DNA of 64,000 nt, from the NCBI GenBank assembly GCA_016281335.1, contig JAEEIK010000133.1, forward strand, positions 1-64,000, written 5' to 3'. Under the pieces are notes generated by a model. That model was not told where the DNA came from. It did not search any database and saw only the letters and a program-made list of their open reading frames with translations. Of the stretch, positions 1-64,000 are shown one piece after another (position 1 is the stretch's first letter; every line of letters starts with the position of its first letter). The translations under genes and the position numbers were made by a program. Source of the stretch: Lachnospiraceae bacterium. Lineage in GTDB: Bacteria > Bacillota > Clostridia > Lachnospirales > Lachnospiraceae.

Positions 1-2
1 AA

Positions 3-539
3 ATGTATGATTCCGTAAGCATGAATGTGGATGTACGAAGCGAATACAGGATAAAAAGGCTTGATAACGGGCTTGGCGGAATGATATTCGAAGAAGTTCC
101 GGTTACCCCCTATGTTAAAGATCTGAGCGTATATGAGCGCGCTACGGAATATGAGAAAGAATTTGATATCACATACTGGAGTTTTTATATGGCCTTTGAT
201 GATGAAAAGCCGGTAGGAGCGTTAACGGTAGCTGCACGTACGGATAAACTGTATATGCTTGCAGGACGTGAGGATGCCTGCGTTCTATGGGATATCCGTG
301 TGGCGGATGCATATAAGCATCAGGGCATAGGGCAGAAAATGCTTGATCTTGCAATTAAGGATGCCAAGGCAGCCGGCTATAAACAGATGATCATCGAATG
401 TCAGAACAATAATGTTCCGGCATGTAAGTTTTATCATAAGCAGGGGGCACTGTTGTCGAAACTCGATATGTATGCTTATTATGATGAGCCGGATTGCAGG
501 AACGAAGTACAGTTTATCTGGTATCTTGATCTTAACTGA
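3..539 (+). CDS. GNAT acetyltransferase, streptothricin acetyltransferase (SatA/Sat4)-like; 5' end close to window edge
   Basis: Motif WDIRVADAYKHQGIGQKMLDLAIKDAK..MIIECQNNNVPACKFYHKQGA..FIWYLDL resembles the SatA/Sat4 pattern (QGIGxxL..LETQDxNxxACKFYxxxGF..FWYxxF). Confidence 0.8.
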   Translation: MYDSVSMNVDVRSEYRIKRLDNGLGGMIFEEVPVTPYVKDLSVYERATEYEKEFDITYWSFYMAFDDEKPVGALTVAARTDKLYMLAGREDACVLWDIRVADAYKHQGIGQKMLDLAIKDAKAAGYKQMIIECQNNNVPACKFYHKQGALLSKLDMYAYYDEPDCRNEVQFIWYLDLN

Positions 540-569
540 AACCGATCAGGGGGACGGTTCTCTGATCGG
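540..569 (+). repeat. REP-like repeat copy 1 (G-rich orientation)
   Basis: aaccgatcagggggacggttctctgatcgg. Confidence 0.85.
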
Positions 570-577
570 AAAATAAC

Positions 578-603
578 AATCAGGGGGACGGTTCTCTGAT
601 CGG
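578..603 (+). repeat. REP-like repeat copy 2 (G-rich), 34-bp-period tandem with copy 1
   Basis: aatcagggggacggttctctgatcgg, followed by the same ggaaaataaca as copy 1. Confidence 0.85.
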
Positions 604-622
604 AAAATAACACGGAGGAGAA

Positions 623-1192
623 ATGGCAGATATATATTTTATTTCAGGGCCCTGTGGCTGCGGTAAAACAACACTCACGGACGAACTGGCAAAGTATATG
701 GTAAAGGTTGAGAAAAAAAGGCAGGTCTATGTGATCCATGGCGATGATTTCCATCAGGGCTTTGTGCTGCGTTTGTATGAAGAAGGGCCTTTCTGGGAAG
801 ACGGACAGGCGGCAGACAGGATAGAATGGCAGGAGATACTTAAGTTTAACTGGGAATGCATCATTGACATAGCGGCTAAGGTATTAAAACGGGAAATGGA
901 CGTTTTGATCGATTACATAGTTGAAGATGAGATGCCGCTTCTGAAAACATTGTCTGAAGAGTATCATGCCGGACTTCACTATCTGGTACTTACTGCAGCT
1001 GAAGATGAGATAAGAAAACGTATCGAAATGCGCGGTGATACGGAAATGGTTGAACGGGCATTATTCCTGAAGGAAAAGCTGGAGAATGCTGCAGAAAATC
1101 AGGGACACATCTATGATAATACCGGAAAGAGCATAGAAATTGAAACCGAAGAAATAGCAGCATTGATAAAGAAGGGATCGTTGATCTGTTAG
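623..1192 (+). CDS. P-loop nucleoside/AAA-type kinase-like protein
   Basis: Walker A GPCGCGKTTL; RBS cggaggag upstream. Confidence 0.7.
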   Translation: MADIYFISGPCGCGKTTLTDELAKYMVKVEKKRQVYVIHGDDFHQGFVLRLYEEGPFWEDGQAADRIEWQEILKFNWECIIDIAAKVLKREMDVLIDYIVEDEMPLLKTLSEEYHAGLHYLVLTAAEDEIRKRIEMRGDTEMVERALFLKEKLENAAENQGHIYDNTGKSIEIETEEIAALIKKGSLIC

Positions 1193-1208
1193 AAGGAGAG
1201 TTAAGAAA

Positions 1209-1721
1209 ATGGAAAAAGGAAAGATAATATTTTTAAACGGTGTTACCAGTTCTGGTAAAACATCGATAGTTGAGGCACTGCAGGCGCGCAGGGATGTGTT
1301 CTTCTATGTGGTTGCCAATGACCTGTTTCAGGAAATGGTTGGTGAACAGTATCTGGAGGAGAATTACTGGAAGTATCTTTCGGAAGTGATCATCATGATG
1401 TATCACACTGCAAAGCTTTATTCCGATATGGGTAAGAATGTTCTGATCGACGGAATACTTGTAGAGCGTGATGAGATCAAACCGCATTATCAGAAGCTTA
1501 AAGAGATATTAAAAGACAGCCCGCTTGATATTGTAGAAGCGTATTGTCCGTTAGAGATCTGCAGGCAGAGAAACATCGAGCGCGGAGACAGATATGAAAG
1601 CCAGTCTGATGAACAGGCGGAACTGATGAGTAAGGATATCGATTACAGTCTGCGCGTGGATACCAGTAAGTTAACTGCGGAAGAATGTGCGGAAGAGATC
1701 ATACGGAAGTTGTTTATGTGA
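1209..1721 (+). CDS. Chloramphenicol phosphotransferase (CPT)-like P-loop kinase
   Basis: NGVTSSGKTSI Walker A; CPT-like VEAYCPLEICRQRNIERGDR and YSLRVDTSKLTAEECAEEI. Confidence 0.75.
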   Translation: MEKGKIIFLNGVTSSGKTSIVEALQARRDVFFYVVANDLFQEMVGEQYLEENYWKYLSEVIIMMYHTAKLYSDMGKNVLIDGILVERDEIKPHYQKLKEILKDSPLDIVEAYCPLEICRQRNIERGDRYESQSDEQAELMSKDIDYSLRVDTSKLTAEECAEEIIRKLFM

Positions 1722-1759
1722 AATGATGATGCAGCTGCAGGCCTATATGGTGGATGATC

Positions 1760-2248
1760 ATGAAAATAATAATAATTAACGGCCCGATGGGGATCGGAAA
1801 AACAACAGCAGGTAACTTTATCGCAGACAGGCATCCCGGAACCGCATTTATAGACGGGGACTGGTGCATGGATATCCATCCTTTTGTGGGAAACAGGGAA
1901 ACAAAGGAAATGGCTGTTGATAACATTCTGCATATGATACGTAATTACCGGGAATGTTCGGAATGCGGGATGATCGTGCTCGCCTGGCTGATGGATGATG
2001 CATGGGTATATGAAAAGCTGACTGCAGGGATCAGGGAGTCAGGGCTTGAGATAAGGAGTGTTACCCTTGTCTGCGGTGAAGAACAATTGAGAAAACAGTG
2101 GATGGCAGATAAGAACTGTCCGTGGCGAACCGGGGAATGGCTGGAGGCGGCGCTTAAGTCGCTGGATCATTTCTCGCAGGCGGATAACTGTATCAATACG
2201 AGCGGGCTATCCGTGGAAGAGGTCGCGGACCTGATTGAAGGAGAATGA
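1760..2248 (+). CDS. P-loop kinase (AAA family)
   Basis: INGPMGIGKTTAGNFIAD Walker A near N-terminus; exact start 1754 or 1760 uncertain. Confidence 0.7.
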   Translation: MKIIIINGPMGIGKTTAGNFIADRHPGTAFIDGDWCMDIHPFVGNRETKEMAVDNILHMIRNYRECSECGMIVLAWLMDDAWVYEKLTAGIRESGLEIRSVTLVCGEEQLRKQWMADKNCPWRTGEWLEAALKSLDHFSQADNCINTSGLSVEEVADLIEGE

Positions 2249-2254
2249 AAGAAA

Positions 2255-2788
2255 ATGGTATATTACAAAGACGATGAACTGATCATACGCTCTATGGAAG
2301 AGGCGGATGATAAGGAATTTTATGACGCGCTTACTGCGCAGGGATGGCACCCGCAGCCAGGTGCCTGGATGAAAAGAATGAAGGACGAGGCTGAAGGCAA
2401 GTGCATTACACTGCCAGCCGTGTATCAGGAACAGGCGGCAGGCTATGTGTATCTCTATAAGACGGTCAATGAAGGGCCGTTTAGGGGAAAAGGCTGGCCG
2501 ATGATCGTTGATTTCAATGTCCTGAAAAAGTTTCAGAGGAAGGGTATAGGCAACAGGCTTATGGATGCGGCAGAGAGGCTGGCGGTCGTGTATGCGGATA
2601 CGGTCTGTCTGGGAGTCGGAGTATGTGACAGCTATGGCAGTGCACAGAGGATGTACGTAAAACGCGAATACATCCCCGATGGATCGGGAGTATGGTATCA
2701 GGATAAACAATGCGTGCAATATGAGACGGTCTGCACGGTTGATGATGATCTGATAATGTATCTGTATAAAAAACTGAAGGATGATTAA
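2255..2788 (+). CDS. GNAT acetyltransferase
   Basis: NVLKKFQRKGIGNRLMDAAERLA acetyl-CoA-binding motif. Confidence 0.75.
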   Translation: MVYYKDDELIIRSMEEADDKEFYDALTAQGWHPQPGAWMKRMKDEAEGKCITLPAVYQEQAAGYVYLYKTVNEGPFRGKGWPMIVDFNVLKKFQRKGIGNRLMDAAERLAVVYADTVCLGVGVCDSYGSAQRMYVKREYIPDGSGVWYQDKQCVQYETVCTVDDDLIMYLYKKLKDD

Positions 2789-2801
2789 GGAGGATAATTT
2801 T

Positions 2802-3251
2802 ATGGAGTATCAATTTAAAACTCTCCGGGAGATACCGGAAAAGAAGGATATGGCGGCACAGTGGTTTCATGAAAAGTGGGGTGTGCCCCAAGAAGCCTAT
2901 CTCGAATGTATGGAAGCCTATCTTGGCAAAGAAACGGAATACGGCTGGTACGTCTGTTTTGACGGCGATAAGATAATCGGCGGATTGGGAGTGATCGATA
3001 ACGATTTTCATGACCGAAAGGATCTGGCACCGAATGTCTGCGCCGTATTCGTTGATGAAGAATACAGAAAACAGGGAATCGCGGGAAAGCTGCTGGATCT
3101 GGCAGTGGAAGATCAGCGTGCACATGGTATTTCACCTTTATATCTGGTAACTGACCACACCGGCTTTTATGAGCGCTATGGCTGGGAATTCTTCTGCATG
3201 GCTCAAGGGGACGATGAACCTGAACCCACAAGATTATATATACACAAATGA
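2802..3251 (+). CDS. GNAT acetyltransferase
   Basis: AVFVDEEYRKQGIAGKLLDLAVEDQR; FYERYGWEF; start after aaggagg. Confidence 0.8.
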   Translation: MEYQFKTLREIPEKKDMAAQWFHEKWGVPQEAYLECMEAYLGKETEYGWYVCFDGDKIIGGLGVIDNDFHDRKDLAPNVCAVFVDEEYRKQGIAGKLLDLAVEDQRAHGISPLYLVTDHTGFYERYGWEFFCMAQGDDEPEPTRLYIHK

Positions 3252-3556
3252 AAAGAATTATACCATTTATCCTGATACTGTGTTTTATGCTTTCGGCCTG
3301 CGGCTCTCAGGAGGTTATCGGCAGCGTATACGGATCCGAACATGAGTATACATCGATCGGAGAAGATACATATACGTTGTGCGATAATCCGGGAGTCAGT
3401 ATTGCATGGGATAAAGATGAACTCTTAGGTATCGTCGAGTTTGAGAATGCTGATACGGATCCGATGAAGGTATACAGCATTAAAGGCTATGATGATAAAG
3501 ATTACATCTATACCATATGGGTATATGACGGGGCATTTTATAAAAAGGATAAATGA
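3248..3556 (+). CDS. Small lipoprotein
   Basis: Lipobox signal peptide MKRIIPFILILCFMLSACGS; overlaps upstream stop by 4 nt. Confidence 0.6.
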   Translation: MKRIIPFILILCFMLSACGSQEVIGSVYGSEHEYTSIGEDTYTLCDNPGVSIAWDKDELLGIVEFENADTDPMKVYSIKGYDDKDYIYTIWVYDGAFYKKDK

Positions 3557-3571
3557 GTGAAAGGAATAACG

Positions 3572-4507
3572 ATGGAATACAGTACTAAAATATCTGAAAG
3601 GATGTGGAATCTGCCTGACAAAGGAGAATTGGAAGCAGAAAGAGAGCAGACTTTCATCGATGATATCGTGCAGAAGTCGCATATAGAGAAGGAACTCCTG
3701 AGCAGTCTGGATGGCATTGAAACTGTCTTTGACGGCGGAGGCGGCTGCGGCAGGTTTTCAATCCTGCTGGCTAAACAGGGATGTAAAGTCACTCACTTTG
3801 ATATATCCAGGCCGATGATAGATAAGGCAAAAGAGCTGGCTGAGAAAGCAGGTGTTCTTGACAGGATGACTTTTGTAAAAGGAGCGTTGGAGGATCTTTC
3901 CGCATATGAGGACGGGACGTTTGATCTGGTGATGTCTTTTGATGCGCCGATATCCTATACATATCCGAAGCAGGAAAAAACCATAAAGGAACTGGTGAGG
4001 ATAGCAAAGAAACGTATCATCATAAGCGTATCAAGCAGGCTGGGGTCATTGCCTTATCTTGCAAATCCTCTTCAGAAAAATCAGTTTATCCTGGATCCCG
4101 AGTGCGACAATGACTGGGTAAAGTGGTGCCTGGAAAGCAGGGATCGGATGATTGAAAGTTTCAGCTTTGACAAACAGAAGCTGACGGATACTTATGAGAA
4201 CGGATTGATGTGTGATATTGAAGAGACCACAAAGGCTTATGATAACGGTGAGGCGCCCTGGTGTATCACCTATCACTTTATGCCGGATGAACTTAAAAGC
4301 ATACTGGAGGATTGCGGAGTAAGGAATATCAGCCTTGCGGGTCCGGGAGCTTTTGCAAGAACCATCCCAAATGAGATCCTTGTAAAGATAATGAAGGATC
4401 CGGAGCAAAGAGAGGACTTCCTTGAATTCTGCCACTTGTATGACAGCAATCCCTATGTATGCGGCATAGGCAAGGATAATCTGTTTGCTAAGGGAGAGCT
4501 TGCCTGA
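3572..4507 (+). CDS. Class I SAM-dependent methyltransferase
   Basis: VFDGGGGCGRFSILLAKQGCKVTHFDISRPMIDKA motif I. Confidence 0.8.
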   Translation: MEYSTKISERMWNLPDKGELEAEREQTFIDDIVQKSHIEKELLSSLDGIETVFDGGGGCGRFSILLAKQGCKVTHFDISRPMIDKAKELAEKAGVLDRMTFVKGALEDLSAYEDGTFDLVMSFDAPISYTYPKQEKTIKELVRIAKKRIIISVSSRLGSLPYLANPLQKNQFILDPECDNDWVKWCLESRDRMIESFSFDKQKLTDTYENGLMCDIEETTKAYDNGEAPWCITYHFMPDELKSILEDCGVRNISLAGPGAFARTIPNEILVKIMKDPEQREDFLEFCHLYDSNPYVCGIGKDNLFAKGELA

Positions 4508-4519
4508 AGGTAATTAAAT

Positions 4520-5881
4520 ATGAACGAAGAAAAAAAGCAATTGGAGATGTGCTGGATCGTAACGGATGATCCGATAGAAATTGAGTTCCCTGCCGGGTAT
4601 ACTATGGAAAACTATGCAGGCGAACAGGATAAGCAGGCATGGTGTGAATGCTGCCGCGAAGGTATGCTGATGGATGAGAAAGCGGGAACACAGGCTTTTG
4701 ATGATTCGATGTCGGATGGGATAGTGGTCGATCTTTATAATGATGTTTTCTTCCTGAAGTATAAGGGTGAAGTGATCGGAACCGTTACAGCTTTTGTGAG
4801 AGAAGACGGTAACGGCGAACTTCATATGGTCAGCATACGTCCGGAATACAGAGGTAAGGGGCTTAGCAAGTATCTTAATGAAACCGGCAAGCTGAAACTT
4901 CAGTATGCCGGAGCAAAATGCATTTATCTTACTACAGATGAATTCCGCAGGGGAGCGATCAAGGGTTATCTTTCTGCAGGTTTCCTGCCGGTAGATAACG
5001 ATGCGGATATGCAGGACAGATGGGAACAGGTACTGGATGATCTTGGTATCGTTAAAACAGATATGCTTAAGGAAGATCTTAGTGGAAGAAATACCATATA
5101 TCGCATACCGGAATCCATCCGACAGCATATCGCTTATAAAACTTATCATATGGATAATGTAGGCTGTTCGGATTCACAGGTTCGGATATACGATGATCTC
5201 GTTCTGAAGATCGAGGAAGAAAGAACGGAACTTGCTGATATGGTATCACTTATGAAATGGCTGGAGGGAAAACTGCCCGTACCGAAAGTGATATATACGG
5301 AAGTGAGCGGAGGATACCGCTATCTGCTCATGAGTAAAGCTGAAGGGCTCATGGCCTGTGATCCCTATTATATGGAACGCCCCGATGAACTGTTACCGCT
5401 TCTTGCAGAAACTATCCGTATGCTTTGGCAGGTGGACATATCTGCATGTTCGAGAAAACGTACGCTTGATAATGTGCTGAAAGAAGCAAGATACCGCGTG
5501 GAAAATGATATGGTGGATGTTGATGATGCGGAGCCTGAGACCTACGGAGACGGAGGCTTCAGGGATCCTTATGAGCTGTTATCCTGGCTGGAAGCAAACA
5601 GGCCGGAAGAGGAGCTTGTATTCTCGCATGGAGATCTCTGTCTGCCGAATATATTTTTCAAGGATGGAAAGCTCAGCTGTCTCATAGATCTTGGAAATGC
5701 CGGAGTATGCGATAAATGGCAGGATCTGGCACTCTGCTACCGAAGCCTTAAACACAATGCTAACGGGAGTTACGGTAAGGTATATCCGGGGATAAATGAA
5801 GATGAACTTTTTAAATTACTTGGGATAGATCCTGATCAGGAGAAGCTGCGGTACTATATACTTCTTGATGAGTTGTTTTAA
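4520..5881 (+). CDS. Bifunctional GNAT acetyltransferase-aminoglycoside phosphotransferase APH(3')-like fusion
   Basis: N-terminal GNAT (VSIRPEYRGKGLSKYLNETGKLK..GYLSAGF); C-terminal APH(3') signature WLEGKLPVPKV..LLMSKAEG..PEEELVFSHGDLCLPNIFFKDGKLSCLIDLG..DKWQDLALCYRS..LGIDPDQEKLRYYILLDELF. Confidence 0.85.
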   Translation: MNEEKKQLEMCWIVTDDPIEIEFPAGYTMENYAGEQDKQAWCECCREGMLMDEKAGTQAFDDSMSDGIVVDLYNDVFFLKYKGEVIGTVTAFVREDGNGELHMVSIRPEYRGKGLSKYLNETGKLKLQYAGAKCIYLTTDEFRRGAIKGYLSAGFLPVDNDADMQDRWEQVLDDLGIVKTDMLKEDLSGRNTIYRIPESIRQHIAYKTYHMDNVGCSDSQVRIYDDLVLKIEEERTELADMVSLMKWLEGKLPVPKVIYTEVSGGYRYLLMSKAEGLMACDPYYMERPDELLPLLAETIRMLWQVDISACSRKRTLDNVLKEARYRVENDMVDVDDAEPETYGDGGFRDPYELLSWLEANRPEEELVFSHGDLCLPNIFFKDGKLSCLIDLGNAGVCDKWQDLALCYRSLKHNANGSYGKVYPGINEDELFKLLGIDPDQEKLRYYILLDELF

Positions 5882-5932
5882 AGGAAATGCCCTGCGGGGA
5901 TGTTATTATAGTCGGAAGGAGACTGCTGTAAC

Positions 5933-6424
5933 ATGATAAGCTTAAAAGCGATCACAAGAGAAAATATTGATGAAGTGCTTGCGTTGCGCGTACGCGGTGA
6001 TCAGAAGGGCTTTGTGATCTCAACGGCAGACTCGCTCGCAAAAGCCTATGTATATCCGGATACGGCGTATCCTTTTGCGGTGTATGATGAAGCTGTGTTG
6101 GTAGGTTTTATCATGATGGGATATTATGAGCTGAAGAAGTATTATACACTTTGGGAATTTCTTATCGATCAAAGGTATCAGAACAAGGGTTATGGCAGGC
6201 AGGCGCTTAAGCTTGGAATGCAGTATGTGTGGGAAAGATTCGGAGCTGTTGATATATATACAGGGGTAGCACCCGGAAACAAAGCGGCAAAGCATTTATA
6301 TGAATCCGCAGGGTTTAAAGATACCGGACTTATTGAGTGCGGAATGGAAGAGATGAGATGTAGCTCAGAATACAGCAGGGATCAGAGCGGCGCGCCCGGT
6401 ATCAGAATGATAGGAGAAGGATGA
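5933..6424 (+). CDS. GNAT acetyltransferase (spermidine acetyltransferase BltD-like)
   Basis: FLIDQRYQNKGYGRQALKLGMQYV..GNKAAKHLYESAGF. Confidence 0.75.
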   Translation: MISLKAITRENIDEVLALRVRGDQKGFVISTADSLAKAYVYPDTAYPFAVYDEAVLVGFIMMGYYELKKYYTLWEFLIDQRYQNKGYGRQALKLGMQYVWERFGAVDIYTGVAPGNKAAKHLYESAGFKDTGLIECGMEEMRCSSEYSRDQSGAPGIRMIGEG

Positions 6425-7539
6425 TGAATACGGCAGGAACCAAAAGAATTGAAACAGAACGTTTGATACTGCGCAGATACGTGGTTGAGGATGCAGAGGA
6501 TATGTACAAGAACTGGGCGTCAGATCCGGAGGTAACTGCATTTCTGTCCTGGCCCACACATGCAGATGTATCGGTGACAAAAGGGATACTGGAAAATTGG
6601 GTGTCACATTATGATGAGGGAAGAACCTATAACTGGGGTATAACACTTAAGGGCAATGATCATGTGATCGGAAATATTGCTGTTGTTGAGCGAAGTGAAA
6701 GGACCTGTTCCTATGAACTGGGCTATTGCCTTGGCAGGGGATACTGGGGGCGTGGGATCATGCCGGAAGCACTGCGGGCTGTGATACAGTATCTTTTTGC
6801 AGAGGAGAAAGATCTGAACCGCGTTTATGCAAGCCATGATCTGCGCAATAAAAAATCAGGACGTGTAATGGAAAAAGCCGGGATGCATTATGACGGAAGC
6901 CTGCGTGCTTCGAAGAAGAATAATCACGGTTTCCATGATACAGCATATTATTCCATACTCCGCAGTGATCTGGTTACGCATGAGCAATATGCAAAGCTCT
7001 TTGGCGAAATGCATCCGGGATTTTTCGAAAGGGATTATATTCAAAGAGTTTCAGAGGATGAGCCTGCTTCAGAGATGCTGCTCAGACTGCAGAGTTTTGA
7101 TGAGAAGATCTATGATAAGAAATTGCCGGATAATATCCGCTTCGGCTATTATGACGGTGAGTTGAAAATGCTGAAGGAAGCGGTCAATGCCGTGCTTCCG
7201 CACTGGGTTCCGTTTTTTGACGGGAATTCGCGGGTGTATTGCAGTTTCGAGAATGAAAAGATAGTCAGTTTCTGTATGATCGAGGATTTCGGCGAGCATA
7301 CGGTAAATGATATGTCATGGAAGATAGGCGGACCGGGCTGTGTAGGTACGCTTCCGGAGTATCGTGGCAGAGGGATAGGTCTTACGATGGTACGAAACGT
7401 CACAAAGATACTGCTGGACGAATTCTATGACTACAGTTATATACATTATACTTATGAAACGGACTGGTATTCAAAGCTCGGATATAAGACGTTTCTTAAA
7501 TGGAACTGCAGGGGCATAGTTGAGGAAAAGAATGAATAA
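6421..7539 (+). CDS. Tandem GNAT-GNAT fusion (RimJ-type plus second GNAT)
   Basis: RIETERLILRRYVVEDAEDM..LGYCLGRGYWGRGIMPEALRAV (domain 1); GTLPEYRGRGIGLTMVRNVTKI..WYSKLGYKTF (domain 2). Confidence 0.8.
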   Translation: MMNTAGTKRIETERLILRRYVVEDAEDMYKNWASDPEVTAFLSWPTHADVSVTKGILENWVSHYDEGRTYNWGITLKGNDHVIGNIAVVERSERTCSYELGYCLGRGYWGRGIMPEALRAVIQYLFAEEKDLNRVYASHDLRNKKSGRVMEKAGMHYDGSLRASKKNNHGFHDTAYYSILRSDLVTHEQYAKLFGEMHPGFFERDYIQRVSEDEPASEMLLRLQSFDEKIYDKKLPDNIRFGYYDGELKMLKEAVNAVLPHWVPFFDGNSRVYCSFENEKIVSFCMIEDFGEHTVNDMSWKIGGPGCVGTLPEYRGRGIGLTMVRNVTKILLDEFYDYSYIHYTYETDWYSKLGYKTFLKWNCRGIVEEKNE

Positions 7540-8209
7540 ACTGGAAAAGATGGGAGAGTTCTTTAATGCCAGACTGGATGGTTATGAAGAACATCAGATG
7601 ACTACAATAGAATTTGCGGAGGAGTTTTATCCGTATACGGCTGAGTGCCTGCCGAGAATTTCGAAGTCATGCATTTTAGATCTGGGCTGCGGGACCGGAC
7701 TGGAACTGGATCATTATTTCAGGATCGTTCCCGATGCGAGAATTACAGGTGTCGACCTTGCAGAAGATATGCTGGGTGAGCTTGAAAAAAAACATGCTGA
7801 TAAGGATATAAGATTGATAAATGCTTCTTATTTTGAAGCACCGTTCGGGGAGGAATTGTATGATGCGGCAGTTTCAGTTGAATCACTCCACCATTTCACG
7901 AAAGAAGAGAAAATCCCTTTATATACTAAGCTGAATAAGGCTTTGAAAAACGGAGGGTATTTTATACTGACCGATTACTTTGCGCTTACGGACGAAGAGG
8001 AGAAACAAAAACGCAGTGAATTACTGGCTTTAAGAAAAGAGCAGGGATTGCCGGATGGAGTGTTTTATCACTATGATACTCCGCTTACTGTGGAACATGA
8101 GACAGAGGCTTTACATGAGGCGGGCTTTACTGCTGTTCGGGTAATTAAGAGCTGGGGAGTAACTCATACCATTAAAGCGATCAGATCAACCGGGGGGACG
8201 GTTCTCTGA
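7532..8209 (+). CDS. Class I SAM-dependent methyltransferase with REP-derived C-terminus
   Basis: ILDLGCGTGLELDHYFRIVPDARITGVDLAEDML; last codons STGGTVL* lie in REP copy 3; ATG at 7532 preferred. Confidence 0.8.
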   Translation: MNKLEKMGEFFNARLDGYEEHQMTTIEFAEEFYPYTAECLPRISKSCILDLGCGTGLELDHYFRIVPDARITGVDLAEDMLGELEKKHADKDIRLINASYFEAPFGEELYDAAVSVESLHHFTKEEKIPLYTKLNKALKNGGYFILTDYFALTDEEEKQKRSELLALRKEQGLPDGVFYHYDTPLTVEHETEALHEAGFTAVRVIKSWGVTHTIKAIRSTGGTVL

Positions 8210-8213
8210 TTGG
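8185..8213 (+). repeat. REP-like repeat copy 3 (G-rich), overlaps CDS 3' end
   Basis: atcaaccggggggacggttctctgattgg. Confidence 0.9.
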
Positions 8214-8240
8214 CCAGGGCCACTGAGCGAAAGGAGTCTT

Positions 8241-8843
8241 ATGAAACGCAAACGGCTTAACAGAGATGGCTGGGGCTTCCAGTATTATCCCTATTATCAG
8301 CTGAGGATAGATGACCCGGTCTTTAAGGGAACAGCGTGCCTGATAAAGCTGACGGATGGGGAAGCAAATTATTGGAACACGCCGAAAGCAGGCAGGATAC
8401 AGGTGACGGGAAGCGGCATGTCCTGGCTGGAACTGATCCCGGACAATGCATATCATGTGATAACGATCAAGTATTTCCCCGAAGGTTCTCATGATCCGGA
8501 AAGAAAGGCTTATCCTGTTCCTGCTGATGAAAAATATCAGCCATCGATCTGGTATGTGGATGTTATAGAAGGAATCGAATATGATGATCATGGCATAGCC
8601 GTATTTATTGATAAATATCTTGATGTGATCTTCACTCCGGAAGGTGATATCAAGATTGATGACAGGGATGAACTTGAGGCTGCATTTTCATCCGGAGAAT
8701 TATCGAAAGAGCAATATGATGCGGCACTTGCGGAAAGTGAAATGATCCTCCGTAAGTATTGCAGTGATATCCGTAAAACAGACGAATGGTGTGCAAGTAT
8801 AAGGAGACTGGTTGAGGAAAGAATCAATGACGGATTATGTTGA
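8241..8843 (+). CDS. DUF402-type protein
   Basis: IWYVDVIEGIEYDDHGIAVFIDKYLDVIFTPEGDIKIDDRDELEAA pattern. Confidence 0.65.
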   Translation: MKRKRLNRDGWGFQYYPYYQLRIDDPVFKGTACLIKLTDGEANYWNTPKAGRIQVTGSGMSWLELIPDNAYHVITIKYFPEGSHDPERKAYPVPADEKYQPSIWYVDVIEGIEYDDHGIAVFIDKYLDVIFTPEGDIKIDDRDELEAAFSSGELSKEQYDAALAESEMILRKYCSDIRKTDEWCASIRRLVEERINDGLC

Positions 8844-9564
8844 ATATGCGAAGATGACGGGAAGCAACCGGGTATATCCTTTATCCATAGCTGAAGGATA
8901 TCAGAGCGGTGATATTATCGCAGATAGTATAAATGATGTTCAATGTGTTATGTTCTGGCACTATTGTGGATTTGCATATCTTTCCGGTAAAGTGACAGAA
9001 CCATTTCTAAACAGGATCTATGAGGATTATTTCTGTAAGGAGATAAAGCGACGATTTGTACTCATAACTGATGATGAGAAGGTAATACAGTTCTTTGAGG
9101 GAAAAGATGGACTGGCTATGGATCAGCGGAAGGAATACCGCTTCAATAATGATGTGACTTTTTCTGCAGAGGATTTTAATATAGACCTAAGGGTTGAAAG
9201 AATAGATGATTCTAACATAGAGTTTATACAGGGAAGGATCGTCCCGGCTTTTTCCTGGGATTCATCTGATACATTTCTTAAGAAGGGCTTCGGATACATC
9301 GCAATGGACGGGGATAAGTATGCGGCTGTGGCATTTTCTGCGGCAGTGAGTTCTGAAGAAGTGGATATAGGCGTGGAAACAAACGAAGCATACAGGAATC
9401 GCGGCCTGGCGAAGATACTGGCAATACATATGATACGTGAAATACTGAATATCGGAAAGACTCCGGTATGGGCGCATGCGGCCGGTAATACGGCTTCCAT
9501 GAAAACATCGCTGGGAGTGGGTTTTAAGGAGATACATTGTAACACGGTCATCAGGAAGGCTTGA
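8827..9564 (+). CDS. GNAT acetyltransferase (GNAT_acetyltr_2-like)
   Basis: VETNEAYRNRGLAKILAIHMIREIL..GNTASMKTSLGVGF. Confidence 0.7.
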   Translation: MTDYVEYAKMTGSNRVYPLSIAEGYQSGDIIADSINDVQCVMFWHYCGFAYLSGKVTEPFLNRIYEDYFCKEIKRRFVLITDDEKVIQFFEGKDGLAMDQRKEYRFNNDVTFSAEDFNIDLRVERIDDSNIEFIQGRIVPAFSWDSSDTFLKKGFGYIAMDGDKYAAVAFSAAVSSEEVDIGVETNEAYRNRGLAKILAIHMIREILNIGKTPVWAHAAGNTASMKTSLGVGFKEIHCNTVIRKA

Positions 9565-9566
9565 TA

Positions 9567-10379
9567 ATGAAGATACGTGAACTGAAAACGTCAGAAACAG
9601 GACTTCTGAAAGATTTCCTGTATGAAGCGATATTTATTCCGGAAGGTGTGGAAGCGCCGGATCGTAAGATCATTGAACTGCCGGAACTAAGATTGTATTA
9701 TGAGGATTTCGGAAAAGGAAAAGCTGATCTTTGCCTTGTTTGCGAAGAGGGCGGAAGGGTAGTCGGTGCAGTCTGGACCAGGATCATGAATGATTACGGG
9801 CATGTAGATGACGATACGCCATCTTTTGCAATCTCTTTATATAAGGAATACAGGGGCAGAGGCGTCGGAACAAAACTCATGTATGCCATGCTTGAACTGC
9901 TCAGGTCAAAAGGATATAAAAGGGCCTCCCTGGCAGTACAGAAAGCAAACTATGCCGTACGCATGTATGAAAAAGTAGGCTTTCGTATCACGGATCAGAA
10001 TGATGAAGAGTATATCATGGTATATGATGACAACCGATCAGGGGGACGGTTCTATGATCTTGTTAAGAAGATACCATCCGGAAGAGTTGCAACATACGGT
10101 CAGATTGCGGAACTTGCCGGAAACCGGAAACTTGCCCGTGTAGTCGGAAACCTGCTTCACAGAAATCCGGATCCGGATAATATCCCCTGCTATCGGGTGG
10201 TCAATGCAAAAGGAGAGCTGGCGGAGAATTTCGCTTTCGGCGGAGCCGGAGCGCAGAAAAAACTTCTGGAAGCGGAAGGCGTAGTGGTGGAAGGCGGAAG
10301 AGTAGACCTAAATTTGTTTCAGTGGAAACCAACCGGGAGCAACCGGGGGGACGGTTCTCTGATCGGTCTGGAAAAATAA
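9567..10379 (+). CDS. GNAT acetyltransferase-O6-methylguanine-DNA methyltransferase (MGMT/Ogt-type) fusion joined by an in-frame REP repeat
   Basis: GNAT SLYKEYRGRGVGTKLMYAMLELLR..MYEKVGFRI; MGMT FYDLVKKIPSGRVATYGQIAELAG..NIPCYRVVNAKGELA; linker DDNRSGGRFYD is encoded by a REP copy; ORF is continuous. Confidence 0.85.
   Translation: MKIRELKTSETGLLKDFLYEAIFIPEGVEAPDRKIIELPELRLYYEDFGKGKADLCLVCEEGGRVVGAVWTRIMNDYGHVDDDTPSFAISLYKEYRGRGVGTKLMYAMLELLRSKGYKRASLAVQKANYAVRMYEKVGFRITDQNDEEYIMVYDDNRSGGRFYDLVKKIPSGRVATYGQIAELAGNRKLARVVGNLLHRNPDPDNIPCYRVVNAKGELAENFAFGGAGAQKKLLEAEGVVVEGGRVDLNLFQWKPTGSNRGDGSLIGLEK
10031..10059 (+). repeat. REP-like repeat copy 4, inside a coding sequence
   Basis: caaccgatcagggggacggttctatgatc; near-identical to copy 1. 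Confidence 0.85.
10340..10366 (+). repeat. REP-like repeat copy 5 (G-rich), overlaps C-terminus of GNAT-MGMT fusion
   Basis: caaccggggggacggttctctgatcgg. Confidence 0.9.
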
Positions 10380-10414
10380 GGGTTTCAGAGTAGTTGAGGG
10401 GGATTTTAAACCGA

Positions 10415-10443
10415 AATCAACCGGGGAACCCTCCCACTGATTG
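10415..10443 (-). repeat. REP-like repeat copy 6 (inverted core), pairs with copy 5
   Basis: aatcaaccggggaaccctcccactgattg. Confidence 0.75.
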
Positions 10444-10458
10444 AAAAGGAGAAGAATT

Positions 10459-10956
10459 ATGGAATACTGGGATCTTTATGATGCGGAACGGAAGCCTCTT
10501 GGGCGCACACATGCACGCGGAGAGAAATTCGGAGAAGGTGAATACTATGTATGTTGTGAAATATGGGTGCGCAATAAAGAGGGGCGCTTTCTTACTACAA
10601 AACGTCATCCGGATAAAACTGCAGGCAATAAGTGGGAGTTTGTAGGCGGGGGAACACTTGCCGGAGAGACTACTCTTGATTCGGCTGTGAGAGAGCTTTT
10701 CGAGGAGACCGGTATAGTTATTGATAAGAGTGAATTAAGGCTTTTGACTACCAATGCAAAGAAAAACTATTTTCTTGATATTTATCTTGTGAAAAAAGAC
10801 GTAGACATAAAAGATGTGATTCTTCAACCGGAAGAAACAACTGATGCCAAATGGTCATCGGATGAAGACATCAAGGCTATGATAGCATCCGGTGAATTTG
10901 CTTATTCTGTGGGAGTACGGTATGAAAAGTATCGAGAACTGTGTTGGGAGGTGTGA
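10459..10956 (+). CDS. Nudix hydrolase
   Basis: Nudix box-like GGGTLAGETTLDSAVRELFEETGI. Confidence 0.8.
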   Translation: MEYWDLYDAERKPLGRTHARGEKFGEGEYYVCCEIWVRNKEGRFLTTKRHPDKTAGNKWEFVGGGTLAGETTLDSAVRELFEETGIVIDKSELRLLTTNAKKNYFLDIYLVKKDVDIKDVILQPEETTDAKWSSDEDIKAMIASGEFAYSVGVRYEKYRELCWEV

Positions 10957-10958
10957 TA

Positions 10959-11297
10959 ATGGTATCAATTGATATGAATAAAACAGGGCTTAGGATTAAA
11001 AAATATGTTTCTGATGCCGGCTACAGCGTTAAGTTTATACAGGAATACTTAGGGCTTTCCTGTCCGCAGCCGATTTACAGATGGTTTAAAGGAAAGATAC
11101 TGCCATCGATAGATAATCTATTGAGATTAAGTGAATTATTTAATATTCATATGGAAGATTTATTGGTTAAGAGTAAAGAAAATGTTCATATCTTCGAATT
11201 AATGCCTACAAATCATCGGCCGAGCATATTAAAACGCTTATTATCGTATTATACCGAAGTATCCGGATGTTTGGATTTTGGACTATCCGTCCAATGA
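10959..11297 (+). CDS. XRE-family helix-turn-helix protein
   Basis: GLRIKKYVSDAGYSVKFIQEYLGLSCPQPIYRWFKGKILPSIDNLLRLSELFNI HTH pattern. Confidence 0.75.
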   Translation: MVSIDMNKTGLRIKKYVSDAGYSVKFIQEYLGLSCPQPIYRWFKGKILPSIDNLLRLSELFNIHMEDLLVKSKENVHIFELMPTNHRPSILKRLLSYYTEVSGCLDFGLSVQ

Positions 11298-11320
11298 CAT
11301 TAAGTAAGGCATGATTTATC

Positions 11321-11348
11321 ATCAATCAGAGGGACGGTTCTGTGATCG
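11321..11348 (+). repeat. REP-like repeat copy 7 (G-rich), left half of pair upstream of transposase
   Basis: atcaatcagagggacggttctgtgatcg. Confidence 0.8.
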
Positions 11349-11398
11349 CCACGGGAAAATGGGGCTTTTTCAACGGATGAAGTGGTTGTTGGCCCCAA

Positions 11399-11427
11399 AT
11401 TCAACCGGAGAACAGTCCCCGTGATTG
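11399..11427 (-). repeat. REP-like repeat copy 8 (inverted core), right half of pair upstream of transposase
   Basis: attcaaccggagaacagtccccgtgattg. Confidence 0.85.
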
Positions 11428-11442
11428 AAGGGAGGAATGATC

Positions 11443-12198
11443 ATGCCAAGAAAAGCCCGAGAAAAAGCAAAAAGCGGGATATATCATGTGATGCTTAGGG
11501 GGATAAATCATCAGCAGATTTTTGAGGAAGAAGATGATTATCAGGTATTTCTGCGAATATTGCGTAAATGCAAAAGAGTAAGCGGATTTAAGCTCCTGGC
11601 CTATTGCCTGATGGGGAATCATATACATCTGCTTATCAAGGAAAATGAGGAAAAACTTGAGCTGATACTTAAGCGAATAGGAGTCAGATTTGTCAGGTGG
11701 TATAATCAGAAATATCAGAGAAGCGGGCATTTGTTTCAGGACCGGTTCAAAAGTGAAATTGTGGATGATGAAAGATACCTGATCACCGTGATCGCTTATA
11801 TCCATCAGAATCCTGTGAAAGCAGGTATATGTATGAATCCGGAGGAGTATCGATACAGCAGTTACAGAGAATACCAAAAGTATCATTCGTTGGTGGATAT
11901 GGATTTTGTAGAAAGCATCATTTCGCGGGAGACTATCGTATCATACAGCAAAGCAATGATAAATAAGCAATGTTTGGAAATGGGTGAAAAAACTGTCTGC
12001 GGTGTAACGGATTTAAAAGCTAAGGAGATGATCATAGATATTGCAGGGCTGGATGATACTACGGAGCTTAAAGAGATAGAAAAGTGTAAAAGACAGAGAA
12101 TTATAAAATCATTAAATGTACATGGATTAACCATGCGTCAGATCAGTCGATTAACTGGAATATCTTATTATACAGTCAGAAAGGCAATCGTTGGATAA
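11443..12198 (+). mobile_element. Y1/HUH transposase of the REP-associated (RAYT/TnpA_REP-like) IS200 superfamily
   Basis: MPRKAREKAKSGIYHVMLRGINHQQIF; HUH motif YCLMGNHIHLLI; candidate catalytic Tyr in VIAYIHQNPVKAG; flanked by REP-like repeats. Confidence 0.9.
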
Positions 12199-12240
12199 GC
12201 TGGGGACAAAAAGGGAGCAAAGTCGGAGAGGTATCGTGAA

Positions 12241-12723
12241 ATGGATATAGATGATTATATAGAATTGTATAAAAGCGGCGGATATATTAGGGAAATGCGT
12301 AAGCATGTGGGGCATGCTCCTGTGATGACATGTGCCTGCGGTGTGATTATAGAAAACGACAAGGGAGAAATTCTGCTGCAGAAAAGAAAGGATAACAGCT
12401 GCTGGGCTATCATCGGCGGTTCCATGGAAATGGGAGAGACTTTTGAGGAAACCGTAAGGAGAGAGACCAGGGAGGAATCCGGTCTGACTATAGGTGAGCT
12501 GGAATTGTTTCAGCTTTATTCCGGGAGGGATCGTATCATAGAATATCCTAACGGAGATATCTGTTTTGGCCCGGGAATTGTTTTTATCACAAGGGAATAT
12601 GAAGGTGAAATAGTAAATGATCCGGAAGAAGTATTGGAACACCGTTTTTTTAGCAAAAGGGAATTGCCTGAAAACCTGAACGGATATGATAGAGATATAA
12701 TACTTGAATGGGCAGGCAGATAA
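12241..12723 (+). CDS. Nudix hydrolase
   Basis: Nudix box GGSMEMGETFEETVRRETREESGL. Confidence 0.85.
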   Translation: MDIDDYIELYKSGGYIREMRKHVGHAPVMTCACGVIIENDKGEILLQKRKDNSCWAIIGGSMEMGETFEETVRRETREESGLTIGELELFQLYSGRDRIIEYPNGDICFGPGIVFITREYEGEIVNDPEEVLEHRFFSKRELPENLNGYDRDIILEWAGR

Positions 12724-12725
12724 GA

Positions 12726-12754
12726 AATCAACCGCAGAACCGTCCCCGTGATTG
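12726..12754 (-). repeat. REP-like repeat copy 9 (inverted core)
   Basis: aaatcaaccgcagaaccgtccccgtgatt. Confidence 0.9.
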
Positions 12755-12771
12755 AAAGAGAGTATAAGAAT

Positions 12772-13260
12772 ATGATACAACATCCGATACCTCCGTTTTT
12801 TGATAAGAATTCGAAGATACTGATACTTGGGAGCTTTCCGTCAGTTAAGTCAAGGGAGCAAATGTTTTTCTATGGGCATCCGCAGAACCGCTTCTGGAAA
12901 GTAGCTGCGGCGGTATTTAATCAGGATGTGCCTGAAAACATAGCCGGGAAGAAAGACTTTCTGAAACGTAATAATATAGCAATGTGGGATGTTATAGGAG
13001 CATGTGATATCGAAGGTTCAGCGGATTCTACGATCAAAAATGTGAAACCCAATGACCTTGGTATTATTTTGGAGAAGGCAGATATCAGAGCGATATTTGT
13101 TAACGGTAAGACAGCAGAGAAGTATTACAACAGATATACGAAAGATGTGATCAATCGTACCGCTATATGCCTTCCGTCTACCAGCCCAGCAAATGCTGCA
13201 TGGACCTTGGAGAAACTGACAGGCGCATGGAAAGAGATCAGGGAGATGGCTAATGATTAA
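12772..13260 (+). CDS. Mug/UDG-superfamily DNA glycosylase (DNA-deoxyinosine glycosylase type)
   Basis: ILILGSFPSVKSREQMFFYGHPQNRFWKVAAAVF..AMWDVIGACDIEGSADSTI..CLPSTSPANA. Confidence 0.8.
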   Translation: MIQHPIPPFFDKNSKILILGSFPSVKSREQMFFYGHPQNRFWKVAAAVFNQDVPENIAGKKDFLKRNNIAMWDVIGACDIEGSADSTIKNVKPNDLGIILEKADIRAIFVNGKTAEKYYNRYTKDVINRTAICLPSTSPANAAWTLEKLTGAWKEIREMAND

Positions 13261-14284
13261 AGCTGAAAAACTCAAAAAGGGTGATACGATAGCTACGATA
13301 AGTCCATCATGGGGATGTGCCGGGGCAACGCGTGTATTGTGGAAATACCGTTTGGGCTGCGAGCGTCTTAAGGAAATGGGGTTAAATGTTGTGGCGGCAC
13401 CCAATTCATTAAGAGGGACTGCATATCTCAGGGATAATCCGAAGGCCAGGGCTGAGGATGTTATGTGGGCCTTTGAAAATAAAGAGATCAGAGGAATCAT
13501 AGCAAATATAGGCGGGAATGATTCCGTTAGGTTATTGCCATATCTGTCTTCAAAAATCATATCCGATAATCCGAAAATCCTTTGTGGGTACTCGGATGTA
13601 TTGGCGCTTCATCTTTTTTGCTACAGAGCCGATCTGATGACCTATTACGGAGATAATCTGTTAACGACCGTGGCAGAAGCCGGTGGATGGCATCCTTACA
13701 GCCGCTACTGGTTTGAAAAAGTATTTTTTGATGATAAGCATATCGGTAACATCAAACCTGCGGAAGAATGGTCATATGATAAAGAATCGCATACAGATAA
13801 AAAATACAGAAAATACTATCTGACCAATCCCGGTTACCGCTATGTGCAGGGAAAAGGGACAGTAAGGGGAAAGCTGTTTGGCGGTCATGGTGATCTCCTC
13901 ACTTTGAAGATGCCTGACGGAAATCCTGCTGTACATAAAGAAGATTTTGAAAATAGTATCCTTTTCTTTGAGGATATTCCTGAGTTCTGCGATGAAGAAT
14001 ATATGGCAGATTTCTTTGACCGGCTGGGAAAGAACGGTTATCTTCAGATCTTAAACGGAGTTATCATAGGAAAGATGAAAAGACCGGAGAGTTTTGATAC
14101 TTATGCGGAACGCATCCGTTCTGTTGTGACGGATAAATACAATTGCCCGGATCTGCCGGTAATGAGTGATCTTAACTTCGGACATACATCACCTATATGT
14201 ATATTGCCTTACGGTGCGGAGGCGGAATTAAATATTCATAAGTTGACATTCAGTATAAAATCAACCGGGGGGAAGGTTCTCTGA
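13253..14284 (+). CDS. S66 family peptidase (LD-carboxypeptidase / MccF-like) with REP-derived C-terminus
   Basis: LKKGDTIATISPSWGCAG..IRGIIANIGGNDSVRLLPYL..NPKILCGYSDVLALH; ends STGGKVL* inside REP copy 10. Confidence 0.8.
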   Translation: MIKAEKLKKGDTIATISPSWGCAGATRVLWKYRLGCERLKEMGLNVVAAPNSLRGTAYLRDNPKARAEDVMWAFENKEIRGIIANIGGNDSVRLLPYLSSKIISDNPKILCGYSDVLALHLFCYRADLMTYYGDNLLTTVAEAGGWHPYSRYWFEKVFFDDKHIGNIKPAEEWSYDKESHTDKKYRKYYLTNPGYRYVQGKGTVRGKLFGGHGDLLTLKMPDGNPAVHKEDFENSILFFEDIPEFCDEEYMADFFDRLGKNGYLQILNGVIIGKMKRPESFDTYAERIRSVVTDKYNCPDLPVMSDLNFGHTSPICILPYGAEAELNIHKLTFSIKSTGGKVL

Positions 14285-14288
14285 TTGG
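14258..14288 (+). repeat. REP-like repeat copy 10 (G-rich), overlaps CDS 3' end
   Basis: aaaatcaaccggggggaaggttctctgattg. Confidence 0.85.
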
Positions 14289-14331
14289 TCCCCCAAATAG
14301 TTTTTGGCGCAATTGAGGGGGCTTTGAGCCA

Positions 14332-14361
14332 AAATCAATCGTGGAACCGTCCCCATGATTG
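14332..14361 (-). repeat. REP-like repeat copy 11 (inverted core), pairs with copy 10
   Basis: aaatcaatcgtggaaccgtccccatgattg. Confidence 0.85.
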
Positions 14362-14380
14362 CCAATGATTGGAGAGAAAT

Positions 14381-15526
14381 ATGAGGGTTTTGATCGTTCC
14401 GATGACCGCTATGGCAGAGACAGCAGGGCCGGGAAAAAGATGCAGGATCATAGCTGAATTATTGCAGAAAGCCGGGATTGAAACAGCTACCTGCATGGCA
14501 AGAGATGTGAACTTTGTCAGGATCGACGGTGTTAAAAACTATGAACTTCAGATCCCGACTCCGCTCGGACTGCCGGATATGGCAGCCGGTATATTTTCCC
14601 TGTTGGTCCAGAAGCTGGGGATAGCAGCAAAGAAGACTGTCGTAAGCTTTGATCAGGTATTGTATTTTACGGGAAATCTGAATAAACGGTATCTGAAGAA
14701 GAGTGTGGAAGATATACGAAAAGCCATCAGGGATCATAAAACTGATATAGTATACAGTGAGTTTAATATATCGGCGATCCTTGCTGCGAGGTTGGAAAAA
14801 AAGAAGCTATTCATTACTGTAAGTTACCCAACGCAAAAAGAATATGCCTGCGTTCCCAGGCTGGCGAAAGAATTAAATCAGCTTCTTTCGGATCTGGGAT
14901 TGCCACGGGTTACTTCGGCATTGGAATTGTTTGACTGGGCAGATGAATGCTTTTGTCCGAGTATCCCCGAACTTGAGCCCTTTCAGGAAAAGAAGGTAAA
15001 GTATATCGGTGCATTCTATACCGATGTATATGAAAAACATCCGGTGAAAGATAAGAATAAGATCCTTGTGTATATGGGAAACGGAACAGTTCCGGCGGCA
15101 AAAATGTACAGGGAAGTAAGCAGGGCGTTTGCGGATGCTCCGTATGAGGTTTATATTGCATCGAGTTATCTGAAGAAAGGGGAGCAGGGCAATATCCATG
15201 TGGCAAAAAGATGGGATTTTAACAGCCTCTTAAATGAAGCGGTCCTGTTTATAAATCACGGGGGACAGAACAGCATGATGGACGGATTGCTTCACGTTGT
15301 TCCGCAGCTGGTGGTTCCGGGCAAGGTTTTTGAAAGAAGGTATAATGCAGAGGCACTTGAAAAAGCAGGAGCAGGGCGGATCCTGGAACATACGAAATTT
15401 GAGGCAAAACGTATCAGGATGCTGGCGGAAGAGATCATTTCGTCAAAAGAGATCGCTGAAAATGCCATAAATCTCGGGAGCAGGCTTCATAGAAAGGAAG
15501 AAGTGTTTTTAGCGTCTTTTCGATAA
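14381..15526 (+). CDS. GT1/MGT-type glycosyltransferase
   Basis: INHGGQNSMMDGLLHVVPQLVVPG and overall GT-B pattern; ATG at 14381 after ggagag. Confidence 0.75.
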   Translation: MRVLIVPMTAMAETAGPGKRCRIIAELLQKAGIETATCMARDVNFVRIDGVKNYELQIPTPLGLPDMAAGIFSLLVQKLGIAAKKTVVSFDQVLYFTGNLNKRYLKKSVEDIRKAIRDHKTDIVYSEFNISAILAARLEKKKLFITVSYPTQKEYACVPRLAKELNQLLSDLGLPRVTSALELFDWADECFCPSIPELEPFQEKKVKYIGAFYTDVYEKHPVKDKNKILVYMGNGTVPAAKMYREVSRAFADAPYEVYIASSYLKKGEQGNIHVAKRWDFNSLLNEAVLFINHGGQNSMMDGLLHVVPQLVVPGKVFERRYNAEALEKAGAGRILEHTKFEAKRIRMLAEEIISSKEIAENAINLGSRLHRKEEVFLASFR

Positions 15527-15561
15527 TCGGAAACCGGAATTCATAAAGGGGAGAAATACCT

Positions 15562-16158
15562 ATGACAAGTGAGATAGTTCTCAAGATGTGTCAGGAGATT
15601 GAGGAAAGAAGTAACCGATTTGAAGAACAGACAAAGGGCAGCAAGGATGAGTACAATTTATACAGAGAGCATATCCGATATGTGTATAAATACGTTCTTA
15701 AGCTATCTGAAGGCAAGGCTGTTGACAGGGAAGTTCTTGAAATAAGTGCGCTGCTCCATGATATTGCCATGACGGATATGGCTCTGGACAGGAGCAGGCA
15801 TAACGAATATGGTGCCGGAATAGCCGAGCAGTTGTTACGGGAGAATGCTTATCCTGAAGAAAAGATACAGCATGTTAAGAAATGTATATTAAATCACAGC
15901 AGCAGAAGGGCGGAATACAGGACGACAGAGGAAGAACGTATTCTTGTTGATGCGGATGGATTGTCGCATTTTGACGCTTATAAAAGTTTGTATTCTCTGG
16001 CTCATATAGTAATGGGATTAAATGATGAAGAATCGCTAGAGTTTATTAAGGATAAGCTTACAAGAGACTATAATGAACTCAGTGATGAGCTGAGACCTCT
16101 TATCAATGATATATATTCAAGCGTAATGAAGGCAGGAACGATCGGGGAAATCTTGTGA
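15562..16158 (+). CDS. HD-domain phosphohydrolase
   Basis: LEISALLHDIAMTDM (HD) and downstream CILNHSS / LVDADGLSHFD. Confidence 0.75.
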   Translation: MTSEIVLKMCQEIEERSNRFEEQTKGSKDEYNLYREHIRYVYKYVLKLSEGKAVDREVLEISALLHDIAMTDMALDRSRHNEYGAGIAEQLLRENAYPEEKIQHVKKCILNHSSRRAEYRTTEEERILVDADGLSHFDAYKSLYSLAHIVMGLNDEESLEFIKDKLTRDYNELSDELRPLINDIYSSVMKAGTIGEIL

Positions 16159-16186
16159 ATCAACCGGAGAACCGTCCCCGTGATTG
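16158..16186 (-). repeat. REP-like repeat copy 12 (inverted core)
   Basis: aatcaaccggagaaccgtccccgtgattg, followed by aaaggag. Confidence 0.9.
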
Positions 16187-16201
16187 AAAGGAGAGCTGAC
16201 A

Positions 16202-17224
16202 ATGAAGGAAGTTTTGGATAAGGGGTATATTCCATTCGATTGGAATAATGTTGAGAACAGGGAACACTGGCTGGATCCTTGTGAGGAGAGTTATTATTAC
16301 GCGCAGAAGTGGAAAAGGGAAGGCAGAAGGAGCGTGCTGGATCTGGGCTGCGGACTCGGACGTCATGCGGTGCTCTTTGCAAAGTGCGGCTTTAAGGTGA
16401 CCGCAACGGATATTTCAAAAGATGCGCTGGATTTCCTGAAACAATACCGGAGGGAACAGGGGGTGGATATTTCATGCCGGCTGGCCGATATGGAAAATCT
16501 ACCGTTTGCAGATGATGCTTTTGATGCGATCTTTGCGATGCATTCCGCCGGACACGCGGATACCGAAGGAATGAAGAGCGTCATGAAAGAGATCAGGCGA
16601 GTCCTGAAACCTGACGGAGCAGTGTTTATGACACTTTGTTCCAAAGAAACATGGACCTATGCTGAGTCCGGTATGCCGAAGGTAGATGAGAATACCGTGA
16701 TCAAAACGAAGGGACCGGAGCAGGGAGTTCCGCATTTCTTTGTGGATCAGGATGACATCGCAAAGCTTTTTGCGGATTTTGAACTGGTCAAAGTAAGGCA
16801 TATCGATGACTGTTATGAAGAGGGCAAATGGAAGATCCAGAAGCATTATTTTATTGAGGCGAAGGTCGAAAAGCAGGCTGTCAGCCATGATTATTCGGAT
16901 ATAATAGGAAAACGCGTTGACTGTAAGATAGACAGACCTTTAGGCACTGTACATCCAAGGCATCCGGATCTAAAATATGAGGTTAATTACGGATATGTGG
17001 AAGGGGTGATCGGCGGAGACGGAGAAGAGCAGGATGTGTATATTCTGGGAGTAACAGAGCCGCTTAAAGAGTTTTCCGGAAAGGTAATAGCCGTATACCA
17101 CAGATTAAACGATAACGAAGATAAATGGATCGTGGCACATGAGGGAGCAAAGCTTTCACGGGAAGAGATACTTAGTAAGATTGAATTTCAAGAAAAGTTT
17201 TTTGACGGTGACCTGTATTTATAA
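16202..17224 (+). CDS. SAM methyltransferase fused to C-terminal inorganic-pyrophosphatase-like domain
   Basis: VLDLGCGLGRHAVLFAKCGFKVTATDIS; C-terminal DRPLGTVHPRHPDLKYEVNYGYVEGVIGGDGEEQDVYILG. Confidence 0.8.
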   Translation: MKEVLDKGYIPFDWNNVENREHWLDPCEESYYYAQKWKREGRRSVLDLGCGLGRHAVLFAKCGFKVTATDISKDALDFLKQYRREQGVDISCRLADMENLPFADDAFDAIFAMHSAGHADTEGMKSVMKEIRRVLKPDGAVFMTLCSKETWTYAESGMPKVDENTVIKTKGPEQGVPHFFVDQDDIAKLFADFELVKVRHIDDCYEEGKWKIQKHYFIEAKVEKQAVSHDYSDIIGKRVDCKIDRPLGTVHPRHPDLKYEVNYGYVEGVIGGDGEEQDVYILGVTEPLKEFSGKVIAVYHRLNDNEDKWIVAHEGAKLSREEILSKIEFQEKFFDGDLYL

Positions 17225-17252
17225 ATCAACCGGAGAACCGTCCCCGTGATTG
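17224..17252 (-). repeat. REP-like repeat copy 13 (inverted core)
   Basis: aatcaaccggagaaccgtccccgtgattg. Confidence 0.9.
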
Positions 17253-17257
17253 TTAAC

Positions 17258-17285
17258 AATCAACCGGAGAACCGTCCCCCTGATC
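17258..17285 (-). repeat. REP-like repeat copy 14, head-to-tail with copy 13 via palindrome tgattgttaacaatca
   Basis: aatcaaccggagaaccgtccccctgatc. Confidence 0.9.
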
Positions 17286-17287
17286 TT

Positions 17288-17316
17288 TTGACATCAGCGG
17301 GCTTTTTTGCTAGATT
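17288..17316 (+). promoter_or_regulatory. Putative sigma-A promoter (TTGACA-17-TAGATT) for the LacI/GGDEF gene, abutting REP copy 14
   Basis: ttgacatcagcgggcttttttgctagatt. Confidence 0.5.
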
Positions 17317-17353
17317 ATTCGTATGGCGATGATGAATCGGACAGAGGTGCCTT

Positions 17354-19243
17354 ATGAATGAGAAACGTAAAAAGATAGCATTATTCGGCAGCAATTTTAC
17401 CGGCAGATATAAGCGCAGTTTATGCAGGGCTTTTACCATAGCTGCAGAAGAATTCGGCGTTGATCTGGTTGTTTTCAATACTTACGGTCAGATAGGCACC
17501 AGAAACGGTTTCAGGGAGGACTACGAGACCGGGATACTTGATTATATGGATCTTGACCTGTTTGATGGCATAGTCTTTGACGGGGACGGCTACAGTGTGG
17601 AAGAAATGTCTGAAAGCATTGAGCGCAGGCTTCGGAAAGTAAAGTGTCCTGTGATCTCCGTAAGCGGTCATATAGACGGCTTCTATAACATAGAATTTGA
17701 TGATGCCGGCGGGCTCCGCAGCATGGTAGAGCACTTTGTCGAGCATCATAAGTTTACCAGGATAGCTTATTTTGCGGGACCCAGCGATCACCCTGATGCA
17801 AGGTCAAGGCTTAGTGAGTTCCGCAGTGTAATGAGAGAACACGGACTTCCCGAAAACGGGGTAGGGATGTTTGAAGGAAACTTCTGGTACGATAAAGGCA
17901 TGGAGGCGGCCAGATATTTTCTTGCGCTTCCGGAACGTCCCGAGGCGATAGTCTGTGCAAATGATTATATGGCGATATCCCTGATCAATGCGCTCAGAAA
18001 ATACGGACTTAAAGTTCCTGAAGATATCGCGGTATCCGGATATGACGGGACTATAGAAGGAAAAGAGTTTCTGCCGCATCTTTCATCGGTAACAAGAGAA
18101 CGTACGGAACTGGCACGCAAGGCCATGCAGCTGCTGGTCAATCTTTCGGAGGGTAAAGAGGAAGAAATTGACTTACATGTATATCCGGCTCCGGTATTCT
18201 CGCAGTCCTGCGGCTGTGAGCCTTTAGAGTATGAGCATGTACTGGAAACGGTTGCCCGTGTGCATGAAGAGGCAAGAATGATTTCAACAGCTGTCTACGA
18301 GTCCGAATCGGCAATGGTCAAGCTCAATAAAGTTGACAGTATAAGAAGGATGGAAGCGGTGTTTGCGGAGGACTCAGTAAACTTCGGGGAATATTCTTCA
18401 TTCTTTATGATGGTACATACGGATCAGAACGGCGTACCTGCATATGACAGCAGTTTCACTTCTCCTTCAGGCAGATTCGTGCCTGTTATCTGGATAGACA
18501 AGAATAAAGAATACAGCGGGAGTCCGCATTCTTTTAACAGCTCCCTGTTCATACCAAGATCCAACTCTGACAGATGTCATGTATACTATATTATGAGTGT
18601 TCACTGTGCCGACAAACTCTTCGGTTATTCGGTGGTGGAGATGACGGGAAAAGACATCTTCAACGAATTTCATAATGTGTGGATACACAATCTGGGACTT
18701 ACCTTAAGCGCACTTGAGAAAAACGATCATATAAATAAACTGATAAATAAGCTGGAGGGACTGAGTATAACCGATGACCTTACCGGCATGCTAAACCGCC
18801 GCGGCTTTGATGACAGGTCGCGCAATGCGATCGCAGATTTCAGTGAAAAGAAAAATGTCTGTACCATGGTCATTGATATAGATGGGCTGAAAGCGATAAA
18901 CGATGAATACGGTCATCATGAAGGAGACCGTGCGATAAAAGCCTTGGCGGAAATCATAAGGAGAAGCTGCGATTCAGGGGAGATAGCGGGAAGAGCCGGC
19001 GGTGACGAGTTTTATATCTTTGCTTCCGACTATTCGGAAACACGTCTTAAAAGATTCAGGGAGCATATGGAAGAATATACGGCGGAATATAATAAGACGA
19101 ACAAAAAAGGCTATAAGCTGGATTTCAGTTTCGGAGCATATATAACGGAAACGGACGGTTTCGGGAGACTGGAAGATTTTCTGAAGATCAGTGATGAGAG
19201 AATGTATGAGCAGAAGATGAGTAAGCCCGGAAGGCGGCGGTAG
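17354..19243 (+). CDS. LacI-type (periplasmic-binding-like) ligand sensor fused to GGDEF diguanylate cyclase, no HTH
   Basis: LacI-like core (PEAIVCANDYMAISLINALRKYGLKVPEDIAVSGYDG) plus TDDLTGMLNRRGF...AGRAGGDEFYIF. Confidence 0.85.
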   Translation: MNEKRKKIALFGSNFTGRYKRSLCRAFTIAAEEFGVDLVVFNTYGQIGTRNGFREDYETGILDYMDLDLFDGIVFDGDGYSVEEMSESIERRLRKVKCPVISVSGHIDGFYNIEFDDAGGLRSMVEHFVEHHKFTRIAYFAGPSDHPDARSRLSEFRSVMREHGLPENGVGMFEGNFWYDKGMEAARYFLALPERPEAIVCANDYMAISLINALRKYGLKVPEDIAVSGYDGTIEGKEFLPHLSSVTRERTELARKAMQLLVNLSEGKEEEIDLHVYPAPVFSQSCGCEPLEYEHVLETVARVHEEARMISTAVYESESAMVKLNKVDSIRRMEAVFAEDSVNFGEYSSFFMMVHTDQNGVPAYDSSFTSPSGRFVPVIWIDKNKEYSGSPHSFNSSLFIPRSNSDRCHVYYIMSVHCADKLFGYSVVEMTGKDIFNEFHNVWIHNLGLTLSALEKNDHINKLINKLEGLSITDDLTGMLNRRGFDDRSRNAIADFSEKKNVCTMVIDIDGLKAINDEYGHHEGDRAIKALAEIIRRSCDSGEIAGRAGGDEFYIFASDYSETRLKRFREHMEEYTAEYNKTNKKGYKLDFSFGAYITETDGFGRLEDFLKISDERMYEQKMSKPGRRR

Positions 19244-19245
19244 GA

Positions 19246-20127
19246 ATGCATTTCGTCGAGGCGAAAGGGATACTTAACGGTACGGGCGGACATTTCGGGA
19301 TGAACATCTATCGCGGCTGTACCCATGGCTGCATTTACTGTGACAGCAGAAGTAAATGTTATCAGTTCACGCATTCCTTTGAGGACATAGAGGTAAAGCA
19401 GAATGCGCCGGAGCTTCTGGAAAAGGCTTTAAGAAATGCAAAACCGGCGATGATAGGAACCGGCGCGATGTCGGATCCGTATATGCACTGTGAAGAAAGT
19501 CTGCATCTTACAAGAAAATGTCTGGAGCTCATACTGAAATACGGTTTCGGAGCGGCAATACAGACCAAAGCTGACAGGATACTTCAGGATATCGATCTGC
19601 TGGATGAGATAAACAGGAATACAAAATGTGTGGTACAGATGACGCTTACGACCTGGGATGATGATCTCTGTGCCATACTTGAGCCCAATGTGTGCAATAC
19701 AAAAAGGCGGATAGAGGTGCTTAAGCAATTGCGGGATCGCGGCATCCCGACGATAGTCTGGCTGACACCCATCCTGCCTTTTATCAATGATACGGAAGAA
19801 AATGTGGAGGCTATACTGCGCGCTTGTGCGGATGCAGGAGTAAAGGGGATCATTGATTTCGGAATGGGACTGACCCTTAGAGAAGGTGACAGGGAGTATT
19901 ATTATTCCGCTCTTGATAAGTATTTTCCGGGAATGAAGCAACGCTACATACGCCATTACGGAAATGCCTATGAGTTACCGAGCCCTGACAGCAGAAAGCT
20001 GACAGCCCTGCTCAGAAGTATTTGTGAAGAAAAAGGGATGATGTATAAGCCGGAAGAGTGTTTTGAGTATATGAATACTTTGCCGGATAAGAATAAGCAG
20101 ATGAGCATTTTTGATCTGCAAACATGA
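19246..20127 (+). CDS. SPL-family radical SAM protein
   Basis: MNIYRGCTHGCIYCDSRS radical-SAM CxxxCxxC motif. Confidence 0.85.
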   Translation: MHFVEAKGILNGTGGHFGMNIYRGCTHGCIYCDSRSKCYQFTHSFEDIEVKQNAPELLEKALRNAKPAMIGTGAMSDPYMHCEESLHLTRKCLELILKYGFGAAIQTKADRILQDIDLLDEINRNTKCVVQMTLTTWDDDLCAILEPNVCNTKRRIEVLKQLRDRGIPTIVWLTPILPFINDTEENVEAILRACADAGVKGIIDFGMGLTLREGDREYYYSALDKYFPGMKQRYIRHYGNAYELPSPDSRKLTALLRSICEEKGMMYKPEECFEYMNTLPDKNKQMSIFDLQT

Positions 20128-20138
20128 GAGGAGAAAAA

Positions 20139-20873
20139 ATGGAAGAGTTTTATATCGACTGCGACGGGATAAAATTACATGCCAAAATAGAAAGACCTGA
20201 AAATTCGGAAAAATGTCCTCTGTGTATCCTTATCCACGGATTTACTGGACATATGGAAGAGGAGCATATAATCTCGGTAAAAGATGCAATGATCGATACC
20301 GGAGTAGCTGTACTCAGGGTAGAGATGTACGGTCACGGCGGCAGTGAAGGCGAATTCAGAAAACATACGCTTTACAAATGGGTGACCAATGCGCTTGCGG
20401 TCGTGGAATATGCGAAGAAGCTGGATTTTGTGACGGAACTCTATCTGTGCGGGCATTCCCAGGGAGGGCTGCTGACCATGCTCGTCGGAGGCATGTGTCC
20501 CGATGAACTTAAAGGCATCATTCCCATGTCACCCGCCTGGATGATACCCGACGGTGCAAGACAGGGACATATACTGGATATGGATTTTGATCCGAAGCAT
20601 ATACCGGAGGTTCTGGACAGCTGGGGCTTAGTGCTTGACGGTGATTATGTGCGCACTGCCCAGACCATACATGTTGAAGATGAGATTGCAAGATACGAGG
20701 GCCCGGTGCTGATAGTACACGGAGCAGCTGATCCGGTAGTTCCTTTTGCATACGTGGACAAGGCCGTAAAACTGTATAAGGATGCAAAACTTGTGTTGAT
20801 AGAAGATGCGGATCACTGCTTCGGGGGAAAGCTTAATGAACTTGCAGATGCTGTCCGCAGTTTTTTCGAATGA
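20139..20873 (+). CDS. Alpha/beta hydrolase
   Basis: LCGHSQGGLLTMLVGG nucleophile elbow; VLIVHGAADPVVPF; DADHCF. Confidence 0.85.
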   Translation: MEEFYIDCDGIKLHAKIERPENSEKCPLCILIHGFTGHMEEEHIISVKDAMIDTGVAVLRVEMYGHGGSEGEFRKHTLYKWVTNALAVVEYAKKLDFVTELYLCGHSQGGLLTMLVGGMCPDELKGIIPMSPAWMIPDGARQGHILDMDFDPKHIPEVLDSWGLVLDGDYVRTAQTIHVEDEIARYEGPVLIVHGAADPVVPFAYVDKAVKLYKDAKLVLIEDADHCFGGKLNELADAVRSFFE

Positions 20874-20898
20874 TAAGAAGTGGTACGGTGATTGTCAA

Positions 20899-20927
20899 CA
20901 ATCAACCGCAGAACCGTCCCCGTGATT
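20899..20927 (-). repeat. REP-like repeat copy 15 (inverted core), preceded by remnant tgattgtcaaca
   Basis: caatcaaccgcagaaccgtccccgtgatt. Confidence 0.9.
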
Positions 20928-20943
20928 GAAAGGAGTTAGAAAG

Positions 20944-21909
20944 ATGGTAGGCTTAATAGTTGCAAGATCAAAAAACAACGTGATAGGAAAGAACGGCATG
21001 ATCCCATGGAGGATAAAGGGAGAACAGAAGCAGTTCAAGCAGCTCACTACGGGGAACGCGGTGATCATGGGCAGAAAATCCTATGAAGAAATAGGCCGGC
21101 CGCTGCCGAACAGACTGAACATTATCGTGTCGGGGACAAAAAAGTTTGAGGGAGAAAACCTGCTGACCACTGCCTCAGTGCAGGAAGCGATAAAACTTGC
21201 GGGGGATAAGACGGTTTATATCGCCGGAGGCTATGGCCTGTATAAAGAGGCCATACCCTATGTCGATAAGATGTATATCACGGAAGTCGACACAGTGGTA
21301 GAAGACGGAGACGTGTTCTTTCCCGAGTTTGATGAAAGCGAGTTTGAAAAAAGCACAGGCGCAAGCGGCGGAGACGAGATAAGCTTTACCCGTACGACTT
21401 ATACCAGAAAGATACAGCAGCATGAGATAAAGGGAAAAACCATCACCTTCAGAAAACTTGGGGAAGCTGATCTTGATACTTTTATCAATATGCGCATAGG
21501 GCAGCTAACGGAGGAGTATGAGGCGGAAGGAAAGAATCCGCCCGAGGGTGTAGACCTTGAAACAGCGCTTAAAGCGTATTATCACACACACATGGCGGAT
21601 AATACCTTTGTTTCCTGGCTTGCTCTTGACGGTGATAAGATAATAGGAACCAGCGGCATGTCCTTTGTGGTGAAGCCACCTTATTTTACCTGTCCTACAG
21701 GACGGCTCGGGCTCTTATCCAGCATGTTCACTGATCCGGGCTACAGACGCATGGGAATTGCTAAGGAACTTCTTGAAAGAGTGACTGAAGAAGCCAGGGA
21801 TTACGGCTGCGGCGCCGTATGGATCACCGCATCAAATATGGGAGTAAAGCTTTATACTGCTTACGGCTTTGAACATAACGGCAATTTCATGCAGTATAAA
21901 CTTGTGTAA
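20944..21909 (+). CDS. Dihydrofolate reductase-GNAT acetyltransferase fusion
   Basis: DHFR MVGLIVARSKNNVIGKNGMIPWRIKGEQKQFKQLTTGNAVIMGRKSYEEIGRPLPNR..VYIAGGYGLYKEAIP; C-terminal GNAT SSMFTDPGYRRMGIAKELLERVTEEAR..LYTAYGFEHN. Confidence 0.88.
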   Translation: MVGLIVARSKNNVIGKNGMIPWRIKGEQKQFKQLTTGNAVIMGRKSYEEIGRPLPNRLNIIVSGTKKFEGENLLTTASVQEAIKLAGDKTVYIAGGYGLYKEAIPYVDKMYITEVDTVVEDGDVFFPEFDESEFEKSTGASGGDEISFTRTTYTRKIQQHEIKGKTITFRKLGEADLDTFINMRIGQLTEEYEAEGKNPPEGVDLETALKAYYHTHMADNTFVSWLALDGDKIIGTSGMSFVVKPPYFTCPTGRLGLLSSMFTDPGYRRMGIAKELLERVTEEARDYGCGAVWITASNMGVKLYTAYGFEHNGNFMQYKLV

Positions 21910-21921
21910 GGAATGAAAACA

Positions 21922-22743
21922 ATGAAGAATCAGATACTATGCTCTACCGGAGCGCTGATAGGAAGGCCTAACGGACGAGATTACAGGCTACTGAAAGCTT
22001 TTTCCGAAAAGCTTGACTGTGACGGATATGAACTGATGATGTACAGTGACTGGTACGGAAAAGAAAAGGAAATCGCAGCGTATCTTTCGGATAACGGGAT
22101 AAAAACTCCCTCCTACCATTGTCAGAAAAGCATAGGCGAGGGAATAAGCAAAGGCGGAGAAGAGTCACGGGATGCATTCAGACGTTTTGAGATAAATGCC
22201 GAAATGGCAAGGGATATCGGAGCGGAAAAGATGGTGATGCATCTCTGGGACGGACTCACATCGGATGCATATATCGAGAGAAATATCGAGGCTTATAAAA
22301 AGCTCAGGGAGATCGCAGATGCAAATGGTGTTAAGCTGCTTATAGAGAACGTTGTCTGCAATCAGAAAACACCGATGGAACACTGGTGTGAACTGAAAGA
22401 AGTATATCCGGATATCGAATTTGTCTTTGATACCAAGATGGCGGCCTTTCACGGACAGCTGGAACTGATATACGAAAAAGAATATGAATGGCTGTGGAAG
22501 GAAGGACATATAAAGCATTATCATGTGAACGATTACGGCGGAGGCATCAAGGACTGGACCAATATGAAGGTACTTCCCATAGGCAAAGGACATATTGATT
22601 TTGTTCGTTTCTTTAACTTTGTGAAAGAAACTGCCTATGAAGGAAGTTTTACTCTTGAATCAACAGCTTTTGATCATAAGGGAAACGTGGACTTTAAAAT
22701 GCTTAACGATCAGATAAACTATATCAGGGAGTATGAGGGCTGA
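21922..22743 (+). CDS. Sugar phosphate isomerase/epimerase (TIM barrel, AP endonuclease 2 family)
   Basis: LLIENVVCNQKTP..FVFDTKMAAFHGQ..HYHVNDYGG..IGKGHIDF. Confidence 0.75.
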   Translation: MKNQILCSTGALIGRPNGRDYRLLKAFSEKLDCDGYELMMYSDWYGKEKEIAAYLSDNGIKTPSYHCQKSIGEGISKGGEESRDAFRRFEINAEMARDIGAEKMVMHLWDGLTSDAYIERNIEAYKKLREIADANGVKLLIENVVCNQKTPMEHWCELKEVYPDIEFVFDTKMAAFHGQLELIYEKEYEWLWKEGHIKHYHVNDYGGGIKDWTNMKVLPIGKGHIDFVRFFNFVKETAYEGSFTLESTAFDHKGNVDFKMLNDQINYIREYEG

Positions 22744-22746
22744 TAC

Positions 22747-23196
22747 TTGAAGACTGATATCAGACAGATAGAATCGGGGGAAGATGAGATCATCATAAGA
22801 TATAAGGAACTTACCCCGGGGATAAAAAGAATACTGGATGCATTAAGCTATACATCAACAAGGATCGTGGGAAGGAAAGAAGAAAACAGAGTCGTGATCG
22901 ATGCTGATGACATAATGTATTTCGAATCTGTGGATGACAAGACTTTTGTCTATACAGAAAATGATGTGCTTCGTGTTGACTATACGCTTCAGGGAATAAT
23001 CGCGACTCTTCAGGATGAGCGTTTTTTTCGCTGCAGCAAATCCATGATAATCAATGTTGACAAAGTTAAGCTGCTTAGGAGCATGTCGTCGAACAGGATA
23101 GATGCCACACTTGAAAATGGGGAGCATGTCCTGATCTCCAGAGCATATGCATCGGATTTCAGAAGATTGCTGAAGGGAGGGGATGATCGTGGATAA
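22747..23196 (+). CDS. LytTR DNA-binding transcriptional regulator
   Basis: VIDADDIMYFESVDDKTFVYT..FFRCSKSMIINVDKV..SRAYASDFRRLL. Confidence 0.85.
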   Translation: MKTDIRQIESGEDEIIIRYKELTPGIKRILDALSYTSTRIVGRKEENRVVIDADDIMYFESVDDKTFVYTENDVLRVDYTLQGIIATLQDERFFRCSKSMIINVDKVKLLRSMSSNRIDATLENGEHVLISRAYASDFRRLLKGGDDRG

Positions 23197-23671
23197 GAAA
23201 AAAGGACCGAGCCTGTGGGAGAGATATCTTACCAAAGAGATAGGGATAGAGTTTAAGGCCTGTCTGTATTTTTTTGCAGTACTGTTCTTTTACTGTGTAT
23301 ACAGGATAGTCTGCGGTATATATGATGCAAGCATACTGCATATGGCGGAGATGATATTCGCCTGCTATATTATCGGTTATCTTCAGGTGTATGTTTTTAA
23401 TAACTTTGATGAGAGCGGACGGCTCGGAGGCAAAGAGTGGAGAGGGATAATATGCTGTACGGCCATATATACGCTGTTGTCATACTTCCTGAACTGGTTT
23501 GATAAGACGATATGGCTTTCTGCTGTCTTTGCGGCATACCTTTTGCTGGTATATATCTGTGTATTTCTGATATACCGTTCCAAGAGGCTTATAGATGATA
23601 AGATACTGAACGAGGAGCTACAGCTTTTTCAGACTGAACACCGGAAAAAAGTGCAGGATACCGACGAATAA
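23183..23671 (+). CDS. DUF3021-like membrane protein
   Basis: Hydrophobic, four-TM-like; overlaps LytTR gene, typical LytTR-DUF3021 pairing. Confidence 0.7.
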   Translation: MIVDKKKGPSLWERYLTKEIGIEFKACLYFFAVLFFYCVYRIVCGIYDASILHMAEMIFACYIIGYLQVYVFNNFDESGRLGGKEWRGIICCTAIYTLLSYFLNWFDKTIWLSAVFAAYLLLVYICVFLIYRSKRLIDDKILNEELQLFQTEHRKKVQDTDE

Positions 23672-23680
23672 GTGCAGCTT

Positions 23681-23710
23681 ACGGGAGCAGATATTGCTCC
23701 CGTCTTTTTT
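23681..23710 (+). terminator. Rho-independent terminator
   Basis: acgggagcagatattgctcccgtctttttt. Confidence 0.85.
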
Positions 23711-23745
23711 GTGTGTTAAAAAGGTATCAAGGAGGTGAAAACACT

Positions 23746-24591
23746 ATGACTGATGTGATAAGGATAGAGGGATTAACAAAGAGTTACGGGAAGAAAAGGG
23801 GAGTGACAAACGTCGGCCTTTCGGTAAAAGAAGGAGAGATATACGGTTTTATTGGACCAAACGGCGCGGGTAAATCAACTACGATCCGTTCCATGCTGGG
23901 CTTCCTGAATTATGAAAAAGGATGCATCAGCGTATTCGGTAAGGACAGCAGAAAGGAACATACGGCAATACTTAAGGACATAGGCTATATGCCTTCCGAA
24001 GCCATGTTTTATCCCTCAATGAAAGTATCTGAGGTGATCAGGTTTGCTGCGGACGTGAGAGGATTGGACTGCAGAAAAGAAGCAGAGATGCTCTGCGAGA
24101 AACTTAAACTTGATACAGGAAAAAAAATTAAGGAACTGTCTCTTGGTAACAGAAAGAAGGTAAGCATCGTCTGTGCCATGCAGCATAAGCCGAAGCTGTT
24201 TGTGTTTGATGAGCCTTCCAGCGGATTGGATCCGCTGATGCAGAATACTTTTTTCGAACTGATCAAAGAGTATGTAAAAGAAGGGACCACCTGTTTTCTT
24301 TCAACCCATGTACTGTCAGAGGTGAGCAGATACTGTGACAGAGCGGCAGTAATGCGGGAGGGAAAACTGATAAAGGAAGACAGCGTTGAAAACCTGACGG
24401 AGAGCAGCGCTAAAAATATAAAAGTGACCGTGGACGGAGAGCATAAGGAGTATATATATAATGGGGATATCAATGAGCTGATAAGGGAATTATCCGTAAA
24501 GAAGCTGGAAAATCTCTATATCGAAGAACCCTCATTGGAAGATATGTTCATGCACTTCTATGAGGAAGGAAATAAAGGAGGGATGGAATAA
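23746..24591 (+). CDS. ABC transporter ATP-binding protein
   Basis: GFIGPNGAGKSTTIRSMLGFL; LSLGNRKKVSIVCAM; LFVFDEPSSGLDP. Confidence 0.95.
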   Translation: MTDVIRIEGLTKSYGKKRGVTNVGLSVKEGEIYGFIGPNGAGKSTTIRSMLGFLNYEKGCISVFGKDSRKEHTAILKDIGYMPSEAMFYPSMKVSEVIRFAADVRGLDCRKEAEMLCEKLKLDTGKKIKELSLGNRKKVSIVCAMQHKPKLFVFDEPSSGLDPLMQNTFFELIKEYVKEGTTCFLSTHVLSEVSRYCDRAAVMREGKLIKEDSVENLTESSAKNIKVTVDGEHKEYIYNGDINELIRELSVKKLENLYIEEPSLEDMFMHFYEEGNKGGME

Positions 24592-25382
24592 TGACTGCGA
24601 TCTTAAGACATGAGTTCAGGTTAAATTTAAAAAGTCTTCTTATCTGGGCCTTAAGTGTAGGAGGAATGGGTTTTTTATGCATACTGATGTATACGAGCAT
24701 GGAAGGTGAGGTAGCTGATATGGCTGATATGTTCTCGAATATGGGAGCCTTTTCCGATGCGTTCGGCATGAGTACTTTAAGCATAGCGACACTGAGCGGT
24801 TTCTTTGCAACAGAAGTGGGAACCGTTCACGGACTGGGAAGCGCGATGTTTGCGGCTATCATGGCAACAGTGCTTCTCAGCAAGGAGGAAGATGCGCATA
24901 CCGGAGAGTTTCTCTACTCATTGCCTGTCAGCAGAAGCAGGATAGTTATAGCGAAAGGTCTAGCATTATTGCTGCATCTGATCGCCTTTACCTTAATATG
25001 CGGAGCACTGTATGTTCTGGGATTTGCAGCGCTTAAAGAAGATGTTCCCTGGGACGGCTTTCTTACACTTATGGGACGCATGCTGTTCATGAATCTGGAG
25101 ATATCGGCAATAGCTATTCTGATCTCGGCCTGCTCGGCCAAGAACCGCATAGGTCTGGGTTTGGGACTTTCGCTTATGTTCTATGCCTATGATCTGATAG
25201 GGAGAGTGATACCTGATATGAAGGATTACTTATTCCTCGGCCCCTTTGCAGCAGCCAACGCTTCCGAGATATTATCGGGAAAGGATGAACCGGCCAAGGC
25301 TCTGATAACCGCAGCAGTGATCAGCTTAGCGGCGCTTGTGTCGGCATTTATGATCTATACCCAAAAAGACCTGGCATCATGA
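24591..25382 (+). CDS. ABC transporter permease
   Basis: Multi-TM; LYSLPVSRSRIVIAKGLALL; ATGA-type overlap with ATPase gene. Confidence 0.85.
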   Translation: MTAILRHEFRLNLKSLLIWALSVGGMGFLCILMYTSMEGEVADMADMFSNMGAFSDAFGMSTLSIATLSGFFATEVGTVHGLGSAMFAAIMATVLLSKEEDAHTGEFLYSLPVSRSRIVIAKGLALLLHLIAFTLICGALYVLGFAALKEDVPWDGFLTLMGRMLFMNLEISAIAILISACSAKNRIGLGLGLSLMFYAYDLIGRVIPDMKDYLFLGPFAAANASEILSGKDEPAKALITAAVISLAALVSAFMIYTQKDLAS

Positions 25383-25400
25383 TGATGCCGGGCCTTTTTT
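25363..25400. terminator. Bidirectional terminator between convergent genes
   Basis: aaaaagacctggcatcatgatgatgccgggcctttttt. Confidence 0.8.
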
Positions 25401-27290
25401 CATTTTTACTTTGATACTGTACATTTCTTCGTCTGCCCGCTTGACCACATCCTGTACGGACATGTCGTTATCATGATCAAATACTGCGATCCCGCAGGCG
25501 ATGGATACGTAATCATCGGGCAGCGGCAGTTTGTTTGAATAGCTGCTCATTCGTTCGTTCATTTCTGCTCTGAGCAGTTCACGGTCCTCATAGTCGCCAC
25601 CGGATAAGACTGCGATGAACTCATCTCCGCCGATCCTGTATACCGGGCTGTGTTTGAATACATGGCAGATGAGACGGCAGGCTCTTATAAGATATTCGTC
25701 GCCGGCATCATGGCCGCCCGAGTCATTTACCATTTTCAGATTGTTCACATCAAACATGGCGATCGCAAATTCCAGTTCCGAATCGGAATTGATCTGGGAC
25801 TGAAGATATTTTTCCTTATCTTCGTAGGCCATGCGGTTATTTACATTGGTCAGGGGATCACGTCTCATCAGGTCCAGCAGGCGCTTGTTGATAAGATCGA
25901 GGCTCAACGCATGCTTGAACTTATCGAATACCAGACACATGCGGTTTTGATAAGTATGAAGGAAACGGTTGGCAACCTTCTCCATACAGTCCCTGAAGAT
26001 GATATAGCCATAGGCTATGTCGGCTTCATGAAGGGGAAGGAAAACATAGAGATGATTCTTGCCTTCACTGTCATATCCGGGAACAAGCTCTCTGGTCGTG
26101 AACTGTTCAGAGGTATAGCGCACGCCGTCCTCGGTGGAATAGAGCACCTCCATATGTTTGCTGTAGCCTTTTGTATTGAGTTTGATATTCGGATCATAGA
26201 TCGAAAGACCGAAATTGGGATCGAGCAAAATATGGAAGGAATCGCCTTCGTAATCATGGTTTTCCACAAGCAGACGATAAAGGTTCTTCTTGAAATCCAC
26301 ATAGGTAAGACAGGAGAGTATCGTAGAATCGATAAGATCAAGCTTCCTGTTGAAATAGGTGGTCATTGCTCGTTTTGAAAAAGCCTCACGTCCGACACGC
26401 CTTCTCATTTTATCGCTGTTGCGGAATTCATAGCAATTGCAGCTTTCACCGGGCATAAAGCGACAGTCGATGACATCACTGCAACCGGGCTCTGCTTCTT
26501 TATTTAAAAGCTTAAGCCAGAGTTTTACGGCAGCTTCACCCATTTCATAAAAGCACTGGTCAACCGAGGCGATGGAAGGATCGAATATCTGGCTGTCATC
26601 TATGAAGTCATAACCCGTGACCAGACAGTCACCCGGGACGTCCACGCCATAATTGTTCAGTGTTACGCAGGTCTCCATTGCCAGACCGTCATTTGCGCAT
26701 ATAAAAACATCCGGGAGCTTACTCTTATCGGTGCAGATCTCCGTTACTCGTTTGGTAGCAGCAGCATTTTCCCAGTTGGTATAGAACACTTCGATAAGGG
26801 CTTCGGAAAGATCGTGTTCCTTAAGGTAATCACGTACCGCATTAAGCCTTAATTCAGAATCGTAGGAATCTTTGGTGCCCGCGAAGAAGGTGATGCGTTT
26901 CACCTTATGAACATTTATGAGATGCTCACACATATTTTTGGTCGCGATGTAGTTGTCGGAGCCGACGTGGCTGATGCCTTCCCGTTTATTGCCCTGCATG
27001 ATAACAGGTATGCCGGCCGCTTTGCTCCGTTCTATTATATTGTCGATGCGATCTTTGAAATCAATACCGCTCCCGAAAATAATAACACCGTCAAATTCAT
27101 GCAGATCGGGAAGATTATAGATGTTCATCTCCCCGCGTTTATTAGCCATCGTGTCTACATATGTCGGGTAGCAGAGAAAGAGAAAAAGATCGGCTTTTTC
27201 GGATCTGAGAGAATCCTGCACTCCGGTAAGGAACTGGGACAGTATCTCGCAGCACCAGCCGGAAGTGAAAACTGCAATCTTTTTTTTCAT
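25377..27290 (-). CDS. LacI-type ligand sensor fused to GGDEF diguanylate cyclase, no HTH
   Basis: KSKLPDVFICANDGLAMETCVTLNNYGVDVPGDCLVTGYD; RRDPLTNVNNRMAYED..YRIGGDEFIAVLSG; start MKKKIAVF after aggag. Confidence 0.85.
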   Translation of the reverse strand: MKKKIAVFTSGWCCEILSQFLTGVQDSLRSEKADLFLFLCYPTYVDTMANKRGEMNIYNLPDLHEFDGVIIFGSGIDFKDRIDNIIERSKAAGIPVIMQGNKREGISHVGSDNYIATKNMCEHLINVHKVKRITFFAGTKDSYDSELRLNAVRDYLKEHDLSEALIEVFYTNWENAAATKRVTEICTDKSKLPDVFICANDGLAMETCVTLNNYGVDVPGDCLVTGYDFIDDSQIFDPSIASVDQCFYEMGEAAVKLWLKLLNKEAEPGCSDVIDCRFMPGESCNCYEFRNSDKMRRRVGREAFSKRAMTTYFNRKLDLIDSTILSCLTYVDFKKNLYRLLVENHDYEGDSFHILLDPNFGLSIYDPNIKLNTKGYSKHMEVLYSTEDGVRYTSEQFTTRELVPGYDSEGKNHLYVFLPLHEADIAYGYIIFRDCMEKVANRFLHTYQNRMCLVFDKFKHALSLDLINKRLLDLMRRDPLTNVNNRMAYEDKEKYLQSQINSDSELEFAIAMFDVNNLKMVNDSGGHDAGDEYLIRACRLICHVFKHSPVYRIGGDEFIAVLSGGDYEDRELLRAEMNERMSSYSNKLPLPDDYVSIACGIAVFDHDNDMSVQDVVKRADEEMYSIKVKMKKGPASS

Positions 27291-27446
27291 GGAACTTTCT
27301 CCTTTGCTAAACATATGATGGATATGCTCCGCAAATGATTATATCAGTTTGTCGCGGATTTTTCCATATGGTTTTTTTGAGAGCGGCTGTGTTATAATTC
27401 TTTTGGCAGTGTGTTGCCGTAACGGAAATAGAGAGAGGAGCTTAAT

Positions 27447-28580
27447 ATGAGCGGATTTGATGCTGAAAAAATTACGGCTTATCTGGATTCACTGATCGAT
27501 AAAGGTATACCGTCGGTTGACTGCATAGTGTATAAGGCGCATAAGCAGATATACAGGCATATGAACGGAACCTCTGATGCGGCAAAAACAAAAAGAATTG
27601 CTGCGGATCAAAGATATCTGATGTTCTCCATGACAAAAGTGCAGACCATGACTGCGGTGATGCAGTTGGTGGAACAGGGGAAACTATCACTTGAAGACGA
27701 GGTTGGTAAATATCTGCCAGTATATAAGAAACTTACGGTCCGGAAAGATAATGGGATCGAGGAGCTTAAAGAGCCTATGAGGATATGGCAGCTGCTCTCT
27801 ATGCAGTCCGGACTGGATTATGATCTGAACCGCCCGGGAATTGTCCGTGTATTAAATGAGAAGGGACAGCAGGCATCTACAAGAGAAATAGTGGATTCCT
27901 TTACCGAATCACCTCTTCTGTTTGAACCGGGGACGCATTTCCAGTACAGCTTAAGTCATGACGTGGCCGGAGCCGTTATAGAGGCGGTAAGCGGCATGAG
28001 TTTCGGCGAATATTTAAAGAAAAACATCTGGGAACCCCTTGGCATGAAGGATACTTTTTTTGCGAAGCCGTTCAATAACGGACTTGAGCGTCTGGCTCAG
28101 CAGTTCATCGTGAATGAGAAGGGGATAGTGCCGATGGAACAGAGCTGCAATTACCAGCTTTCCGAGAATTATGAAAGTGGTGGGGCAGGTCTGGTAAGTG
28201 CCACTGCAGATTATGCGGTACTGGGAGATACCCTTGCCTGCGGCGGTGAGTCTGCTGAGGGAATAAGGATACTTAAGCCCGAGACAGTGGAACTCATCAA
28301 AAAGAACCTTCTGTGTCCCGCTTCGTTGGAAGATATTGCCAATACCATGGGACGCAAGGGTTACGGTTACGGTTGCGGCATGCAGGTGCTGATGCATCCC
28401 GAAAAGATAGGCTCAAATGCGCCTGCAGGGATTTTCGGCTGGGACGGCGCAGCAGGAAGCTGTATACAGATGGATACGGCGAGTCAGACGAGTTTCGTAT
28501 ATGTACAGCATGTCAGGAACTGCGGCATGTCGTACGATACCATACATCCGATGCTCAGGGATATGATATTCGGTGAATAA
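27447..28580 (+). CDS. Serine hydrolase (beta-lactamase / class C-like)
   Basis: YLMFSMTKVQTMTAVMQLVEQGKLSLEDEVGKYLP (SxxK); FQYSLSHDVAGAVIE. Confidence 0.85.
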   Translation: MSGFDAEKITAYLDSLIDKGIPSVDCIVYKAHKQIYRHMNGTSDAAKTKRIAADQRYLMFSMTKVQTMTAVMQLVEQGKLSLEDEVGKYLPVYKKLTVRKDNGIEELKEPMRIWQLLSMQSGLDYDLNRPGIVRVLNEKGQQASTREIVDSFTESPLLFEPGTHFQYSLSHDVAGAVIEAVSGMSFGEYLKKNIWEPLGMKDTFFAKPFNNGLERLAQQFIVNEKGIVPMEQSCNYQLSENYESGGAGLVSATADYAVLGDTLACGGESAEGIRILKPETVELIKKNLLCPASLEDIANTMGRKGYGYGCGMQVLMHPEKIGSNAPAGIFGWDGAAGSCIQMDTASQTSFVYVQHVRNCGMSYDTIHPMLRDMIFGE

Positions 28581-28601
28581 ACTGCCCCACTTGATTGATG
28601 C

Positions 28602-28630
28602 TTTACAAGTTCAGGGGAGCGTGGTATAAT
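28602..28630 (+). promoter_or_regulatory. Sigma-A promoter (TTTACA-17-TATAAT) of rpsO-pnp
   Basis: tttacaagttcaggggagcgtggtataat. Confidence 0.75.
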
Positions 28631-28712
28631 AGCTCACGTTGCGTGACCGCATCCGGGGGATCGGGATATACCATCCGCTCAGATACGGCGTTAATATATT
28701 TGAATAAGGAGG
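28631..28712 (+). ncRNA. Putative structured 5' leader of rpsO (possible S15 autoregulatory element)
   Basis: ~80-nt leader with hairpin tcacg-ttg-cgtga and ggat...atcc pairing before aaggagg; inference only. Confidence 0.3.
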
Positions 28713-28719
28713 AAAAACA

Positions 28720-28986
28720 ATGATCGCAGCAGAAAAGAAACAGTCAATCATGAAAGAGTATGCCCGCACCGAAGGGGATACAGGATCACCCGAGGTACAG
28801 GTAGCTGTACTTACAGCCAGGATCGAGGAGCTTACAGCTCATCTTAAGGATCATCCTCTTGATCATCATTCAAGAAGAGGTATGTACAAACTTATCGGTA
28901 AGAGACGTGGTCTGCTCAATTATCTTATGAAGAAAGACATTAACAGATACCGTTCACTGATCGAGAGACTGGGACTCAGAAAATAA
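28720..28986 (+). CDS. rpsO: 30S ribosomal protein S15
   Basis: [57 protein letters not shown]. Confidence 0.98.
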
Positions 28987-28998
28987 GGAGAATAACAA

Positions 28999-31095
28999 AT
29001 GTTTAAGACTTTTAGTATTGAGATCGCCGGACGTACCCTTTCGGTTGATATAGGAAGAGTTTCAGCCCAGGCTAATGGTGCTGCTTTTATGCATTACGGC
29101 GACACCACGGTGCTTTCCACAGCTACTGCAAGTGAGAAGCCCAGAGACGGGATCGATTTCTTCCCGCTGTCAGTTGAATACGAAGAGAAGATGTACGCCG
29201 TAGGCAAGATGCCCGGAGGATTCAATAAACGTGAGGGTAAGGCCAGCGAGAATGCGGTACTTACAAGCCGTGTTATCGACCGACCCATGAGACCGCTTTT
29301 CCCCAAGGATTACAGAAATGATGTAACCCTTAACAACCTGGTGCTTTCAGTGGATCCTGATTGCCGTCCCGAGCTGGTGGCTATGATAGGTTCCGCTATC
29401 GCAACCTGCATTTCCGATATACCTTTCGACGGCCCTTGTGCAATGACACAGATGGGTATGATCGATGGCGAACTGATCGTTAACCCCAGCCAGGAGCAGT
29501 GGGCAGAGGGCGACCTTAAGCTTACTGTTGCATCTACGGCTCAGAAGGTAATCATGATCGAGGCAGGCGCAAAGGAGATCCCCGAGTCCAAGATGCTTGA
29601 GGCTATCTACATGGCTCACGATGTGAACCAGAAGCTGATCGCATGGATCAATGAGATAGTAGCGGAAGTCGGCAAGACCAAGCACGAGTATGTAAGCTGT
29701 GCAATACCCGAAGAACTCTTTGCAAAGATGAAAGAGATCGTTCCTCCCGAGGAGATGGAGACTGCGGTATTTACCGACGAGAAGCAGAAGAGGGAAGAGA
29801 ACATCAGCAATATCAGCAAGAAGCTGGAAGAAGCTTTTGCCGATAACGAGGAGTGGCTTGCGATACTCGGCGAAGCTCTCTATCAGTATCAGAAGAAGAC
29901 CGTAAGGAAGATGATCCTCAAGGATCACAAGCGTCCTGACGGAAGAGAGATAACCCAGATCAGAAAGCTGGCTGCAGAAGTGGATATCATCCCCAGAGTG
30001 CACGGTTCAGCCATGTTTACAAGAGGCCAGACACAGATCTGCAATATCACCACACTGGCTCCGCTTTCCGAAGCACAGAAGATCGACGGCCTTGATGATA
30101 ACGTTAAGACCAAGAGATACATACACCATTACAATTTCCCTTCATATTCCGTAGGTGAGACCAAAGTGAGCCGCGGACCCGGAAGAAGAGAGATAGGTCA
30201 CGGAGCACTTGCAGAGAGAGCACTCCTGCCTGTACTTCCTTCGGAAGAGGAGTTCCCTTATTCAATACGTACTGTATCCGAGACCTTTGAGTCCAACGGA
30301 TCCACTTCAATGGCTTCTACCTGTGCATCATGTATGTCACTGATGGCTGCAGGCGTTCCCATCAAGAAGATGGTTGCAGGTATTTCCTGCGGACTGGTAA
30401 CAGGTGAGACTGATGAAGATTTCGTACTGCTTACCGATATCCAGGGACTTGAAGATTTCTTCGGAGATATGGACTTCAAGGTAACAGGTACGAAGGACGG
30501 TATCACTGCTATACAGATGGATATCAAGATCCACGGCCTGACCAGACCTATCGTTGAGGGTGCTATCGCAAGATGCCGTGACGCAAGACTCTTTATCATG
30601 GAGAATTGCATGAAGAAGGCTATCGCAGAGCCCAGACCTGAGGTTAACGAGTATGCTCCCAAGATCATACAGACCAGCATTGATCCCGAGAAGATCGGTG
30701 ATGTTGTGGGTCAGAGAGGCAAGACCATCAATGAGATCATCGCGCGTACCGGCGTAAAGATTGATATCACCGATGACGGCGCAGTAAGCGTATGCGGTAC
30801 CGATATGAGCGCGATGCAGGATGCGATGAAGATGATCGAGACCATCGTTACCGAGTATGAGGAAGGTCAGATATTCGAAGGTACCGTGGTGAGCATCAAG
30901 GAATTCGGCGCATTTGTTGAATTCGCACCCGGCAAGGAAGGCATGGTACATATCTCACGTATCGCTAACCGCCGTATAGACAAGGTGGAAGAGGTAGTGA
31001 ACATAGGAGATAAGGTGAAGGTCGTATGTCTTGGCAAGGATCCCAAGAATCCGGGAAGATATACCTTCTCCATGAAGGACTGCCCTCAGGATTGA
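28999..31095 (+). CDS. pnp: Polyribonucleotide nucleotidyltransferase
   Basis: Full PNPase with KH and S1 domains; RVIDRPMRPLFPKDYRNDV. Confidence 0.98.
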   Translation: MFKTFSIEIAGRTLSVDIGRVSAQANGAAFMHYGDTTVLSTATASEKPRDGIDFFPLSVEYEEKMYAVGKMPGGFNKREGKASENAVLTSRVIDRPMRPLFPKDYRNDVTLNNLVLSVDPDCRPELVAMIGSAIATCISDIPFDGPCAMTQMGMIDGELIVNPSQEQWAEGDLKLTVASTAQKVIMIEAGAKEIPESKMLEAIYMAHDVNQKLIAWINEIVAEVGKTKHEYVSCAIPEELFAKMKEIVPPEEMETAVFTDEKQKREENISNISKKLEEAFADNEEWLAILGEALYQYQKKTVRKMILKDHKRPDGREITQIRKLAAEVDIIPRVHGSAMFTRGQTQICNITTLAPLSEAQKIDGLDDNVKTKRYIHHYNFPSYSVGETKVSRGPGRREIGHGALAERALLPVLPSEEEFPYSIRTVSETFESNGSTSMASTCASCMSLMAAGVPIKKMVAGISCGLVTGETDEDFVLLTDIQGLEDFFGDMDFKVTGTKDGITAIQMDIKIHGLTRPIVEGAIARCRDARLFIMENCMKKAIAEPRPEVNEYAPKIIQTSIDPEKIGDVVGQRGKTINEIIARTGVKIDITDDGAVSVCGTDMSAMQDAMKMIETIVTEYEEGQIFEGTVVSIKEFGAFVEFAPGKEGMVHISRIANRRIDKVEEVVNIGDKVKVVCLGKDPKNPGRYTFSMKDCPQD

Positions 31096-31115
31096 GAACA
31101 TAAGATAAGCTCATG

Positions 31116-31143
31116 AAAAGAGACGCTTTGGCGTCTCTTTTTT
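31116..31143 (+). terminator. Rho-independent terminator after pnp
   Basis: aaaagagacgctttggcgtctctttttt. Confidence 0.9.
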
Positions 31144-31156
31144 GGTTTACGACTGG

Positions 31157-31185
31157 TTGACATAAATACTAAAAGACGATATAAT
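31157..31185 (+). promoter_or_regulatory. Consensus sigma-A promoter upstream of nrdR (TTGACA-17-TATAAT)
   Basis: ttgacataaatactaaaagacgatataat. Confidence 0.9.
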
Positions 31186-31233
31186 ACTACCATATTTTGT
31201 GTTCTTGATAGATATATAGGAGGAAGATATATT

Positions 31234-31683
31234 ATGAAATGTCCTTTTTGCGGTCATGAAAACACGAGAGTGGTCGATTCCAGACCGGCGGATGATAATT
31301 CGTCGATCCGCAGGCGCAGGGTCTGTGATGAATGTTCAAAGAGATTCACCACATACGAAAAGGTGGAGACCATACCCCTTATCGTGATCAAGAAAGACAA
31401 TGCACGCGAGGCATATGACAGGAAGAAGATAGAAGCAGGCGTGCTGCGTGCCTGCCATAAAAGACCTATCAGCGCCGAACAGATATCCAATCTGGTAGAT
31501 GAGGTCGAGACAGAAGTATTCAAGAGAGAAGAGAAGGAAGTTCCCAGCGAAGTGATAGGCGAGATCGTAATGGCTAAACTTAAGGATCTGGAAGCCGTTG
31601 CCTATGTGCGTTTTGCTTCGGTATACAGGGAATTTAAAGATATCAATACTTTCATGGAAGAATTGAAGAAGGTACTCGAATAA
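31234..31683 (+). CDS. nrdR: Transcriptional repressor NrdR
   Basis: MKCPFCGHENTRVVDSRPADDNSSIRRRRVCDECSKRFTTYE, then ATP-cone. Confidence 0.97.
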   Translation: MKCPFCGHENTRVVDSRPADDNSSIRRRRVCDECSKRFTTYEKVETIPLIVIKKDNAREAYDRKKIEAGVLRACHKRPISAEQISNLVDEVETEVFKREEKEVPSEVIGEIVMAKLKDLEAVAYVRFASVYREFKDINTFMEELKKVLE

Positions 31684-31684
31684 G

Positions 31685-32263
31685 ATGACGGAAGCGGATC
31701 CCGCGCTGCCACAGCGTATCGAGCAGGGGTATTATTCATATCCCGACGAAGATACGGCAGGTGAAGCGGCGAGCGAACTTGAGAAGATAAGACGGTTGGA
31801 AGCGCAGATAGATTACAATAAGCCCAAGGTGGTCTATGCGCTGTACAATAAGATGCTTTTGGGAGAAGTGTTTTCAACGCCTGAAGGCTTTGCTTATCTG
31901 TTGCATTTGCGGCAGTATCTTGAAGAAAATGCGTATGAGATAGGTGAAGCGATACCCGGTATACCCCTGGAGATGTTTGTGCATGAGGTAGTTCAGGAGA
32001 TGCCGGAAGTCGAAAAGGGTAAAAAGAAAGGCTCAAAGGTTAATAAGGCAGACACACTGTCCTATAAGATAGTGATAGTGGCCCTGGCGTTACTTGTTGT
32101 CGCAATGCTGGTGATAACGGCGCTTTCGGACTCGCCTACCATACTGAACTATGAAAAAAAGCTGCAGGACAGATATGCATCCTGGGAGATGGAACTGACA
32201 GAGAGAGAAGATGCTGTAAGGGCTAAGGAACTTGAACTGAAGAAGAGCGGAGAAATCAGATGA
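31685..32263 (+). CDS. Single-TM protein of unknown function
   Basis: C-terminal TM IVIVALALLVVAMLVITAL then coiled-coil-like tail; between nrdR and a two-component system. Confidence 0.6.
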   Translation: MTEADPALPQRIEQGYYSYPDEDTAGEAASELEKIRRLEAQIDYNKPKVVYALYNKMLLGEVFSTPEGFAYLLHLRQYLEENAYEIGEAIPGIPLEMFVHEVVQEMPEVEKGKKKGSKVNKADTLSYKIVIVALALLVVAMLVITALSDSPTILNYEKKLQDRYASWEMELTEREDAVRAKELELKKSGEIR

Positions 32264-32934
32264 ATACCAGACCGAGAATACTAGTTGTTGATGATGAAAG
32301 CAGGATGAGGAAACTGGTCAGGGATTTCCTGTCCAAGAGTGATTATGAAGTGCTGGAGGCAGAGGACGGAAATGCGGCTGTGGATATGTTCTTTTCAGAA
32401 AAAGGCATAGATCTGGTCATACTTGATGTGATGATGCCCGGAATGGATGGCTGGGAGGTGTGCCGTGAGATAAGGAAACATTCTCAGGTGCCCATCATAA
32501 TGCTGACTGCGAGATCGGATGAAAGAGATGAGCTTACCGGCTTTGAACTCGGGGTGGATGAGTATATCACCAAACCTTTCAGCCCCAAGATACTGGTGGC
32601 CAGAGTGGAAGCCATACTCAGACGTTCGGGAAACGCGGTTTCGGAGCAGATGGAAAGCGGCGGGATAGTTATTGACAAGGTGGCTCATACCGTCAAGGTC
32701 GACGGAAACAGCATCGATCTTTCCTTCAAGGAATTTGAGCTGCTCGTCTATTTTATGGAGAACAAGGGAGTTGCTCTCTCCAGAGAAAAGATACTGAACA
32801 GTGTCTGGAATTATGATTATTTCGGAGATGCCAGAACTATCGATACCCATGTAAAGAAGCTCAGAGCAAAACTCGGAGAAAAAGGAAATCTCATACAGAC
32901 AGTATGGGGGCTCGGATATAAATTTGATGAATAA
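32260..32934 (+). CDS. OmpR-family response regulator
   Basis: ILVVDDESRMRKLV..DLVILDVMMPGMDGWEVC..winged-helix C-terminus. Confidence 0.95.
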   Translation: MNTRPRILVVDDESRMRKLVRDFLSKSDYEVLEAEDGNAAVDMFFSEKGIDLVILDVMMPGMDGWEVCREIRKHSQVPIIMLTARSDERDELTGFELGVDEYITKPFSPKILVARVEAILRRSGNAVSEQMESGGIVIDKVAHTVKVDGNSIDLSFKEFELLVYFMENKGVALSREKILNSVWNYDYFGDARTIDTHVKKLRAKLGEKGNLIQTVWGLGYKFDE

Positions 32935-34405
32935 GACTAAGTTCTCGCTCAAAAATCAGCTGGCAGCCGCCATTATCGTGATATTGAGCGTTACGATCAC
33001 GTCTCTGTATTTTATTAATGTCTTTTTTCTTGAACCTTATTATACTCAGTTTAAGATAAATAATCTTCATGAGTTTTATGCCTCGATGCTGGATAAGTAC
33101 GAGGATGGAAACCTGACGGATGACGATGTAAAAGGTGAACTCATGAAACTTTGCTATGTGCATAATCTGGAGTTCATCATTGTTGATTCAAGCGCTAATA
33201 CCCTGTATTCCTCATTAAAGGATTCGGGCCGGATAAATAAGCAGCTGAGGGATTTCATCTTTGCAAGAGAAACGGGACGCGGAAAGATACTTGAGGAAGA
33301 AGAGGATTACCTGACCGAGTCAATAGAAGATGAAGTGGAGGGAATGGAATATCTGGTAATGTGGGGAAGCCTGGATTCTGATACATTCTTCCTGCTGCGT
33401 TCGAACATAGAAAGCATACGCGACAGCGTGGAACTGGCAAACCGTTTCCTCCTTAAAGTGGGCCTGGCTTCCATAGTCATAGCATCACTGGTGATATGGA
33501 TACTTACCGGAAGGATAACAAAGCCTATACTGGAACTGGCGCGTATATCCCAGAGAATGAGCGAACTTAACTTTGAGGAAAAGTACAAAGGACGCTCAGG
33601 TTCCGAGATAGGCGTGCTCGGAGCAAATATCAACAGGATGTCCGAATCCCTCGAGAAGACCATAGGTGATCTGAAGGGGGCTAATATAGAACTGCAGAAG
33701 GATGTGAAGGCAAGAGAGGAAGCGGACCAGAGAAGACAGGAATTCCTCGGGGCCGTGTCCCATGAACTTAAGACTCCCATTGCGCTGATACAGGGCTATG
33801 CCGAGGGACTCAAAGAGGGAATATCGGATGATAAGGAGAGCCGCGATTATTATTGCGATGTCATCATAGATGAGACCGGAAAGATGAATAACCTGGTGCT
33901 CCGGCTCATATCGCTGAATCAGGTGGAAAGCGGCGCTGAGATGACAAAGATGGAGCGCTTTGAACTGGGGAGCATGATAGGCGGCTGTCTGCAGGCATAT
34001 GCACTGAAGCTGAAGACCAGCGGGATAAAGCTGTTTTTTGAGAAGCCCGAAGAGGAGATCTATGTTTGGGCGGATGAGAGCGGCATAGAAGAGGTATTCA
34101 GGAATTATTTTACCAATGCGATAAACTACTGTGCAGGCGATAAAGAGATACATGTAAAGATAGGCAGACGGGATGCGCAGGTTCGCGTGGAGGTATTCAA
34201 CACAGGGGCCCCCATCCCTGAGGAAAGCATTGACAGGTTGTGGGATAAGTTTTATAAGGTGGATAAGGCGAGGACCAGGGAATACGGAGGCAGCGGACTC
34301 GGCTTATCTATAGTAAAAGCAATAATGGACAACATGAACGGGGCATACGGAGTAATAAACTATGATGACGGCGTGGGTTTCTGGTTTGAGATGGAGACCA
34401 AGTAA
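32927..34405 (+). CDS. Sensor histidine kinase
   Basis: FLGAVSHELKTPIALIQGYAEGL; YGGSGLGLSIVKAIMD; two TM segments and HAMP-like region. Confidence 0.95.
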   Translation: MNKTKFSLKNQLAAAIIVILSVTITSLYFINVFFLEPYYTQFKINNLHEFYASMLDKYEDGNLTDDDVKGELMKLCYVHNLEFIIVDSSANTLYSSLKDSGRINKQLRDFIFARETGRGKILEEEEDYLTESIEDEVEGMEYLVMWGSLDSDTFFLLRSNIESIRDSVELANRFLLKVGLASIVIASLVIWILTGRITKPILELARISQRMSELNFEEKYKGRSGSEIGVLGANINRMSESLEKTIGDLKGANIELQKDVKAREEADQRRQEFLGAVSHELKTPIALIQGYAEGLKEGISDDKESRDYYCDVIIDETGKMNNLVLRLISLNQVESGAEMTKMERFELGSMIGGCLQAYALKLKTSGIKLFFEKPEEEIYVWADESGIEEVFRNYFTNAINYCAGDKEIHVKIGRRDAQVRVEVFNTGAPIPEESIDRLWDKFYKVDKARTREYGGSGLGLSIVKAIMDNMNGAYGVINYDDGVGFWFEMETK

Positions 34406-34416
34406 AGGAGGGGGAA

Positions 34417-35688
34417 ATGTACAATAAGAACGACAATGCAAAAACACCGCCTATGGGGTGGAACAGCTATGATTATTATGATACCACGGTAAACGAAGAG
34501 AGGGTTCTGGCCAATGCCGAATATATGGCAAAGAATCTTAAAGAGTACGGCTGGGAGTATGTGGTGATCGATATAGAATGGTTTGCGCACAATGCCGGGA
34601 CCATGCGGGATAAGTATCAGTATATCCCTTTTAACGAACTGGAGATGGATGAGTATTCAAGGCTGCTTCCGGATCCGGAGCGTTTCCCATCATCAAAGAA
34701 CGGCGCAGGTTTTAAGCCTATTGCCGATAAGATACATGCTATGGGACTTAAGCTCGGAATACATATTATGCGTGGAATTCCGAGAGAGGCTGCTCATAAA
34801 CACATGAAGATCAAGGGGAGCGACGTGGGAGCTCATGTTATCGCTAATCCCTCATCCATATCACGATGGAATCCGGATATGTACGGTGTAAGGAATTGTG
34901 AAGCCGGACAGGCTTATTATGACAGTTTATTCGAACTCTATGCCTCATGGGGTGTGGATTTCATAAAATGTGACGATATATGTGTTACAAATGCCTTTGC
35001 CGACGATTTTTATTCCGGGCGTCATGAAGTGGAAATGATAGCAAAAGCCATTGAGAAATGCGGCAGGCCCATAGTACTTTCGCTGTCTCCCGGACCGGCT
35101 ATAATCAACGAAGCCTGGCATTATGAGAAATATGCCAATATGTGGCGTATAACGGATGACTTCTGGGATGACTGGAGGCTGTTAAAAGAGATGTTCTGGC
35201 GCTGTGAGGTATGGCAGAGACATGTGTCGGCCGGTAATTTCCCGGATTGTGATATGCTGACCCTGGGCAAACTCGGAGCAGGTTTCGGACATGAGAGAGA
35301 CTGCAGGTTCACTTACGATGAACAGAAGACGATGATGAGTCTGTGGTGCATATTCGGCTCGCCGATGATGATAGGCGCGGAGCTGACCATGCTTGATGAA
35401 AAGACTCTTGGTCTTTTGACCAACAGAGAACTCTTAAAGCTGCTGGATCCCATAAGGATACGGACACAGCTCAAACGTGATGAAAATGAAGCGGCCTGGG
35501 AGAGTATAGATCATAAGAGCGGCAAACGCAGCGTGGCGCTTTTTAACCTTTCGGATGAAGAGAGAACGGTGTCTGTTCAGGCGGAGGGCAAGTATACGGA
35601 TATCTGGGAAGGAAGAAGCGTTACGGTAAAGGGGTTGCTTGAGGATAAACTGGCTCCCCATGCCTGCAGCGTATGGACCGAAGAATAA
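34417..35688 (+). CDS. Glycoside hydrolase family 27 (alpha-galactosidase-like)
   Basis: TPPMGWNSYDYYDTTVNEERVLANAEYMAKNLKEYGWEYVVIDIEW..VDFIKCDDI. Confidence 0.85.
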   Translation: MYNKNDNAKTPPMGWNSYDYYDTTVNEERVLANAEYMAKNLKEYGWEYVVIDIEWFAHNAGTMRDKYQYIPFNELEMDEYSRLLPDPERFPSSKNGAGFKPIADKIHAMGLKLGIHIMRGIPREAAHKHMKIKGSDVGAHVIANPSSISRWNPDMYGVRNCEAGQAYYDSLFELYASWGVDFIKCDDICVTNAFADDFYSGRHEVEMIAKAIEKCGRPIVLSLSPGPAIINEAWHYEKYANMWRITDDFWDDWRLLKEMFWRCEVWQRHVSAGNFPDCDMLTLGKLGAGFGHERDCRFTYDEQKTMMSLWCIFGSPMMIGAELTMLDEKTLGLLTNRELLKLLDPIRIRTQLKRDENEAAWESIDHKSGKRSVALFNLSDEERTVSVQAEGKYTDIWEGRSVTVKGLLEDKLAPHACSVWTEE

Positions 35689-35722
35689 CGGTGCAAGCTA
35701 TGTGTTCACTTCCCCGAAACTA

Positions 35723-35751
35723 TTGAAATAAACGCTGAAAAATGATAGAAT
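35723..35751 (+). promoter_or_regulatory. Putative sigma-A promoter (TTGAAA-17-TAGAAT)
   Basis: ttgaaataaacgctgaaaaatgatagaat. Confidence 0.6.
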
Positions 35752-35758
35752 CGAAGCT

Positions 35759-36517
35759 ATGAAAAAGATATGGATCACAGTGCTGGCAATGGTGATGGCA
35801 GTCTCCCTGATCGGATGCGGAAACGAGATCCCGGAACTCAGCGATGAAGAACTGTATATGGTCGAGGAATATGCGGCAAAACTGCTGCTTAAGTATGATG
35901 CCAATTATCATGGCACCACGCTTTCCGATGAAGAAGTCTCGGAAATGAGGAACGAGGCGGAGCGCAGAGCCGAAGTTCAGGCTAAAGCCGAGGAGGACCG
36001 AAAACTCAGGGAGCAGAAAAAAGCAGAAAAAGCCAAAGAGGATGAGAAGAAGGAAGAAGACGGCGGGAAAGATCAGGCGCCGGAAAAAGTTTACGCAGAT
36101 ATAGCGACAGCTTTGGGACTTGATGGCATAGCGATAGAATATGCCGGCTTCACTTTCAGCGAAGTTTATCCCATGGACAGCGAGATCACACAGGGACTGG
36201 CTCATGCACCTACGGGGAAGAAGTTCATGGTGCTGGCATTTAGGATGAGCAATAACAGCGGAGGAGAAAAGGAGATAGACATGAATGCCGTCAATCCTTC
36301 GTTTACGATAGTCCTCGGAGCAGGAGTAAAGAAGAGCGCCCAGCCTTCCATGCAGGGAGACAATCTTCTGGGCTTTCACGAAACTCTTTCCTCCGGCGAG
36401 ACAAAAGATGTTCAGCTATTTATAGAGGTCAATGCAAATACGGAACCGCCTAAGGGCGCGACCATGATCATCAAACATGACGGTGAAAGTGCCGAAGCAA
36501 TGCTGTTTCAGGAATAA
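35759..36517 (+). CDS. Lipoprotein with DUF4352-like domain
   Basis: MKKIWITVLAMVMAVSLIGCGNE lipobox; PTGKKFMVLAFRMSNNSGGEKEIDM. Confidence 0.65.
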   Translation: MKKIWITVLAMVMAVSLIGCGNEIPELSDEELYMVEEYAAKLLLKYDANYHGTTLSDEEVSEMRNEAERRAEVQAKAEEDRKLREQKKAEKAKEDEKKEEDGGKDQAPEKVYADIATALGLDGIAIEYAGFTFSEVYPMDSEITQGLAHAPTGKKFMVLAFRMSNNSGGEKEIDMNAVNPSFTIVLGAGVKKSAQPSMQGDNLLGFHETLSSGETKDVQLFIEVNANTEPPKGATMIIKHDGESAEAMLFQE

Positions 36518-36606
36518 CAATATACTGGACTTTTCGGGTGGAAAGTGTATAATTATTTCATGGGTTTATTGCAGCTATAGCAAAGAAAATAAGAGCGAGG
36601 TGGGTT

Positions 36607-37521
36607 ATGGATTCAAAAATTTTACTTGAGAACGGAACAAATGAGCTTGAAGTTTTGGAGTTTACGCTTGCAGGTAATTCTTACGGTATCAATGTTGCAA
36701 AGATCCGCGAGATAATACAGTATCAGCCTGTTACTCCGGTTCCCAATGCACATCCCAGTGTGGAAGGCATTTTCATGCCGCGTGAAACCATGATCACGGC
36801 TATTGACTTAAAGAACTGTCTGCAGAGAGGACAGTCTGAAGCTAAGGGCTTATTTATAATCACTAATTTCAACACTCTTGACATTGCATTTCATGTGGAT
36901 ACGGTGGTAGGCATCCATCGCGTGTCCTGGAGAGAGATAATCAAACCTGATTCGACGGTTTCCAATGCCGAAGACGGTATATCCACCGGTATTATCAAGA
37001 AGAACGATAAGCTCATAATCATACTTGATTTTGAGAAGATAATCGCCGATATCAATCCGGAAACGGGACTTAAGGTTCAGGATATAGACGAAATGGGCCC
37101 CAGGAGCAGAAATGATACTCCGATACTTATCGCTGAGGATTCCGCGCTGCTCAACAAGCTTATCGTAGAATCATTGCAGAAAGCCGGCTATGTTAACCTT
37201 ACCCATACCGAGAACGGACAGGTAGCCTGGGATACGCTTTTACGCTGGAAGGCCGAAGGCAGTATCGATAATAATGTCAGATGTATCATAACCGATATCG
37301 AGATGCCGCAGATGGATGGTCACAGGCTTACCAAGCTGGTTAAAGAAGATGAGGTACTCAGAAAGATACCCGTTATAATATTTTCATCCCTTATCAATAC
37401 GGAGATGAGGAGAAAAGGTGAGCAATTGGGCGCAGATGCACAGCTTACCAAACCTGAGATAGGTAATCTGGTCAGAACCATCGATCAGATACTTGGTATA
37501 GACGGGGGAGCGGAAAGCTGA
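36607..37521 (+). CDS. cheV: Chemotaxis protein CheV (CheW-REC)
   Basis: VLEFTLAGNSYGINVAKIREIIQYQPVTPVPNAHPSVEGIFMPR plus receiver domain IEMPQMDG. Confidence 0.9.
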   Translation: MDSKILLENGTNELEVLEFTLAGNSYGINVAKIREIIQYQPVTPVPNAHPSVEGIFMPRETMITAIDLKNCLQRGQSEAKGLFIITNFNTLDIAFHVDTVVGIHRVSWREIIKPDSTVSNAEDGISTGIIKKNDKLIIILDFEKIIADINPETGLKVQDIDEMGPRSRNDTPILIAEDSALLNKLIVESLQKAGYVNLTHTENGQVAWDTLLRWKAEGSIDNNVRCIITDIEMPQMDGHRLTKLVKEDEVLRKIPVIIFSSLINTEMRRKGEQLGADAQLTKPEIGNLVRTIDQILGIDGGAES

Positions 37522-37543
37522 TCGAGTATTTGGATGAACTTTT

Positions 37544-37575
37544 AAAGAGTGCCGCAGCTTAACGGCACTCTTTTT
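37544..37575 (+). terminator. Rho-independent terminator after cheV
   Basis: aaagagtgccgcagcttaacggcactcttttt. Confidence 0.8.
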
Positions 37576-37594
37576 GAGAAAAGAGAAGCAGGGA

Positions 37595-40171
37595 ATGAAG
37601 GAAGAAGAGGAATATCTGGACCGGCTGCTGCAGGCAGCGCTGAATAAGGGAAAGCCGACAGGATCGAATGAGCCTGAGTCTGATGGGGAGACTGAGGCTT
37701 TTTCCGATGCTTCCAAAACACTGAAATCCCTTGCTTCCGATACACCTAAAAAAGATATAGGAAGTTCCGCACTGCCGAGCTTCAGACAGGTGGTGGATGC
37801 CATCGATTCGGGAGAGGATCTGGCTGAAAGCATCAGGATGAATGAGGAGGTACCGGCGGCAGCCGAGATACCCGAACTGGCTGATGTATCCGATGTTATG
37901 AATCTTTTCGGGGACGAAGCTGCTGAGGCTGAAGAAATACCCGAAGATATAGAGATACCGCTTAATTTTGCATTGGAAGAAGCGGAAAATGCTTCTTCAA
38001 ACAGTATTTCCTCAGAGGAAGGGCAGGAAGAAGAACCGGCGTATGAGGAGCCCGAATATGCGGAAGAAGAACCTGCATATGAAGAACAGCCGGCGCAGGA
38101 AGAAGCTGTTTATGATGATCCCGAAAGGGAACTTACGGCAGATGATATAGCGGCAATGTATGCCGCAGAGCCTGCCATGTATGGTGAAGAAACTGCCGAA
38201 GAGAGTATTCCGGAGAATACGGAAGCAGAAGAGACAGCGGATGATCCGGGCCGTCAGTTGTCCCCGGATGAGATAGCAGCCATGTTTGCACAGGAGCTTC
38301 CGACAGAGGATGAACTGCCGCTTGAAGAAGAAGTTCCGGCAGAAGAAGATATTTCGCTTCCGGAAGAAACAGTATCCGAAGAGGTGAATGACGATCCAAA
38401 CCGTCAGCTTTCACCGGAAGAAATAGCAGCAATGTTTGCACAGGAGCTTCCGGCAGAGGATGAACTGCCTCCTGAAGAGGAGCTTCCGGTCGAAGAAGAA
38501 CTGCCGCTTCAAGAAGAAGTTCCGGCAGAAGAAGATATCTCGCTTCCGGAAGAAACAGTATCCGAAGAGGTAAATGACGATCCGGGCCGTCAGCTTTCAC
38601 CGGAAGAAATAGCAGCTATGTTTGATGCAGGGATGCCTGAGGAAGAGCTGCAGGCGGACACTTCTCAGGATAAGAGTGATAACGATATGGCTGATGAACT
38701 CATGGCATTGCTTAATGACAGCGAAGCCGGGACCTCAGCATCGCCTGAAGAAGATACAGCCGAAGCCATGTCAATGGATATCGGGCTGGATGATCTGTCA
38801 CTGGATGATATTGAGAGCAGGATGCAGGCTGCCGAAGCCGCCGGAGCGGAAACAGAGCTGTCTTCGGAAGAAGAGGATGCTGATGTTACGGCATTACTTG
38901 AGAGTCTTGGCAGTGACGATATGGATCTGTCGGACATAGGAGATATACTGAAGAAATCAGACAATAATGAAATAGTTGACCAGAGCATCACCGAGCAGGC
39001 AGATGCAGAGATGCCTGAGGATCCTCTTGCCGATGAAACGGAAGCTGAAGCAGCGCAAGAAGAGGAAGGAAAAAAGAAGAAAAAGAAACTCTTCGGAAAG
39101 AAAAAGAAGAAGGGTGAAGCAGACGAAGAAGGTGAAGAAGCAGAAGGCGGAAAGAAGGAGAAAAAGCCCGGGTTCTTTACGAAGCTTCTTGATATGCTCA
39201 TAAAGGAAGAAGACGAGGACACCGTGCCTGAGTCCGAATCCATAAAGCTCAGTGATGAGAACAAGGCTATACTTGACGAACTTGACAAGGAAGCCGATGA
39301 GGGCAAGGGAAAGAAGAAAAAAGAGAAAAAGCCCAAGAAAGAAAAACCTAAAAAAGAGAAGAAACCGAAGCCTAAAAAAGAGAAAAAAGTCAAACCGAAG
39401 CCGGAAGAGAATACAAAGAAGATCCCGAAGAAGTATGTGAGAAGGACCTTTATGCTGGCGGCTTCCATACTTGTAGCCCTGCTGATCGTCACCCTGTATC
39501 TTCCGGGGATGATGACGATGGAAGATGCAAGAAAGGCTTTTTATGAGAAGAAGGATTACAAGACAGCTTTTCTTACTTTCTACGGAAAGGAACTAAGCGA
39601 GAGCGACATGAAGATCTACAGGCAGTCCAGGATGGTGGTACTGCTTGACAGAAAGTATGAGTCCTACGAAAACTATAAGCGCATGAATATGCAGGAAGAA
39701 GCGCTGGATGCGCTGCTTCAGGGCTTGAAACGCTATGATGATCTAAATGAAGAAGCTATAGAACTCGGAATGGGCGGTGAAATAATGGGAGTAAGGGGCA
39801 ATATACTCGCCGCGCTTTACAACGATTACGGGATAGATGAAAATACGGCTTATGAGATACTCGGATATTCCAGTCTTGATTATACCGGGAAAATACGAGC
39901 TACGGTTAACAGGCAGCCCTATACAAAGGTTGAGGATGAGATGCGTCAGAAATACGGACTGGCATCTCCGGAACCTGCACCGGAGGCAGTACCTGAAAAA
40001 GAAGAGGGAGAACTTCCTGATATGCTGCCTGAAGAACAGCAGTATCTTGATGGGCTGAAGGAAGGAAACTCAGAGGGGACCGCTGAAGAACCGGCAGCCG
40101 AAGAATTGCCTATTGAAGCGGAAACGGACGGCAGGGATGTGCCGGTGGAGATCAACAGCGATCAGTTTTAA
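37595..40171 (+). CDS. Large acidic/lysine-rich single-TM protein with four DDPxRxLxxxEIAAMFA repeats
   Basis: Glu-rich N-terminus with repeats, Lys-rich middle, TM FMLAASILVALLIVTLYLPG, extracytoplasmic-type tail. Confidence 0.75.
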   Translation: MKEEEEYLDRLLQAALNKGKPTGSNEPESDGETEAFSDASKTLKSLASDTPKKDIGSSALPSFRQVVDAIDSGEDLAESIRMNEEVPAAAEIPELADVSDVMNLFGDEAAEAEEIPEDIEIPLNFALEEAENASSNSISSEEGQEEEPAYEEPEYAEEEPAYEEQPAQEEAVYDDPERELTADDIAAMYAAEPAMYGEETAEESIPENTEAEETADDPGRQLSPDEIAAMFAQELPTEDELPLEEEVPAEEDISLPEETVSEEVNDDPNRQLSPEEIAAMFAQELPAEDELPPEEELPVEEELPLQEEVPAEEDISLPEETVSEEVNDDPGRQLSPEEIAAMFDAGMPEEELQADTSQDKSDNDMADELMALLNDSEAGTSASPEEDTAEAMSMDIGLDDLSLDDIESRMQAAEAAGAETELSSEEEDADVTALLESLGSDDMDLSDIGDILKKSDNNEIVDQSITEQADAEMPEDPLADETEAEAAQEEEGKKKKKKLFGKKKKKGEADEEGEEAEGGKKEKKPGFFTKLLDMLIKEEDEDTVPESESIKLSDENKAILDELDKEADEGKGKKKKEKKPKKEKPKKEKKPKPKKEKKVKPKPEENTKKIPKKYVRRTFMLAASILVALLIVTLYLPGMMTMEDARKAFYEKKDYKTAFLTFYGKELSESDMKIYRQSRMVVLLDRKYESYENYKRMNMQEEALDALLQGLKRYDDLNEEAIELGMGGEIMGVRGNILAALYNDYGIDENTAYEILGYSSLDYTGKIRATVNRQPYTKVEDEMRQKYGLASPEPAPEAVPEKEEGELPDMLPEEQQYLDGLKEGNSEGTAEEPAAEELPIEAETDGRDVPVEINSDQF
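38113..38635 (+). repeat. In-frame coding repeat array (units start ~38113, 38240, 38390, 38576)
   Basis: DDPERELTADDIAAMY / DDPGRQLSPDEIAAMFAQEL / DDPNRQLSPEEIAAMFAQEL / DDPGRQLSPEEIAAMFDAG; last units near-identical in DNA, spaced 150 and 186 bp. Confidence 0.85.
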
Positions 40172-40182
40172 GGAGAAGAAGT

Positions 40183-40785
40183 TTGATAGCGATTATTGAT
40201 TATGATGCAGGTAATATTAAAAGTGTCGAAAAGGCATTTGCAGCCATAGGTGAGGAGACGGTTCTCACGAGGGATGAGAAACTGATACGTGAAGCCGACA
40301 AAGTGGTACTTCCGGGAGTCGGAGTATTCGGTGATGCCGTCGCAAAGATAAGAGACTATGGCTTGGAAGAGGTGATAAAGGAAACGGCGGGTTCGGATAA
40401 GCCGTTTCTTGCTATTTGTGTGGGCCTGCAGCTGCTTTTTGAGGAAAGTGAGGAGTCTCCGGGGGCTAAGGGCCTGGAAATCATGAAAGGAAAGATCATA
40501 AAAATACCTGAAGACAGAGGACTTACGGTACCGCAGATCGGCTGGAATTCATTGCATAAAACAAAAGAATCGAGATTGCTGCACGGAATAGATGAAGGGG
40601 CTTTTGTATATTTTGTCCATTCATTTTATCTGAAGGCCGAGGAGGATGTGGTGATCGCAACTACGGATTACGGAGTGGATATCCATGCTGCAGTTGAAAG
40701 GAACAATATCTTTGCAACGCAGTTCCATCCGGAAAAGAGTTCAAAGACGGGCTTAAAGATACTTAAAAATTTTTGTGAATTGTAA
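40183..40785 (+). CDS. hisH: Imidazole glycerol phosphate synthase subunit HisH
   Basis: [39 protein letters not shown]; non-ATG start. Confidence 0.95.
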
Positions 40786-40802
40786 TATCAGGTGGTGATA
40801 AT

Positions 40803-41579
40803 ATGCACACTAAAAGGATAATCCCCTGTCTTGACGTAAACAGGGGCAGAGTTGTAAAAGGAATAAATTTTGTGAATCTTGTTGATGCCGGAGACCCGGT
40901 GGAAACGGCCAAAGCATACGATACAGCAGGAGCCGATGAGCTGGTCTTCCTGGATATCACGGCTTCTTCGGACGGAAGGGATACGGTCGTGGATATGGTT
41001 CGCCGTGTGGCTGAACAGGTTTTTATTCCATTCACTGTCGGCGGCGGTATCCGCAGTGTTGATGATTTCAGAAAACTCTTAAGAGAAGGCGCCGATAAGG
41101 TGGCAGTTAACAGCGCAGCGATAATGAATCCCGGGCTGATCGCGGATGCGGCGGATAAATTCGGCTCACAGTGCGTTGTGCTTGCCATAGATGCAAAACG
41201 CAGGGATGACGGCGGCTGGAATATCTTTAAAAACGGCGGAAGAGTGGATATGGGGATCGATGCCGTTGAGTGGGCCATGAAAGGCGTGGAGCTCGGAGCA
41301 GGAGAGATACTCCTTACCAGTATGGATTGTGACGGAACCAAGGAAGGCTATGACCTTGAACTGACGCGTAAGATAGCGGAAAATGTGTCAGTACCCGTTA
41401 TTGCTTCGGGAGGCGCAGGAACGAAAGAACATTTCTACGATGCTCTTACGGAGGGCAAGGCTGATGCCGCGCTTGCTGCATCTCTTTTCCATTTCAAGGA
41501 ACTGGAGATAAATGAAGTAAAAGATTATTTAAAGAGCAGAGGAGTGGCAGTGCGCTTTCAGGAGGAAGTAAAGCTGTGA
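40803..41579 (+). CDS. hisF: Imidazole glycerol phosphate synthase subunit HisF
   Basis: [30 protein letters not shown]. Confidence 0.97.
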
Positions 41580-42244
41580 GCGCATTGACCGGGGACTGGG
41601 CCGAAGCTCTTAAGGGTGAGTTCGCGAAGCCCTATTATAAAAAACTGTATGAGACGGTAAGGCAGGAATATAAGACGACTAAGGTCTTTCCGCCATCTTC
41701 GGAGCTGTTTAACGCAATGCATCTGACTCCGCTTCATGAGGTTAAGGCTGTAATACTCGGACAGGATCCTTATCACAATGACGGTCAGGCGCATGGCCTG
41801 TGTTTTTCGGTGAGGAAAGGCGTGGAGATACCTCCGTCCCTGGTGAACATATATAAGGAACTCCATGATGATCTCGGAGTAAAGATCCCGGATCACGGAG
41901 ATCTTAGCAAATGGGCAAAGGAAGGTGTGCTGCTTTTAAACACGGTACTCACCGTGCGCGCTCATCAGGCCAATTCCCATCAGCATATAGGCTGGCTTAC
42001 ATTTACGGATGCCGTCATAAGAAAAGTGGCGGAAGAGGACAGACCTATAGTATTTCTTTTGTGGGGAGCACCGGCACAGAGAAAAGCCGAGCTCATACAT
42101 AATCCCAAACATCTGGTTTTAAAGGCACCGCATCCCAGCCCTTTGTCAGCATACAGAGGGTTTTTCGGCTGCAGGCATTTTTCAAAAGCCAACGAGTTTT
42201 TAGAAAAAAACGGAGTGGGGCCGATAGACTGGCAGATAGATTAA
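41576..42244 (+). CDS. ung: Uracil-DNA glycosylase family 1
   Basis: [44 protein letters not shown]. Confidence 0.97.
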
Positions 42245-42256
42245 AGGAGGAGAGTT

Positions 42257-43534
42257 ATGAAAAAAGCATTTGTTACAAAGGAGATGGTCGAGGAGGCAGT
42301 TAAGAAATATCCTACGCCTTTTCACATCTATGATGAGGCAGGGATAAAGGAAAATGCGAGAAAACTTAAGGAAGCTTTTTCCTGGAATAAAGGATATAAA
42401 GAGTATTTTGCCGTAAAAGCTACTCCGAATCCCTTCATACTGGAAGTATTGAAAGACCTGGGCTGCGGCACAGATTGTTCAAGCTATACCGAACTGATGC
42501 TTTCAGATGCTGTAGGTTTTAAAGGCAGTGAGATCATGTTTTCTTCCAATGATACGCCGGCTGAAGAATTTGCTTATGCGGCAAAGCTTGGAGCAACCAT
42601 TAACCTTGATGATATCACGCATATCGATTTCCTTGAAAAAACCATAGGAAAACTGCCGGAGACCCTGAGCCTCAGATATAATCCCGGCGGTGTGTTCAAG
42701 ATAAGCACTGATATTATGGACAAGCCCGGAGATGCAAAATACGGGCTCACGAGAGAGCAGTTGTTTGAAGCATACGGGATACTTAAGGAAAAAGGTGTAA
42801 AGCGTTTCGGAATGCATGCATTCCTTGCCAGCAATACCGTGACCAATGAATATTATCCCACTTTAGCGAGAGAGCTCTTCACTACTGCTGTAGATGTTAA
42901 GGAGAAGCTCGGAGTAGAGATATCCTTTATCAATCTGTCAGGCGGTATAGGAATACCCTATACACCGGACCAGGAGCCTAATGATATAGCTGTGATAGGA
43001 AGCAGAGTGAAGGAAGTGTATGATGAGGTGCTGGTACCGGCAGGGCTTTCAGATGTATCCATATTTACCGAACTCGGAAGGTTCATGTTAGCGCCCTTTG
43101 GCATGCTGGTCACCAAAGCCATACATGAAAAACATACACATAAGGAGTATATCGGAGTGGATGCCTGTGCCGTAAACCTTATGAGACCTGCTATGTACGG
43201 GGCTTATCATCATATAACGGTACTGGGCAAGGAGAACGAAAAAGCGGATCATATGTATGATGTGACCGGATCTCTTTGTGAGAACAACGATAAGTTTGCG
43301 ATAGACAGGATGCTCCCGGAGATAGAAATGGGCGACTATCTTGCAATACATGATACCGGAGCGCACGGCTTTGCGATGGGATACAATTATAACGGAAAGC
43401 TGAAGTCCTCCGAACTTCTTTTAAAAGAAGACGGGAGCATCGAGCTGATAAGACGCGCAGAAAGACCTTCGGATTATTTTGCGACCTTTGACTGTTTTGA
43501 TAAATACGCATTTCTTGCAAAGAAAGAATCCTGA
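42257..43534 (+). CDS. lysA: Diaminopimelate decarboxylase-type PLP enzyme
   Basis: YPTPFHIYDEAGIKENARKLKEAF..YFAVKATPNPFILEVLKDLGCGTDCSS. Confidence 0.8.
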   Translation: MKKAFVTKEMVEEAVKKYPTPFHIYDEAGIKENARKLKEAFSWNKGYKEYFAVKATPNPFILEVLKDLGCGTDCSSYTELMLSDAVGFKGSEIMFSSNDTPAEEFAYAAKLGATINLDDITHIDFLEKTIGKLPETLSLRYNPGGVFKISTDIMDKPGDAKYGLTREQLFEAYGILKEKGVKRFGMHAFLASNTVTNEYYPTLARELFTTAVDVKEKLGVEISFINLSGGIGIPYTPDQEPNDIAVIGSRVKEVYDEVLVPAGLSDVSIFTELGRFMLAPFGMLVTKAIHEKHTHKEYIGVDACAVNLMRPAMYGAYHHITVLGKENEKADHMYDVTGSLCENNDKFAIDRMLPEIEMGDYLAIHDTGAHGFAMGYNYNGKLKSSELLLKEDGSIELIRRAERPSDYFATFDCFDKYAFLAKKES

Positions 43535-43536
43535 AA

Positions 43537-44253
43537 ATGGAAGACGGTATCAGATTAAATAAATATCTGGCTTCCTGCGGAGTGGCTTCCAGACGTGGCG
43601 CCGATAAGCTTATCGAAGAAGGAAGAGTGAGCATTGACGGCCGTATTGCGCATCCGGGAGATATCTTCCGTGAGGGCATGGAGGTCATGGTGGACGGCAA
43701 GGGTGTAAAAACCCAGGCTAAAGTAGTACTTGCATATTATAAGCCGGCAGGAGTGCTTGTGAGCGAGGAAGATCCTCATGCAAAAGAAACTTTTAAGGAT
43801 ATGATTGACTATCCGGTAAGGGTGACTTATGCGGGCAGGCTTGATAAGGACTCTGAGGGGCTGCTGCTGCTCACAAATGACGGTGATCTGATACAGGCGA
43901 TGATGCACGGTTCCCACGGACATGAAAAAGAGTATATCGTACATCTGAACAAAGAACCCGATAATGCGGTGATCGAAAAGCTTCGGGGCGGAGTATATCT
44001 GAAAGAACTTCAACTGAAGACCAGACCCTGCCGCATAGAGAAACTGAAGAGAAATGTGGTGAGAATGGTGCTTACCGAGGGAATTAACAGGCAGATCAGA
44101 CGTATGTGGTCACAGGAAGGTTTTCATGTCAGAGCGTTGAAGAGGGTCAGGATAATGAGTGTCAGCCTAGGGAATCTGCTGCCGGGCGAATACAGCGAAC
44201 TGAGCGAAAAAGAGATGGACAGCCTTTACAGACAGGCAGGACTTAAAAGATGA
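43537..44253 (+). CDS. 23S rRNA pseudouridine synthase (RsuA/RluB family)
   Basis: IRLNKYLASCGVASRRGADKLIEEGRVSIDG; YAGRLDKDSEGLLLLTNDG. Confidence 0.93.
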   Translation: MEDGIRLNKYLASCGVASRRGADKLIEEGRVSIDGRIAHPGDIFREGMEVMVDGKGVKTQAKVVLAYYKPAGVLVSEEDPHAKETFKDMIDYPVRVTYAGRLDKDSEGLLLLTNDGDLIQAMMHGSHGHEKEYIVHLNKEPDNAVIEKLRGGVYLKELQLKTRPCRIEKLKRNVVRMVLTEGINRQIRRMWSQEGFHVRALKRVRIMSVSLGNLLPGEYSELSEKEMDSLYRQAGLKR

Positions 44254-45020
44254 AGATAGGGATGTTTGATTCCGGCATAGGCGGACTGACATTATTAAAA
44301 GAGGCATTCAGACAGCTTCCGCTGGAGGAGTACCATTATTATGCCGATACGGATCATGTTCCCTATGGTTCACATACGGTAGATGATATAAGAAAGTATT
44401 CGATGGATGCGGCTGCGTTCCTTTTGGAAAAAGGCTGCGAAGCCATAGTTGTAGCATGCAATACTGCTACGTCTGCGGCTGTCAGTCTGCTTAGGGAAAA
44501 GTATCCGGTGCCGGTGATAGGTATAGAACCGGCAGTCAAACCTGCCCTTAAACTGAGGGAAGATAAGCGTATACTGGTGGTGGCTACGCCGGTAACGGTC
44601 AGGGAGAAGAAACTGCACGATCTGATAGAGAGAGAAGATGTGCATCACAGAGTGGATATGCTGGCTTTACCGGGATTGGTAAATTTCGCCGAGCGGGGCG
44701 AGTTTGATTCTCCGGAAGTAAAGGAATATCTGGATGAGGAACTGAAAACGCTGGATACCGGGGAGTATTCGGTACTGGTACTGGGCTGCACTCATTTTAA
44801 CCATTTTAAGAATGTGCTTAAGGACTACTTTGACGGGGATATCTGTATCACTGACGGAAAAGAAGGCACGGTGAGACGGCTTAAGGATGTGCTTAGTGAA
44901 CGTAAGGCAGTGAGCGAAGGTAAGCGTTCCGTGTACTACTATGAATCAGGGCGAAGGGTAGACAATAAAGAGCGGCTGGACTTCTACGACAGGCTTCTTG
45001 AGCACCTGGACGGAACGTAA
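44250..45020 (+). CDS. murI: Glutamate racemase
   Basis: IGMFDSGIGGLTLLKEA..VVACNTATSAAV..LGCTHFNHF. Confidence 0.95.
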   Translation: MKIGMFDSGIGGLTLLKEAFRQLPLEEYHYYADTDHVPYGSHTVDDIRKYSMDAAAFLLEKGCEAIVVACNTATSAAVSLLREKYPVPVIGIEPAVKPALKLREDKRILVVATPVTVREKKLHDLIEREDVHHRVDMLALPGLVNFAERGEFDSPEVKEYLDEELKTLDTGEYSVLVLGCTHFNHFKNVLKDYFDGDICITDGKEGTVRRLKDVLSERKAVSEGKRSVYYYESGRRVDNKERLDFYDRLLEHLDGT

Positions 45021-45028
45021 AAAAAATC

Positions 45029-45057
45029 TTGATTTTTATTAAGTTATAGGTTATAGT
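45029..45057 (+). promoter_or_regulatory. Putative sigma-A promoter of efp (TTGATT-17-TATAGT)
   Basis: ttgatttttattaagttataggttatagt. Confidence 0.6.
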
Positions 45058-45102
45058 GATACGGTATTATTTTGTGATGATCAATTCAGGAGGAAATAAA
45101 GC

Positions 45103-45660
45103 ATGATATCAGCAGGTGATTTCAGGAACGGTATGACCATTGAGCTGGATAACAGCGTATACCAGATAGTTGAATTCCAGCACGTTAAGCCCGGTAAAGG
45201 TGCCGCTTTCGTAAGAACAAAGCTTAAGGATGTAAAAAACGGAGGCGTGGTAGAACGTACATTCAGACCTACCGAGAAGTGCCCTCCTGCAAGGATAGAC
45301 CGTAAGGATATGCAGTATCTGTATTCCGACGGAGACCTCTTCAATTTTATGGATACGGAAAACTATGAGCAGATAGCGCTGAACAGTGATGCTGTGGGCG
45401 ATGCGCTTAAGTTCGTTAAAGAGAACGATATGGTTAAGATCTGCTCACATAACGGCAATGTATTTGCAATCGAGCCTCCTCTCTTTGTTGAGCTGGAGAT
45501 AACCGATACCGAGCCCGGCTTCAAGGGTGATACCGCTACAGGCGCTTCCAAGCCCGCTACGGTTGAGACCGGAGCTACCGTTCAGGTTCCTCTCTTTGTA
45601 AATACAGGAGACAAGATCAAGATCGATACGCGTACAGGCGAGTATTTAAGCCGCGTATAA
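45103..45660 (+). CDS. efp: Elongation factor P
   Basis: [42 protein letters not shown]. Confidence 0.98.
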
Positions 45661-45687
45661 TTAAGATCTTTTAAGCAGCTGACTGTA

Positions 45688-45727
45688 AGACAACCGATAC
45701 GGCATAGCCGTTTAGCGGTTGTCTTTT
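45688..45727 (+). terminator. Rho-independent terminator after efp
   Basis: agacaaccgatacggcatagccgtttagcggttgtcttttt. Confidence 0.85.
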
Positions 45728-45751
45728 TATGTTCAAAAAAGGAGAGAATGA

Positions 45752-46678
45752 ATGACAATAGATGAATTTGCAACAAAAGTAAAGAATGCCCTTAAGGATG
45801 AGGGAGAGGAAAGGGAGATCAGGATAAGTAAGGTTTTGAAGAATAACGGAATATGTCTGACCGGTATAAGCATACCGGATGATGAACATGATATGACTCC
45901 CACGGTATATCTTGATGATTTTTTATACGAATATGAAGAAGGAACTCCTTTTGCCGATGTTTTCAGGCAGATAAAGCGGATGACGGAATACAGGGATGAG
46001 AGCATAAGCTTTGATCTGAAGGCCTTTATTGCTTTCGGAACGGCGAAGGAGAGGATAGTGTATAAGCTGATAAATGCCGGGATGAACAGGGAACTTCTGA
46101 AGGAAGTGCCGCATGAGATGTACCTGGATATGGCGATGGTGTTTTATTATGTGCTGAGTGACTGTGGGGAGAAGCAGGCATCCATACTGATATACAACGG
46201 ACATATGGAAGGCTGGGGGGTGGATGAACCCACACTGGCGGCTTATGCAAGAAAGAATACTCCCGTACTCCTTCCGGGAAAGATATCAGACATGAAGGAG
46301 CTGATCATGAACCTGCTGCCGGAGGAAGCAATAGGCCCGGCAGTTTTAAGAGAAGAAAATGAGCTTATGTATGTGTTGACAAATGAGAGAAAATACTTCG
46401 GAGCTGCCTGCATGATGTATGAGAACATGCTACAGGATATAGCCGACAGGCTTGATGCAGACATTTATATCCTGCCTTCGTCGGTACATGAGGTGATCAT
46501 CATAAGGGATACCGGTGAAGATGATATAGCTGCACTTATCAGTATGGTATGTGAGGTGAATGACAGTCAGGTGGCAGCTGAAGAGATACTCAGTTACAGT
46601 GTTTACAGATATGAGCGGAAAAGCGCTCAAATAGCAGTATTTAACAGGGAAAACACCCTTTCTGCAGCATGCTGCTGA
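45752..46678 (+). CDS. DUF5688-type protein
   Basis: MTIDEFATKVKNALKDEG..NNGICLTGISI; AAITFGTAKERIVYKLINAGMN-like pattern. Confidence 0.6.
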   Translation: MTIDEFATKVKNALKDEGEEREIRISKVLKNNGICLTGISIPDDEHDMTPTVYLDDFLYEYEEGTPFADVFRQIKRMTEYRDESISFDLKAFIAFGTAKERIVYKLINAGMNRELLKEVPHEMYLDMAMVFYYVLSDCGEKQASILIYNGHMEGWGVDEPTLAAYARKNTPVLLPGKISDMKELIMNLLPEEAIGPAVLREENELMYVLTNERKYFGAACMMYENMLQDIADRLDADIYILPSSVHEVIIIRDTGEDDIAALISMVCEVNDSQVAAEEILSYSVYRYERKSAQIAVFNRENTLSAACC

Positions 46679-46722
46679 TACTGGACAAATAGTATCACTT
46701 GTGCTAATATATATCGGTGTGT

Positions 46723-46794
46723 GCACCCGTAGTCTAATGGATAGGACGAAGGCCTCCGACGCCTTTAATGCAGGTTCGATTCCTGTCGGGTGTA
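46723..46794 (+). tRNA. tRNA-Arg(CCG)
   Basis: gcacccg...ctCCGac...ggttcgattcc...cgggtgt+a; anticodon loop CTCCGAC, no encoded CCA. Confidence 0.93.
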
Positions 46795-46826
46795 TTACCG
46801 ATATTAAGAAAAAAGGTTCTGTTTTC

Positions 46827-48521
46827 ATGGCTAAAAGAAGAAGGAAAAAAACGAATACTGCCGTTAAGGATGTAAAGAGCATCATCAATTCAGCTTTTGA
46901 TGACAGCGCTTTGGAAGCTTCTGCAGATAATGAAGAAGATAAAGCCGAAGAAAATACGTCAGATGCTGAAAAGAGCATTGAAATTGTCGAAACAGCCGAA
47001 ATGGATATTTCCGAAGATATTACCGAAGAAAACAGCGGTGATCTAAAGGCAGTTGATGAAGAGATAAACGACAGCACGGAAGAGTTTTCTGATGAAGATA
47101 TAGAGATGCTTACGGATGAGGAAGACGAAGAGTCTTCCATGTTCATGACGGTCGATGAGGAGCTCAAGAGAGAAAAAGCGGCCAGGGAAAACAGAGATAA
47201 AAGAAATACGAAAGCCAAAAAGATCGTAAATAAAAGAAGCGCAAGCTCGGATCTTGGGGTGTACGTTAAGGATATATTCTATGCGATAGGTGAGTGGATA
47301 TCAGAGAACAGAGTCAAGATCTGCCGTTTTCTTGTGGTCCTGATCTTATGCTTTATAGCCTTTTTTGCCATAAGAGGAATGAATAAAGCAAGACAGAGAC
47401 AACAGACAGAGGATGGAGCTGTGGATCTGGATGCTCTTTCGAAAGATGTGATCCCGATTCCGGTTGATGCCATGAAGAAGGATGCATATCCCGAGCTTAA
47501 TGAGCTGGTTAAGAATTATTTTACAGCCATGCAGGATAACGATCTGTATACCTATACACAGTTGAGAAGCCAGACCGATGCATTGGAGGAGGCCAAACTC
47601 GGAGCCAAGAGTGAATATATAGAATCTTATGACAATATCTGCTGCTATACCAAGGCAGGGCCCTATACCGATTCGTATATGGTATATGTCACATATGATC
47701 TGAAACTTAAGGATTGGGACAAGACTGCACCGGCGCTGGTCACGCTGGTCGTGTGTACCAAGGAATCCGGTGAACTGTATGTATACAGCGGCAGTTTTGA
47801 AGAGAACGTTGCTGAATACATCAAGGGTATTACCAGCCAGGAAGATGTTGTGGAACTGTACAACAGCGTTGAACAGGAATATAAGGAAGTGGTGGAAGCC
47901 GATCCGGCATTCAGAGAATATATGTCAGCGCTTAACCAGCTGATCAAAGACGGTGTGGGCGAGAGAGTGGCTGCAGCCAGAGAGCAGGCAGCTGCCGAGG
48001 AGCCTGACGAGGAAAATCAGGATGAGGGAGAGGGAAGCAGTGAGACTGCTGCTGAAGAGACTCCCGAAGACGGCCAGAATGCCGAGGAAACTCCGACAGA
48101 ACCGGAGAAACCCAAGGAGATCATAGTAGAGGCTACCACAAATGTGAATGTGCGTTCTTCCGACAGCGAGAATGCAGATAAACTGGGAAGAGTGACCGAA
48201 GGAACACAGCTCACCTGTGAAGAACAGCTGCAGAACGGCTGGAGCAGGGTGCAATATGAGGGTAAGACCGCATATATCAAGACGGAATTCCTGAAGGTAA
48301 TAGGAGCTAATGCAGAGGACGCAAGCAACCTTAAGGTGATCGGCAGCGTCAAGGCCAAGGAGAATGTAAATGTCCGTGTTTCTGCTGAGGCTGACGGAGA
48401 AAAGCTGGGAGTCGTAAACGAGGGTGACAAGCTGGAAGTGCTCGAGAATGACAAGGACGGCTGGACAAAGGTCAAGTACAAGGGCAAAGTCGGATACGTA
48501 AAGACCGAATACGTGAAATAG
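46827..48521 (+). CDS. Membrane-anchored protein with two C-terminal bacterial SH3 domains
   Basis: MAKRRRKKTNTAV; TM FLVVLILCFIAFFAI; VEATTNVNVRSSDSENADKLGRVTEGTQ and VKAKENVNVRVSAEADGEKLGVVNEGD. Confidence 0.85.
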   Translation: MAKRRRKKTNTAVKDVKSIINSAFDDSALEASADNEEDKAEENTSDAEKSIEIVETAEMDISEDITEENSGDLKAVDEEINDSTEEFSDEDIEMLTDEEDEESSMFMTVDEELKREKAARENRDKRNTKAKKIVNKRSASSDLGVYVKDIFYAIGEWISENRVKICRFLVVLILCFIAFFAIRGMNKARQRQQTEDGAVDLDALSKDVIPIPVDAMKKDAYPELNELVKNYFTAMQDNDLYTYTQLRSQTDALEEAKLGAKSEYIESYDNICCYTKAGPYTDSYMVYVTYDLKLKDWDKTAPALVTLVVCTKESGELYVYSGSFEENVAEYIKGITSQEDVVELYNSVEQEYKEVVEADPAFREYMSALNQLIKDGVGERVAAAREQAAAEEPDEENQDEGEGSSETAAEETPEDGQNAEETPTEPEKPKEIIVEATTNVNVRSSDSENADKLGRVTEGTQLTCEEQLQNGWSRVQYEGKTAYIKTEFLKVIGANAEDASNLKVIGSVKAKENVNVRVSAEADGEKLGVVNEGDKLEVLENDKDGWTKVKYKGKVGYVKTEYVK

Positions 48522-48522
48522 T

Positions 48523-49425
48523 TTAAGGCAGTTCTTTGAAACGCTTATTCAGATAATCAAGAAGCTTTTGCGGACGCAGATAGTAGAGGATACTGTCGCG
48601 TCCGTTTTTATTTATGAATTCTTCGGTTGAATCATAGCCGTTAGATTCAGCCATTTCTTTGATATCATCTTCGCTGACATCGCCGACTGTATCACACAAT
48701 ACGGCTTCAGTCATTTCAAGATCACAGATGACACGGTAGGAAGACCGGATAAGTTCTTTGGTAAATTCATCTGTTGTATATCCGTTGTCAGCCAGATAAG
48801 CTTTAAGTGACTGAGAGCACATATCGGCATATTCAATATCACGCTCCAACTGTTCGCTATAATATTTACGGACTCTGGATTCGTCAACATCAAATACGGC
48901 AAAACCGTTGTATATCCAGCTTTTGAATTTCTCTATAGGGAGATATTCTTCCTTAAGATATTCTTTGTAAGCATCTGCGCTGTCATATTCGCCCAGGGAT
49001 ATGTCTGCCACGGTTTCGTCGCTTAAGTCGGAGCAGTTTTCATTAATATACTGTGCCAGTTCTTCGTCATTAACGGTGATGGCTTCCCTGACCAGCTTAT
49101 CATCGCGATAATTATTGATATATACCGATGAGCCGGCTGAGGTTTTAAAGTATATCATGGAACCGTCAGCCAGAGCGGCTTCGCAGTCAGATCTGTAGAG
49201 GCCGTTGAAGGAAACGGTATCCGGCAGCGAAGGAATCAGCATCCGGATCTGTTCGTTTTCGCTCTCAATGCTCTCGGGGGTATTGGCTTCCTCGGTTTCG
49301 GCGGGGGGATTATTTTTTTTATCCCTGATGGAAGCGTATATCAGTACAAATAAAACAAAGGCCACGGCAAGCGCGGCAATGATGATCTTTATCAGAGTTG
49401 TTTTTTTGGTATTACTTTCATTCAT
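48523..49425 (-). CDS. Membrane-anchored protein with trigger-factor C-terminal-like helical domain
   Basis: MNESNTKKTTLIKIIIAALAVAFVLFVLIYAS TM; YIEYADMCSQSLKAYLADNGYTTDEFTKELI-like segment; start 2 nt after tRNA-Leu. Confidence 0.6.
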   Translation of the reverse strand: MNESNTKKTTLIKIIIAALAVAFVLFVLIYASIRDKKNNPPAETEEANTPESIESENEQIRMLIPSLPDTVSFNGLYRSDCEAALADGSMIYFKTSAGSSVYINNYRDDKLVREAITVNDEELAQYINENCSDLSDETVADISLGEYDSADAYKEYLKEEYLPIEKFKSWIYNGFAVFDVDESRVRKYYSEQLERDIEYADMCSQSLKAYLADNGYTTDEFTKELIRSSYRVICDLEMTEAVLCDTVGDVSEDDIKEMAESNGYDSTEEFINKNGRDSILYYLRPQKLLDYLNKRFKELP

Positions 49426-49427
49426 AA

Positions 49428-49510
49428 TGCCGGCGGTGGGACTTGAACCCACACGTGGTTGCCCACAACAGATTTTGAGTCTGCCTCGTCTGCCATTCCG
49501 ACACGCCGGC
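49428..49510 (-). tRNA. tRNA-Leu(CAA)
   Basis: Reverse complement gccggcgtgtcggaatggcagacgaggcagactCAAaatctgttgtgggcaaccacgtgtgggttcaagtcccaccgccggca; long variable arm. Confidence 0.93.
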
Positions 49511-49653
49511 TATTCAACTCGACAATTATAGCATGGATAACAGTGCTTTGACAAGAACTTTATCGTAGTGACGGTGAAGCCTTTACATCCTGAATGCTCC
49601 TTGTTATAATTCCGTTGCCGTATCTGAAAAATCCATACAAGGAGATAAAGAGC

Positions 49654-50838
49654 ATGTTAAAAAAGAAGAGCAATACATCCCCGGTGATCGTCGTAGCCGC
49701 GGTGGCAGTACTTCTGATCGCGGTGGGTGTTCTGATCTTTGTAATGCCGAGTTCGTCGGCAAAGAAATATGAAAAGCAGTTAAAACTGGCGGCGCGCTAT
49801 CTGGACGAACTGGATTATGATAAGGCCATCGCAGCCTATAAGGCTGCCATCGATATCGACCCGAAATCAGAGGACGCATACCTGGGCATGGCGGAAGCCT
49901 ATGTTGAAAAAGGCGAGCTGCAGGCAGCCGTTGATATTTTGAAGGAAGGTCTTAAGAAGACCGGGAGTGAGGCGATGGAAGAACGCCTTGCGGAACTGGA
50001 ACTGAAGCTCGCGGAGGAGCAGGCGAAGCTCACAACGCCGACCCCGACGCCGGAACCGGCGGGGATAGGAGAGGTGAACTGGAGCGGCGGAGACTGGACG
50101 GACCGCGATGATGTGATGCCTCATATGAATGACGAAGGCTATATGGTCTTCGGTGCCTATGAACAGGACGGAGATGAGAGCAACGGTCCGGAACCCATCG
50201 AGTGGGAGATCCTGGAAGAAAACGGAAACGGAATATTCCTGGTGAGTCGTTATGTTCTGGATGGACAGCCCTACAATACGGAGCGGACAGACGTGACCTG
50301 GGAGAGATGCACACTCCGCAGCTGGCTGAATGATGAATTCCTGAACAAAGCGTTTACGAAAAGGGAACAGGAACAGATCAGGATCACGGAAGTGGCGAAT
50401 CCGGATAATCCTGAATCTGTGGCACCCGATGGAAACAGTACAAGAGACCGGATCTTCCTGCTCAGTATGGCGGAAGTCCTATCCAAATACAGCTATAACA
50501 GCTGGTATGAAACCGAGGGTTTCTGTGAGGAGCTGATCATTCCGCCAACAGTGTACGCAAACCAGCAGGAAGTACACAGCACTGTAATAGACGAAGGCTA
50601 TTACAATGGTACAAAATATGGATTTAGAGATATGGTTGGTTTGGCATCTCAGAATTATAGCCGTGACTGTATCGGGCGCGAGGGTGCGTGGTGGTGGCTT
50701 CGTTCGCCCGGCGACAGTTCCATTACTGCGTGCTATGTCGCCGAATATGGCTTCACGGGCGCAACATTTTTCTACAACGGCATACTCGTGGATTACAAAT
50801 ATTGTGGCCTGCGTCCCGCTTTATATATAGAGCAGTGA
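49654..50838 (+). CDS. TM-anchored TPR protein with C-terminal DUF6273-type (C-type-lectin-like) domain
   Basis: TPR YLDELDYDKAIAAYKAAIDIDPKSEDAYLGMAEAYVEKGELQAAVDILKEGLK; WWWLRSPGDSSITACYVAEYGFTGATFFYNGILVDYKYCGLRPALYI. Confidence 0.8.
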   Translation: MLKKKSNTSPVIVVAAVAVLLIAVGVLIFVMPSSSAKKYEKQLKLAARYLDELDYDKAIAAYKAAIDIDPKSEDAYLGMAEAYVEKGELQAAVDILKEGLKKTGSEAMEERLAELELKLAEEQAKLTTPTPTPEPAGIGEVNWSGGDWTDRDDVMPHMNDEGYMVFGAYEQDGDESNGPEPIEWEILEENGNGIFLVSRYVLDGQPYNTERTDVTWERCTLRSWLNDEFLNKAFTKREQEQIRITEVANPDNPESVAPDGNSTRDRIFLLSMAEVLSKYSYNSWYETEGFCEELIIPPTVYANQQEVHSTVIDEGYYNGTKYGFRDMVGLASQNYSRDCIGREGAWWWLRSPGDSSITACYVAEYGFTGATFFYNGILVDYKYCGLRPALYIEQ

Positions 50839-50906
50839 CGCCGGGGAATAGTTTTATCCGTGGGGCTGTGGTATAATGAGCGGGAATATTAACGGAGGTG
50901 TGTTTT

Positions 50907-53639
50907 ATGGCCGGAAAACTGGTATTGATCGATGGACACAGTATATTGAACAGGGCTTTTTACGGCCTGCCGGATCTGACCAACAGCGAAGGTAAACATA
51001 CGGGAGCCGTACTGGGTTTTCTGAACATAATGTTCCGGATAATAGAAGAGGAAAAGCCGGATCATATGATGGTTGCTTTTGACGAACATGCTCCGACTTT
51101 CAGACATGAGATGTATAAGGAGTATAAGGGAACCAGGAAGCCTATGCCTGAAGAACTCAGGGAGCAGGTACCGCTGATGCGGGAGATGCTTACTGCCATG
51201 AAGATAAAAATCCTGTCTATCCCGGGGCTTGAGGCTGATGATATCCTCGGGACCGCGGCTAAGCGGGCAGAGGAAGCAGGCAGCGAAGTGGCGCTCATTT
51301 CGGGCGACAGGGATCTGCTGCAGATAGCCGGCAAGCATATAAAGATAAGGATACCAAAGACAAAGCGCGGCGGGACCGAGGTGGAGGATTATCTTGAGGA
51401 TGACGTGAAAGCTGCCTACGGTCTGACACCGTCCCAGTTCATTGAACTGAAGGCGCTTATGGGAGATACTGCGGATAATATCCCGGGTGTACCGAAGATC
51501 GGTGAGAAGACTGCCCTGGCATTGATGCAGGAATACGGATCCATAGATAATATCTATATACATTTAGAAGAAATATCAAAGAATGCCATAAGGGAGAGTC
51601 TGCGTGAAAACAGGGAACTTGCGGATCTGAGCCTTAAGCTTGCCACGATAAACACAAACTGCGATCTTGGTATTGATCTGGAAAGTGATACCGTATATCC
51701 CGATCCCTATACCCCGGAAGCATACGAACTGTGCAAGAGACTGGATTTCAGATCGCTGCTCGGACGTTTTGACAGGAAAGCGGCAGCCGTGACATCAACA
51801 AAGGAATACCGATACAGTATCGTCGATGAAGGCAGCTTCGGTCAAAGTATTGCTGATGCGGAGACTGTTGCGCTTATGCTATATCCGCTTGAAGGAGACA
51901 GGTTTATTGCAGCGCTCGGAACGGGAGAGGATACAGCAGCCATAACGGAATTCACATACGGTTCATCTGTCTGTGAAGCAGTCAGACGGGCGCAGCTTGA
52001 AGGTAAGACTCTGATCTGCAGTGAAGTGAAGAGGCTCTACGCATTATCAGGAGGAAAGACTGCAGAACCTCTCAGCATGGTAAGCGGTGAGCAGATGAGC
52101 TTTGAACAGCTGTTTGCTCCCGAGGATAATAATGACAGTGAGTTTACGCCTGTAACTTCGACGGAAGCAGCAAAGAACCTAAGGGATGTACTGATAGAAG
52201 CCTATCTTTTGGATCCGCTTAAGAGTGATACACAGATAACGGATATGATAAAGAAGTATCTGGGAGGCAATCCCGATGCTTATGAGACTCTTTTCGGAAA
52301 GAAGAATTATGAGCAGGCTTATGCTTCCGATAAAGAAAAGTTCCTTAAGTATATAACTATGGAAGCTGCCTCGCTTAATGAACTGGACAGGGTGATGAGC
52401 GGAGAACTTAAGGATAAAGGTATGGAGAAGCTTTTTACCGAGATGGAAATGCCTTTGTCCTATGTGCTCTACTGTATGGAAAGAGAAGGCATACAGGCTT
52501 CTTCCAAGGCTCTGAAGGAATATGGGGAGGAGCTGAAGACCAGACTGGACGAGCTGGAAAAGAAGATTTATGAGGCTGCCGGTGAGGAATTCAACATCAA
52601 TTCTCCCAAGCAGCTGGCTGTGATACTTTTTGAAAAAATGGGACTGCAGGGCGGAAAGAAGACAAAGACAGGATATTCCACTTCTGCTGATGTCTTGGAA
52701 AAGCTGGCAGCCGATGTGCCTTTTGTCAGGAATATATTGGAATACAGGACCTATGCAAAACTGAAGTCCACTTATGCGGACGGTCTGGACGGCTTTATCG
52801 CGGCTGACGGCAGGATACATACCAAGTTTAACCAGACTGTGACAGCGACGGGGCGTTTAAGCTCCACGGATCCGAATCTTCAGAATATACCCATGAGGAC
52901 AGAGCTGGGACGTCGTATCAGAAAGGTCTTTACACCCAAAGAAGGCTGTATTTTTGCAGACGCGGATTATTCACAGATAGAGCTGCGCATACTGGCTTCA
53001 CTTGCCGGTGATGAAGGCCTTATCGAAGCATATAAGGAAGGCAGGGACATACACAGGATAACGGCATCAAAGGTTTTCGGTGTTCCTTTTGAGGAAGTGA
53101 CCGATCTGCAGCGTCGCAATGCGAAAGCGGTCAATTTCGGAATTGTTTACGGTATATCTTCTTTCGGGCTTTCTCAGGACCTGTCCATCAGCAGAGGGGA
53201 AGCCAAGGAGTACATAGAGCAGTATTTTATGACCTATCCGGGTATAAAGGCTTATCTGGACCGCGTAAAAGAAGAGGCAAAAGAAAAAGGCTATTCGGTA
53301 ACTTATTTCGGACGGCGAAGACCCATCCCGGAGCTTACTTCCTCCAATTTCATGCAGAGACAGTTCGGGGAGAGAGTGGCTATGAATGCTCCGGTGCAGG
53401 GGACGGCTGCAGATATAATGAAGATCGCCATGATCCATGTCTTTGACCGTATAGTTAAGGAAGGGCTTAAGTCGAGACTGCTTTTACAGATACATGATGA
53501 ACTGCTGATAGAGACCTATACTGAGGAAAAGGATGCGGTGATACGCATACTTTCCGAAGAGATGAAGAAGGCCGCAGACTTGCCGGTGGAATTGGAAACG
53601 GATGTACATACCGGAAGTGACTGGTACGAGGCTAAGTGA
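50907..53639 (+). CDS. polA: DNA polymerase I
   Basis: LVLIDGHSILNRAFYG 5'-3' exo; DADYSQIELRILASLAGDEGLIEAYKEGRDIH polymerase motif. Confidence 0.97.
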   Translation: MAGKLVLIDGHSILNRAFYGLPDLTNSEGKHTGAVLGFLNIMFRIIEEEKPDHMMVAFDEHAPTFRHEMYKEYKGTRKPMPEELREQVPLMREMLTAMKIKILSIPGLEADDILGTAAKRAEEAGSEVALISGDRDLLQIAGKHIKIRIPKTKRGGTEVEDYLEDDVKAAYGLTPSQFIELKALMGDTADNIPGVPKIGEKTALALMQEYGSIDNIYIHLEEISKNAIRESLRENRELADLSLKLATINTNCDLGIDLESDTVYPDPYTPEAYELCKRLDFRSLLGRFDRKAAAVTSTKEYRYSIVDEGSFGQSIADAETVALMLYPLEGDRFIAALGTGEDTAAITEFTYGSSVCEAVRRAQLEGKTLICSEVKRLYALSGGKTAEPLSMVSGEQMSFEQLFAPEDNNDSEFTPVTSTEAAKNLRDVLIEAYLLDPLKSDTQITDMIKKYLGGNPDAYETLFGKKNYEQAYASDKEKFLKYITMEAASLNELDRVMSGELKDKGMEKLFTEMEMPLSYVLYCMEREGIQASSKALKEYGEELKTRLDELEKKIYEAAGEEFNINSPKQLAVILFEKMGLQGGKKTKTGYSTSADVLEKLAADVPFVRNILEYRTYAKLKSTYADGLDGFIAADGRIHTKFNQTVTATGRLSSTDPNLQNIPMRTELGRRIRKVFTPKEGCIFADADYSQIELRILASLAGDEGLIEAYKEGRDIHRITASKVFGVPFEEVTDLQRRNAKAVNFGIVYGISSFGLSQDLSISRGEAKEYIEQYFMTYPGIKAYLDRVKEEAKEKGYSVTYFGRRRPIPELTSSNFMQRQFGERVAMNAPVQGTAADIMKIAMIHVFDRIVKEGLKSRLLLQIHDELLIETYTEEKDAVIRILSEEMKKAADLPVELETDVHTGSDWYEAK

Positions 53640-54244
53640 TGAAGAGCATAGGGATAACGGGAGGAGTAGGCGCCGGGAAAAGCCTGGTACTGGATTACCT
53701 CAAAGAGAAATATAATGCGTATATCATAGTCGCAGATAAACTGGCCCACGAGCTGGAACAGCCGGGGGAAGCCTGTTATATGGCACTTGTTGACACTTTC
53801 GGTGAGAATATACTTGACGAAAACGCTTATATTGATAAAATAAAGTTTGCTGCCATGATCTTTTCGGATGCCAAAGCGCTTGAAAAGACCAATGCGATAA
53901 TACATCCTGCCGTCAAGGAAGAGATCCTGAAAAGGATGGACCTTGAGGAAAAAGCCGGAACGGAACTGTTCGTAGTGGAAGCCGCGCTGCTCATTGAAGA
54001 GGGCTATGATAAGATCCTCTCGGAGCTATGGTATATCCACACAAAAAGCAGTATCCGTCGTAAGAGGTTAAAAGAGAGCAGGGGGTATAGTGACGAAAAG
54101 ATCGACGGCATTATGAAAAAGCAAAAAAGCGAAGAAGAATTCAGACGATATTGCAGACGTGTAATAGATAACAGCGAAGATACTGAATCTACCTACGCTC
54201 AGATAGACAGAATAATGGAAGAGATCTTTTCTTCCGGTATTTGA
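53639..54244 (+). CDS. coaE: Dephospho-CoA kinase
   Basis: SIGITGGVGAGKSLVLDYLKEKYNA..VADKLAHELEQPG. Confidence 0.95.
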   Translation: MKSIGITGGVGAGKSLVLDYLKEKYNAYIIVADKLAHELEQPGEACYMALVDTFGENILDENAYIDKIKFAAMIFSDAKALEKTNAIIHPAVKEEILKRMDLEEKAGTELFVVEAALLIEEGYDKILSELWYIHTKSSIRRKRLKESRGYSDEKIDGIMKKQKSEEEFRRYCRRVIDNSEDTESTYAQIDRIMEEIFSSGI

Positions 54245-54259
54245 ATTGGAGGTAGAAGT

Positions 54260-55348
54260 ATGAACAAAGTCAAAGCATTTCTCAAGAAAAAAGATATTGA
54301 GATCTCACTCAAAAGGTACGGAGTGGATGCCCTCGGCGCTATGGCCCAGGGTTTATTCTGCTCGCTTCTTATCGGAACCATAATCAACACCATAGGAACA
54401 CAGTTTAAGATCGGCTTTCTTATGGAGCCGGTAGCAACGGTTTCGGGGATCGAGTATACCGTAGGCGGTCTGGCAAGCGCGATGAGCGGTCCGGCAATGG
54501 CGGCAGCCATAGCTTATGCTCTTAAGTGTCCGCCTCTTGTATTATTCTCCATGATCTCCGTGGGTTTTGCTTCTAACGCGCTTGGCGGAGCAGGCGGCCC
54601 TCTGGCAGTTCTTATCGTTGCGATCATCGCATCCGAATTCGGAAAGGCCGTATCAAAGGAGACCAAGGTTGATATACTGGTAACTCCTCTGGTGACCATA
54701 GGCATAGGTGTATTGCTTTCCGCACTGATAGCTCCGGGACTCGGCAAGATAGCCATGAAGACCGGTGACCTGATCATGTGGGCAACAAATCAGCAGCCCT
54801 TTATCATGGGCATACTTGTTTCGGTACTTGTAGGCGTGGCTCTGACCTTGCCTATTTCTTCTGCGGCAATCTGCGCAGCTCTGGGACTGACAGGACTGGC
54901 AGGCGGCGCGGCTGTTGCCGGCTGCAGTGCGCAGATGATAGGCTTTGCGGTGATCTCTTTCAAAGAAAACAAATGGGGCGGCCTGGTATCTCAGGGTATA
55001 GGAACATCGATGCTTCAGATGGGAAATATAGTTAAGAATCCGAGGATATGGATCGCGCCTACCGTGGCAGCGGCCATTACAGGTCCAATAGCTACCTGTT
55101 TATTCAAGCTGGAGATGAACGGCGCTCCCGTTTCTTCCGGTATGGGTACCTGCGGACTCGTCGGACAGATCGGTGTATACTCCGGCTGGGTCAAGGATGT
55201 TGCGGAAGGCAGCAAAGCTGCTATCACGGCATCCGATTGGATAGGGCTGGTGCTTATATCTATCATCCTGCCGGCAGTGCTTTCGCTTATCATTAATGCA
55301 GGGCTCAAGAAGATAGGCTGGGTTAAAGAAGGAGATATGAAACTGTGA
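54260..55348 (+). CDS. PTS EIIC_2-type membrane transporter
   Basis: Multi-TM, Gly/Ala rich; YTVGGLASAMSGPAMAAAIAYALKCPPLVLFSMISVGFASNALGGAGGP. Confidence 0.75.
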   Translation: MNKVKAFLKKKDIEISLKRYGVDALGAMAQGLFCSLLIGTIINTIGTQFKIGFLMEPVATVSGIEYTVGGLASAMSGPAMAAAIAYALKCPPLVLFSMISVGFASNALGGAGGPLAVLIVAIIASEFGKAVSKETKVDILVTPLVTIGIGVLLSALIAPGLGKIAMKTGDLIMWATNQQPFIMGILVSVLVGVALTLPISSAAICAALGLTGLAGGAAVAGCSAQMIGFAVISFKENKWGGLVSQGIGTSMLQMGNIVKNPRIWIAPTVAAAITGPIATCLFKLEMNGAPVSSGMGTCGLVGQIGVYSGWVKDVAEGSKAAITASDWIGLVLISIILPAVLSLIINAGLKKIGWVKEGDMKL

Positions 55349-56217
55349 AGATATCCGAAATATTAAATCAGGGACCGACCTTATCGCTTGAGGTGTTTCC
55401 GCCCAAGACCAGTGAGGTTTATGAAAGCGTGGAAAAGGCTACCAATGAGATAGCGGCGCTTCACCCTGATTTTATGAGTGTGACATATGGCGCCGGCGGT
55501 TCTACGAGGACCTATACTACTGCCATAGCTTCCAATGTAGAGAAAGCAGGTGTAACGGCACTGGCTCATCTTACCTGTGTAAATGCTTCGGAAGAGACCA
55601 TAAAAGACCAGCTTGAGAAACTGAAAGCTGCAGGTGTAGAGAATATACTTGCGCTCCGCGGTGATCTTCCCGAGGGAGTGGAAAGTACAGAGGACTGGAT
55701 ATATAAGCATGCAAGCGAGCTGATGCCGGTCATTAAGAAATACGGTGATTTCTGCATCGGCGGCGCCTGCTATCCGGAAAAGCATCCGGAGGCTGCAAAC
55801 CTGGCAGAAGATATAGCCAACATGAAACGTAAACAGGATGCGGGCTGTGAGTTTCTGACTACTCAGATGTTTTTTGATAATGACATCTTATATAACTATC
55901 TGTACAGGTTAAGGGATGCAGGGGTGACCATACCCGTAGTCGCCGGCATCATGCCTGTTACAAATGCAAAACAGATGGCCAGGATCATCAAACTCTCCCA
56001 GGCTTTCATACCCCGCAGGTATGTATCGCTGCTTGACCGTTTCGGCGATAAGCCGGTTGCGCTTAAACAGGCGGCCATCGCTTACGCTACCGATCAGGTC
56101 ATGGATCTGCTGGCCAACGGAGTAGAGCATATACACATCTACACGATGAACAAGCCGGATGTGGCTGCAAAGATACAGGACAATCTCTCCGAGATCATAG
56201 CGTCCTGCAAGAAATGA
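55345..56217 (+). CDS. metF: Methylenetetrahydrofolate reductase
   Basis: LSLEVFPPKTSEVYESVEKATNEIAALHPDFMSVTYGAGGSTR. Confidence 0.95.
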   Translation: MKISEILNQGPTLSLEVFPPKTSEVYESVEKATNEIAALHPDFMSVTYGAGGSTRTYTTAIASNVEKAGVTALAHLTCVNASEETIKDQLEKLKAAGVENILALRGDLPEGVESTEDWIYKHASELMPVIKKYGDFCIGGACYPEKHPEAANLAEDIANMKRKQDAGCEFLTTQMFFDNDILYNYLYRLRDAGVTIPVVAGIMPVTNAKQMARIIKLSQAFIPRRYVSLLDRFGDKPVALKQAAIAYATDQVMDLLANGVEHIHIYTMNKPDVAAKIQDNLSEIIASCKK

Positions 56218-56256
56218 TGATGCAGGAAAAGGTGAAGAACAGGAAATCTAAGATGG

Positions 56257-56285
56257 CGGTCAGCTTGCGGGCTGACCGTTTTTTA
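56257..56285 (+). terminator. Rho-independent terminator after metF
   Basis: gcggtcagcttgcgggctgaccgtttttt. Confidence 0.85.
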
Positions 56286-56333
56286 TGTTAAAATCAGACT
56301 GTGTTTCCAACAACAATCGAGAGGAAAAATGAC

Positions 56334-59300
56334 ATGAAGCTACGAAGAGCCTTGGCAGGATTTATGACCGTTGTTATGACAGTGGGACAGCTCTATGTCC
56401 CGGTAACGGCGAAAGAGGAAGAACGTGTAGAGATCACGGAACATATAGAGGAAAAATGGCCGGCAGAAGCTTCAAAGCTGTCTGAAGATGATCTCCTTAT
56501 GGGGTATCTTATGAATGAGGAGTCCGAGCCGGAGAGGATAATGCCTTATTCTGATAATGAAGAAGATGAGGAATATGCGGGGGAAGAAGCGGCATATGCG
56601 GCTGTAAAAGCGGGAGCCGGTCTTAATCCGGCTAACAAATGCGTGTATGACGCTGTAGTGGATGCATATACCCAGATCGCTGCAGGCAACCGGGCAAACG
56701 TTATTGTGGATGTGGATTTATCTGAATCTGTTAAAACCGCTTATAACTCTGAAGAGCTGGGAATTCCTATATCTGCATATAATGAGGAAGAGAGACAATA
56801 CTACGTTACCCAAGAGGCAGTTGATGCTGTCATGGAACATATAGCCTTGGATCATTCTTCGATATTCAATGCTTTATATTATGACTATCCTTACATAACC
56901 TATTGGCAGGATTCATCAGTCGGAATGGGATGGAGCTTTAACTTCAGCTGCAGCGGGTCTGTGGGAAGTGAAATCCTTTCGCTGATAAATTTTAAATGGA
57001 CTGCTTCAGTCGGAGAAGCCTACAGACCTGACGGAGCGGTTGGTGATGAAGGATATTACTATACGGTGGATACCGCTAAAACAGCTGCTGCAGCCGCAGC
57101 TGCCGATAATGCTCAGGGTATTGTGACGGCAGCAAAAGCGAATTGCAACAGCGATGAAGAGATACTCAGGTATTATTGCGTGGAACTCTGCAAAATGACT
57201 GCATATAATTATGTCTCTCTTTCTGAAGCAGGAGGAGCTAATCATGACGGAGCTCATGGGGTGGTATATGCACTGGACAATGATCCGGCTACGAAGGTCG
57301 TATGTGACGGTTATGCCCGTACATATCAGATGCTTTGTGATATGACCGAGTTTTATTCGGAGGATGTAGCCGTATACAGAGTGACCGGTGATGCCAGAGG
57401 CCTTACGGGAGAAGGCGGCGCGCACGCCTGGAATATAGCTGTAATGGAAGACGGAAAAGGATATCATATAGATACGACCTGGAGCGATTATGAATATCAG
57501 GATGATGAAGCTCTGCAGGACATTTCCGAAAGCGAACTGGAAAAACTCCTGACAAGGTATTTCATGAAGCCGGTCACCATACCGGATGAAGCGGTCAATT
57601 CTTATTATGCGGAAATAGAAGCTCTCGATATATATATAAGTGAACATTCATATATTCCATTTGGAGAAGAAAGAGAAACTGTCATTTTTGATGCGGGGAC
57701 GACTTCGATATATACGCTTCCCTTCTTTAATATGAGTTCGACTCCTTATGAATTAACCAACGTTCTTACCGCGGCAAATACAACGATAACCGTAGGAAAT
57801 CTGACTTATGACGGTACGGTTCTAAACCCGGCTGTCACAGTAGAATATAACGAAGAGATACTTACTTCAGGGACTGATTATACGCTTAAGTATTATGATG
57901 CATCCGGTAATGAGGTGACAGGTAATATCATTGATGCCGGAAGTTATACCGTCACGGTAAATGGTAAAGGTGCTTATTCGGGATCGGCAGGAAAGGATTT
58001 TGTTATTGCAGCTAAAGCGATAACTCCGACTATAGAGGTAAGCGGAAGTTATAAATTCACCGGAAGCGCGGTGACTCCGACATTTACGGTTAAGGATAAC
58101 GGAACGGTATTGACCAAAGATAAGGATTATACCGCTGCTCTTACTTCGAATATCAATGCGGGAACTGCAAAGATCACGGTGAAGAAGATAAACGGAGGAA
58201 ACTATTCCTTTGTTGCTACGGAACAGACATTTGAGATAGCCAAAGCAGATGCTCCGGTCCTGGCAGATACGGAAGTATATGCATTATTCTCAGACGATTC
58301 AACGAGGACGACGATAAGCGGTATGCCTGCAAATGCCGGGAATATAACTTATACCAAAGGGTTGGCTGCAGCAACGGGAAGTGTCCTATTGTCAGATTGG
58401 AGCATTAACGGGGACGGACAGTTGAATGCTGTTTTCAGCAATGGAGCTGATGGGGATAGCATAAGCTTTCCGATCACTGTATCTTCGACAAATTATGCGG
58501 ATGCCGAGATAAATATAATTGTGCATCTGGTGGATAAGGATATTGTGACAGTAACTGCAGCAGGAGGAAATGTTCAGAGCAAAACCTACGGCGACAGCGC
58601 ATTTAACATCAACGCATCACAGCAGGGGGATGATGCCTCTAACGGAAACTTTACTTATGAGAGCAGCAATACGGCTGTGGCAACGATAGATGCCGGCGGA
58701 ACAGTCAGTATAATCGGATGCGGAACGACTACCATCGATATCACTTATGAATCTGATACGCATAAGGGTATGGGCGCAGTAGAGTTAAAAGTCGAAAAGA
58801 AACAGCTGGATATCAGTTGGAGTAACACTTCTCTTGTATATAACGGGGCAGAACAGGGACCGACAGCCGTTATAAGCTCAGGTAAGTCAGGTGACGATGA
58901 TGTTTCGCTTGCGGTAAGCGGGGCAGCAACAGTGCCGGGAAACTATGAAGCTACAGTGACGCTTACAGGAACAAAAAAAGATAATTATTATTTAGCTGCG
59001 GATAAAGAGACTTGTTCATATACGATAGCTAAAGCCGATATTTCTTCGGCTCTGATAAGTATAGGCGGAACGTATACTTATAACGGCGAAGAACAGACTA
59101 TCAATGTGAGTTCGGTGGTACTTGACGGCAGGGATATTACGGCTTTCTGCGATATCAGCGGCAATAAACAGACTGATGCCGGAAGCTACACGCTTACGGT
59201 ATCTGCGAAAAATGATTCGAATTACAAAGGAAGCGCCACGGCAGCATATACGATAAGTAAAAAGAATGTAGTACCGGAGCTGGAATATGAAAAGGATTTT

Positions 59301-61673
59301 GTTTATACGGGCCGGGAGATAAAACCTGAAGTAACGCTGCGCGCCGACGGAAGTGTGCTTGATAAGAAGGATGTTACGATCATTTACCGTTACAATATAG
59401 CGGCGGGCATGGCGGTGATAATCGTAAAAGCTGCGGCTGACGGCAATTACAGCTTTGATCAGATACAGGGGAACTTTACCATCGGAAAAGCAGTAATGGA
59501 AGATAAGAAGGCTTCAGGCAGCGCAAGGTTCGGCCTTAACGGAAACGTGGATCTGCATGCACTGATAGAAGAAGGCGGAGTGGCTGAGATAGACGGCATT
59601 TATGATGAAGACTCCGTTCTGAAAGACCGGCCGGTGATAAAGGATAAGAAACTGGAATACTCTTTCATAAATGATGAGAATATTGCAGGAAAAAGCGCAT
59701 CGGCAAATGTGGCGGTACGTAATGCGGCAAACTATCAGGACTATCATATTATCGTTACACTTACGGTACTTTCCTGTGCACATGAAAAGACAGAGATAAG
59801 AAATGCGGCTGAAGCTAACTGTACCGAAGAAGGTTATACGGGCGATAAATACTGCAGTGAATGCGGCAAGCTCCTGGAAAAAGGCAGTGTGCTTCCCATT
59901 GATCCCGATAAGCATGATTATGACGAGGGAAGGGTTACCAAAGAGGCAAGTGTTTTTGAAGAAGGAGTGAGGACTTATCGCTGCCGGCGCTGCGGTCATG
60001 AAAGAAGCGAGGCAATAGAACGGATCGAAGTGAATGAGGAAATGGCTGAAGATATATCCGCAGTGATGGAAGATATGGATCCTGAAACGGATAATATAGA
60101 GGTTAAGAAGAAAGAGAATGAGGACGGAAGCAGTGAGACCGTCGTTACCGTCGGAGATGAGGAAGTAGTACGGACCGAAAAGGACATACATGGCGACATT
60201 GTTGAAGAAACAAAGATATGGATCACAGGCATAAAGAGCAGTTACAGCTACAGAGGAGAAGCAATAAAGCCCGAGATACATGTTTATGACGGACTGCAGA
60301 GACTGAACGAAGGAAGTGACTACAGCGTAAGCTATAAGAACAATAAGCAGAGCGGTAAAAATGCAAAGCTTATATTGAGTTTCAAGGGAAATTATAAATC
60401 TACCGAAAAGAAAGAGATCGGTTTTGAGATAACGCCCGCTGTACTCGGGACGGATGTGCTTGTTCAGGACGGAGCCGTTAATGTGGGAGGAAAGCCCTCA
60501 CTTAACGTGACATTTTCAGCAAGCGGAAAGAAGGTGCCGCTCAAAGATCTGCTGATCGATTATGAGGGTGACACGGGCAGCGCAGGAACGATCAAAGTCA
60601 CCATAAGGCCAAACAGCACAGACTACAGCGGTACAGCCACTGCTGTTATCACTGTTACGGAAGAGAAAACACTGATGCTTGAAAATGCAAAGGCTGTTAC
60701 GGATCAGAAGAAATATACCTATACGGGTAAGCCGGTTTCGGCAAATGTTATGCTGGAACTGGAGGGTAAGGAGCTTAAAGCAGGTGTACATTATACTGTA
60801 GCGCATATCGCTAACAATGTGGAACCCGGTACGGCGACAATGATACTGGAAGCCATCAAAGGTAATCCCGGAGGTTATGTAGGAAGCAAAACAGTTACAT
60901 ATAAGATAGTAAAAGGACGTATACTTACTAAGGGCGATGGTTTCAGCTTCGAAATGAGCGATAAGCAGATATATGAAAAGGGCGGAGTAAAACCTGCGCT
61001 GAAAGTGAAGGACAATGATATACTTCTTAAGGAGGGCGTGGATTACAAGCTTACGATAAAAGGGAATAAAAAAGCAGGAAAGAGCGGAAGCGTAACGGTA
61101 AAGGGAAAAGGAAAATACAAAGGAAGCGTAACTCTGAACTTTACCGTGGAAAACAGTGATATATCCAAGCTCGGAATAGTGTCGGCAGATGCAATAATCA
61201 GAGCAAAGAACTCCGAACCCGGAGCGGTGATCATTGACACAAATAAGAAACAGCTGAAAGCCGGCACAGATTACAGAATAGTTCCGGATCGTTTTAGTCC
61301 CGTGGGCGGTAAATATATGAGTGTTATGGCAGAGGGTATCGGTAATTATACCGGTGAGGTAAGGATATGGTACAGAGAAATTGAGGAGTCAAGGGATATT
61401 GCCAAGATAGCAAATATCAAGCTTTCTGCCATGCCATATTCTCAGAACGGAGCGACCATAGATAAAAATACGCTTGAAGAACTTTTTGCGGGAAAGCTTG
61501 TATACGGAAATGACTTTATCGTTGGCGGATACATAAACAACACTAAGCCGGGAACCGCAAAGCTGGTAGTAAAAGGTATAGGAAAGTACGGCGGAGTAAA
61601 GCAGATAAGTTTTAAAGTCAAGGGAAAGAAAGGTGATGTTAAGGGCGCGTACAGAGACGGAGCCTGGAAGTAA
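56334..61673 (+). CDS. Large secreted/surface protein: signal peptide, transglutaminase-like domain, multiple MBG/Ig-like repeats
   Basis: MKLRRALAGFMTVVMTVGQLYVPVTAK; TGase Cys/His/Asp in KVVCDGYARTYQMLC, GGAHAWNIAV, YHIDTTWSD; repeated YTYNGEEQTINV/YTGREIKPEVTL/YTGKPVSANVML. Confidence 0.85.
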   Translation: MKLRRALAGFMTVVMTVGQLYVPVTAKEEERVEITEHIEEKWPAEASKLSEDDLLMGYLMNEESEPERIMPYSDNEEDEEYAGEEAAYAAVKAGAGLNPANKCVYDAVVDAYTQIAAGNRANVIVDVDLSESVKTAYNSEELGIPISAYNEEERQYYVTQEAVDAVMEHIALDHSSIFNALYYDYPYITYWQDSSVGMGWSFNFSCSGSVGSEILSLINFKWTASVGEAYRPDGAVGDEGYYYTVDTAKTAAAAAAADNAQGIVTAAKANCNSDEEILRYYCVELCKMTAYNYVSLSEAGGANHDGAHGVVYALDNDPATKVVCDGYARTYQMLCDMTEFYSEDVAVYRVTGDARGLTGEGGAHAWNIAVMEDGKGYHIDTTWSDYEYQDDEALQDISESELEKLLTRYFMKPVTIPDEAVNSYYAEIEALDIYISEHSYIPFGEERETVIFDAGTTSIYTLPFFNMSSTPYELTNVLTAANTTITVGNLTYDGTVLNPAVTVEYNEEILTSGTDYTLKYYDASGNEVTGNIIDAGSYTVTVNGKGAYSGSAGKDFVIAAKAITPTIEVSGSYKFTGSAVTPTFTVKDNGTVLTKDKDYTAALTSNINAGTAKITVKKINGGNYSFVATEQTFEIAKADAPVLADTEVYALFSDDSTRTTISGMPANAGNITYTKGLAAATGSVLLSDWSINGDGQLNAVFSNGADGDSISFPITVSSTNYADAEINIIVHLVDKDIVTVTAAGGNVQSKTYGDSAFNINASQQGDDASNGNFTYESSNTAVATIDAGGTVSIIGCGTTTIDITYESDTHKGMGAVELKVEKKQLDISWSNTSLVYNGAEQGPTAVISSGKSGDDDVSLAVSGAATVPGNYEATVTLTGTKKDNYYLAADKETCSYTIAKADISSALISIGGTYTYNGEEQTINVSSVVLDGRDITAFCDISGNKQTDAGSYTLTVSAKNDSNYKGSATAAYTISKKNVVPELEYEKDFVYTGREIKPEVTLRADGSVLDKKDVTIIYRYNIAAGMAVIIVKAAADGNYSFDQIQGNFTIGKAVMEDKKASGSARFGLNGNVDLHALIEEGGVAEIDGIYDEDSVLKDRPVIKDKKLEYSFINDENIAGKSASANVAVRNAANYQDYHIIVTLTVLSCAHEKTEIRNAAEANCTEEGYTGDKYCSECGKLLEKGSVLPIDPDKHDYDEGRVTKEASVFEEGVRTYRCRRCGHERSEAIERIEVNEEMAEDISAVMEDMDPETDNIEVKKKENEDGSSETVVTVGDEEVVRTEKDIHGDIVEETKIWITGIKSSYSYRGEAIKPEIHVYDGLQRLNEGSDYSVSYKNNKQSGKNAKLILSFKGNYKSTEKKEIGFEITPAVLGTDVLVQDGAVNVGGKPSLNVTFSASGKKVPLKDLLIDYEGDTGSAGTIKVTIRPNSTDYSGTATAVITVTEEKTLMLENAKAVTDQKKYTYTGKPVSANVMLELEGKELKAGVHYTVAHIANNVEPGTATMILEAIKGNPGGYVGSKTVTYKIVKGRILTKGDGFSFEMSDKQIYEKGGVKPALKVKDNDILLKEGVDYKLTIKGNKKAGKSGSVTVKGKGKYKGSVTLNFTVENSDISKLGIVSADAIIRAKNSEPGAVIIDTNKKQLKAGTDYRIVPDRFSPVGGKYMSVMAEGIGNYTGEVRIWYREIEESRDIAKIANIKLSAMPYSQNGATIDKNTLEELFAGKLVYGNDFIVGGYINNTKPGTAKLVVKGIGKYGGVKQISFKVKGKKGDVKGAYRDGAWK

Positions 61674-61702
61674 GATGGACTGTATAAGGGAGGGGAGATA
61701 AG

Positions 61703-63448
61703 ATGGAAAGACCTGTAGTGATCAAAGATCCAAAGTATCGCTTTGACAGCTTCAAAGACGGTAAAGTGCTTGGCGGAAAAATAAGAGGAAGGCTTCCGGC
61801 CATGGGCTGGAACAGCTGGAATGCATTCGGCAGCGGTAATACAGAGGCACTGACAAAAGAGATGGCTGATCAGCTATGTGAACTTGGGCTTAAGGAACTG
61901 GGGTATGAATATGTAGTGCTTGATGATGGCTGTTACAGAAGCGAAAGGGAAGACGGAAAACTATGTAACGAGGAGGTGAAGTTTCCTTCGGGCTTTCGTG
62001 CGCTTTCCGAATATATCCATTCCAAAGGGCTTAAGTTCGGTATGTACAATGATATAGGTACAAATCTCTGCGCCGGAGCTGCGGTGGGTACCTGCGGTCA
62101 TGAGAAGGAGGATGCGAAAACCTATCTGGAATGGGGGATAGATTTCATAAAGGTGGATAACTGCTATTATCTTTGGGATAATGCAACTTTTTCGGATAAA
62201 GAGAATGCAAGGTATACTTATGCCCCATATATAAAGGAAGTACAGATAAGCGGTATTGTAAACAGCATAATGAAAGCTGAGGAGGGTGAACTCTTCGGCG
62301 GGAATATCAGGCTGGAAAACGGCGCTGCAATAAACATAGGGACCTTTGACGGAACGGGACCCGAGCACAGCCCTGTGGGTGAGATGAGCGGAGAACTCAG
62401 ATTCAGCATAAATGCCGATGCTGACGGAGAAGCAGAGATAAAGCTCTCATATGAAAGCGGAAAAGAAGAAGGAAAAGGTGAGTGGCTGCAGCTGAATGTT
62501 GAGGAGGAGAATTTCTATGATGATCTGCTTCCTGAGACAGAGGGCTTTGAATGGTCACAGCCGATAAAGATAAAGCTTAAAAAAGGCGAAAACCTAATCC
62601 GTATCATGAACCACCGAAGGCAGGAGAATACGCTCTGTTCCTATGCGGCTCTGAAAGAGGCCTTTTATGAAGCTGATCCGGATAATGAGATAGTGCTGTC
62701 CATCTGCGAATGGGGAAAGACCCAGCCGCAGAACTGGGGATATAAAGTGGGTGACTGCTGGAGAATACTGAATGATATAACCTTCCAGGTGGGAGCAGAC
62801 GGAAATCCGGGTCAGGGCGCATGGAGCGGTGATTATACCTGTTCTGTCACATCACAGTACAATAAGGCCGTGATCATGGATGAGTATGCCGGACCGGATA
62901 AGGGCTGGAACGATCCGGATATGCTGATGGTGGGGATGGACGGACTGGACCCTGATATGAACAGAACCCATTTTGCGATGTGGTGTATGATGAACGCACC
63001 GCTTATGCTTGGACTGGATCTGAGACGTGTAAAGAAGGGAGATGAACTACATAGCATCATCGCCAATAAGGAGCTGATCGCTCTGAATCAGGACAGGCTG
63101 GGCGTTCAGGCCAAGAGAGTATACTGTTCTCTTTCGGATAAGCCGGATAAAGAATATGTAAGAGATAATAACAGGATCGATATACTCGCCAAGCCGCTTG
63201 CGGACGGCAGCGTCGCAGTCTCCTGCATCAACCTGAGTGAAGAAGTATGGGAGAAGGCTGAGATATCAATGGAAACCATAGCCGCATTTTTTATGGGCAG
63301 GCTGGATCCGGCAAAGTTTCACAGAGCACCGGAGATATGGATAAAAGATCTGTGGACAGGAAAGGTGCACGGACTGGCTTCGGAGGTGCTGACATTTGAA
63401 AATATACCGGCTCACGGAAACATTACGATAAAGGTAACGCCGGCATAG
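61703..63448 (+). CDS. GH27 alpha-galactosidase-like with CBM-like insertion
   Basis: PAMGWNSWNAFGSGNTEALTKEMADQLCELGLKELGYEYVVLDDGCY..WGIDFIKVDNCYY; resumes at IVLSICEWGKTQPQNWGYKVGDCWRILNDI. Confidence 0.88.
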   Translation: MERPVVIKDPKYRFDSFKDGKVLGGKIRGRLPAMGWNSWNAFGSGNTEALTKEMADQLCELGLKELGYEYVVLDDGCYRSEREDGKLCNEEVKFPSGFRALSEYIHSKGLKFGMYNDIGTNLCAGAAVGTCGHEKEDAKTYLEWGIDFIKVDNCYYLWDNATFSDKENARYTYAPYIKEVQISGIVNSIMKAEEGELFGGNIRLENGAAINIGTFDGTGPEHSPVGEMSGELRFSINADADGEAEIKLSYESGKEEGKGEWLQLNVEEENFYDDLLPETEGFEWSQPIKIKLKKGENLIRIMNHRRQENTLCSYAALKEAFYEADPDNEIVLSICEWGKTQPQNWGYKVGDCWRILNDITFQVGADGNPGQGAWSGDYTCSVTSQYNKAVIMDEYAGPDKGWNDPDMLMVGMDGLDPDMNRTHFAMWCMMNAPLMLGLDLRRVKKGDELHSIIANKELIALNQDRLGVQAKRVYCSLSDKPDKEYVRDNNRIDILAKPLADGSVAVSCINLSEEVWEKAEISMETIAAFFMGRLDPAKFHRAPEIWIKDLWTGKVHGLASEVLTFENIPAHGNITIKVTPA

Positions 63449-63452
63449 TAAG

Positions 63453-63893
63453 ATGTCATATATAAGCAAAGCAGAGTTTATCAGAAAAATCGGCAAAGTG
63501 GCGGGGTTATCCGATATGGATAACGCGCCGGAAGCCGCGCTTAACTGCGGATGGATAGAAGCACAGGATATAAGGGATGCGGATGCTGATATCAGCAGAT
63601 ATGAGGCAGCAAGGATCACACATCTGTTCCTTCTTAAAGAAAAGCTTAAGAAGGATATTCCTGACATCAGCAAAGCCCGGATACTCCGGGATCTTTATGA
63701 CTGCAGAGTATGCGTAAACCATGTGGCGCAGGTATTCTTAAGAGGGCTGATAGGACCAAGGGAAATACCGGGAGTGACTAAGGGCAGTTTCCTTATATTT
63801 GACGGAAGAGACAGACTGAAAGAAGAGGAAGCAGGGTACCTGTTAGAAAAATTGAGAGAATTGTGTGGTGAAACACATAATGAAGTACCATAG
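63453..63893 (+). CDS. Hypothetical protein
   Basis: Intact 146-aa ORF directly after GH27 gene. Confidence 0.6.
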   Translation: MSYISKAEFIRKIGKVAGLSDMDNAPEAALNCGWIEAQDIRDADADISRYEAARITHLFLLKEKLKKDIPDISKARILRDLYDCRVCVNHVAQVFLRGLIGPREIPGVTKGSFLIFDGRDRLKEEEAGYLLEKLRELCGETHNEVP

Positions 63894-63902
63894 GTTTACA
63901 TA

Positions 63903-63948
63903 ACCACTATATGTGGTATTAGACAGTGGGCTGTATATCTGATAAAAT
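63903..63948 (+). promoter_or_regulatory. Palindromic operator-like ACCACTATATGTGGT just upstream of a candidate promoter (TAGACA-17-TAAAAT)
   Basis: accactatatgtggtattagacagtgggctgtatatctgataaaat. Confidence 0.5.
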
Positions 63949-64000
63949 ACATAAGCGCAGGGGTGACCCTGTGCTTTGTGTTGTATAAATATTTGACATA

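Follow-up and report, generated by a model that had tools for sequence, protein, structure and literature searches.

Gene organisation around the fused gene

The window, i.e. the whole stretch of 64,000 nucleotides that we have analysed, comes from a rumen-type bacterium whose assembly (here G000) consists of 159 contigs. The gene that concerns us is located at positions 9567-10379 of the forward strand: it encodes 270 aa from the ATG at 9567, with a Shine-Dalgarno-like AGGAAGG upstream, while a start at the TTG at 9561 would give 272 aa. Its left neighbours are a DUF402 gene and a GNAT_acetyltran gene (8241-9564, forward strand), which are conserved in the relatives G001 and G024, and its right neighbour is a Nudix gene (10459-10956, forward strand), the position of which is conserved in G001 and the order in G029.

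The gene consists of a GNAT domain (9567-10030), a joint REP (10031-10059, core 10034-10059), an MGMT DNA-binding domain (PF01035, 10054-10331) with its acceptor Cys in the motif PCYRVV, and a second REP (10340-10366) that accounts for residues 259-267 (NRGDGSLIG), after which only LEK and the stop codon remain; all of these lie on the forward strand. The preliminary description had read this gene as a GNAT-MGMT fusion with an in-frame REP as its linker and a further REP encoding the C-terminal GSNRGDGSLIG, and our analysis agrees with it in both respects, the peptide included: the frame is open, both domains are recognised by Pfam, and 25 of 26 bases at the joint match the REP.

The surrounding region (window 1-22000) is a co-directional array of small-enzyme genes with many REPs, among them kinases, GNATs, methyltransferases, Nudix, DUF402, a glycosylase and an S66 peptidase. 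Further ORFs that resemble two-domain fusions, with no REP at the joint, are located at 4520-5881, 6421-7539, 16184-17224 and 20926-21909.

Domains of the fused protein

The reading frame is open across both domains, including the joint REP. The Acetyltransf_1 profile (PF00583) matches residues 44-139 (E 3e-16, 60 bits against a cut-off of 20.7) and the acetyl-CoA motif R/QxxGxG/A is present as EYRGRGVGTKLM; PF01035 matches residues 161-239 over profile positions 5-81 of 81 (E 3e-26, 91 bits against a cut-off of 27), and TIGR00589 matches the MGMT half with 49.5 bits (cut-off 46.4). The GNAT domain is complete and the MGMT DNA-binding domain is almost complete. The product should be one polypeptide of ~30 kDa, because the only in-frame start for the MGMT domain is Met151, inside the end of the GNAT domain; the predicted tryptic peptides that span the seam are ITDQNDEEYIMVYDDNR, FYDLVK and the missed-cleavage form SGGRFYDLVK. 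In the AlphaFold2 model, pLDDT is mostly about 90 for the GNAT half and mostly below 50, and so uninformative, for the MGMT half, since the input held a single MGMT relative.

The REP family and its transposase

If up to one mismatch is allowed, the 3.23-Mb genome contains the 16-base REP core 24 times and the reversed control pattern not once; these genome-wide counts come from pattern searches. Five shuffled windows contained no match to the REP core at up to 6 mismatches. Next to the fused gene, an inverted REP found by repeat search (10413-10439, reverse strand) completes a REP doublet before the Nudix gene, and further downstream a RAYT (REP-associated tyrosine transposase) is encoded at 11425-12198 on the forward strand (NCBIfam NF047646, 85.9 bits against a cut-off of 80; Pfam Y1_Tnp), with a REP at 11322-11347 and inverted REPs at ~11397-11424 and 12724-12755.

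The repeat is thus a multi-copy palindrome able to form a hairpin, associated with a RAYT gene that has repeats on both sides: as single-stranded DNA, an intact copy folds with a 10-bp stem (z -4.7), while the joint copy has lost the long hairpin. On inspection, neither end of CAACCGATCAGGGGGACGGTTCTCTGATCGG carries a terminal GTAG or CGTC tag, and we therefore call the repeat a RAYT-linked REP outside the GTAG/CGTC super-families. Two sets of candidates have been set aside: one-mismatch matches of the 16-mer inside conserved genes of other species look like chance, and GATCAGGGAGACTGCTTATGAT, located between the GNAT and S66 genes of G032 and G017, has a similar leader before the S66 gene of G001, where no GNAT gene is upstream.

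Distribution and source of the two halves

The fusion is carried by G000 alone, i.e. by one of 35 genomes of the genus and one of 397 sampled genomes of the family; none of the 34 other genus members or the 396 other sampled family members has GNAT and MGMT in one frame. Fused orthologues with a linker other than a REP, a finding that would speak against a fusion made at the repeat, were looked for among the relatives and none was seen. A scan of a contig collection of 84,980 species returned GNAT matches, a single one of which (L030) spanned both domains; it was rejected as a fused orthologue, being a YjbR-MGMT gene followed by a GNAT gene, with a TGA between them. L030 is the one adjacent GNAT/YjbR-MGMT pair that we have seen, and its order is opposite to that of the fusion.

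In the relatives, the GNAT is a stand-alone gene that ends at about residues 152-157, and the fusion's GNAT domain shares 89-91% protein identity with the stand-alone genes of G001 and G024. The three GNAT pairs formed by G000, G001 and G024 are all 90.7% identical with a dN/dS of 0.07-0.09, so the evolution of the GNAT is not visibly accelerated by the fusion, as far as these comparisons suggest. The GNAT family of the fusion seems to be often extended: an orthologue at L088 6001-6606 is interrupted mid-domain by an in-frame insertion of ~45 residues, and in other species the same family is fused, with no REP, to a second GNAT or to a nucleotidyltransferase-like domain (L039, L069).

The relatives encode the MGMT domain at another locus, in a YjbR-MGMT protein of which it makes up the C-terminal half and YjbR (PF04237) the N-terminal half; the best relatives of the fusion's MGMT domain are 71-75% identical to it and nearly all are located in YjbR-MGMT ORFs of 207-293 aa. 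A search of G000 for a second MGMT copy gave no match at the threshold used; two YjbR genes are present, both on other contigs. The donor lineage does not emerge from the MGMT tree, where the fusion's domain sits on a long branch; GC3 is similar in the two halves (0.42 and 0.45), and codon composition thus gives no sign of a foreign origin either way. Viral contigs were considered as a source and rejected, with no MGMT-domain relative and no copy of the junction found there. YjbR-MGMT proteins with the motif PC(Y/F/H)RVV form a widespread, apparently unnamed Lachnospiraceae family (L101-L117, L164-L192).

The preliminary description had attributed the new two-domain protein to a REP insertion or recombination that removed the upstream stop codon. 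Its derived state and the position of the REP, exactly at the joint, stand; the route by way of merging neighbours does not, as no relative was seen with GNAT followed by MGMT and an intergenic REP. Since the GNAT is a stand-alone gene elsewhere and the MGMT domain belongs to a YjbR-MGMT gene at another locus, the origin, judged from these sequences, is a domain swap: half a gene would have moved onto a REP-bearing GNAT end, rather than a stop codon having been lost between neighbours.

The joint REP and the crossover point

At the DNA level, the fusion is homologous to the G001 GNAT gene as far as 10030, one base ahead of the repeat flank CAACCG, and the MGMT domain starts at 10053/10054, which places both boundaries where they had been put beforehand (near 10030 and near 10053). 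The GNAT stop has indeed been lost at the REP, its place being taken by REP sequence: codons 156-162 (NRSGGRF) are REP-derived, and the sequence is MGMT-like from Y163 onward.

The joint CCGATCAGGGGGACGGTTCTATGATC (10034-10059) shares 25 of its 26 bases with the REP core. The match had been described as almost exact, which it is, but the single mismatch, A10054, had been passed over; this variant occurs in none of the other listed genomic copies (24 listed), and it is the base of the MGMT Tyr codon in the relatives. The mismatch is thus explained by the donor MGMT genes, which have an A at this position. MGMT genes of the genus typically start with AAGCGGATCTATGA(T/A/G)GC.GTAAAG, the repeat reads GGGACGGTTCTCTGATCGG and the window reads GGGACGGTTCTATGATCTTGTTAAG. 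T10050, in the Phe codon 162, is repeat-like, the corresponding MGMT column being Ile in all 42 other sequences, while A10054, in the Tyr codon 163, is MGMT-like; the crossover is therefore placed at 10051-10053.

The REP and the start of the MGMT domain in G032 share 10 of 12 bases, pointing to a crossover at a microhomology, although agreement with the REP at the seam is poorer (6-8 of 14 bases) in the closest MGMT relatives from other genera, so that the case for microhomology depends on the donor that is assumed. The G run at the joint (10041-10045) consists of five G; with six, translation would stop at a TGA inside the repeat.

Gene order on both sides of the fusion

On both sides, the outer flanks of the fusion keep the gene order of the relatives. 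In G001, the order is GNAT, SGNH hydrolase, REP, Nudix, HTH, RAYT; G000 lacks the SGNH gene and has the MGMT segment there instead, and 21 nt of the second REP (GAGCAACCGGGGGGACGGTTC) occur at the same position before the Nudix gene in both genomes. In G024, the GNAT gene is directly followed by the counterpart of the gene at window position 12748, the missing block (10022-12763) being bounded in the window by a REP and an inverted REP, and in G029 a YjbR-MGMT gene is located just upstream of the DUF402 gene. The SGNH hydrolase gene of G001 (L119 3867-4463) is present in no other genome of the genus.

This conserved synteny makes a sequencing or assembly error, the other finding that would undo the fusion, unlikely. 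The assembly does have 159 contigs and 24 near-identical repeats, 26-30 bases long and hence close to the shortest k-mer lengths in common use for assembly, through which two loci could have been joined. Such a chimera is nevertheless very improbable in our estimate: with the left side (DUF402, GNAT_acetyltran, GNAT) and the right side (Nudix, HTH, RAYT) both in the order of G001, it would need two misjoins within about 310 bases; the joint REP has a base that all other listed copies lack; and the contig spans 129,665 bases.

Proposed origin of the fusion

We regard a genuine, lineage-specific GNAT-MGMT gene fusion made at a REP as the probable explanation of the locus, and we infer the following order of events. 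A REP would first have been placed over the GNAT stop, giving the protein a short tail such as NRSGGRFSD; REPs that lie over the ends of many genes in the species pair G000/G001 would be parallels of this step. A break or a template switch at the REP hairpin would then have linked the REP, with the frame kept, to the beginning of the MGMT domain within a YjbR-MGMT gene, the two meeting over a short run of similar bases (CGG.TCT.TGAT). The far end of the MGMT segment runs into the second REP, which is sited before the Nudix gene in G001 too. The N-terminal YjbR domain would have been left behind, and the MGMT domain would have gained the GNAT instead. The most likely mechanism is template switching or end joining at the REP hairpin, the action of the transposase being possible. 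In starving Escherichia coli, REPs harboured 22 of 90 new junctions, and in 14 of these the shared homology was too short to allow homologous recombination (PMC3161906).

The transposase has a larger part in another account, where an MGMT fragment already adjoined the GNAT, the RAYT inserted a REP precisely between the two, and the Tyr codon was regained afterwards through a point mutation. In its favour, a RAYT is encoded 1 kb away, RAYT-type enzymes are believed to mobilise REPs (PMC8266576), a REP is located at both ends of the MGMT segment, and a C-to-A change after REP insertion would give an identical sequence. We consider this account unlikely: GNAT followed by MGMT is the order in no relative, the additional point mutation would have to match the MGMT genes by chance, and the upstream YjbR part would have to be lost exactly to the edge of the repeat.

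State of the MGMT half

The acceptor Cys, the flipping Tyr, the Arg finger, the Asn hinge and the Glu positions are all retained in the MGMT half on inspection, with residue roles assigned in part after PMC10779285. The canonical PCHR(V/I)(V/I) is replaced by PCYRVV, where the Cys is kept and the His is Tyr; the donor YjbR-MGMT family has Tyr, Phe or His at this position. Because of this Tyr, we call the domain MGMT-type rather than an active alkyltransferase. By sequence, the solved structures closest to it are those of a 108-aa protein (2kif) and of Alkyltransferase-like protein 1 (3gva), which is consistent with a domain that may work without the N-terminal domain of AGT.

The MGMT half could also be a decaying passenger, i.e. 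a tail of little use on a working GNAT, a reading of its function that is compatible with the same origin. Among the 43 MGMT domains of the tree, its branch is the longest (1.56; median 0.27), and three changes occur at otherwise invariant sites of the recognition helix (KMARAVGNALH to KLARVVGNLLH). We hold decay to be possible, albeit doubtful: the full domain is retained with the positions listed above, no stop or frameshift is present, and in comparison with the relatives, over a span that includes the time before the fusion, dN is about 0.2 and dS above 1. The fused protein is likely to combine a functional acetyltransferase with an alkyl-DNA-binding domain that carries a Cys and whose function is altered or relaxed.

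Comparison with known systems

Intragenic REPs and Rickettsia palindromic elements (RPEs), REP-located junctions and fusions of the AGT C-terminal domain are already known (PMC3733652, PMC3161906 and PMC10779285, respectively). The first are likewise short palindromic repeats that lie in frame within genes or at gene ends, but in the summary of PMC3733652 they are inserted into existing genes, whereas the present repeat forms the seam between two domains that come from unrelated loci. The E. coli junctions also lie inside REPs and have short microhomology; they are experimental amplifications and other structural changes, unlike the fusion of two coding sequences in a natural genome that we describe. 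With RAYT-REP systems (REPtrons; PMC2817692, PMC8266576), the locus shares a REP-flanked RAYT, repeats near gene 3' ends and REP doublets, and it differs in its low copy number (tens), its Lachnospiraceae host and the lack of a visible GTAG/CGTC tag.

AGT C-terminal-domain fusions include AGT-EndoV of Ferroplasma and AGT-2 of C. elegans, the latter with a histone-like domain (PMC10779285): as here, an alkyltransferase C-terminal domain without its N-terminal domain is joined to another domain, but here the partner is a GNAT and Tyr replaces the His of PCHR. A term search of that review found neither YjbR nor an acetyltransferase as a partner of the AGT domain. The YjbR-MGMT proteins of Lachnospiraceae, the source of the MGMT domain, have the same linker spacing (RIYE.VKKIP) with YjbR, not GNAT, at the N-terminus. 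In the literature that we have searched, which includes few subscription journals, we found no description of a new fusion gene with a REP at its seam.

REPs as joints and tails of other genes

A second fusion is present in G001, where a 631-aa ORF (L221, contig C225, reverse strand 1409-3304) links a methyltransferase that bears a pyrophosphatase-like extension with an inositol monophosphatase, the joint being an in-frame REP and an inverted REP. Pfam recognises only the methyltransferase and Inositol_P domains; the pyrophosphatase-like label is our own reading of the sequence. In the relatives, the two parts are separate genes on different contigs, and in G000 an inverted REP directly follows the stop codon (17222-17224) of the counterpart of the first part. 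The usual start of the monophosphatase, MTIER, is missing in G001, and none of the Met codons that remain in this part has a visible ribosome-binding site upstream. L221 is a second case of a REP-joined fusion, independent of GNAT-MGMT.

The origin of new domain combinations is usually guessed from old, worn examples, while the present seam is fresh enough to be read: the repeat, the unfused relatives and a crossover point within three bases are visible together, and a relative repeats the pattern with another gene pair. This suggests that REPs, which are usually discussed as intergenic, can make new proteins as C-terminal tails and linkers, a proposal that is testable in REP-rich genomes.

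At least 12 genes in G000 and G001 end in residues encoded by the repeat, namely TGGTVL-stop, GGRFSDR or GDGSLIG depending on the frame; the repeat is open in two of its three frames and terminates itself in the third. More speculatively, and with rather little probability, REPs and the RAYT could form a crude cassette system, made up of a co-oriented array of small-enzyme genes with REPs at many of their 3' ends, where REP-adjacent cargo is exchanged, yielding new C-termini and multidomain proteins, the frame perhaps being switched by the length of the G run; this idea draws on the SGNH hydrolase of G001 and the MGMT segment of G000, which lie between the same flanks. REP tails of genes, often including the stop codon, are located at window positions 8195-8210 and 14270-14285 and in L207, L212, L216, L219 and L119. 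Orthologous methyltransferases end in STGGTVL-stop in G000, with six G, and in STGGRFSDCLEI-stop in G001, with five G; in this pair (window 7520-8209 and its L119 orthologue), the length of the G run, six or five, sets whether the protein ends in TGGTVL-stop or TGGRFSDCLEI-stop.
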